DNA of 32,478 nt from an uncultured bacterium (lineage in GTDB: Bacteria; Patescibacteriota; Minisyncoccia; Phycocordibacterales; GWA1-40-21): contig CAINLW010000009.1 in the NCBI GenBank assembly GCA_903850545.1, positions 66,311-98,788 on the forward strand, written 5' to 3'. This document shows positions 1 through 32,478 of the stretch, piece by piece. A program made the translations under genes and the position numbers. Each line of letters starts with the position of its first letter. Within the stretch, counting starts at the first letter, position 1. The notes under the pieces are model-generated. The model saw only the letters and a list, made by a program, of their open reading frames with translations, was not told the DNA's origin and ran no database searches.

Positions 1-2
1 CA

Positions 3-1256
3 AATAAGTCAGATATTACGGTTGTTGAAATAGGAGGGACTGTCGGCGACTATCAAAACATTATGTTTATGGAAGCTGCCCGTGTTATGAAAGTTATGCA
101 TCCACATGATGTGGCTTTTGTCATGGTTAGTTATATGCCCGTTCCTTCAAAACTTGGCGAAATGAAATCAAAACCAACACAAAATGCGATTAGACAACTT
201 TTTTCATACGGAATTAATACAGACATTGTTATTGCAAGAAGCGAAGTGCCTATGGACTACAAAAGAAGAGAGAAAATTGCGATTGCTTGCAGTTTGCCAG
301 TAGAGCAAATTATTTCTGCTCCAGACAGTGAAAGTGTTTTTGATGTTCCAATAAATTTTGAAAAAGACAATATGAGCCACATACTCATGAAACTTCTTCA
401 TTTACGAAAAAAGAAAAATGAAACTGGAATAAAAGAATGGGTTGATTTTGCAAATAAAGTTAAAAATACAAAAGAAACTGTAAATATTGCAATTGTTGGA
501 AAATATTTTAACACTGGAGATTTTGTACTTACTGACGCTTATGTTTCAGTGCTTGAGGCAATAAAATATTCTTCATATAAACTTGGTAAAAAAGCTGTTA
601 TACATACTGTAAATTCTCGCGATTATGAGGGAGAAAATGTTAAAAAAGAAAAGTTTATGGCTATAGAAAAATTTGACGGTATCGTAGTTCCTGGAGGTTT
701 TGGAGAATCAGGAATAGAAGGGAAGCTTGCTGTCATCCAATATGCGAGAGAAAACAAAATTCCATATTTTGGACTTTGTTATGGTATGCAACTTATGATT
801 ATAGAATATGCTAGAAATGTTCTTGGTCTTAAAGATGCAACTACTACTGAAATCAATCCTGAATCAAAAAATCTTATTATTGATATAATGTCAGATCAAA
901 AGAAAAAACTTGAAGATTGTAATTATGGTGGAAGTATGCGACTTGGTGCATATCCTGCAAATATAGAAAAAGACACAATTGCTCATGGTGCTTATGGAAA
1001 AGATTTGATACAAGAAAGACACAGACATAGATATGAAGTTAATCCTGAATATATAAAACAACTTACAAATGCTGGGTTAGTATTTTCAGGCAAATCACCA
1101 AACGGAATTCTTATGGAAATAGCAGAGCTTCCCAAAAAAGTTCATCCGTTTTTCCTCGGCACTCAATTTCATCCAGAATTTTTAGCTAGACCGCTAGCAC
1201 CACATCCACTTTTTACTGAGTTTATAAAAGCAGCTATAAATAAAAACAGAAAATAG
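3..1256 (+). CDS. pyrG: CTP synthase, C-terminal part (5' end outside window)
   Basis: Makes CTP from UTP, ATP and glutamine in the cytoplasm, the last step of de novo pyrimidine nucleotide synthesis. The open frame runs off the left edge, so the start is not in the window; an internal ATG at 63 is not the true start because the codons before it still encode the conserved EIGGTVGD motif of the synthetase domain. The GEMKSKPTQ segment follows. The C-terminal class I glutamine amidotransferase domain has the nucleophile cysteine in GLCYGMQ and the His-Glu pair in QFHPEF. The variant GDYQN after the EIGG motif differs from the GDIES of many bacteria. LysE follows 11 bases downstream, probably in the same transcript. 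A decayed copy of this gene's last codons lies at 2570-2602. Confidence 0.97.
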   Translation, partial: NKSDITVVEIGGTVGDYQNIMFMEAARVMKVMHPHDVAFVMVSYMPVPSKLGEMKSKPTQNAIRQLFSYGINTDIVIARSEVPMDYKRREKIAIACSLPVEQIISAPDSESVFDVPINFEKDNMSHILMKLLHLRKKKNETGIKEWVDFANKVKNTKETVNIAIVGKYFNTGDFVLTDAYVSVLEAIKYSSYKLGKKAVIHTVNSRDYEGENVKKEKFMAIEKFDGIVVPGGFGESGIEGKLAVIQYARENKIPYFGLCYGMQLMIIEYARNVLGLKDATTTEINPESKNLIIDIMSDQKKKLEDCNYGGSMRLGAYPANIEKDTIAHGAYGKDLIQERHRHRYEVNPEYIKQLTNAGLVFSGKSPNGILMEIAELPKKVHPFFLGTQFHPEFLARPLAPHPLFTEFIKAAINKNRK

Positions 1257-1267
1257 ATCAAATCATA

Positions 1268-1864
1268 ATGTTAAACTCAATTATTGAAGCTTTTTTGCTA
1301 GGATTAGTTGGTGGTGCTACTCCCGGACCGATTTTAACTGGAACATTTGCCGAAATTTTGAGGTTCAATTTTGTTAATGGTTTAAAAATAGTATTCCAAG
1401 CATTAATAATTGAGACTATTGGAGCTTTGTTGGTATTATATATATTTTTTATCACTGGCTTTTCTCACACCGCCATACAAATAATCTCAATATGCGGAGC
1501 TGTGGTTTTATTCTGGATTGCCTCAAGTATGTGGAAAATAAAAAAAATAAACACCGAAACAAAAGAAGTTTTATCTTTATCAAAAATAATATTATTAACT
1601 GCTTTTAATAGCGGTTATTGGATTTTTTGGATAGCGGTAGGTATTCCAAAGGCACTAGCTTTTGATAAACAAATTATAAAAGGAAAACTTTTATATCTCA
1701 TCATATTTGAAATAGGCTGGCTATTTATGACGGTGCTTTTAGCTTTTGTTTTTTACAAATTCCGTCCAGTTTTGCAAAGAAAAAATCTTGTCGGTACGAC
1801 TTTTAAAATTCTTGCAATTATTCTTATATTGCTTGGTATAAAGACTTTGTTAAACGCCTTCTAA
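1268..1864 (+). CDS. LysE/RhtB-type amino acid exporter
   Basis: Probable inner-membrane exporter of amino acids or similar small molecules. The 198-residue length fits the LysE/RhtB family. The first hydrophobic helix ends in GGATPGPILT, matching the ATPGP signature after helix 1 of that family. About six hydrophobic segments alternate with short charged loops (KIKKINTETK near residue 90). The start ATG is 11 bases after the pyrG stop, with no clear Shine-Dalgarno site. The substrate cannot be told from sequence. It lies in the pyrG/recR junction, which shows signs of recombination (see 2483-2602), so it may be an accessory gene. Confidence 0.8.
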   Translation: MLNSIIEAFLLGLVGGATPGPILTGTFAEILRFNFVNGLKIVFQALIIETIGALLVLYIFFITGFSHTAIQIISICGAVVLFWIASSMWKIKKINTETKEVLSLSKIILLTAFNSGYWIFWIAVGIPKALAFDKQIIKGKLLYLIIFEIGWLFMTVLLAFVFYKFRPVLQRKNLVGTTFKILAIILILLGIKTLLNAF

Positions 1865-1887
1865 TAATATTATTTAATATAAACACA

Positions 1888-1916
1888 AAAGCCCAGAGAT
1901 TGATTCTCTGGGCTTT
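1888..1916. terminator. Bidirectional terminator hairpin
   Basis: A perfect 12-bp stem (AAAGCCCAGAGA with its complement) has a 5-base loop. It lies between the convergent LysE gene (+) and sigma region 4 gene (-). The T-rich tail is better on the minus strand, where the stem is followed by TTTTGTGTTT, so it probably serves mainly the gene at 1984-2388. Confidence 0.8.
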
Positions 1917-1983
1917 ATCCTCCTTAATTACCGTTATCGGTCAGGTCATCGCATTCCCCAAAATATCTGTGGATCTTTTGAGT

Positions 1984-2388
1984 TTAACCACCAACATCGG
2001 ACTCTCGTGACGAATTTGGAACCCTTTCCATATCTCTCACGACGCGCCATGCCTTCAGCAGTGCCCTTTCTTCAATAAGTCTGATTCTTTCTCTTGAGAA
2101 AGGGAAGGCTTTTCCTCTTGTGAGGTTAATCTTATTTGCGACATCCTTTAATACCATCGGATGTCCGTCTTTGATAAGGCCGTACCGGAGAGTTATAACA
2201 CTCATCTCGGTCTCGGAGAGACTCTTGCGGATCGCCTTCATCGTCTGCTCCACAATGATTTTCTGTTCCACCTCTTCGGTAGGATCTCCGCTCATTAAGG
2301 ATCCTTCTTTTGTGCTGTTCCCGAAGTGTTTTGTTAACATCGCTAGGAACTCTCCGTTCCACTTGCTAAAATGCGGTTCGTACCTCAT
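1984..2388 (-). CDS. Stand-alone sigma-70 region 4-like DNA-binding protein
   Basis: 134 residues. The C-terminal half resembles sigma-70 region 4: LSETEMSVITLRYGL (region 4.1, with the LRYGL signature), then a helix-turn-helix ending in SRERIRLIEERALLKAW, which matches the RERIRQIE recognition helix and its A-L-K tail. There are no regions 1 to 3, so it cannot be a complete sigma factor. The turn before the recognition helix is a few residues longer than usual (TRGKAFPF). The N-terminal 50 residues are unassigned. The gene is visibly richer in G+C than its neighbours and has a near-perfect promoter, a strong AAGGAGG site and its own terminator. It could be an anti-sigma-like competitor, a phage-type regulator or a small sigma-like protein; the role is unknown. 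Confidence 0.75.
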   Translation of the reverse strand: MRYEPHFSKWNGEFLAMLTKHFGNSTKEGSLMSGDPTEEVEQKIIVEQTMKAIRKSLSETEMSVITLRYGLIKDGHPMVLKDVANKINLTRGKAFPFSRERIRLIEERALLKAWRVVRDMERVPNSSRESDVGG

Positions 2389-2395
2389 ATACTGG

Positions 2396-2458
2396 CCTCC
2401 TTAGAATCAATGACTTACTCCTACTATTAAGGATACCACTAACCAATGATTCTGTCAA
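2396..2458 (-). promoter_or_regulatory. Sigma-70 promoter and Shine-Dalgarno site of the region 4 gene
   Basis: Read on the minus strand: TTGACA (2458-2453), a 17-base spacer, TATCCT (2435-2430), then AAGGAGG (2402-2396) seven bases before the ATG at 2388. Both the promoter and the ribosome site are far closer to consensus than those of the surrounding housekeeping genes. Confidence 0.85.
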
Positions 2459-2482
2459 TAGAAAACAATTGTTATATTTTAT

Positions 2483-2555
2483 CTTCTATTCTTCAACGCG
2501 TTTTAATAGTTTTAGAATCAGAATATTCAAGTTTTGTTCCAGTAGCAAAAGCTCG
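2483..2555 (-). pseudogene. Remnant of a second recR, 3' end
   Basis: By eye about 80% identical over roughly 70 bases to the 3' end of the intact recR (around 3380-3450), in the same orientation. On the minus strand it reads TGTKLEYSDSKTIK before a stop, against TGTELEYSDPETIK in the intact RecR. One base is missing near the end and nothing recognisable lies upstream. The divergence suggests it comes from a related but different genome, or is an old copy. Confidence 0.8.
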
Positions 2556-2569
2556 CAACGTATCTTTTA

Positions 2570-2602
2570 CTTACTGAGTTTATAAAGGCGATAATTAAAA
2601 AA
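2570..2602 (+). pseudogene. Remnant of a second pyrG, 3' end
   Basis: The plus strand encodes LTEFIKAIIKK, matching the last residues of PyrG (FTEFIKAAINK) at 1210-1250. It begins a few bases after the recR remnant and has no upstream coding sequence. Together the two fragments look like the joint of a tandem duplication or of a recombination between two versions of the pyrG-recR locus. Confidence 0.72.
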
Positions 2603-2607
2603 TTTGT

Positions 2608-3363
2608 TTATTCTAATTCGATATTTATATCTCCAAAATATACGTATTCATCTTTTTTGGGAGCCCAAGTTAAATCATTGCCTCCAAAAAAGGTAGTGAA
2701 CATAAAAGAATCTATTCCATAATTCATACCTTCTGCCCTAAAAGTGCTTATTGTTGAAAGAGCCAATTTTCCATCAAACCAAGAGGTTATACTGCCATCA
2801 TTATTACCAGGAGTATTCATTACTATACGTGTAGTTAGTGTGTGCCACTGACCAAGTGTAAATTTAAATGGTTGCATATCGCCATCAATATCAATCCAGG
2901 GCAGATCATCACCCCAATTTTTTTCTTTTTTTCTTTCCATCCAGTACATATATTGAAAAATCTCACCATTTTCTCTCCACATTATTCTTGCTGTAAAACC
3001 GTCACCGGCATCAGATTTCATTCCTCCTCTTGGTGCAGTTCCACCATAAAAACCTGGGAGTTTTCCTCCTCGAACAAACTCAAAACCAACAGGAAACATT
3101 ACACGATAAGTAACAGTTGCTGATTCAAAAGATTTATTAAATACTAAACGCCATCTTGTTTTTGATTCTTGAATAATCTTACCTGGATATTTAACCTTTA
3201 AAACTTTTAATTTCTCATTGAGTGGATCTTTCGCGATTGAGCATAACCCTTCTTTGACACCAACAATCTTTGGTGGATTATTAAAAAGTCGATTTATAAT
3301 TTCTTCATCTACTATACCAAGTTTTTCATTATTAAATGAAATTTTTATATTTTTATCTAACAT
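2608..3363 (-). CDS. Polysaccharide lyase 14-like protein
   Basis: 251 residues. The middle and C-terminal parts look like the beta-jelly-roll of the polysaccharide lyase 14 group (alginate or glucuronan lyases, including the chlorovirus vAL-1 type). The conserved pieces are VRGGKLPGFYGG, then GFTARIMWRENGE, a tyrosine-rich strand FQYMYWMER, and LGQWHTLTTRIVMNTPG followed by a DG-W-DG stretch. That motif order is what I recall for the family; the activity itself is inference. There is no signal peptide or membrane segment, odd for an enzyme attacking extracellular glycans. It lies inside the pyrG/recR recombination scar, 10 bases from recR, and looks acquired. It could also be a carbohydrate-binding structural protein. 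Confidence 0.65.
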   Translation of the reverse strand: MLDKNIKISFNNEKLGIVDEEIINRLFNNPPKIVGVKEGLCSIAKDPLNEKLKVLKVKYPGKIIQESKTRWRLVFNKSFESATVTYRVMFPVGFEFVRGGKLPGFYGGTAPRGGMKSDAGDGFTARIMWRENGEIFQYMYWMERKKEKNWGDDLPWIDIDGDMQPFKFTLGQWHTLTTRIVMNTPGNNDGSITSWFDGKLALSTISTFRAEGMNYGIDSFMFTTFFGGNDLTWAPKKDEYVYFGDINIELE

Positions 3364-3373
3364 ATAATTATAT

Positions 3374-3991
3374 TTAACTTCTATTTTTCAAAGCGTTCTT
3401 TATAGTTTCAGGATCTGAATACTCAAGTTCTGTGCCCGTAGAAAGTCCACGACCGAGTTCGGAAATTTTTATTGAATATTTTGAAGTAATAGGGGACAGG
3501 GAAGATTTTAAAATATTTGCAGTATATTCAGCTTCTGAGTTTGCGTCTAAACCTAAAATTATTTCCTTCAAACCCATATTTGACATTCTATTTACTAAAG
3601 CTAAAAGTTCTTTAAGACGAACTCTTTGCTCAGGATTTTTATCAAGAATCGGCACAAGTCCGCCAAGTACAAAATATTTTCCAAAAAACGGATGACTTTT
3701 TTCAACATTTTCTAAATCAATATCTCGACTAACAATCATCAAAATACTATTGTCACGAGTTTTGTCAGCACAAATATCACAAAGTGTCTTTTCATCACGT
3801 TTAGCAAAAAAATATCTTTTACAATCTGAACAAGAAGCAATATTCTTTCGAAGCTCGCTTATTTCATTTTTCAATTCATCAATATAGCTTTCGTGTCTAT
3901 TAATAAGAAAATAAACAAATCTTCTTGCTTGTTTAGGTCCAATTCCTGGAAATTCTGAAAATTTTTGTATTAATTTGTCTATTGAATTCAT
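3374..3991 (-). CDS. recR: Recombination mediator protein RecR
   Basis: Works with RecO and RecF to load RecA at single-stranded gaps. In order: a helix-hairpin-helix (FPGIGPKQARRF, near residue 20), a four-cysteine zinc finger (CSDC and CDIC), a Toprim domain beginning LMIVSRDIDLENVE, and the C-terminal TGTELEYSDPETI stretch. I start it at the ATG at 3991 (205 residues, normal for RecR). The frame stays open upstream to a TTG at 4027, but those codons fall inside an intergenic repeat and encode nothing RecR-like. A decayed second copy of its 3' end lies at 2483-2555. Confidence 0.95.
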   Translation of the reverse strand: MNSIDKLIQKFSEFPGIGPKQARRFVYFLINRHESYIDELKNEISELRKNIASCSDCKRYFFAKRDEKTLCDICADKTRDNSILMIVSRDIDLENVEKSHPFFGKYFVLGGLVPILDKNPEQRVRLKELLALVNRMSNMGLKEIILGLDANSEAEYTANILKSSLSPITSKYSIKISELGRGLSTGTELEYSDPETIKNALKNRS

Positions 3992-4003
3992 TGTATTTGT
4001 ATT

Positions 4004-4110
4004 GTCTTTGCGAGCGAAGCGTGGCAATCCAGGTTAATTTATATTACTAAATTTATTTTAAATAATTCCATACAATTGAACCTGGATTGCTTCGTTCCTC
4101 GCAATGACAG
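4004..4110. repeat. Intergenic inverted repeat (TTGCGAG...CAATCCAGGTT type)
   Basis: Two imperfect arms of about 32 bases (4004-4035 and 4079-4110) face each other across a 43-base AT-rich spacer. They share the cores TTGCGAG, CGAAGC and CAATCCAGGTT; the right arm lacks 3 bases found in the left and has 2 extra. Repeats containing TCATTGCGAG and GCAATCC are widespread as dispersed palindromes in many bacterial genomes. It sits between dnaB and recR, touching the recR leader. There is no coding capacity. Confidence 0.75.
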
Positions 4111-4126
4111 AATAAATTTTATTATT

Positions 4127-4171
4127 ATTTTCGTAGGGTTTCGTAATATTCGTAGTTTTTATTTTCGCATA
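4127..4171. repeat. ATTCGTA-type degenerate repeat, copy a
   Basis: A run of TTTCGTA and ATTCGTA units ending TTTTCGCATATTA, directly after the dnaB stop codon. It aligns closely with 16684-16731, which likewise abuts the stop codon of murG. Its function is unknown. Confidence 0.6.
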
Positions 4172-5557
4172 TTAGAAGACTTCGTTTGCTTTCTGATTAT
4201 AATCTCCGAACTGCGCAGAATTATCTATCGACAAAAACGAGGTTTTATCACCATCAAACATCAATCTAATGCTTCCGGTTGGACCATTTCTATGTTTCTC
4301 GATCATTATTTCTGTCTCTTGTTTTTTACCACTTCCTTCGTCATTTTGTTCACGATGAATAAACATAACGACATCGGCATCCTGCTCAATAGAACCAGAA
4401 TCTCGTAAATCAGACAATCTTGGCTTTCCACCTCGAGATTCAACATTTCTTGAGAGCTGTGAAAGGGCAAGAACAGGGATTTCAAATTCTTTTGCTAGCT
4501 GTTTTAAAGAATGTGAAATTTCAGTAACTTGCTGAACAAGATTATCACCACCCTTTGTGTGAACTGGGGTCATAAGCTGTAAATAATCTATAATAACGAG
4601 CCCGAGGTTTTTTTCATGTTTCAAACGACGAACCACCGAACGAATTTTCAATATATTATTTGCGGCCTGATCATCTATAAAAATTGGTGCCTTTGAAAGA
4701 GGATCGAGGGCAGCAGTTATTCTAGCAAAATCTTCGTCTAGTTTTATATTTCCAGTTCTTAAATTCCAAGAATTAACCCTTGATTCAGCAGAAAGCATTC
4801 TATCCACTAGTTGTTGCGTACTCATTTCAAGAGAAAAAATCGCTGTTGGAATATTGTACCTAATGGCTGCATTTCTTGCGATATCTAGAGCGAGAGAAGT
4901 TTTACCTACAGAAGGTCTAGCGGCAAGAATAATTAAGTCAGATTTTTGTAGTCCAGAAAGTTTAGTGTCTAAATCTTTAAAACCAGTTGGCACTCCACGA
5001 AGTTCTCCTTTCGTTTTGTGAAGTCTATCAAGTCTTTCCATGGCTTCACCCAAAACATCTTTCATTTCTACATATTTTCCAGAAAGATTCTTACTCGTAA
5101 CTTCATACATCTTTTTCTCGGCTCTATCGAGAATCTCTTCAATCTCACTTTCTTCATCATAACCAATTTGTACTATATTCTCAGCCGCCTCAATAAGCCG
5201 ACGCATTGTATGTTTTTTAGAAACAATAGTTGCATAGTGTTCCGCGTTTGAAGAAGAGGGGACTACATTTACAATCTCTGTAAGATAGCTCATCCCCCCA
5301 ATCCTATCTAAATCTCCTGATTCTTTTAATTTTGAAGAAAGAGTAAGAAGGTCAATTGGTTCTCTTTTTTCATAAAGCTTCACCATCGCATCAAAAATAG
5401 TTTTGTGTTTGTCTGTATAAAAAGCTTCTGGACGAAGAATATCCATAATCTCAACAAGTGCTTCTGGTCGCAACATAATAGAACCCAAAAGTGCCATTTC
5501 AGACTCAATGTTTTGTGGTGGAATTCTAATATTTATTTTTCTGTGTTCAGTTACCAT
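4172..5557 (-). CDS. dnaB: Replicative DNA helicase DnaB
   Basis: Hexameric helicase that unwinds DNA ahead of the replisome. The N-terminal domain begins with PPQNIESEMALLGSIML, the usual DnaB opening. The C-terminal RecA-like domain has Walker A ARPSVGKTS, Walker B VIIDYLQLM, the LSQLSRNVE segment and GSIEQDADVVMFIHRE. I start at the ATG at 5557 (461 residues) rather than a TTG five codons upstream, because neither has a ribosome site and the family normally begins a few residues before PPQN. A promoter lies about 140 bases upstream (5694-5723). The gene ends in an ATTCGTA-type repeat. Confidence 0.96.
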   Translation of the reverse strand: MVTEHRKINIRIPPQNIESEMALLGSIMLRPEALVEIMDILRPEAFYTDKHKTIFDAMVKLYEKREPIDLLTLSSKLKESGDLDRIGGMSYLTEIVNVVPSSSNAEHYATIVSKKHTMRRLIEAAENIVQIGYDEESEIEEILDRAEKKMYEVTSKNLSGKYVEMKDVLGEAMERLDRLHKTKGELRGVPTGFKDLDTKLSGLQKSDLIILAARPSVGKTSLALDIARNAAIRYNIPTAIFSLEMSTQQLVDRMLSAESRVNSWNLRTGNIKLDEDFARITAALDPLSKAPIFIDDQAANNILKIRSVVRRLKHEKNLGLVIIDYLQLMTPVHTKGGDNLVQQVTEISHSLKQLAKEFEIPVLALSQLSRNVESRGGKPRLSDLRDSGSIEQDADVVMFIHREQNDEGSGKKQETEIMIEKHRNGPTGSIRLMFDGDKTSFLSIDNSAQFGDYNQKANEVF

Positions 5558-5693
5558 TGTTGTTGCACACAATCGCAGATTTATGCGGACTAGACGCTGA
5601 CTGTCGCGGAAAAATCCAAAAATTCTTGTTGTGTTTATTTTTTATAATTTTAAACTTTATTTTTACTCTTTTCTCTTTGCTTTTTACTTTTAT

Positions 5694-5723
5694 ATAATAT
5701 CACGCCATCAAAAAAAATCGCAA
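5694..5723 (-). promoter_or_regulatory. Probable dnaB promoter
   Basis: Minus strand: TTGCGA (5723-5718), an 18-base spacer and TATTAT (5699-5694), the latter preceded by TGA so that it also reads as an extended -10 box. The predicted leader is about 130 bases long with no obvious fold. Confidence 0.55.
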
Positions 5724-5853
5724 TAGAAAATAATAGAATAATGTGTTATTAAGTTGTGGAGATAAAAAGAGGGTATCACATATCTTTTTCTTCTGAAAAA
5801 GTATGCCGACACCGACTCACTCGCCTTCGCTCGCTCCGTCTCACAAACAACAA

Positions 5854-5878
5854 AAGAAAAAACCCATAAGTTATGGGT
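5854..5878 (-). terminator. Terminator of cysS
   Basis: The inverted repeat ACCCATAA / TTATGGGT (5862-5878) is followed on the minus strand by TTTTTTC. On the plus strand it is followed by GTTTTTC, so it may work both ways. Confidence 0.75.
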
Positions 5879-5931
5879 GTTTTTCAATTATTTGTTGTAT
5901 GTGTACTTCGCAAAACACCTCTTTTTTATGT

Positions 5932-7374
5932 TTATATCTTATTTATTACTGAACCTGATGAGGTATCTTTAACTTCGTAACCCAATTCTTTTATTTTATC
6001 CCTCAATTCATCAGATTTAGCCCAATTTTTCTCTTTTCTTGCGATTTCTCGTTCTTCTACGAGTTTTTTAACTTCTTCAGGAACTTTAGTTTTTTTCTGC
6101 GTCTTTTCGTTTAATTTCAAACCCAAAACTTTATCAAAATCTATCGCAGTAGCAAATTTATCAGCTGGAGAAATATCTGACTTTAACATTTCAAATAAAA
6201 CAGCAAGTCCTTGTGAAATATTAAAATCATCTGCAATTTTTTCTGAAAACAATTTTTTAAAAGTTTCGTCAACTTTTCCAACTTTATCACCCAACAAAGA
6301 AATGGTATTTAATAAATTACTGTAGCCTTTTTGTGCGGACTCGAGAGCTTCCCAAGTAAAATTTTGTCTTGAACGATAGTGTGCTTGCATAAAGAAAAAC
6401 CTTAAGGCTAGTGGATAATAACCCTTCTCGATTATCTCGCTCAAACTAAAACTAGTTCCTTCAGACTTAGCCATTTTACTGTTGTTTGTAATAAGCCATT
6501 CATTGTGTAGCCAATAATTTGAAAGGGGAACGCCATTTGCCGACTCGCTTTGTGCAATTTCATTTGTATGATGAACTGGAATATGCTCTATTCCACCCAT
6601 ATGAATATCGATAGTATCACCGAGTAGTTTTTTAATCATAGTAGAACATTCTATGTGCCAACCAGGAAAACCTTCTCCGTTTTCAACAAGTGGGGAAGTA
6701 AATGGTGACTTCCAATACTGCAAAGCGTTTTTGTGTGTACCGGCCTTAAAAAACCAAACTGCAAAATCTATTGGATGTTTTTTGTTTAAATCTTCTATGT
6801 CTGCAGAACCTGCGCCGGAAATATTCTTATCTAAATTTTGTCCTGATAATCTTGTATAATCTTTCGCTTTGGAAATATCAAAATATATTGCCAAATCTGT
6901 GGAATATGCAAATCCTTTATCAAGCAATATTTGCACCATAGTAATTATCTCATTTATATATTCTGTAGCTTTAGGTTTAAAATCAGGAGATAAAGTATTC
7001 AATTCTTTAACATCATTCTCAAATATTTTTATATATTTTTCCGATATTTCCTTTGGTGATGTATTTTCTCTTTTTGAAGCTTTTTCCATTTTGTCTTCTC
7101 CTGTATCTCCATCTGATGTTAAGTGTCCAACATCTGTATAATTTCTTACGAATTTTACATCATATCCCAAATATTGAAATGTTCTATTTATAAAATCAGC
7201 CAAAACCATTGCCCTTAAATTGCCAATATGTTGCGTCCAATATACAGTCGGTCCGCATTGATAAAACATAACCTTACCTGCTTTTACAGAATTAAATAAC
7301 TCTTTGCTTCTAGAAAGTGTATTGTAAAGATGCACTGGTAAATATTCATTTTTTCTTTTTAAAAAATCAAACAT
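5932..7374 (-). CDS. cysS: Cysteinyl-tRNA synthetase
   Basis: Charges tRNA-Cys; a class I synthetase of 480 residues. The N-terminal catalytic domain shows CGPTVYW (first zinc cysteine), the HIGN signature in TQHIGNLRA, GWHIECSTM (second zinc cysteine) and the zinc histidines in VHHTNEIAQSE, where most bacteria have FPHHENE. The KMSKS loop is KMAKSEGT. An alpha-helical anticodon-binding region and a lysine-rich C-terminus follow. The gene is monocistronic or joined to corA upstream across a short ATTCGTA-rich gap, and it ends at its own terminator. Confidence 0.96.
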   Translation of the reverse strand: MFDFLKRKNEYLPVHLYNTLSRSKELFNSVKAGKVMFYQCGPTVYWTQHIGNLRAMVLADFINRTFQYLGYDVKFVRNYTDVGHLTSDGDTGEDKMEKASKRENTSPKEISEKYIKIFENDVKELNTLSPDFKPKATEYINEIITMVQILLDKGFAYSTDLAIYFDISKAKDYTRLSGQNLDKNISGAGSADIEDLNKKHPIDFAVWFFKAGTHKNALQYWKSPFTSPLVENGEGFPGWHIECSTMIKKLLGDTIDIHMGGIEHIPVHHTNEIAQSESANGVPLSNYWLHNEWLITNNSKMAKSEGTSFSLSEIIEKGYYPLALRFFFMQAHYRSRQNFTWEALESAQKGYSNLLNTISLLGDKVGKVDETFKKLFSEKIADDFNISQGLAVLFEMLKSDISPADKFATAIDFDKVLGLKLNEKTQKKTKVPEEVKKLVEEREIARKEKNWAKSDELRDKIKELGYEVKDTSSGSVINKI

Positions 7375-7400
7375 AATTTTATGTTGTTATTTTGGAATTA

Positions 7401-7446
7401 ATATTTTCGTTGATATTCGTAATTATTCGTACAATTTTCGTATAAT
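7401..7446. repeat. ATTCGTA-type degenerate repeat, copy b
   Basis: Four units of the form ATTCGT or TTTCGT lie within about 45 bases, between the corA stop and the cysS start. It resembles the repeats at 4127, 16684 and 20160. Confidence 0.5.
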
Positions 7447-7449
7447 GTT

Positions 7450-8367
7450 TTATATCCACTTTTTAAATTTTGAAAACAAAAAGAATATTAAAGCTGAGAT
7501 ACACTCTATCGTTACAATTATTTCCCAATCAAATTCATGTCCTATAATTGGTGTGTGTAGAGCATTTGTATAAAAAAATCCGTTTATTACACTAATCGGC
7601 AATGAAACAAAAGTAATCACGGTCAAGATTTTCATTGTTTCGTTTTGTTTCGTTGAAAGCAAAGAATTATTTGTGCTTCTCAATTCTCTAAGAAAATCAA
7701 TACTGTTCATAAGAGTTTTCTCAATTCTGTGATATTCATTCAATATTTTAGTAAAATTTTCTTCAAAATTATTATCAAACAATTTTACTCCTGAATTATT
7801 TAATGAAGTCAGCACATCTTTATGTGTTAAAATAATATGATTAAAACTTATTAAATCTCTACTTATTACAGAAATCTCACTTACCATTTCTTTTTCCTTA
7901 CCTTTAAAAATACTTCTTTCTATCTGATCCAATCTATCATTTATACTATCAATCTCATCAGAAGTTCCGCGATAAAGTTCTTTCAACATATAATACAATA
8001 CGTAGCTGGCATTATCCTCCATAAGACCCCTGTTAAGAATATTATTAAGTTCAAATGTCTTAGAAAATTTTTCAAAAGGATCAACCGTTTCATATCTTGT
8101 AGTAATAATAAAATTCTGACCCACAATAAAATCAACTTCTTGATCCATAGAACTTTCATTATGAGAATGTCTGAGAACAGGGAAGTGTAAGATAATATAT
8201 AAATATTCCTTAAAAACAGTTATTTTCTCTTTATAGGTTGGGAATTGCAATTCACGAGCAACATCTGGATTAATATCGTATTCTTCCATTAAAGTTCTGA
8301 CTTCCTCTAAACTTGGATTTTCAACATCAATCCAAGTAATTTTATTATTTGTATATTTATTTATCAT
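7450..8367 (-). CDS. CorA-like divalent cation channel
   Basis: 305 residues with the CorA layout: a soluble alpha/beta N-terminal domain, long helices (about residues 130-240) forming the stalk, and two C-terminal transmembrane helices ending in a basic tail (FSKFKKWI). It probably carries Mg2+ or a related cation across the inner membrane. The pore-loop signature GMN is not present: at the end of TM1 the sequence reads GFFYTNALHTPI, so only the Asn remains. This may change ion selectivity, as in other CorA-superfamily branches. A TATAAT lies five bases before the ATG, so the message may be leaderless or start from a promoter slightly further up. Confidence 0.85.
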   Translation of the reverse strand: MINKYTNNKITWIDVENPSLEEVRTLMEEYDINPDVARELQFPTYKEKITVFKEYLYIILHFPVLRHSHNESSMDQEVDFIVGQNFIITTRYETVDPFEKFSKTFELNNILNRGLMEDNASYVLYYMLKELYRGTSDEIDSINDRLDQIERSIFKGKEKEMVSEISVISRDLISFNHIILTHKDVLTSLNNSGVKLFDNNFEENFTKILNEYHRIEKTLMNSIDFLRELRSTNNSLLSTKQNETMKILTVITFVSLPISVINGFFYTNALHTPIIGHEFDWEIIVTIECISALIFFLFSKFKKWI

Positions 8368-8473
8368 GATTAATTATATTAATTTCTAAACATTACATTT
8401 ATATTATATAGGTTATTAATAAGTATAACAATAGGCAAAAATTGGACATTGATGTCTGTTTTTGAGATAATTA

Positions 8474-8608
8474 ACCCGTTAAAGTTTTTACTGACGTTAT
8501 TGAAAATCCTTTTACCACAACCACATTTATATATTTAGATATGGTAAAAATTTAGAGGTATATGTTTATAAAACAATAACATTTTTATCAGCAAAAATTT
8601 TCTCGGGT
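8474..8608. mobile_element. MITE-like structured repeat, copy 1
   Basis: Its left end (ACCCGTTAAAG, then a T-run and ACTGACG) matches copy 2 at 20184 in 22 of 23 bases, and its right end (8587-8608, ending TTTTCTCGGGT) matches in 20 of 22. The two ends are inverted repeats of each other. The core differs from copy 2 but also folds: GTTATTG pairs with CAATAAC, and inside that TTTTACCA pairs with TGGTAAAA. There is no open frame and no clear target-site duplication. It lies in the divergent gap between corA and the CtpA gene, most of which (8368-8473 and 8609-8696) is otherwise plain AT-rich sequence. Confidence 0.75.
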
Positions 8609-8696
8609 AAATGAATAATAATTTAATCCTCATAAAGAATTTTATCAAAATTATTTCTTTTTCTTAATAACTATATATTTAATAAATATCAACGAC

Positions 8697-9941
8697 ATGT
8701 TAAACATAAAACAAAGTGGAAATTCACATGGGGCTAGCAGATATAAAGTGGTTCTTATTACAACAGTTTTGATTGCCGTTGCTTTCGGATTTGGAGTTTA
8801 TTTTGGTAAATCTGAAAATAATTCTGCGTTTAACGGACCAAGGTTGATAAATGCCACATCCACCGCTTCAACAACACTAGACATGGGCCCTTTTTGGACA
8901 ACATGGAAACTTTTAGATGAAAAATTTGTTTATACTCACAAAGATGCCAAGAAAATAAATGATCAAGACAAATTTTGGGGTGCTATACAAGGGATGACAG
9001 ATTCATATGGAGATCCTTACACAGTCTTTATGCCACCAGAAGAAAGTAAAACATTTGAAGGTGATATAAGCGGAAATTTTGAAGGTGTAGGAATGGAATT
9101 GGCAATTAAAGACAAAAATATTGTTGTTGTGGCCCCACTAAAAGGTACCCCGGCATATAAAGCTGGTGTCCAAAAAGGTGATGTTTTACTTTCAATAAAC
9201 GGAAAGACTATTGCAGGTATGTCAGTAGACGGAGCAGTAAAAATAATAAGAGGAAAAGCTGGCACTGATGTAACAATTACATTTGCAAGAGAAGGTAAAA
9301 CAGAACCGATAGAAATAAAAATAACTAGAGGAATTATTGATGTTCCAACAGCCGAAACAGAAATTAAAGGAGATGTGTTTGTTATTAAATTATATAATTT
9401 TTATGCACTATCTTCTGACAAATTTAGACTCGCGCTTCGTGAATTTGTTGAATCAAAAAAATATAAATTAATTTTAGATCTTAGAGGTAATCCAGGTGGA
9501 TATTTAGAATCCGCAGTTGATATGGCTAGTTGGTTTCTGCCATTAGGAAAAACAGTTGTAAAAGAAGATTTTGGTCCTAATATAGTTGAACAAGTATATA
9601 GAAGTAAAGGTTACGATATTTTTACAGATAAACTGAAAATGATAATTATTGCTGACAATGGTTCTGCTTCGGCTTCCGAAATTTTAGCAGGTGCTTTACA
9701 AGAGAACAACATTGCAAAAATAGTAGGCACAAGAACTTTCGGAAAAGGATCCGTTCAAGAACTTATTAAAATCACTTCTGATACTTCTCTTAAAGTAACA
9801 ATTGCTAGATGGCTGACACCAAATGGGATATCTATTTCTGATGGCGGACTTACACCAGATTACGAAGTAAAAATAACTGAGGCTGATTTGAAAGCAAATA
9901 AAGATCCTCAGCTTGATAAAGCGATTGAATTGCTAAAATAG
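8697..9941 (+). CDS. C-terminal processing peptidase (S41, CtpA type)
   Basis: 414 residues. An N-terminal membrane anchor (about residues 18-37) puts the protease outside the membrane. A PDZ domain follows (about 120-200, with APLKGTPAYKAGVQKGD), then the S41 catalytic core. The Ser-Lys dyad is visible: the motif NGSASASEI at 321-329 and FGKGSVQ with its lysine at 350, 25 residues after Ser325, which is the family spacing. Such proteases trim the C-termini of envelope proteins or regulate cell-wall hydrolases. It is the first gene of a plus-strand run with the glycosylase-like gene and has no clear ribosome site. Confidence 0.93.
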   Translation: MLNIKQSGNSHGASRYKVVLITTVLIAVAFGFGVYFGKSENNSAFNGPRLINATSTASTTLDMGPFWTTWKLLDEKFVYTHKDAKKINDQDKFWGAIQGMTDSYGDPYTVFMPPEESKTFEGDISGNFEGVGMELAIKDKNIVVVAPLKGTPAYKAGVQKGDVLLSINGKTIAGMSVDGAVKIIRGKAGTDVTITFAREGKTEPIEIKITRGIIDVPTAETEIKGDVFVIKLYNFYALSSDKFRLALREFVESKKYKLILDLRGNPGGYLESAVDMASWFLPLGKTVVKEDFGPNIVEQVYRSKGYDIFTDKLKMIIIADNGSASASEILAGALQENNIAKIVGTRTFGKGSVQELIKITSDTSLKVTIARWLTPNGISISDGGLTPDYEVKITEADLKANKDPQLDKAIELLK

Positions 9942-9981
9942 TCAATAAACGGCTGTTCTTATCTTAACTAAAAAACTCCCA

Positions 9982-10632
9982 GTGCAAATTAAATCTCTTC
10001 ACAAAAAGATAGACTTGTTGCAACTTTTATATGGTGATTCTTCCTTGCAAGCAATTTATGGTGCTGGATGCATAAATAAACCTAAAATAATGTTTATTTT
10101 TATGAATCCAACTGCTAGAAATATTACCGCAGACAAAAATTGGCGTGGATTAAGGGCCCCGTGGCTTGGAACAAAAAATGTTTGGGGTATATTTTACAAA
10201 CTTGGTTTTTTGCCCAAATCTATATATCAAAAAACTCAAACAATTAAATCTAGTGGGTGGACTCTCGAATTTTGTAATAAAATCTATTCTGAATTAAAAA
10301 AGAAAAATGTTTACATAACCAATCTTGCAAAATGCACTCAGCTTGATGCTAGGCCACTCAAAGATGTAATATTTAAAAAATATCTTGAATTAACAAAAAT
10401 GGAAATTTCCTTAATTCAACCAAAAAATATTATTAGTTTTGGCAATCAAGTAAGTTCAATACTATTATCAAAACCTGTATCAGTGGGGAATTACAAAAAC
10501 ACTGAGCACGAAATCCTTGAAATTGGTGGTGGAGTATTTAAAATTTATCCAACACATTATCCAGTAGGACAGGGAAGGCGAAATATGCCGATAGCAAATA
10601 AAAGAATAAAAATAATATTAAAATCAAAATAA
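9982..10632 (+). CDS. Uracil-DNA glycosylase superfamily protein
   Basis: 216 residues starting at a GTG; no better in-frame ATG is available between the previous gene and the conserved region. It resembles the uracil-DNA glycosylase fold: an N-terminal strand and loop FIFMNPTARNI where family members have the GxxPG-type water-activating motif, a middle strand with VYITNLAKC, a strand IISFGNQV, and THYPVGQGRRN in the position of the HPS-type DNA-intercalating loop. The absence of a clear Asp or Asn at the usual place in motif A leaves the substrate open; a repair role for deaminated bases is inferred. It starts 40 bases after the CtpA gene, likely the same transcript. Confidence 0.7.
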   Translation: MQIKSLHKKIDLLQLLYGDSSLQAIYGAGCINKPKIMFIFMNPTARNITADKNWRGLRAPWLGTKNVWGIFYKLGFLPKSIYQKTQTIKSSGWTLEFCNKIYSELKKKNVYITNLAKCTQLDARPLKDVIFKKYLELTKMEISLIQPKNIISFGNQVSSILLSKPVSVGNYKNTEHEILEIGGGVFKIYPTHYPVGQGRRNMPIANKRIKIILKSK

Positions 10633-10671
10633 TCATTTTAAAATGACAAAAAATGCCATATGTGATAGCAT

Positions 10672-10721
10672 TAATAAATAAATCAGTTATTTATTATTAG
10701 CTAAATATATATAATAAAATG
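10672..10721 (+). promoter_or_regulatory. rplI upstream region: AT-only hairpin and -10 box
   Basis: A 10-bp A/T-only stem (10672-10681 with 10687-10696, 5-base loop) precedes a TATATA (10706-10711) placed seven bases before the rplI ATG, which would make a leaderless message. A 14-base palindrome TCATTTTAAAATGA lies just upstream (10633-10646), directly after the glycosylase gene. No -35 box is evident. The hairpin is weak and may be neutral. Confidence 0.35.
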
Positions 10722-11162
10722 AAAATAATACTTCTCAAGGATGTAAAGAAACTTGGTAGAAAATATGAGATTAAAGACGTGGCTGACGGCTATGCTTTAA
10801 ATTCTCTTATTCCAAACGATGTTGCGGTTCCAGCAACACATAGCTACATGAAATTAGTTGAGGCAAAGAAAAAACAGAGCGCCCTTATGAAGGAAGATTT
10901 TAAGAAAGCTTTTGAATTTGCTGTTGCGAAACTTCCAGATGGTAAACTACATATCGGTGGAAAAGTTAACGAAAAAGGACATTTGTTTGCGGGGATTCAT
11001 GCAGATCAGATTATTGAGGAATTTAAAAAGGAAACTGGAGTAATTCTTTGCGCCGAACATTTTGAGATGGAAAAGCCACTAAAGGAAATAGGGGAGCATG
11101 TAATAGATTTGAAAGTTGAAGGTGCTGAATATAAATTAAAATTGATTGTAAAACCTCTGTAA
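10719..11162 (+). CDS. rplI: 50S ribosomal protein L9
   Basis: 147 residues, the normal length. The N-terminal rRNA-binding domain reads MKIILLKDVKKLGRKYEI with VADGYALNSLIP, which matches the L9 signature. A long connecting helix (about residues 45-75, lysine-rich) leads to the C-terminal domain. Its presence is informative for placement, since some CPR lineages lack L9. It is followed by the Nudix gene after 21 bases. Confidence 0.97.
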   Translation: MKIILLKDVKKLGRKYEIKDVADGYALNSLIPNDVAVPATHSYMKLVEAKKKQSALMKEDFKKAFEFAVAKLPDGKLHIGGKVNEKGHLFAGIHADQIIEEFKKETGVILCAEHFEMEKPLKEIGEHVIDLKVEGAEYKLKLIVKPL

Positions 11163-11183
11163 TTAACTATTTGCTTTTTTAGT

Positions 11184-11591
11184 ATGGAAAAAATTATTAG
11201 AAAAGTTGGGGTGGCTATCATAAAAGATAGAAAAATCTTACTAGCGCGAAGTAAGAAAAATGTCGAGGTTTTTTATCTGCCTGGTGGAAAATATGAAGCA
11301 AATGAAACAGACATCGAATGTATGCAGCGCGAATTAAAAGAAGAGCTCGACACAACGGCAAAAATTGAGACTGTTAAATTTTTAAAGGAATTTAATGGTG
11401 TTGCACATGGAAAGGATAGCAACACTAAGTTGTTTACGAAACTATATATTTGTGAACTTGTATCAAATCCAAAGGCCAGTTCTGAAATTGCAGAGATACG
11501 ATACTTTGATTCATCCATTGATGCTAAGCATAAAAGTATATTAGGAGAAAAAATCATTATTTGGTTAAAACAAAACGATTATATAAATTAA
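11184..11591 (+). CDS. Nudix hydrolase
   Basis: 135 residues; hydrolyses nucleoside-diphosphate-linked compounds, substrate unknown. The Nudix box is present as GGKYEANE, seven residues, then RELKEEL, giving GX5EX7REUXEE. The final Gly of the consensus (EExGU) is replaced by Asp in ELDT. The catalytic glutamates are retained. The start region (VGVAIIKDRKILLARS) is the usual first strand pair. It shares a transcript with rplI and ends at a bidirectional terminator facing rpmA. Confidence 0.9.
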   Translation: MEKIIRKVGVAIIKDRKILLARSKKNVEVFYLPGGKYEANETDIECMQRELKEELDTTAKIETVKFLKEFNGVAHGKDSNTKLFTKLYICELVSNPKASSEIAEIRYFDSSIDAKHKSILGEKIIIWLKQNDYIN

Positions 11592-11594
11592 AAA

Positions 11595-11616
11595 ACCGCC
11601 ATCGGGCGGTTTTTTT
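11595..11616. terminator. Bidirectional terminator between Nudix gene and rpmA
   Basis: Stem ACCGCC / GGCGGT with loop ATCG, flanked by A's on the left and seven T's on the right. It is a strong rho-independent terminator on either strand. The right T-run touches the rpmA stop region. Confidence 0.92.
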
Positions 11617-11617
11617 G

Positions 11618-11890
11618 TTAAGCTATGCTTACTATATTTCTTCTTGTTGTTGTTGAATCAAAATTATTCTTTCTTTTTGTTCCAAATATAACAATACCAT
11701 CTTTCAAAGCGAACAAAGTGTGGTCTTTGCCAATTCCAATATTCTTACCTGCTAGGGTATCTCTTCCAGCTTGTCTTAAAATTATTTCTCCTACCATGGC
11801 TTTTTCTCCGTCATTGATTTTAACCCCAAGGTATCTTGGACCCGAGTCTCTTCCATTTTTTGACGAACCTGCAGCCTTTTTATGTGCCAT
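11618..11890 (-). CDS. rpmA: 50S ribosomal protein L27
   Basis: 90 residues. It begins [20 protein letters not shown], the flexible N-terminal tail that reaches the peptidyl-transferase centre, without the cleavable extension of Firmicutes. [10 protein letters not shown] and [24 protein letters not shown] follow, as in all L27 proteins. rplU, its usual partner, is not adjacent. A 6-bp hairpin (ATCTCT/AGAGAT) lies in the divergent gap upstream. Confidence 0.97.
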
Positions 11891-11932
11891 TTTATTATTT
11901 TAAATTTTAATATCTCTTTTCGTAGAGATTTC

Positions 11933-11941
11933 TGCTATAAT
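11933..11941 (+). promoter_or_regulatory. Extended -10 promoter for the Ada-like-domain protein
   Basis: TGCTATAAT ends nine bases before the ATG at 11951, so the transcript would start at or within about two bases of the start codon. There is no Shine-Dalgarno sequence, as expected for a leaderless message. Confidence 0.6.
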
Positions 11942-11950
11942 GACTGAGAT

Positions 11951-12433
11951 ATGAGTATAAAAGATTTTGTGGAAAAAATCAAGCTGTTTTTTGACGATTT
12001 TAAAGACAAAATACTAAGCAAAGAAAATGGTCTTAAAATTAAAGATGATTTATTCATCATACTAATAATTATATTTGTTGGTACTGCATCTTTTGGATTA
12101 GGCAAAATTTCTAGTTATGAGAAAAACAAAACTCCGATTTCAGTCTTAAAGACACAAGAATATATGCTTTCTACCGTATTAGAAGGTGCTTCAAGTATCA
12201 ACAACACCAAATCAAACCCAACAATCGATACCGCCGTAAAAACTACCTCTATTTCATCTTCACAACAAACAAATGGGTTAGTGGTTGCATCGAAATCTGG
12301 CACAAAATATTACTATCCATGGTGTACTGGTGTGTCAAGAATTAAAGAGGAAAATAAAGTTTGGTTTGACACAATAGAACAAGCTCGCGCAGTCGGGCTT
12401 ACTCCTGCATCAAATTGTACAGGATTAAAATAA
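11951..12433 (+). CDS. Membrane-anchored protein with Ada-like metal-binding domain
   Basis: 160 residues. A charged N-terminus (FVEKIKLFFDDFKDKIL) leads to one transmembrane helix at about residues 35-55 (FIILIIIFVGTASFGLG), then a Ser/Thr/Asn-rich linker, then a C-terminal module (about 108-160) with YYYPWCTGVSRI, KVWFDTIEQARAVG and PASNC. This resembles the small zinc-binding domain found in Ada-type proteins, which reads roughly YHxPxC, then RIKxEN, then a W/Y-F strand, then a final C. Only two cysteines are kept here, so metal binding is uncertain. The topology places the module outside the cell. The function is unknown. Confidence 0.75.
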   Translation: MSIKDFVEKIKLFFDDFKDKILSKENGLKIKDDLFIILIIIFVGTASFGLGKISSYEKNKTPISVLKTQEYMLSTVLEGASSINNTKSNPTIDTAVKTTSISSSQQTNGLVVASKSGTKYYYPWCTGVSRIKEENKVWFDTIEQARAVGLTPASNCTGLK

Positions 12434-12477
12434 AAAACGTTGAAAAACTAGACAATAAAATTAATATAAAATCAAAC

Positions 12478-12505
12478 AAAAAATGGCTCAGTTGAGCCAT
12501 TTTTT
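12478..12505 (+). terminator. Terminator after the Ada-like-domain gene
   Basis: AAAAAATGGCTC pairs with GAGCCATTTTTT around AGTT: a compact stem ending in six T's, 45 bases after the stop codon. Confidence 0.92.
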
Positions 12506-12540
12506 GCTGTTGACTGGTGTCTGTTTTAGTGGTTTACCCC

Positions 12541-12596
12541 TTGACTCCAAAAAGCAGACATGCTACTATATATAGGAATCAGAGTCATCTCTGATT
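12541..12596 (+). promoter_or_regulatory. Promoter and 5'-leader hairpin of the lysozyme-like gene
   Basis: TTGACT (12541-12546), a 17-base spacer and TACTAT (12564-12569) form a strong promoter. An 8-bp perfect hairpin follows: AATCAGAG (12577-12584), loop TCAT, CTCTGATT (12589-12596). It begins at about the predicted transcript start and ends five bases before the ATG at 12602. It could stabilise the 5' end or occlude the start site. Confidence 0.7.
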
Positions 12597-12601
12597 TTAA
12601 T

Positions 12602-13093
12602 ATGATAGAAATAATAACAACGTCTTTATTTGTCTTTTCTTCAATTTATGGTGCGCCAATAGCTAGTGCAGATACAATCATATCTACAACAACAGCTCCT
12701 GGCGTTACTATCAACAAAGAGGAAATTACAACTGAGACAAAACTTCTCACAAGGAAGCAATTGGAACAAATAGCAAAAGTATATTTTAAAGATTATCCAA
12801 TCTTAGTTAAAATAGCAGGATGTGAATCGCAATTCAGACAATTTGATACCAATGGTAATGTGTTAGTAGGAAGAGTTAATAAAGGTGATTTAGGCCTAAT
12901 GCAAATCAATAAGTACTACCATGGTGTTAAATCTGACGAATTAGGATTCGATATTGAGACAGTTGAAGGTAATATGGCTTATGCCAAATACCTCTATGAA
13001 AAAGAAGGTGAGAAACCATGGTTATCATCATCTAAGTGTTGGAAACAGGCACCGGCCCAAAAATTGGGGGATCAGGTGGCAATGAACAAATAA
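12602..13093 (+). CDS. Secreted lysozyme-like (lytic transglycosylase fold) protein
   Basis: 163 residues from the ATG at 12602. An in-frame ATG at 12560 is rejected because it lies inside the promoter spacer. The N-terminus MIEIITTSLFVFSSIYG... ending ASA-D is a plausible signal peptide. The catalytic domain resembles the lysozyme/SLT fold: KIAGCESQFRQFD supplies the catalytic Glu, GDLGLMQIN is the conserved GxxGLMQIN strand, and AYAKYLYEKEG with PWLSSSKCW closes the domain. Two cysteines may form a disulphide. The likely role is cutting peptidoglycan at the cell surface, for growth or for attack on a host or neighbour cell. The message is monocistronic, between a strong promoter and a strong terminator. 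Confidence 0.87.
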   Translation: MIEIITTSLFVFSSIYGAPIASADTIISTTTAPGVTINKEEITTETKLLTRKQLEQIAKVYFKDYPILVKIAGCESQFRQFDTNGNVLVGRVNKGDLGLMQINKYYHGVKSDELGFDIETVEGNMAYAKYLYEKEGEKPWLSSSKCWKQAPAQKLGDQVAMNK

Positions 13094-13117
13094 TTAATAG
13101 TAAAATTTTATCAAAAC

Positions 13118-13155
13118 AAAAACCTCTGGGACAAAATCCTAGAGGTTTTTGTTTT
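13118..13155 (+). terminator. Terminator of the lysozyme-like gene
   Basis: A 14-bp stem, 13118-13131 with 13137-13150, containing one G-U pair and a 5-base loop, is followed by TTTTTGTTTT. Confidence 0.92.
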
Positions 13156-13200
13156 ATATTAATTGTATACAATACATCAATTTTAAATTGAACAAGAGCT

Positions 13201-13315
13201 AGACTATTTTTGTATAGGGAAGAAGCGGTTCATAAGCTATATGCGTGTCGCACAATATATCTTTTCGACACCACCATATAGAAAGAATACTTATAATTAA
13301 CCACAAAGATAGTCT
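13201..13315 (+). ncRNA. Candidate structured RNA of about 115 nt (unknown)
   Basis: This lies in a 390-bp gap between two converging terminators. Five colinear nested helices can be drawn: AGACTATTTTTG (13201-13212) with CAAAGATAGTCT (13304-13315), 12 bp with one G-U; GGTT with AACC; ATAAG with CTTAT; CTATATG (13237-13243) with CATATAG (13275-13281); GTGTCG (13245-13250) with CGACAC (13266-13271). A 15-base apical loop and a 14-base one-sided internal loop (13213-13226, containing GGGAAGAAGC) remain unpaired. The outer helix is followed by TTTTGTTT on the plus strand. A possible -10 box (TACAAT) lies inside a 12-bp perfect palindrome at 13162-13173. It matches no RNA family I know; SRP RNA and tmRNA were considered and rejected. 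Confidence 0.4.
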
Positions 13316-13542
13316 TTTGTTTACTATTATTACTAAAACCACTTCTCTATTAATAATAGTTTTTAAAAAAGTTAATTGGTCATTAAATTAATCAATTTTA
13401 ATATTTTACACTTCTCTTTTATTAAACATGCAAAATTTTTAATCTTTATTATAATACTTTTGTAAAGTTTAATATTTTTATAATAATATGTCTTTTCCAC
13501 AACTATTTTAAAAACAGCTCAAATGTCAAAAAATGTACTAAA
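13316..13542. other. AT-rich non-coding stretch
   Basis: Very AT-rich sequence after the candidate RNA. I see no open frame, promoter pair or repeat that I would defend here, apart from a TATAAT-like box on the minus strand near 13450. Confidence 0.5.
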
Positions 13543-13564
13543 AAAGACCCTTTATAGGGTCTTT
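13543..13564 (-). terminator. Terminator of the peptidoglycan gene block
   Basis: AAAGACCCT pairs with AGGGTCTTT around TTAT. The minus-strand tail is TTTTTTAG. It lies 33 bases after the stop of the 84-aa membrane protein gene. Confidence 0.9.
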
Positions 13565-13596
13565 AGTTATTTTTGTATGATACTTACATCATCTAT

Positions 13597-13851
13597 TTAG
13601 ACATTCGAAGCTGGCAAAGCCATTCGAATTACTTTCCAAAGCATATCCCAAATAAATATAACTGGAGCTGCTAAGTAATTATTCCAAATATTTAAAACGA
13701 TATTCCATGCAGTGTGCAAATTTGATTTTACTGTCGGACTATTCAAAATTTCACTGAGATCAAATCCAAAATATCCCAAAACTATTAATGCAATTATTAT
13801 TACAATAATTATTTGAATTAGTCCTTTATTACTTTTTATATGATTTACCAT
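13597..13851 (-). CDS. Small membrane protein of unknown function
   Basis: 84 residues. A basic N-terminus (MVNHIKSNKG) is followed by one strong transmembrane helix (LIQIIIVIIIALIVLGYFGF), a polar amphipathic middle (DLSEILNSPTVKSNL) and a second hydrophobic, tryptophan-rich part (NIWNNYLAAPVIFIWDMLWK). I recall similar small proteins in other Parcubacteria but know of no assigned function. It lies 45 bases after the M23 peptidase gene and shares its terminator, so a role at the envelope is a guess from context. Confidence 0.75.
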   Translation of the reverse strand: MVNHIKSNKGLIQIIIVIIIALIVLGYFGFDLSEILNSPTVKSNLHTAWNIVLNIWNNYLAAPVIFIWDMLWKVIRMALPASNV

Positions 13852-13896
13852 AATATTAATGTTTTATTAATAACGTTTATAATTTTATCATACTTT

Positions 13897-15213
13897 TTAA
13901 TATGATGGAAGATATAACAATGGATCAAGGTATGCTTTCGTATCAGCGATTGGTAATGTATATGTTCCCTTACAAACTGTGCTTTTCCTACTCATTATTC
14001 TTACTCCCTGAGTAGCGTATACGCTCATATGTAAATGTGGACCGGTGCTAAAACCTGTATTTCCAGAATATCCTATAACATCACCACTTGATATGGTTTG
14101 ACCTTCAACTACCTTTATCAATGAAAGATGTCCATATATAGTAGACAATCCATTACCATGTTCAACAAAAACCCATTTACCATAGGATGCACTAGGACAT
14201 ACTGAGTCTGTATCCCCAATTCCCTTTACAACACCTCCAAGAGAGGCTTTTACTTCGGTTCCAATTGACGCTCGAAAATCCACTCCATTATGAAATCCGT
14301 TTACATAAACATTTTTTCCAAATTGGGTATAACCAAATTTTTGTGTAATTTTTATTATATTAAGTGGCCAATATAAAATACCATTTTTAGAACCAGGAAT
14401 ACTATTTGCATCGATTACAAACTGCAATTTTGATTCAAAAAGCTCCAATTCATTATTAAAAGCGTCAGCTAATACTTTTTTCTCATCTAATATTTTTTTA
14501 TAATTTGCTTCAGAATTTTTTGTTTCAGTAAGTAATTTACTTTTTTCTTTCTTTGTAATATCTAAAACTTTTTTCTTATCCATTAAACTTGTTTTAAGTA
14601 TTAATAAATCTTTCTTTTTATTCTCTGCGCTTTTTTTATTAGTTTCTAAAACAACTTTTGTGTTTCTTGTTTCATTAATTTTATTTTGTATTTCACTTTG
14701 AATTAAATAAATGTCTTTTTCTTCATTCCACAAATCAGAAAGATTTTTGTAAATAAGAAAATTTTCAAAAATTGAATAATTTCCATAAATATTAAGCTTT
14801 TTTATTAATTGGGCTATTGCATTTAAATTTTTATCAATAGTTTTGACATTTGATTTTATTTTTATTGACAATTTACTTATTTCAAGTTCTGTTGAACTTA
14901 TCTTGTTCTCGGTTAATTTTATATCAAGCGAATTTTTGCTTATTGTAGTATCAATCGTTTTTATCGCATTTTTTAATGAATCTGCTTGTTCGCCAATATC
15001 TTTCAACTGCTTTTCATAATTAGCAATTTCAGATTCTAGTTTAATTTTATTTTCAGTAATTATTTGTATCTGTTCCTGGAGCTCATCAACTGTGGCAGAA
15101 TATGTCAATTTGTAGGAAAAAATTAAAACTAAGCACAATAAAAAAATAAACGCCAAATAGTGTGTATCCACTCCCCTTTTATATAAATGAGTTGTGTTGT
15201 CGTTAAAATTCAT
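13897..15213 (-). CDS. M23 family peptidase with coiled coil (EnvC/NlpD-like)
   Basis: 438 residues. One N-terminal membrane helix (about residues 18-38) is followed by a long coiled coil (about 40-265, runs of Lys, Glu, Ile and Leu) and a C-terminal LytM/M23 domain. In that domain HNGVD supplies the first zinc ligands (HxxxD), and GHLS and PHLHMSVY supply the remaining His residues (HxH), so the active site looks complete. Family members cut peptide cross-links in the wall or activate amidases during division; a complete zinc site favours direct cutting. It follows gltX by nine bases in the cell-wall gene block. Confidence 0.9.
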   Translation of the reverse strand: MNFNDNTTHLYKRGVDTHYLAFIFLLCLVLIFSYKLTYSATVDELQEQIQIITENKIKLESEIANYEKQLKDIGEQADSLKNAIKTIDTTISKNSLDIKLTENKISSTELEISKLSIKIKSNVKTIDKNLNAIAQLIKKLNIYGNYSIFENFLIYKNLSDLWNEEKDIYLIQSEIQNKINETRNTKVVLETNKKSAENKKKDLLILKTSLMDKKKVLDITKKEKSKLLTETKNSEANYKKILDEKKVLADAFNNELELFESKLQFVIDANSIPGSKNGILYWPLNIIKITQKFGYTQFGKNVYVNGFHNGVDFRASIGTEVKASLGGVVKGIGDTDSVCPSASYGKWVFVEHGNGLSTIYGHLSLIKVVEGQTISSGDVIGYSGNTGFSTGPHLHMSVYATQGVRIMSRKSTVCKGTYTLPIADTKAYLDPLLYLPSY

Positions 15214-15222
15214 CTGACAAAA

Positions 15223-16671
15223 TTAAATAAAATCAATAGCATTTTTTATTCTCGTCATTGATTTCTCTTTTCCTAACAAAAACAAAAGAGTGAAAGGATC
15301 TGGAGATTTTTCTTTTCCAGACAAAACAACTCTGAGTGGCCATAGTACGTTGCCTTTACCTTTTTCTTCTGCAAACTTCATAACTTTTTCTTTTAAAATC
15401 TCAAGTGTAAAATTACTATCCAAAATTTCATTCAAAATATTTAGTATTAATTGTAAATTATCTTTAGCTTGCTCTAAAGTCCCATCCTTTTTCCAAATAA
15501 TCATTTCTTTTGATAATTTTGGATCTTTGAAGAAATAATCAAATTCTCCATTTTCAAGATAATTTTCTAGTTCGGAATATTTGTTTATTCTCTCTAAAAT
15601 TACTGGTGCAATTCTCTTTAATAAAGAAGAATCAATTGAAAATTTTTTTGATATTATTTTTCCTATGTCGTTTTCAAAAACCTCAATCGGTATTCTTTTT
15701 AAATATTCTTTGTTCAACCATAAAAGTTTATCCTCATTAAATTTGCCCCCAGCTGACTGAATTTTATTAATATCAAAAGCATTAATTATTTCTTTAACAC
15801 TCATAACTTCTCGTTCATCTCCTGGGTTCCAGCCAATAAATGCAAGAAAATTGACCATGGCTTCAGGAAAATAACCTTCTTTTTCATATTCCATCAAATC
15901 TTTCGCACCATCTCTTTTTCCGAGTTTTTTCTTACCATCAGCTCCAATTATTGGTGGTAATATGGCAAATTCTGGTCTCTCTATACCCAAAGCTTCATAT
16001 AGTGCTAGAAATTTTGGTGTTGAAGAAACAAATTCATCACCCCTAAAAATATGTGTTACTCCCATGAGATAGTCGTCTATAATATGCGCAAAATTGTACG
16101 TTGGATATCCATCACTTTTCATTAAAATAAAATCATCAAGAGCTTCAGGTCCAGCTGAAAGTTCTCCACGAATCAAATCATTCCAAACATATCTTTTTTC
16201 ATTTATTATCTTTAATCTTAGTGGTTTAGTACCATCCCATTTTGGTGGATTCTCTGGTCGATATTCTCTGTAGAGAAATGCCTTTTTTTGTTCTTCTGAT
16301 TTTTTTCTTAAAACATCAAGTTCTTCTTCGGAATAAGGGTCGGCATAAGCTAGCCCTCTTTCGTAAAGTTCTTGTGCAAATTTCTTATATGTATCCAGCC
16401 TTTGAGATTGTAAATATGGTGCATTTGGTCCACCAACATCTGGTCCCTCATCCCAATTAATACCAAGCCACTTTAAAGACTTAATTATATGTTCAATTGA
16501 TCCTTCAACTTCTCTTTTTTTATCAGTATCCTCAATTCTTAAAATAAATGTTCCATTATTCTTCCTAGCAAAAAGCCATGCAAATAATGCTGTCCTAACA
16601 CCACCAACATGCATAAAACCAGTTGGACTGGGAGCAAATCTTGTTACTACTTTTTTTGTATTTGTATTCAT
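15223..16671 (-). CDS. gltX: Glutamyl-tRNA synthetase
   Basis: Charges tRNA-Glu (and perhaps tRNA-Gln, where an amidotransferase then corrects it); 482 residues. The class I signature is in RFAPSPTGFMHVGGVRTALF; LRIEDTDKKR and YNFAHIIDDYLMGVTHIFRG follow. The KMSKS loop reads KKLGKRDGAKD, with Gly where most GluRS have Ser. The C-terminal helical anticodon-binding part is present and of normal length. It is embedded between murG and the M23 peptidase gene, with an ATTCGTA-type repeat in front. Confidence 0.96.
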   Translation of the reverse strand: MNTNTKKVVTRFAPSPTGFMHVGGVRTALFAWLFARKNNGTFILRIEDTDKKREVEGSIEHIIKSLKWLGINWDEGPDVGGPNAPYLQSQRLDTYKKFAQELYERGLAYADPYSEEELDVLRKKSEEQKKAFLYREYRPENPPKWDGTKPLRLKIINEKRYVWNDLIRGELSAGPEALDDFILMKSDGYPTYNFAHIIDDYLMGVTHIFRGDEFVSSTPKFLALYEALGIERPEFAILPPIIGADGKKKLGKRDGAKDLMEYEKEGYFPEAMVNFLAFIGWNPGDEREVMSVKEIINAFDINKIQSAGGKFNEDKLLWLNKEYLKRIPIEVFENDIGKIISKKFSIDSSLLKRIAPVILERINKYSELENYLENGEFDYFFKDPKLSKEMIIWKKDGTLEQAKDNLQLILNILNEILDSNFTLEILKEKVMKFAEEKGKGNVLWPLRVVLSGKEKSPDPFTLLFLLGKEKSMTRIKNAIDFI

Positions 16672-16683
16672 TTTTTGTTTAAA

Positions 16684-16731
16684 TTTTCGTAAGATTTCGT
16701 TAATATTCGTTGACTTAATTTTCGCATATTA
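16684..16731. repeat. ATTCGTA-type degenerate repeat, copy c
   Basis: TTTTCGTAAGATTTCGT, then AATATTCGT, ending TTTTCGCATATTA directly at the murG stop codon. The whole block aligns with 4127-4171 after the dnaB stop, apart from a few substitutions and one-base shifts. It occupies nearly all of the murG-gltX gap. Confidence 0.65.
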
Positions 16732-17862
16732 CTACTTCTCGTGTTGCAATCCTATTTTTAAAATCTCTTTTGCTATCAAATCTGCAGCATCATTTTTAGC
16801 AAAACTTTTTGCTCCAGCACTCATTTTTTTTATCAAATTTTGATCATCTAAAATTCTGTTGATTTCGGATAATAAAATATTTGATGACAAATTTACTTCT
16901 TCAATAACGACTGCTCCACCAGATCTTGAATAATTATAAGCATTTTGTCTTTGATGATCTCCATTGGTCTCCGTAATAGGAATAATTATACTAGGTATTC
17001 CCCACTGTGCTATTTCAAAAATTGCTGATCCCGCACGAGAAACGATAATATCAGAAACGCTTGCTGTCATTGTCATGTTCAAATTGTTCAAATAATCAAA
17101 TGATCTATATCTGTATTTTAAAGCGTTGTTTGTCAAAATTACATCGGAAGTGCTTACAACTTCATCAATATTTGCTTTACCAGTTTGATGCAAAACATAA
17201 TATTTTTCAACCAACTGGGGTAAAATACTCAAAACAGTATCGTTAATAATTTTTGCTCCAAGCGATCCTCCTAAAATAAGAATTGTTGGTACATCTTCGA
17301 GTAAGTTTAAAAATTTCTTTGCTTCTACTTTTTGAGGTAACATTTTAAGACTATTTCTAACAGGATTGCCAGTTACAGCAACTTTTGTAGAATCAAAATA
17401 CTTCGTTGCATCAGAGTAAGAAACTGCGACTCTTTTTGCAAATTTACCTGCCCAAAGATTGGTTCTACCCGGCGCACTATCTGACTCATGTATTACAACA
17501 GGAATTTTTAATAATTTTGCCGCTACAAGAACGGGAAAACTTGAATATCCTCCTTTACTAAAAATAACATCAGGATAAATATTAAAAATTTTAAATAGTG
17601 CTCCTACTACTCCAAAAAAAGTTTTAAATAAATCAAAAAAATTCAAAACAGAAAAATATATTCTAAATTTGCCGGCAGATATATTTACATATTCGATACC
17701 ATTTTCAGTAAGCATATCGGCATCGTGTGGAGAATCCGACATATAATAAAGTTTTACGGGAAGCAATTTTTCTTCTTTCACAATTTTATTGATGGATTCT
17801 GATACAGCAATAAGAGGATAAAAGTGTCCACCTGTTCCGCCTCCTGTTAAAAGTATTTTCAT
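16732..17862 (-). CDS. murG: UDP-GlcNAc:lipid I N-acetylglucosaminyltransferase MurG
   Basis: Converts lipid I to lipid II on the inner face of the membrane. 376 residues with a GT-B fold: the N-terminal GGGTGGHFYP loop, KGGYSSFP and VIHESDSAPGRTN in the acceptor-binding half, then GGSLGAKIIND and SRAGSAIFEIAQWG with DHQRQNAY in the donor-binding half. All match the MurG signatures. It lies 23 bases downstream of ftsW in the order mraY, ftsW, murG, a shortened form of the usual division and cell-wall cluster (no murD, murE or murF here). Confidence 0.97.
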   Translation of the reverse strand: MKILLTGGGTGGHFYPLIAVSESINKIVKEEKLLPVKLYYMSDSPHDADMLTENGIEYVNISAGKFRIYFSVLNFFDLFKTFFGVVGALFKIFNIYPDVIFSKGGYSSFPVLVAAKLLKIPVVIHESDSAPGRTNLWAGKFAKRVAVSYSDATKYFDSTKVAVTGNPVRNSLKMLPQKVEAKKFLNLLEDVPTILILGGSLGAKIINDTVLSILPQLVEKYYVLHQTGKANIDEVVSTSDVILTNNALKYRYRSFDYLNNLNMTMTASVSDIIVSRAGSAIFEIAQWGIPSIIIPITETNGDHQRQNAYNYSRSGGAVVIEEVNLSSNILLSEINRILDDQNLIKKMSAGAKSFAKNDAADLIAKEILKIGLQHEK

Positions 17863-17885
17863 TTTTTTGTTCAGTGATTATTAAT

Positions 17886-18995
17886 TTAATAACTTTTTTC
17901 AAATTTTGATATATTCAATATAATACCTATTTCTACCAAGACCATGAGCATTGCTGTTCCACCTTGACTAAAAAAAGCTAATGGCAACCCGGAAAAAGGT
18001 ATTATTCCCAAAACCGAAGCAATATTTATAAAAGATTGCAATATGGTAAGTATAACAATTCCAACCACTAAAAGTCCACCAAAAATATCGGGCGATCGTA
18101 TTGCTATTCTGAAACCTCTAAAAACAAAAAGTAAAAAAACAACAATTATTAAAACACACCAAATAAATCCGCCTTCTTCAGCAAGAACAGCAAAAATAGT
18201 ATCACTGATAGATTCAGGCAAAAACTTATATTTTTGAACACTTTGACCCAGACCTTTACCAAAAACCTGCCCAGAACCCACAGCGATTAGTGATTGTTGA
18301 ATCTGATAACCTGATGTTAAAGAGTTTTCAGATGGATTCATAAAAGTTTCAATCCTAGACATAATATACGGTCTATTTAATGCCAAAACAAAAATACAAA
18401 GAAAACCAAGAACAACTAAGAGACCGACGTATCTTTTCTTACCACCAGCAACCAAATACATCAAAGTAGCGGTTGCTGATAAAATCAAAAAAGAATCAGT
18501 ATCTGGCTGGTTTAATAAAAGCAAACCAGCTATGCTCATTAAAATCAACAAAGGCAAAAAACCGTATTTTATTGTTGAAACTTTTTCTTTTACTGATGAT
18601 AACCATGCAGACCAATAAATTATAAAACCAATATTAAATACTGCTACTGGCTGTAGTGTAAAACCAAAAATAGAAATCCATCTATTTGCAAATGTATTTG
18701 CGTTGGTTCCAACACCAGGAATAAAAACAAGGGACATCAAAATTATCGTAAGTAAAAAAAGAAAAAATGCATGTTTTTTATAATATTTATAATCAATTTT
18801 AGTAAACAGAAAACAAGCAATCAAGCCGAATATGATACCAAAAAAAATCTGTTTTGAAACAACAGAAGTAAACTGAATACTATCTTTTGCAAGCATCCCC
18901 ATAGATGCTGAAATAAAAATAATAAAACCAAAAACAAGAAGAACAATTACTATTCCTAAAAAAATTTTATCAATTCCATTTTTGTTTTGCGACAT
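17886..18995 (-). CDS. ftsW: Lipid II polymerase of the SEDS family, FtsW
   Basis: 369 residues with about ten transmembrane helices. SEDS signatures are visible: GYQIQQSLIAVGSGQVFGKG, then KYKFLPESISDTIFAVLAEEGGF with the conserved acidic residues, and GIIPFSGLPLAFFSQGGTAM near the end. RodA has the same signatures; placement between mraY and murG favours FtsW, the septal glycosyltransferase. It starts 21 bases after the mraY stop, in one operon. Confidence 0.93.
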   Translation of the reverse strand: MSQNKNGIDKIFLGIVIVLLVFGFIIFISASMGMLAKDSIQFTSVVSKQIFFGIIFGLIACFLFTKIDYKYYKKHAFFLFLLTIILMSLVFIPGVGTNANTFANRWISIFGFTLQPVAVFNIGFIIYWSAWLSSVKEKVSTIKYGFLPLLILMSIAGLLLLNQPDTDSFLILSATATLMYLVAGGKKRYVGLLVVLGFLCIFVLALNRPYIMSRIETFMNPSENSLTSGYQIQQSLIAVGSGQVFGKGLGQSVQKYKFLPESISDTIFAVLAEEGGFIWCVLIIVVFLLFVFRGFRIAIRSPDIFGGLLVVGIVILTILQSFINIASVLGIIPFSGLPLAFFSQGGTAMLMVLVEIGIILNISKFEKSY

Positions 18996-19016
18996 AAGTT
19001 AAATATTTGAGTCAAT

Positions 19017-20090
19017 TCAAATTTGCATTAATGCAAAAATGATGCCAAGGATTGCACAAACAACACTTATAATCCAATATCTCATCGTTACTTTAGATGC
19101 CGGCCAGCCACTTGCTTCAAAATGATGATGAAGCGGTGCAATTATAAAAATTTTCTTACCTTTTCTGATTTTTTTGGAAAAAACCTGAACAATAGATGAT
19201 AAAGATGTAATAATCAAAAGAAAAGCAATAATAGGCATAACAGCGAATCCCTTACCGCTTCCCATAGAATCCGTCATAAAAACTACAACCGATAGAGCTA
19301 AGGTAAGCGCCATACTACCAGTCTCTGACATATAAAATCTAGCAGGTGGAATGTTATACCACAAAAAGGCCAATATTGATCCAACGATAACAGTACAAAA
19401 AGCAGCCAAATTAATTTGATTTTGAAAAAAAGCAATACAAGCATATGCAGAAAAAATTGATGCAAAAACTCCTCCTGCAAGACCATCAATACCATCAATA
19501 ATTCCACCAGAATAAATAAACAAAGTAATAATTACGAAAAATGGAATAAAATACAATCCAAAATATGTTGCTCCAATAAATGGCAGGTTAACCACATTAA
19601 CATCTAGTTTAAAATAAAACCAAAGTGAAATTAAAAAAGATATGGCCGTAATAATTGCCAATCTTTTTTTTAAGGAAAGTCCACCTACATGACCATCTTT
19701 TATATTATAAACTTCAAAAAGATCGTCTATTAGTCCGACTATCGCGCCAAATATAAAAATAAAAAGTGGTATCCATGTTTGATCTCTACTTAAATAATCA
19801 AGTTTTAAAAATACACCGCCAAAAAGATGAGATAGAATCCAAAAAATCATCGTGGTTATGAGTGCTGATCCCCAAATAACTATACCCCCCATTCTTGGCG
19901 TACTCACTTCCCTTTCAGCATGCAGACTATTAAAAATCGGTGTTCCACCTCCGTCTACAGAAACTTCCTTAACTTTTTTCTTCCACATTTTATATTTGTA
20001 GAGAAAACTAGTTAAAATCGGGGTAGAAAGTAGCCCAATAATAAAGGCTGTAATTGAAGGTAATGCTACTTTTATTAAATTTAATTCCAT
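19017..20090 (-). CDS. mraY: Phospho-MurNAc-pentapeptide transferase MraY
   Basis: Transfers phospho-MurNAc-pentapeptide to undecaprenyl phosphate, giving lipid I. 357 residues with ten predicted membrane helices. Catalytic and signature pieces are present: GAIVGLIDDLFEVY (Asp pair), GGIIDGIDGLAGGV, and PLHHHFEASGWPASKVTMRYW, the HHH motif of MraY. The insert after the first helix (VKEVSVDGGGTPIFNSLHAEREVSTPRMGG) replaces the usual KPGTPTMGG-type loop and is longer than normal. A TATAAT on the minus strand at 20123-20118 may be the operon's -10 box. Confidence 0.96.
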   Translation of the reverse strand: MELNLIKVALPSITAFIIGLLSTPILTSFLYKYKMWKKKVKEVSVDGGGTPIFNSLHAEREVSTPRMGGIVIWGSALITTMIFWILSHLFGGVFLKLDYLSRDQTWIPLFIFIFGAIVGLIDDLFEVYNIKDGHVGGLSLKKRLAIITAISFLISLWFYFKLDVNVVNLPFIGATYFGLYFIPFFVIITLFIYSGGIIDGIDGLAGGVFASIFSAYACIAFFQNQINLAAFCTVIVGSILAFLWYNIPPARFYMSETGSMALTLALSVVVFMTDSMGSGKGFAVMPIIAFLLIITSLSSIVQVFSKKIRKGKKIFIIAPLHHHFEASGWPASKVTMRYWIISVVCAILGIIFALMQI

Positions 20091-20159
20091 ATTTTATATT
20101 TGATTATTATAATTGCTATTATACTACATATTTTATTATTTTAAATAACTAATATTTTC

Positions 20160-20298
20160 TTGATTATTCGTAGCCATTCGTTCACCCGTTAAAGTTTTGA
20201 CTGACGCATCCGCTTGAAGCGGATGCACGGAAAATGTTAATTTTCCATCAGTCAAAATTTTCTCGGGTAAATTCGCATCATTCGTATATTCGTATGTT
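20160..20298. repeat. ATTCGTA-type degenerate repeat, copy d, split by a MITE-like element
   Basis: Units of ATTCGTA, ATTCGTT, ATTCGCA and ATTCGTATATTCGTATG occur on both sides (20160-20183 and 20270-20298) of the structured element at 20184-20268. The left and right parts together look like one repeat tract into which the element was inserted. Confidence 0.5.
20184..20268. mobile_element. MITE-like structured repeat, copy 2
   Basis: 85 bp with inverted ends: ACCCG...AAAGTTTTGACTGA pairs with TCAGTCAAAATTTT...CGGGT (about 19 bp with a 2x2 internal loop). Two more perfect hairpins lie inside: GCATCCGCT/AGCGGATGC and GGAAAAT/ATTTTCC. The whole element can fold as a three-way cruciform. Its ends match the copy at 8474-8608 almost exactly. 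It has no coding capacity and lies between mraY and the D,D-carboxypeptidase gene. Confidence 0.8.
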
Positions 20299-20306
20299 TA
20301 TCTACT

Positions 20307-21236
20307 CTATTCCGACAGTTTTTCCAAAGTTAATTTGGTCAATTTTACAACATCATTAAATCTACCATCAATTGATGAACCCAAAACGACAATCGCTACA
20401 GGGTGCATAAACCCGGCATCGACAACCACTGCCAAATTTCCACCAGCTAAATCGGTATAGCCCGTTTTAGAGATAATTAGATTATTAATTTTGTTTATTG
20501 ATGTATTTGTATTTGTTGCAGTATGTTTTAAATTACTTTCTGAAATATATTTTTCATCAACTTTATTTGTGTTAACAACCAACTCAGGATGTATTTTCAT
20601 TACATTTTTCAATAGAACTGCAGTATCAAAAGCAGAACTATATGCACCTCCAAGATTTGCGTCAATATCCAAACCAGTTTCATTCATAAAAATCGTATCA
20701 TCGAGACCAAACTCTTTTGCTTTTTCATTCATTACTTTTACAATATCTTTATTGTTTATTTTTAAATACTGATTAAGAGTTGAGGCAACTGCACTCATAC
20801 CATCATTTGAAGAGCTAATCAAACTAAAATCTAATAAATCTTTTAGTTTCCATTTTTCTCCGACATACAAACCACTATCTCCTTCTGACAACAAATTATC
20901 TTGTGAAATTATCACGGTAGTTGTATCAGGCATAATATCCATAACAACAAGACCTGACATTATTTTAGTTATTGAGGCTAAAGGTAATTTTAAATGTTCT
21001 TCTTTTGAAAAAATAGATTTCATATCTACCAAGTCATAAACATAATATGATTTTGCTTCAATTGTATCGAGTACAGATTTGTAATCAAAAACTTTTCTTT
21101 GAATAATTTGTTCAACTTTTAAATTTGTATTTTCTTTTTCAGTTTTTAAAAAAATTGGAATGGATAAAAAAACAATTGCAAAAATTGCCAATATTATTAA
21201 TTTTTTATTTTCATTTAAAAAATTGTTGTTGTCCAT
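20307..21236 (-). CDS. D-alanyl-D-alanine carboxypeptidase (S11, DacA type)
   Basis: 309 residues. One N-terminal membrane anchor (LIILAIFAIVFLSIPIFL) is followed by a penicillin-binding-protein fold with all three active-site motifs: SITK in LPLASITKIMSG, SSN in ISSSNDGMSA, and KTG in IISKTGYTDLAGG. It removes the terminal D-Ala from pentapeptides outside the membrane and so limits cross-linking. The C-terminal PBP5 beta domain is absent. It stands between scpB and mraY, separated from mraY by the MITE-like repeat. Confidence 0.93.
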   Translation of the reverse strand: MDNNNFLNENKKLIILAIFAIVFLSIPIFLKTEKENTNLKVEQIIQRKVFDYKSVLDTIEAKSYYVYDLVDMKSIFSKEEHLKLPLASITKIMSGLVVMDIMPDTTTVIISQDNLLSEGDSGLYVGEKWKLKDLLDFSLISSSNDGMSAVASTLNQYLKINNKDIVKVMNEKAKEFGLDDTIFMNETGLDIDANLGGAYSSAFDTAVLLKNVMKIHPELVVNTNKVDEKYISESNLKHTATNTNTSINKINNLIISKTGYTDLAGGNLAVVVDAGFMHPVAIVVLGSSIDGRFNDVVKLTKLTLEKLSE

Positions 21237-21324
21237 CCTGGTTGTAAAATTTTAATGCCTCTAACGTTTAGTAAATTAATCATATCTTATTATCCTTTTG
21301 ATTCATCTCGTAATTTACAACAGG
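21237..21324. repeat. Imperfect inverted repeat between scpB and the carboxypeptidase gene
   Basis: CCTGGTTGTAAAATT (21237-21251) faces AATTTACAACAGG (21312-21324), with one gap. The right arm plus ACAAGT resembles AATTTCTAACGGGACAAGT at about 27193-27211 in front of aspS, so both may be worn copies of one dispersed palindrome. It could form a hairpin in the leader of the carboxypeptidase message. Confidence 0.4.
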
Positions 21325-21329
21325 ACAAG

Positions 21330-21977
21330 TTATATCTTTTCTTCAGTATCAATAATGGTATCTTTCGGCGTTTCCATCTCGCTTTCCAAATCCTTTATTG
21401 CCTCTGCTTGTTCACCTTTTTCCTCTTCTTCATTTTGTTGTGTTTGTAAATTTTTATAACTTTCTATTTCAGTACGAGCTTCAGAATAATTTGGCATATC
21501 TTCTATTTTTGAAACACCCATAAAACTCAACATTTCAAAAGTTGGTTTGTAAAGAAAACTTCTCTGGTCTTTTGGATTAGGAATCTTTTCAACTAGACCT
21601 CTTATCATCAAGTTTCTGAGAATAAAATTTGATTGCACTCCTCTTATATAGTCTATTTCGGCACGAGATAATGGACCCTGATAAATAATAATTGAAAGGG
21701 TTTCAAGTCCAGCTTTACCCAAATCTCGAACAAGTTCATCTTTAGTAAGTTTTTCAATCAATTCTGAAGTGTCTTTTGACGTTCCGAGTGTAACTTCATC
21801 TTCTTTTGTAACCAATACAATTCCTCGCGTCATTAGCGATGTCTCGAGATTTTTTAAAGCAACAGAAATTTCTTCCTCGGTTTTACCAAAAATCTGTGAA
21901 AGTTTTTTTATAGAAACTGGCTCCCCCTTCCAAAAAAGCACTGCTTCTAATTGTTTTTCTAAATTATCGTTTTGCAT
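21330..21977 (-). CDS. scpB: Segregation and condensation protein ScpB
   Basis: 215 residues. ScpB binds ScpA as a dimer and bridges the SMC complex for chromosome condensation. The two winged-helix domains are visible (LEAVLFWKGEPVSIKKLSQIFG near the start; GLETLSIIIYQGPLSRAEIDYIRGVQS in the middle, the best-conserved ScpB block), followed by an acidic tail (NEEEEKGEQAEAIKDLESE). Its start overlaps the scpB-like start of the gene upstream: 20 bases at 21958-21977 are repeated exactly at 22676-22695. It is separated from scpA by three unrelated genes. Confidence 0.93.
   Translation of the reverse strand: MQNDNLEKQLEAVLFWKGEPVSIKKLSQIFGKTEEEISVALKNLETSLMTRGIVLVTKEDEVTLGTSKDTSELIEKLTKDELVRDLGKAGLETLSIIIYQGPLSRAEIDYIRGVQSNFILRNLMIRGLVEKIPNPKDQRSFLYKPTFEMLSFMGVSKIEDMPNYSEARTEIESYKNLQTQQNEEEEKGEQAEAIKDLESEMETPKDTIIDTEEKI
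21958..21977 (-). repeat. 20-bp direct repeat, scpB start copy
   Basis: ATGCAAAACGATAATTTAGA on the minus strand is the first 20 bases of scpB (MQNDNL). The identical 20 bases begin the gene 718 bp upstream (22676-22695). The flanking bases differ on both sides. Confidence 0.9.
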
Positions 21978-21978
21978 T

Positions 21979-22695
21979 TTATATATTTTTAGTTTCTAAA
22001 AATTTTGATATTTTATTATGTAATGATTCGACTATTGGCTGACTTAGTTTTTGTGCTTGCTTATACTTATCTTGTAAATCGTCCCATTTATTAATTTCTG
22101 ATGCTTTATCAAGTCGCCCCCATATTTCATCAGTTGGAACTCCCGCACTCTTCAATGAATCAGTTGATGGATTTATTTGGGCGATATCAACATCATTTAT
22201 ACCATTTGTTGGGTCTCTAAAATCTGGACTATATATTTCTAATACTGTACCATAAATTACTGGTGTATTTCCTTCTTTTTTGGCATAAAATTCAGTCAAT
22301 CTTGCCTTTGCCTGGTTTACGTCTGATTTAAAATCAACTTTCATCCATGAGGGAATCTCGATAATAAAAACATCTACGACATTCTTTTTTACAACATAAC
22401 CATTTTCCTTAAAAGTTTTCCCAATCAATCCGCCAGTTCTTATTTCATCGTCAATTTTTACTATCTCTTCATTTCCTTTATCATAAGTAAGAAAAGTTAA
22501 AGCATAGGTTCTTAAAATGTCATTTTCATCGACAAGTCGAGCTTCCCTTATTCTTTCAGTGCCAATTGGTATTTCTCGAACATTGTCATGTCTTAAAACG
22601 ACAGCGTGAATTGGACCATATTTTTCTTCAAGAATATCAGTATGAAGCTGATCTTTCACTGGAAAATGAACCTGGTCTAAATTATCGTTTTGCAT
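21979..22695 (-). CDS. Unknown 238-aa protein with a scpB-derived start
   Basis: I do not recognise this protein. It begins MQNDNL, encoded by the same 20 bases as the scpB start, and then diverges. The body is a mixed alpha/beta soluble domain without signal peptide or membrane segments: KYGPIHAVVLRHDNVREIPIG, then ARLVDENDILRTYALTFLTYD, GGLIGKTFKENGYVV and VDVFIIEIPSWM. The order faintly recalls chorismate-lyase-like proteins, too weakly to name it. The C-terminus is a charged helix rich in Lys, Asp and Gln. Its stop is one base before the scpB ATG, and it starts 33 bases after the kinase-like gene, so it belongs to the operon. It looks like an insertion that took over the scpB start. Confidence 0.8.
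   Translation of the reverse strand: MQNDNLDQVHFPVKDQLHTDILEEKYGPIHAVVLRHDNVREIPIGTERIREARLVDENDILRTYALTFLTYDKGNEEIVKIDDEIRTGGLIGKTFKENGYVVKKNVVDVFIIEIPSWMKVDFKSDVNQAKARLTEFYAKKEGNTPVIYGTVLEIYSPDFRDPTNGINDVDIAQINPSTDSLKSAGVPTDEIWGRLDKASEINKWDDLQDKYKQAQKLSQPIVESLHNKISKFLETKNI
22676..22695 (-). repeat. 20-bp direct repeat, copy at the start of the 238-aa gene
   Basis: Identical to 21958-21977. The two copies bracket exactly one gene, 718 bp from repeat to repeat. Confidence 0.9.
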
Positions 22696-22728
22696 AGTAT
22701 TATTTTTTTGTTTTTTTATTATTATTTA

Positions 22729-23430
22729 TTAACTTTTAAATATACTTAGATTGTCTCGCATAATATCCAGCAGATAATCTTCCTGGCTTGAAAGTTCCAA
22801 ATCAAACTTTCTACCCTCAGGTAAAATCATTGCTTCAAACTGTTCGTTTCTTTCATTACACTTTTTTTCAACTTCCTCACTAGATAAATTATTTTCACCA
22901 TCACGTGACCTATTTATCCTTCTCCTTATCTCAAGCTCACTATTACATGTTAAAAAAACGCCAAATGCATTTATATTTTTCTCAAGGAATGCGGTTCCAA
23001 CTCCTTCAATTATGGTAATTGGTGCTTGAGCTTTTATTTCAATAAATTGATTACTTTTTTTTGTTTTGAAGTAAGAATCTTTCCCTTTGTTTATGGAATA
23101 AATAATAGCTTCTACTGCATTCAAGTAATAAGATTCTCTAAATGAGGTAGTATATTCACTTTCACGAGTGTTATTGTTTACATCAACCCAGACTTTTTTT
23201 CCACTTTTTCGCATCTTTGTATCTAGAACGAATTCATCCATATCAATACAATTAACTTCTAAACCACGTGATTTAATTTCAGAAACTAGCTCATTACTTA
23301 AAGTTGTTTTACCAGACCCTCCATTACCGGATAAATAAATAAATTTGTACTTTCTTAAACAAAAATCTATGACCTTTTTTGCCACTTGCGTACCAGAATA
23401 TGGTTTAATTGTTTTTTTATTAACATCCAT
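22729..23430 (-). CDS. P-loop kinase, uridine kinase-like
   Basis: 233 residues. Walker A GNGGSGKTTLS is followed about 30 residues later by CIDMDEFVLDT, the acidic strand found after Walker A in uridine kinase and phosphoribulokinase relatives. NTRESEYTTSFRESYYLNAVEAIIYSINKGKDSYF resembles the substrate-binding block of that group, and ITIIEGVGTAFL the Walker B strand. RRRINRSRDGENN looks like a lid with arginines. It probably phosphorylates a nucleoside or sugar; the substrate is unknown. It starts one base after the stop of the phosphohistidine-domain gene, so the two are tightly coupled. Confidence 0.75.
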   Translation of the reverse strand: MDVNKKTIKPYSGTQVAKKVIDFCLRKYKFIYLSGNGGSGKTTLSNELVSEIKSRGLEVNCIDMDEFVLDTKMRKSGKKVWVDVNNNTRESEYTTSFRESYYLNAVEAIIYSINKGKDSYFKTKKSNQFIEIKAQAPITIIEGVGTAFLEKNINAFGVFLTCNSELEIRRRINRSRDGENNLSSEEVEKKCNERNEQFEAMILPEGRKFDLELSSQEDYLLDIMRDNLSIFKS

Positions 23431-23431
23431 T

Positions 23432-24502
23432 TTATTTTTTTATTATTTTTACTATACCATTATTTGCATCAACTTCAACCAAATCACCGTCTTTCAGTAT
23501 TTTAGTAGCTATTTTGGTGCCAACAATACATGGAATTCTAAGCTCTCGAGAAACTATAGCCGCATGAGACGTCAATCCCCCCTCATCTGTTATGATGGCT
23601 CCAGCTCTTTTACAAGCGATCATCATTTCAGGGCCGGTGGTTTCAGCCAATAATACATCGCCTTGTTTTACCTTTTTAATTTCTTCTATTATATTACTAC
23701 TAAACAAAGTTCTAATGATTTTTACTTTTCCGCTATATACACCTTTATTGGCAATAGTACCTTTAATCTCATCTACTTGTTTACTAAAAAAATAATTTTC
23801 AAATTTAATCGATATTTTTTCTGCCCTTTCTCCTGAAATAAGTTTCCAGTCAGTGTTTTTTGATAAAACCCATGTTGTATTATCTCTGAAAGAAATCTCA
23901 ATCTTCTTATTTATTAATAAATCAACAATTTCATGATAACTAAGCCATTGTACATCTTGCCTTTTTAACCTTTTTGCAACTTCGTTTACATATTTTGCAA
24001 AAATCTTGTCATAATGATAAAAATCATTGAGAATTTCTCTTGCCTTAAATTTTATTGGGCCCATTTCATCAAAATGCTTTATTTTCTTTCCTTCCTTGAG
24101 AAATTTTTCTACTTTATCCAAGAAAAAGAATTCGGTATAAAAATAGTTTCCACCAAGAGCTTGAAATAAGCTTGCTCTCTCTAAAATCTTTTTTTTGAGT
24201 TCTTGATTACTCATTAAAGAAACTTCGTCCCTCTTTGTCTCCATAATCAATTTATTTCCTATTTTAATGTTTTTTACAATCTGCTTTTTCCATGCTGGAA
24301 ATTTATTTTGAAAAAAAATTACACCATATTCAGAAAATCTTATTCTGTCTTCTTTAGACAAGAAAAATTTTAATCCTTTATTTTTCCAGTCATAAATCAA
24401 GATGATATCAGTATTTCTAAATTCTTTAAATAGATAACATGATGTGAAGATAAAATTCACATCGTAATCTGTCCATAAATAATCGTATTCTTCTGGATTC
24501 AT
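23432..24502 (-). CDS. Protein with PEP-utilising (phosphohistidine) mobile domain
   Basis: 356 residues. The C-terminal 110 residues are a swivelling phosphohistidine domain as in PEP synthase and pyruvate phosphate dikinase: GVYSGKVKII, GDVLLAETTGPEMMIAC, then TDEGGLTSHAAIVSREL with the phospho-accepting His, and IPCIVGTKIAT. The N-terminal 240 residues carry no ATP-grasp or PEP-binding barrel; they are soluble, helical and charged, and I do not recognise them. A complete PEP synthase would need about 800 residues, so the domain must work with other proteins or other substrates. It lies 15 bases after scpA and is co-transcribed with the kinase-like gene. Confidence 0.85.
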   Translation of the reverse strand: MNPEEYDYLWTDYDVNFIFTSCYLFKEFRNTDIILIYDWKNKGLKFFLSKEDRIRFSEYGVIFFQNKFPAWKKQIVKNIKIGNKLIMETKRDEVSLMSNQELKKKILERASLFQALGGNYFYTEFFFLDKVEKFLKEGKKIKHFDEMGPIKFKAREILNDFYHYDKIFAKYVNEVAKRLKRQDVQWLSYHEIVDLLINKKIEISFRDNTTWVLSKNTDWKLISGERAEKISIKFENYFFSKQVDEIKGTIANKGVYSGKVKIIRTLFSSNIIEEIKKVKQGDVLLAETTGPEMMIACKRAGAIITDEGGLTSHAAIVSRELRIPCIVGTKIATKILKDGDLVEVDANNGIVKIIKK

Positions 24503-24517
24503 TTCAATAACAATATT

Positions 24518-25246
24518 TTAATATGATGGTATTCCAACGGACTTAGTTTCCATATGTATATCATCAAACTTATCTCTTTGATTTACCTCTATTATACCTT
24601 GTTTTACGAGCTCAAGCATAGCCAAAAAGCTTATTATTACATTTACTTTTTCTGCCTTTCCCATACCAGAAAAATCCTTAAAACTCATCTTTAACGAAGA
24701 CTGTACCCTTTTAGTAAGACTGGTAATCATTTCTTCAAGGCTTATAACCTTCGTTACTTTCAATTTTGGTTTTACATCAAACTTCGGCAAATTTTTGATA
24801 ACTTCAAAAATCGCTTTCGAAATATTTTCTGAATTCATTTCAGTACTTGGAGAAAATACTGGTTCCATTTTTCTAGTATTTGGAAAGAATATTATTTTTT
24901 TACCAAAATTGTTTTTAATAAAGACACTGAGTTCCTTGATCTTCTTATAAATTTTCAACTTCAGCTCCAAATCACGTATGTCTGTCTTTTCTTCCTCAGA
25001 AAGATTTAATGACGGTATCAGAGATCGTGATTTGATAAGTAAAAGAGTCGATGCAATAATCAAAAATTCGGAAGTATCTTTTATCGAATAAACTTCCCTA
25101 TTCTGTAAATGAGTAATAAAATCATCCGTAACCTTTGCCAAAGAAACATCGTTTATCATCAACTTTCTTTTTTCTATAAGCGAAAGTAGTAAATCCATCG
25201 GTCCCTCAAAAACTTCTGTTTTTATTTTGAATTTTTCTTCTAACAT
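24518..25246 (-). CDS. scpA: Segregation and condensation protein ScpA
   Basis: 242 residues. The kleisin subunit of the SMC-ScpAB complex. The start FKIKTEVFEGPMDLLLSLIEKRKLMINDVSLAKVTDDF matches the conserved N-terminal block that binds the SMC neck, EFLIIASTLLLIKSRSLIP follows, and the C-terminal winged helix (VIISFLAMLELVKQGIIEV) that binds the SMC head is intact. It begins two bases after the HIT gene stop and is split from scpB by three inserted genes, whereas the two are usually adjacent. Confidence 0.95.
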   Translation of the reverse strand: MLEEKFKIKTEVFEGPMDLLLSLIEKRKLMINDVSLAKVTDDFITHLQNREVYSIKDTSEFLIIASTLLLIKSRSLIPSLNLSEEEKTDIRDLELKLKIYKKIKELSVFIKNNFGKKIIFFPNTRKMEPVFSPSTEMNSENISKAIFEVIKNLPKFDVKPKLKVTKVISLEEMITSLTKRVQSSLKMSFKDFSGMGKAEKVNVIISFLAMLELVKQGIIEVNQRDKFDDIHMETKSVGIPSY

Positions 25247-25248
25247 TT

Positions 25249-25635
25249 TTATTTCAATATTATATCAGCAATTTTTTGTATTTCTTCAACCGATGCTGGT
25301 TTTGCCATGTTTGGATCTAATTCTGCTGATTTATGTATTGGTACTAAATGTATATGAATATGATCAACCCCAAAACCTTCAATAACCATACCAATTTTAG
25401 GTGGATTTAGTTTTGTTTTTAATATTTTTGAAATTATTCTTGCTTTTAACATTAATTCTTGATATTCAAAATCTTCCAAATCAAAAATATATGCATCATG
25501 TTTTTTGGGTATTAGTAATGTATGTCCAGGTTTTACAGGATTTACGTCCAAAAAAGCCAGATATTTTTCATCCTCCCAAATTTTAACGCAAGGTATTTCT
25601 CCTTTTATAATTTTACAAAAAATACATTTTCCCAT
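25249..25635 (-). CDS. HIT family hydrolase (Hint-like)
   Basis: 128 residues from the ATG at 25635; the frame is open further up to a TTG, but that stretch encodes part of an intergenic palindrome. CIFCKIIKGEIP at the start supplies two zinc cysteines, YLAFLDVNPVKPGHTLLIPKKH the core strands, and DHIHIHLVP the histidine triad. Such proteins hydrolyse nucleoside phosphoramidates, including aminoacyl-AMP slips made by synthetases, which may explain its place directly after aspS. Confidence 0.93.
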   Translation of the reverse strand: MGKCIFCKIIKGEIPCVKIWEDEKYLAFLDVNPVKPGHTLLIPKKHDAYIFDLEDFEYQELMLKARIISKILKTKLNPPKIGMVIEGFGVDHIHIHLVPIHKSAELDPNMAKPASVEEIQKIADIILK

Positions 25636-25651
25636 TTTTTTATTCTTTATG

Positions 25652-25687
25652 TGACATTCCGACATTCTCAAGAATGTCGGAATGTCA
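25652..25687. repeat. Perfect 17-bp palindrome between aspS and the HIT gene
   Basis: TGACATTCCGACATTCT (25652-25668) and its exact complement (25671-25687) are separated by CA. Each arm is built of two GACATTC units. In the aspS-HIT transcript this would form a very stable hairpin just upstream of the HIT start, without a T-run, so it is more likely a dispersed palindrome or an RNA-processing or stability element than a terminator. Confidence 0.85.
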
Positions 25688-25705
25688 GAATACTCTTAAA
25701 TAATT

Positions 25706-27154
25706 TTATTTTTTCTTCTTAATTTCCAACCCCAAATCTCTCAATAAATCTGCAGATACTGGACCAGGAGTATTCATCATCAAATCTTTTCCTTCGCCTG
25801 TCTTTGCAAAAGCAATAACTTCACGAATGTTTGGCTCATTTTCTAAAATCATCATCATTCTATCAAGACCCCAGGCTATTCCTCCATGTGGTGGCGCTCC
25901 AGTAGCAAGGGCACCCAATAGCTGACCATATTCACTTTCAATTTTATTATCATCAAAACCCATAATTTCAAGTACTTTTCTTAAAGCTTCTGGTTTATGA
26001 TTTCTAATACTACCGCCACCCATTTCATTTCCATTCAAGACCAAGTCAAACTGCGCTGCGATAATTTTTTCAATATTAGTCTTATTCATCAAATCACTCA
26101 TTGATTCTTGTTTTGGTGTTGAAAACGGATTATGAGTAAATGTCCATTTTCCTTCATCGGTTTTTTCAAACATTGGAAAATCAACTATCCAAGCAAAAGC
26201 GAGTAAATTTGGATCGTTCTTATCTGTCCTTGTATCAGGCTTGTCTGTTCCATATTTTTCCATAGCCTCTTTATATGGAATTTTTGGAAAAGGAATTTGT
26301 TGAATTTTCTTTTGGGGATATAGTTTTTGGACAATTTCAATAATGGCTTTTTCGTTTACAGCCATTACGTCTTCTTCGGTAACAAAACTCATTTCCAAGT
26401 CCATTTGCGTAAATTCTGGTTGTCTATCACCCCTTGAATCCTCGTCTCTAAAACATCTAGCAAATTGAAAATATTTTTCAAATCCGGAAACCATTAAAAG
26501 CTGTTTGTACTGTTGCGGAGATTGTGGAAGCACATAAAAACTTCCACGTTCAAGTCTGGAGGGAACTATAAAATTTCTTGAACCTTCTGCTGTTGCGTTG
26601 GTAAGATTTGGAGTTTCAATTTCACAAAAACCTTCTTTTTCAAGGATATTTCTGGTGAGTAAAACAACCTTTCCACGATTACGAATATTCTTTTGCATTC
26701 TCGATCTCCTTAAATCCAAAAATCTATTCTTTAAACGAGCCTCTTCGTTTATTTCTATTCCATTACCACGAACATCAATTGGTGGAGTAATCGCCTCGTT
26801 TAAAACTACAAGTGAAAGCATTTCAATTTCAACCGCTCCATTTACTTCATCTTTTTTTACCATTCTTTCTGGGCGGGCATTTACTTTTCCCGTAACCTCA
26901 ACGACCCATTCAGGTCTTACTGTATTCGCCGATGTATGAGCTTCGGTATGATTTGGCAAAGCTACCATCTGAACCTTTCCAGACATATCTCTCAAGTCAA
27001 TAAAAATTAGTTTACCGTGATCACGTCTAACATCCACCCATCCACAGATTTTTACTTCCTCTCCAACTTTTTTATTTAATTCTCCAATGTATGTGCGTTC
27101 CATCCCATTAGAAATTTTACCTACTGTATTTTCCTTCTTTTTGATATCACTCAT
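25706..27154 (-). CDS. aspS: Aspartyl-tRNA synthetase lacking the GAD insertion
   Basis: 482 residues against about 590 for the usual bacterial enzyme. The OB-fold anticodon domain (GWVDVRRDHGKLIFIDLRD) and class II motifs are bacterial-type: RFLDLRR (motif 1), FARCFRDEDSRGDRQPEFTQ (motif 2) and GIAWGLDRMMMIL (motif 3). The roughly 110-residue GAD domain that normally lies between YGTDKPD and the WIVDFP strand is absent; the two are only 13 residues apart. The residue after RRD is His, where E. coli has Leu; this His has been linked to tRNA-Asn recognition in non-discriminating enzymes, so the protein may also charge tRNA-Asn. It is controlled, with the small gene before it, by the T-box at 27601-27889. 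Start: ATG 27154; a second ATG 17 codons later is possible. Confidence 0.96.
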   Translation of the reverse strand: MSDIKKKENTVGKISNGMERTYIGELNKKVGEEVKICGWVDVRRDHGKLIFIDLRDMSGKVQMVALPNHTEAHTSANTVRPEWVVEVTGKVNARPERMVKKDEVNGAVEIEMLSLVVLNEAITPPIDVRGNGIEINEEARLKNRFLDLRRSRMQKNIRNRGKVVLLTRNILEKEGFCEIETPNLTNATAEGSRNFIVPSRLERGSFYVLPQSPQQYKQLLMVSGFEKYFQFARCFRDEDSRGDRQPEFTQMDLEMSFVTEEDVMAVNEKAIIEIVQKLYPQKKIQQIPFPKIPYKEAMEKYGTDKPDTRTDKNDPNLLAFAWIVDFPMFEKTDEGKWTFTHNPFSTPKQESMSDLMNKTNIEKIIAAQFDLVLNGNEMGGGSIRNHKPEALRKVLEIMGFDDNKIESEYGQLLGALATGAPPHGGIAWGLDRMMMILENEPNIREVIAFAKTGEGKDLMMNTPGPVSADLLRDLGLEIKKKK

Positions 27155-27238
27155 TTTTTATATTTCCCATTTTTATATCTGATATTTCAGAATTTCTAAC
27201 GGGACAAGTATTTTTTAGATTATTAAATTAATAAATTT

Positions 27239-27583
27239 TTAATCTTTTTTAGGTCTTATAAAAACTAGATATTGTTTGTCTTTTAGAGCCAATTCTTTCG
27301 CCATATTATTAAACTGCTCTTGTCCCCATATTAACCTATCATTTTGTAATTTTTCTGTATTTAAATCGAGTACTAACTCAACATCATTTTTACCGCTTTC
27401 CGAATATTTTTTTATTATATCAGATTCAGTTTGTATAGGAATATCTACAAATCTATCTTCTTCTGTAGAATATGCATATTCTGTTAATTTTTCTTCACCA
27501 ATAAATCCCCAACCATTGTTTGCCTTTTCTGTTTTCACTTCTTCGAGACTTGGATGTCTTGGTAAATTGTTTGATTCATTCAT
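27239..27583 (-). CDS. Unknown 114-aa protein, first gene of the T-box operon
   Basis: I do not recognise this protein. It is soluble, acidic in the middle and contains no membrane segment: LPRHPSLEEVKTEKANNGWGFIG, then EEDRFVDIPIQTESDIIKKY, DVELVLDLNTEKLQNDRLIWG and a lysine-rich end, YLVFIRPKKD. It starts 18 bases after the T-box terminator and ends 84 bases before aspS, with no terminator between them, so both answer to the same tRNA signal. The codon choice is AT-rich like that of its neighbours. It may be a synthetase partner or an unrelated passenger. Confidence 0.75.
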   Translation of the reverse strand: MNESNNLPRHPSLEEVKTEKANNGWGFIGEEKLTEYAYSTEEDRFVDIPIQTESDIIKKYSESGKNDVELVLDLNTEKLQNDRLIWGQEQFNNMAKELALKDKQYLVFIRPKKD

Positions 27584-27600
27584 AAATTATTTTATTAATT

Positions 27601-27649
27601 AAAAACGCCCTCGCAAAAACCAAAAAATATTTTGATTTTTGCGAGGGCG
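27601..27649 (-). terminator. T-box-controlled terminator
   Basis: A 14-bp perfect stem CGCCCTCGCAAAAA with TTTTTGCGAGGGCG, extended by U-G and C-G pairs, has a 12-base loop and TTTTT at 27605-27601. Its first strand is the same CGCCCTC used by the antiterminator, so the two folds exclude each other. Confidence 0.95.
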
Positions 27650-27889
27650 AACGAGTTCGCGGTGCCACCTCACTTGCTTGCCCGAACAAATTATTATTTG
27701 TTTTAGGGTCAACTCATTTACGCCCTAAAAATGGATTACCATTTCGGGCACGGGGTTCTACTGTGGACGAACACTTATAACCAAGTGTTTTAGCCCGTTT
27801 CCTCCCCAAGTTTAGCCACTCACCTTTTATAAGGTGTGTCGGCCGACGTTGTGTTTTCCACTTTTTAACAAATGGCAACGTCATAACTT
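27601..27889 (-). promoter_or_regulatory. T-box riboswitch (transcription attenuator) upstream of aspS
   Basis: The minus strand carries the T-box core GAGGTGGCACCGCGAA (27671-27656). The antiterminator is complete: GAGG pairs with CCTC (27646-27643) around the 7-base bulge TGGCACC, and GCGAA pairs with TTCGC around CTCG. The bulge TGGC would pair with a tRNA 3' end GCCA, i.e. discriminator G, as in tRNA-Asp and tRNA-Asn. The competing terminator uses the same CGCCCTC. Upstream are a short Stem III (AACAAAT/ATTTGTT, 7 bp), a region with GGGG/CCCC (27807-27804 with 27755-27752) whose internal loop has GAA facing AGTA like an S-turn, and a Stem I region closed by AAGTT/AACTT. I could not fix the specifier: GAC occurs at 27882-27880 and 27840-27838, AAC at 27855-27853. 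Uncharged tRNA should switch the operon on. Confidence 0.92.
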
Positions 27890-27927
27890 ATTAACATATA
27901 TTACAACTTATTATATTAAAAAACATA

Positions 27928-27986
27928 TTGACAATAATGTATATTAGTATATAGTTTTTTTGAACGATCCAAAAATCAAAAGGAGG
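27928..27986 (+). promoter_or_regulatory. Promoter and Shine-Dalgarno site of the 102-aa gene
   Basis: TTGACA (27928-27933), a 16-base spacer and TATAGT (27950-27955), then AGGAGG (27981-27986) nine bases before the ATG at 27996. The leftward T-box transcript must start nearby: a TATAAT on the minus strand lies at 27915-27910. Confidence 0.8.
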
Positions 27987-27995
27987 GCATGAAAC

Positions 27996-28304
27996 ATGCT
28001 CGAAAAGAAAAATATCAAAGGTAAAGTAACTGCGGTAGATATCCAAGTCGCTCTCGGTCGGCTAGATGGTATATCCGGTACTTGGACGAATTTTCAAATT
28101 GATAGTCTACCCGAAATTGTAATTTGCTTCCCATGTCTATTCGGCTTGACAACTGGAGATACGGTAAAAATACCTTATCTTTACCTAAGCAAAAAAATGC
28201 CGATGAATAGTGACACAAAAACCATGTGGGTTATAAAAGAAGGAGGTAAAATAATCGTATGGCGGAAAGGCATAAAGATTTTTACATTAGTCATCTTAGA
28301 ATGA
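27996..28304 (+). CDS. Unknown 102-aa protein in a stand-alone cassette
   Basis: I do not recognise this protein. It is small and strand-rich, without signal peptide or membrane segments: KGKVTAVDIQVALGRLDGI, then GTWTNFQIDSL, TTGDTVKIPYLYLS and MWVIKEGGKIIVWRKG. The G-K-V-x-A-V-D start and the alternating pattern would suit a small beta-barrel, which is a guess. The gene has a near-consensus promoter, an AGGAGG ribosome site and its own terminator, and its base composition is richer than its neighbours', as for the genes at 1984-2388 and 31271-31879. It stands between the T-box and the ABC exporter gene, facing the latter. Confidence 0.75.
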   Translation: MLEKKNIKGKVTAVDIQVALGRLDGISGTWTNFQIDSLPEIVICFPCLFGLTTGDTVKIPYLYLSKKMPMNSDTKTMWVIKEGGKIIVWRKGIKIFTLVILE

Positions 28305-28311
28305 TATGTCA

Positions 28312-28362
28312 GTCCACATCAAACAAAAGCTTCACGCCGACGTTTGACGTGGACTTTTGTTT
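28312..28362 (+). terminator. Terminator of the 102-aa gene
   Basis: GTCCAC-TCAAAC pairs with GTTTGA-GTGGAC (28312-28324 with 28342-28354, one A/C mismatch) around a 17-base loop, followed by TTTTGTTTT. It ends just before the stop of the facing ABC exporter gene. Confidence 0.88.
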
Positions 28363-28369
28363 TATCTGA

Positions 28370-30172
28370 TTATTTATGCAATCCAATTTGCAATTCGTAT
28401 AATCTTTTATATTCTCCATTCTTAATCTTAAGAAGTTGTAAATGCGTGCCACTTTCTATAATTTTACCGTTTTTAAATACAAGTATTTTATTTGCACGCT
28501 TAACCGTACTTAGTCTGTGAGCAATAATAAAAGTTGTCTTTCCTTTCATAAGTTCTTCGAGAGAATCCGTTATTGTTTTTTCTGAACTAGCATCTAGCGC
28601 AGATGTTGGCTCATCAAGAATCAGTATCTTTGGATTTCTAAGCATTGCTCTCGCTATAGCAACTTTTTGTTTTTGTCCGACTGATAATTTTACACCTCTT
28701 TCCCCTACTAAAGTTTCCCATTTATTTGACAGCTTCTCAACAAATTCAGTAATACCAGTTTTATCAGCTACAGATTTTAATTCTGCATCAGAAATACCGA
28801 AGCTTCCATAGGAAATATTTTTCTTTATTGAATCATTGAACAAAACAACTTCTTGAGGAACAACAGCAATATTCCTTCTCAAAAAATTCAAATCCATTTT
28901 TTCTATTGGTGTATTATCAATTGTAACTTCTCCATTTTTTGGAAAATAATAACCAGAAAGTATTTCAATCATTGTACTTTTTCCAACACCCGACTCTCCT
29001 ACTAGAGCAACTACCTCACCAGATTTTACCTCAAATGAAATCCTATTTAAAACAGGTGTTTTTTCATGATAATAAAAATCAACATTTTTAAAAGAAATAT
29101 TTCCATCTATTTTATCAAGTTTTATATAATCTTTTGGTTGATAATTTTCTGTTGGTATCTCAAATATTTTTTCACCTTTATAAATATCAACTGTACTTCC
29201 GATGATATCTTGCCATTCATATCCGAGTTCCAAGAGAGGTCCAAAAGCCATTGCGGTATAAGCATTAAATGCCAAAAGGTCACCAATAGATATCTGATGA
29301 TTTAAAACAAGTGAGAGCGAAAAACAAAATATTATAAATTGAGTAAATATAATAGTAAATTTCTGATAAAAACCCATATTTACTCTTATTGAACTTCTTT
29401 TAATAAAAGCGGGAAGTAAAAATCCAAAAAATTGATTATTTAATCTATCCTGTTCGTATTTTTCAGTATTAGAATTTTTTATTGTCTTTGTATTTTCTAA
29501 AACACCACTAAAATCAGTCCAAACTTTATTCATTTTATCCCAAAATTCACCTTGAAATTTCATTAAAGGTCTCACACCTAAAATAATTACAATCGAAAAT
29601 ATAATTAATCCAGAAATCAATATTAATAATAATTTTGGACTAATCAAATAACAAACGACCAAAGAAACAATTATACTTAAAATTTTTGGAGTAAGTTTTA
29701 TTAATACTCTAGAAAATATTAAATTTATACCACTCGCCGACATGTCAAATTGATGAACTAATGAGTTAGCATTATTTTCCTCATGAAATGAAATTGGCAT
29801 AAGAAGAACTCTACTAATACCCCGAGACATATAATCAGACCAGATGGAATTACTGACTACTAGAGAGGACATTTCTATTTTCCAATCTGCCAAGGAGGTA
29901 ATAATTTGAATAATTAGCCATATAGCCAAAAGTCCAACAAATAATGAACCGGTAAAATTCAAAATAGAAAATGTACTATTTGGTGATATTAAAGAATCAA
30001 ATAAGTGACCGGAAATATAAGGTATTATTCCATTACCAAGAGCTGAAACGACTGCAAGAATAGATAATAATATCGTTTCTTTTTTGTAAATTTTTAAGTA
30101 ATAAAAAACGGCATTAAAAGTAACTTTTAATCTTTCTTTGGTTAACTTTTTATCAACTTTTTCTTCGGTCAT
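28370..30172 (-). CDS. ABC exporter (fused permease-ATPase)
   Basis: 600 residues in the half-exporter layout. Six transmembrane helices (residues about 30-320) are followed by a nucleotide-binding domain with Walker A GESGVGKST, Q-loop VVPQEVVLF, signature LSVGQKQKVAIARAML (Val in place of the usual Gly of LSGGQ), Walker B ILILDEPTSALD and switch histidine IIAHRLSTVKRA. It works as a homo- or heterodimer, exporting lipids, peptides or drugs; the substrate is not evident. It starts two bases after the trpS stop, so it shares the trpS transcript. Confidence 0.93.
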   Translation of the reverse strand: MTEEKVDKKLTKERLKVTFNAVFYYLKIYKKETILLSILAVVSALGNGIIPYISGHLFDSLISPNSTFSILNFTGSLFVGLLAIWLIIQIITSLADWKIEMSSLVVSNSIWSDYMSRGISRVLLMPISFHEENNANSLVHQFDMSASGINLIFSRVLIKLTPKILSIIVSLVVCYLISPKLLLILISGLIIFSIVIILGVRPLMKFQGEFWDKMNKVWTDFSGVLENTKTIKNSNTEKYEQDRLNNQFFGFLLPAFIKRSSIRVNMGFYQKFTIIFTQFIIFCFSLSLVLNHQISIGDLLAFNAYTAMAFGPLLELGYEWQDIIGSTVDIYKGEKIFEIPTENYQPKDYIKLDKIDGNISFKNVDFYYHEKTPVLNRISFEVKSGEVVALVGESGVGKSTMIEILSGYYFPKNGEVTIDNTPIEKMDLNFLRRNIAVVPQEVVLFNDSIKKNISYGSFGISDAELKSVADKTGITEFVEKLSNKWETLVGERGVKLSVGQKQKVAIARAMLRNPKILILDEPTSALDASSEKTITDSLEELMKGKTTFIIAHRLSTVKRANKILVFKNGKIIESGTHLQLLKIKNGEYKRLYELQIGLHK

Positions 30173-30174
30173 TA

Positions 30175-31170
30175 TTAATAGATTTCAACTCCCACTTTTT
30201 CTCTCACTTCTTTCATTTTCTTTTCAGCATTCATCGAAACCCTTTTACCGCCATCCCTCAAAATATCTAGAACAGTGTCCATATCTTGCGCGAGCATTTG
30301 TCTTTTCTCTCTCATCGGTTTTATAAATGCTGACAAATCCGCAATAAGCAATTCTTTCGCTTCCTTATAGCCCATTCCACCATTTTTATATTTTGCTTCC
30401 AGTTTTTTCAAAGCATCACCTTCAAGTAATAACTTATGAATTGCAAAAATTGTTGATTCTTCCGGATTTTTTGATTCTGCAACCCCCTTAGAATCGGTAG
30501 GAATTTTCATAACAGCCTTTTTTATTTCTTCGTCAGTAGCAAAAAGTGGAATTACATTATCATAACTTTTACTCATTTTTCTTCCATCTATTCCAATAAC
30601 AGTTTCAACATTTGGTAATATAAAAGGCTCTGGCATTTTAAATGTTTCTCCAAAAATCCTATTAAACTTTTGTGCTGTGTCTCTAGCATATTCCACATGT
30701 TGTTTTTGATCTTGCCCCACTGGAACTATATCAGCATCTTGAATTAAAATATCAGACGCCATTAATAATGGGTAATCAAAAAGTCCGACGTTTATTTCTT
30801 TATTCTTTGCTTCTGCATCTTTGTAAGCATGAGCTCGCATAAGATATGGCATTGTAGTAATACAATTAAAAATCCAACCGAGCTCGGCAACTTGCGGAAT
30901 ATCTGATTGTTTAAATAACGTCACTTTTTTTGGATCAAGACCAATCGCTAGATAATCAAGCGCAACATCAATAATCCCCTGTTTGAGTTCTTCCCTATTT
31001 TGAACTGTTGTCATCGCATGATAATCAGCAATAAAAATATAACTTTCAAATTTGTTTTGAAGATCAACAAACTGCCTCATCGCACCAAAATAATTTCCGA
31101 TATGAACTCTGCCTGTAGGTTTTACACCGGAGATGAGTATCTTTTTTGAATTTTCATTATGTTTTAACAT
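30175..31170 (-). CDS. trpS: Tryptophanyl-tRNA synthetase
   Basis: 331 residues, normal length. Class I signatures: ILISGVKPTGRVHIGNYFGAMRQ with HIGN, and the KMSKS loop GRKMSKSYDN. IFIADYHAMTT, FKQSDIPQVAELGWIFNCIT and LMASDILIQDADIVPVGQDQKQHVEYARD are all as in bacterial TrpRS. The message looks leaderless: an extended -10 box ends seven bases before the ATG. The ABC exporter gene follows in the same transcript. Confidence 0.97.
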   Translation of the reverse strand: MLKHNENSKKILISGVKPTGRVHIGNYFGAMRQFVDLQNKFESYIFIADYHAMTTVQNREELKQGIIDVALDYLAIGLDPKKVTLFKQSDIPQVAELGWIFNCITTMPYLMRAHAYKDAEAKNKEINVGLFDYPLLMASDILIQDADIVPVGQDQKQHVEYARDTAQKFNRIFGETFKMPEPFILPNVETVIGIDGRKMSKSYDNVIPLFATDEEIKKAVMKIPTDSKGVAESKNPEESTIFAIHKLLLEGDALKKLEAKYKNGGMGYKEAKELLIADLSAFIKPMREKRQMLAQDMDTVLDILRDGGKRVSMNAEKKMKEVREKVGVEIY

Positions 31171-31177
31171 GGTTCAT

Positions 31178-31186
31178 ATAATAACA
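31178..31186 (-). promoter_or_regulatory. Extended -10 promoter of trpS
   Basis: TGTTATTAT on the minus strand (31186-31178) ends seven bases before the trpS ATG. Initiation at the usual distance falls on or next to the A of the start codon. No ribosome site is present. Confidence 0.6.
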
Positions 31187-31210
31187 AAATATTCAATTTA
31201 TTGAAAGACA

Positions 31211-31249
31211 AAAAAATAAGAGCCTTGGCGGTAAACAGCCAAGGCTCTT
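31211..31249 (-). terminator. Terminator of the NlpC/P60 gene
   Basis: A 12-bp stem AAGAGCCTTGGC / GCCAAGGCTCTT (31218-31229 with 31238-31249) has an 8-base loop; the minus-strand tail is ATTTTTTT. Confidence 0.93.
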
Positions 31250-31270
31250 TCATTGTACTCTACTTTCTAT

Positions 31271-31879
31271 CTAGTGAAGAGACCGCAACACTATCCATCT
31301 GAGATCATCAGAGGTCTCAACATCTATTCCAGGAGGTATTTCTAATGTTAGCACTTTTATACCTCTCGGGATATAACGTCTTAGACCCCGAAACCCTTTT
31401 TCACCAAAGAAATTATCGATAGTGCTTTCTACTACACCAACTTCTTTATTCGCAGCATGGATTATGGTTCCACCGCCGGTCGCTATTCCGACATGACCAA
31501 CTCCGTCTCCGGGTTCATCGTCAAAATAATCAATGGCTCCGGAAGCAAATGCTACATCACCTTCGTTGATATCATGAAGTTGAATTACTTCGCCAAGCTC
31601 TCGTTGTTGAATTGAACGTCGAGGTATCCATATACCCAAACGCCCATGCACCCATTTGTTAAAACCTGAGCAATCAACAACAGCAGGAGCTTCGGAAAGT
31701 TTTGCACCACGACGATATTGTGACACACCAATACATTGCCGAGCCAAGGTTATCAGTTCAACTTCAATAACCTTAAAACCCTTTTGAGTAAGTATAGCTA
31801 TTATTTCTTGATCAGAGATTTTTAATTTCAATGAATCAAGAATGACTGCAATACGATTTCCAACAGATCTATATTCCAT
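31271..31879 (-). CDS. NlpC/P60-type cysteine peptidase, no signal peptide
   Basis: 202 residues. An N-terminal helical part (about 1-65) is followed by a papain-like NlpC/P60 domain: the catalytic Cys in VVDCSGFNKWVHGRLG, the LHDINEGDVAFASG strand, the catalytic His in GVGHVGIATGGGTIIHAAN, with a third polar residue nearby. Family members cut peptidoglycan peptides (gamma-D-Glu to meso-DAP and similar bonds). There is no signal peptide or membrane helix, so it may act inside the cell, on recycled peptides, or leave the cell by another route. The gene has its own promoter, a GGAGG site and a terminator, and richer base composition than its neighbours. Confidence 0.87.
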   Translation of the reverse strand: MEYRSVGNRIAVILDSLKLKISDQEIIAILTQKGFKVIEVELITLARQCIGVSQYRRGAKLSEAPAVVDCSGFNKWVHGRLGIWIPRRSIQQRELGEVIQLHDINEGDVAFASGAIDYFDDEPGDGVGHVGIATGGGTIIHAANKEVGVVESTIDNFFGEKGFRGLRRYIPRGIKVLTLEIPPGIDVETSDDLRWIVLRSLH

Positions 31880-31883
31880 GTTT

Positions 31884-31947
31884 CCTCCATTTAATCAGCT
31901 TCTGTTGATAGGATAGCATGTATAATTAAAATCGCTAGACTTGTGAA
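31884..31947 (-). promoter_or_regulatory. Promoter and ribosome site of the NlpC/P60 gene
   Basis: Minus strand: TTCACA (31947-31942), a 17-base spacer and TATACA (31924-31919), then GGAGG (31888-31884) four bases before the ATG. A TATCCT further down (31915-31910) is an alternative -10 box without a good partner. It is back to back with the promoter of the next gene. Confidence 0.6.
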
Positions 31948-31971
31948 TTTTTTTCAAATATACACTAAATT

Positions 31972-31980
31972 TGATATAAT
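31972..31980 (+). promoter_or_regulatory. Extended -10 promoter of the P-loop kinase gene
   Basis: TGATATAAT ends six bases before the ATG at 31987, so the transcript should begin at the start codon (leaderless). There is no Shine-Dalgarno site. Confidence 0.65.
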
Positions 31981-31986
31981 ACTTTT

Positions 31987-32472
31987 ATGACAACATTATA
32001 TTTATTATGCGGACTTCCATTTTCGGGAAAATCACTACTTTCAAAAGAAATAGAAAATACAACTTCGATCAAAAGAATAAGTTTTGATGAGATGTGGGAT
32101 GCTTTTGACAAATCGAATGTACATTCCCCATACAAAATAGTACGTCAAAAAGCAAAAGATGTAATATCGGAAAACTTAAAAGCTAAAATTTCAGTGGTTT
32201 ATGATAGTACAAATTTACAATCTGAACACAGAGATGAATTTAAAAAGCTAGCTGAAGAAGCAGGTGCAAAATTTGAAATAATATATTTACAAAATTCTAT
32301 TGATGAAATTAAAAAAAGACGGGCTTTGAGTCTAATCAACCAAACGCACCACATTGTACAAGACAAAGACTTTGATAGTGCTTTTAGTCGCCTAGAGCCA
32401 CCAACAGATGCAATAATTATTTCAAACGAAGAAGAAAAAAATAATTTTTTAAAAAATATAAAAAATACTTGA
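31987..32472 (+). CDS. P-loop kinase of the zeta toxin/polynucleotide kinase type
   Basis: 161 residues. Walker A GLPFSGKSLLS follows the first strand directly, then RISFDEMWDAF with an acidic residue pair, and VVYDSTNLQSEHRDEFKKLAEEAGAKFEIIYLQ, the Walker B-like strand and N-x-x-x-x-x-R block typical of the AAA_33 group (small kinases related to polynucleotide kinase and zeta toxins). The lid region IKKRRALSLI is basic. The substrate is unknown. No antitoxin-like gene lies beside it within the window, so a toxin role is not supported. Confidence 0.8.
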   Translation: MTTLYLLCGLPFSGKSLLSKEIENTTSIKRISFDEMWDAFDKSNVHSPYKIVRQKAKDVISENLKAKISVVYDSTNLQSEHRDEFKKLAEEAGAKFEIIYLQNSIDEIKKRRALSLINQTHHIVQDKDFDSAFSRLEPPTDAIIISNEEEKNNFLKNIKNT

Positions 32473-32478
32473 TAACAA

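Follow-up and report, generated by a model that had tools for sequence, protein, structure and literature searches.

T-box riboswitches are known mainly from Firmicutes and Actinobacteria, and the aspS/gatCAB leader of Clostridium acetobutylicum was reportedly found by Saad et al. in 2013 to be a two-codon T-box that reads Asn and Glu codons. The class I T-boxes of Firmicutes generally carry a long Stem I with an IDTM, and the prevailing view is that this elbow-binding module of Stem I is generally required in transcriptional T-boxes, and Stem II in truncated ones (PMC7583486). The actinobacterial translational ileS T-box (class II) has an ultrashort Stem I with a kink-turn and an apical specifier, no elbow-binding IDTM, a Stem II S-turn and a IIA/B element (PMC7583486, PMC10651847). 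A 2008 survey placed T-boxes in only a few phyla (PMC2494555), and the class II model of TBDB was searched in Actinobacteria and on truncated class I matches (PMC7778990). Within the open-access literature, we found no report of T-box riboswitches that also deals with Patescibacteria, with Parcubacteria or with the candidate phyla radiation; prior notice elsewhere is possible.

By its sequence and predicted folding, the leader at 27889-27601 (minus strand) upstream of aspS, in the 32,478-nucleotide stretch of patescibacterial DNA analysed here (the window), is a T-box riboswitch. It combines a class I-like output with an aptamer plan like that of the actinobacterial ileS class, and it fully matches neither description. 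Patescibacterial leaders share with the Firmicutes transcriptional T-box (RF00230) the T-box core, the antiterminator/terminator switch and the aminoacyl-tRNA synthetase genes under control, but they lack the IDTM, have a Stem I of 3-7 bp and fall under the Rfam cut-off (RF00230 matches 27 of 60 relatives at E<=0.1 and none of the 60 above its gathering cut-off). When compared by architecture with the actinobacterial ileS class, many of them have the base helix, UGA/GAG, an apical codon followed by a purine, AGUAGA and the IIA hairpin. In contrast to that class, their output is an intrinsic terminator rather than Shine-Dalgarno sequestration, their specifiers include Asp, Asn, Thr, Ser, Tyr and Val besides Ile, some have no Stem II, and in the window, where the S-turn motif is present, the kink-turn is apparently replaced by a hairpin junction. 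As in C. acetobutylicum, a T-box linked to the indirect Asn-tRNA route would control a non-discriminating aspS, but the window's single short Stem I is predicted to read AAC, and phylum-wide the specifier before aspS is AAC or GAC.

Structure of the leader and its genes

The original prediction placed a T-box with an exactly paired antiterminator and a mutually exclusive terminator ahead of a small orphan gene and aspS, and we recovered this arrangement and gene order. Its start, 27889, proved to be the exact first base of the Stem I base helix. All named antiterminator elements (GAGG/CCTC and GCGAA/TTCGC around TGGCACC) were present, as was the terminator that reuses CGCCCTC, although the latter has 20 bp and not 16. 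The ATG of the small ORF lies 17-18 nt past the U-tract, in agreement with the predicted distance of about 18 bases. The parts of the leader, in the 5' to 3' direction of the transcript, and the two downstream genes are as follows.

27885..27889 with 27808..27812, minus strand: Stem I base helix AAGUU/AACUU, in the unforced minimum-energy fold; its counterparts in relatives covary (AAGC/GCUU, ACC/GGU, GAC/GUC, GUC/GAC)
27876..27882 with 27845..27851, minus strand: Stem I, GACGUUG/CAACGUC, from the fold; the homologous stem covaries in relatives
27858..27875, minus strand: hairpin CCAUUUGUUAAAAAGUGG (18 nt) in the Stem I loop, 5' of the specifier, from the fold; L038 and L004 have a similarly placed inserted hairpin
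27852..27857, minus strand: putative specifier loop AAAACA, with AAC (Asn) at 27855-27853 and then the conserved purine A27852; its placement against the Stem I 3' strand matches relatives
27814..27844, minus strand: hairpin GGCC...GGCU, an insertion that separates Stem I from the 3' base strand, from the fold; L028 and L038 have a similarly sited hairpin
27752..27807, minus strand: Stem II, GGGG (27807-27804) with CCCC (27755-27752), a covarying stem in relatives
27803-27798 and 27762-27756, minus strand: Stem II motifs AGGAAA and S-turn-like AGUAGAA, corresponding to the conserved AGAAA...AGUAGA of relatives
27765..27796, minus strand: dispersed hairpin repeat at the Stem II tip, GGGCTAAAAC...GTTCGTCC
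27722..27749, plus strand: dispersed hairpin repeat in the linker, in the opposite orientation
27713..27720, minus strand: UAAAUGAG, a conserved linker motif (in L010, L028, L033 and L038) at the IIA/B site of fuller relatives
27680..27709, minus strand: dispersed hairpin repeat in the linker, ACCCTAAAAC...GTTCGGGC
27643..27671, minus strand: antiterminator GAGG-UGGCACC-GCGAA-CUCG-UUCGC-CCUC, from RF00230, the model R2 (described below) and the fold; its helices covary in relatives
27601..27649, minus strand: intrinsic terminator (20 bp, loop of 4, U-tract), from terminator prediction and the fold
27239..27583, minus strand: 114-aa ORF between the T-box and aspS, with its ATG at 27583
25706..27154, minus strand: aspS, bacterial-type aspartyl-tRNA synthetase (NF001750, 607.8 bits; TIGR00459, 553.2 bits; PF00152)

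The features that define a T-box, namely core, switch, specifier and discriminator, are all found in this leader, from which tRNA binding is predicted. The antiterminator helix (GAGG/CCUC, 27671-27668 with 27646-27643; GCGAA/UUCGC, 27660-27656 with 27651-27647) holds the T-box sequence RRUGGNACCRCG with its UGGN in the bulge UGGCACC (27667-27661), where UGGC is complementary to a tRNA 3' end GCCA with discriminator G. The terminator hairpin (27649-27606), which is followed by TTTTT to 27601 and coincides with the top-ranked terminator prediction, shares the antiterminator 3' strand, and hence the two structures are mutually exclusive. The base helix, Stem I, Stem II and the terminator are all present in the unforced minimum-energy fold, whose z-score is -6.8, with none of 100 shuffles folding equally well.

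The search with RF00230 that the original prediction proposed yielded 25.1 bits (E=0.0011 on 461 bases), which is below the gathering score of 93 because Stem I is reduced. In contrast, R2, which was trained without the window, matched the leader with 42.1 bits (E=2.1e-8) and gave its sole match at E<=10 in the 32 kb; the E-values of such home-made models are rough, and the support throughout is comparative or sequence-based. A promoter search located no strong minus-strand promoter upstream of the T-box. A near-consensus sigma-70 promoter (TTGACA-16-TATAGT, 27928-27955, plus strand) is directed at a divergent ORF (27996-28304), away from the T-box.

The host genome (985 kb, 64 contigs, 97% complete) had been suspected to be patescibacterial, which was borne out by the nearest named relatives of its aspS, those of Ca. 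Taylorbacteria (80% identity), followed by other Parcubacteria-group lineages. The encoded AspRS is about 100 residues shorter, with model matches split at the site of the missing middle (GAD) domain, and its true start probably lies about 13-18 codons into the ORF, as relatives align from residue 13-18. In some family members (G008, G009), the AspRS is instead a more divergent one (37% identity). The 114-aa ORF, which had been taken as part of the operon, has the predicted position, with no Pfam or NCBIfam match and no relative in viral contigs. It looks incidental to the T-box, which in close relatives is followed either directly by aspS or by a RhuM/Fic gene in this slot. A RhuM-type gene occupies it in L028 and L038, with a Fic domain in L038, and the slot seems to take in foreign genes. 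Ahead of trpS (30175-31170, minus strand), no T-box was detectable by R2 or Rfam.

The putative specifier and the tRNA probably sensed

We conclude that this leader is very probably a transcription-attenuating T-box that senses uncharged tRNA-Asn. The choice between tRNA-Asp and tRNA-Asn had been left open in the original prediction; the specifier loop, AAC followed by A as in close relatives, favours tRNA-Asn. Specifically, the specifier is most likely AAC rather than an Asp codon because AAAACA is the sequence of the window loop that corresponds to the apical specifier loop in relatives. Note that R2 misaligns Stem I of the window, and the AAC call was made by manual homology with L033, L010, L028 and L038. 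The corresponding loops are AAAACAA (L033) and CAAACA (L010) in congeners and CAAACA (L028) and ACAACA (L038) in other family members; AAAACA, CAAACA and CUGACA are among those found at this position in relatives.

The predicted specifier agrees with the tRNA and gene complement. The genome's own tRNA-Asn (anticodon GUU) has G73, as anticipated from the bulge UGGC. A tRNA-Asp gene was absent among the 42 RF00005 matches in the host assembly, probably owing to a draft-assembly gap, and thus the Asp discriminator could not be compared. No asnS was detected above cut-off in any of the 12 family genomes or of the 62 genomes with Asp/Asn T-boxes, and gatB was present in all 12 and in 59 of the 62. 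An Asn specifier ahead of aspS makes sense under these conditions, since AsnRS is lacking and GatCAB is nearly universal in the sampled genomes, so that AspRS probably also charges tRNA-Asn and GatCAB amidates the product. A shortage of charged tRNA-Asn would therefore call for more AspRS. Within the family, the specifier is GAC in G011, GAU in G009 and AAC in the remaining T-boxes found, and this occurrence of AAC or GAC ahead of aspS fits an enzyme that would serve both tRNAs.

The best-surviving alternative, which we nonetheless consider improbable, is that the T-box senses tRNA-Asp through GAC at 27840-27838, either alone or together with AAC as a two-codon leader for both tRNAs of a non-discriminating AspRS. 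The hairpin 27844-27814 does contain this triplet, within a GACA stretch at its foot, Asp codons occur in 35 of 65 AspRS T-boxes elsewhere in the phylum, and UGGC would suit the G73 generally found in tRNA-Asp equally well. However, the hairpins of L028 and L038 at the same site are plain repeats that lack such a triplet, and it is AAC that occupies the position homologous to the apical specifier loop, as it does in the congeners G002 and G003. GAC was dropped as a candidate specifier, because alignment with L033, L010, L028 and L038 puts AAC in the homologous loop.

In the mechanism that we propose for tRNA-Asn sensing, the anticodon GUU would pair with AAC, the specifier within the reduced Stem I, while the leader is being transcribed, with the Stem II S-turn assisting this interaction. 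If the tRNA is uncharged, its 3' end GCCA would pair with the bulge UGGC and stabilise the antiterminator, and polymerase would continue through the small ORF and aspS. If it is charged, the 20-bp terminator would form and transcription would end. Sequence and comparison show the antiterminator, the terminator, Stem I with its specifier, Stem II, the matching tRNA-Asn with G73, the lack of asnS above cut-off and the presence of gatB; tRNA binding, charging-dependent switching and the charging of tRNA-Asn by this AspRS are inferred.

Inserted hairpins and the dispersed repeat

The suspicion that Stem I is reduced or unusual held in that Stem I is indeed reduced, but the leader owes its length to inserted hairpins, of which three belong to a dispersed repeat, and not to a hidden canonical Stem I. 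The only addition within Stem I is a 6-bp hairpin, and a long Stem I with a distal IDTM is absent. Exact copies of the palindrome CCTAAAAC-N-GTTCGG number nine genome-wide, compared with none for a reversed-pattern control, and a looser scan found three copies in the window, all within the T-box leader (27680-27709, 27722-27749 and 27765-27796). Elsewhere in the genome, copies occur in the thrS leader, abutting tRNA genes (Ala, Thr, Phe), often there as head-to-head pairs, and just upstream of ORFs (L264-L270). In G001, the aspS T-box seems to be split across two contigs at such a repeat. A cloverleaf-like fold of 27749-27680 was considered as a tRNA mimic and rejected, as it consists of two repeat copies in opposite orientation that are pairable either way.

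A hairpin between Stem I and the 3' base strand is found in the window, L028 and L038. In these leaders, the GA that would normally belong to the kink-turn is able to pair with UC instead, which suggests that a three-way junction replaces the kink-turn.

Inserted hairpins could impair folding, and a degenerate, non-functional T-box broken by palindromic insertions would account for the large additions in Stem I, Stem II and the linker. It would also accord with the fact that no T-box was found before aspS in 4 of the 12 family genomes (G004, G005, G008, G010), from which it follows that the element is dispensable and could be decaying. We grant this explanation a slim chance, slightly below that of tRNA-Asp sensing, because the insertions are confined to loops, junctions and the linker, whereas the base helix, specifier, S-turn motif, antiterminator and terminator are intact. 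Moreover, pairing has been kept through two-sided changes, as in the antiterminator (GAGG/CCUC versus AAGG/CCUU) and in the pair that closes the base helix, which is U-A in the window but C-G in the majority of relatives, and L028 and L038, with similar insertions, retain all core parts.

T-box leaders across the Patescibacteria

Far from being a lone case, the leader belongs to a group that spans the phylum and has an architecture of its own. Alignment of leaders from related genomes, a check that had been put forward for those upstream of aspS, revealed strong covariation of the helices and located the specifier triplet. A model built from 12 aligned leaders (R1) had matches in 83 of 297 genomes of the order (E<=0.01), and one built from 41 realigned leaders with six helices (R2; the window was not in its training set) had matches in 142 of 380 genomes across the phylum (E<=1e-4), with up to six per genome. 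R2 was also run on 51 additional aspS loci, of which some ten belong to other phyla; it gave four matches at about E<=1e-4, all of which were patescibacterial T-box loci, and it matched none of the approximately ten non-patescibacterial aspS loci. In alignment A3, 162 cells were changed on both sides compared with 57 in shuffles (score 0.475 versus 0.189), and in A5, which includes phylum-wide leaders not used for the model, the values were 394 and 112 (0.582 versus 0.179; a level reached by none of 500 shuffles). Model-fitted alignments lean to the structure of the model and the sequences are related, so the values lend support without being exact; sliding the helix partners destroyed the signal.

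The typical leader has a base helix of 3-4 bp (variants AGC/GCU, ACC/GGU, GAC/GUC, GUC/GAC and GGC/GCC), UGA/GAG as in a kink-turn, a stem of 3-7 bp and an apical loop of 5-8 nt with the codon and a purine. Many leaders also have a IIA hairpin, and an AGUAGA-type S-turn motif is present in 86 of 107 parsed leaders. Two of the 21 without it are Thr leaders misaligned by R2 (L021, L227), which makes the true losses somewhat fewer. In four others (L024, L019, L014, L230), Stem I and the antiterminator are separated by just 23-24 nt, which leaves no room for Stem II. Leaders without Stem II are 88-96 nt long; three of them (L014, L019, L024; 88-90 nt) precede aspS and retain both the antiterminator and the terminator.

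Specifier, downstream gene and bulge agree across this set, in which downstream proteins were clustered and representatives were named by NCBIfam. In the AspRS cluster, 35 of the 65 parsed leaders have Asp and 29 have Asn specifiers, and the last one (L013) also has GAC. The specifier is AUC in 30 of 31 leaders of the Ile/ValRS cluster (bulge U wherever read), GUC in a separate ValRS leader, AGC in both SerRS leaders and UAC in the one TyrRS leader. Because R2 misaligned the Thr leaders, these were searched directly, which recovered nine covarying hairpins (e.g., GUGG-CUACCAA-CCAC), all of which have an ACC or ACU specifier and bulge A. One such thrS T-box lies in the genome of the window itself (L001; G000:C19, 10036-10205, minus strand), with ACC in the 7-nt loop of this same hairpin, the bulge UGGA and one copy of the dispersed repeat in its linker. 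The bulge suits the genome's own tRNA-Thr, which has U73; within this one genome, the variable bulge base fits the discriminator, UGGC with G73 of tRNA-Asn and UGGA with U73 of tRNA-Thr. Such agreement, together with phylum-wide homologues and covariation, leaves a negligible probability that the leader is a plain intrinsic attenuator or a chance resemblance with no tRNA sensing, for which the Rfam score under the gathering cut-off could be invoked.

Another leader type (L007, L011, L003, L016, L031, L236) has GGGUUGGG in a Stem I-like hairpin, with UGG (Trp) as a possible specifier. Downstream of L007 is a PALP enzyme resembling TrpB and downstream of L011 a glycosyl transferase family 3 protein resembling TrpD, and therefore patescibacterial T-boxes may also control genes of amino-acid metabolism.

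On balance, we favour the broader view that the transcriptional T-boxes of Patescibacteria, with their ultrashort Stem I, form a distinct class that spans the phylum. In some members, only a codon hairpin and an antiterminator would remain, joined by a linker of about 24 nt without Stem II; aspS leaders would alternate between the Asp and Asn codons of one non-discriminating AspRS; and the window would represent a variant with a hairpin-derived three-way junction in place of the kink-turn. These leaders would be exceptions to the view that an IDTM or Stem II is generally required (PMC7583486), and genome annotation at Rfam thresholds overlooks them. So minimal a tRNA-sensing RNA is directly testable with RNAs of about 90 nt. 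The occurrence of T-boxes in about a third of the sampled Patescibacteria bears on the question of the mechanism's age, and these elements lend a regulatory logic to organisms whose amino acids must come from hosts.
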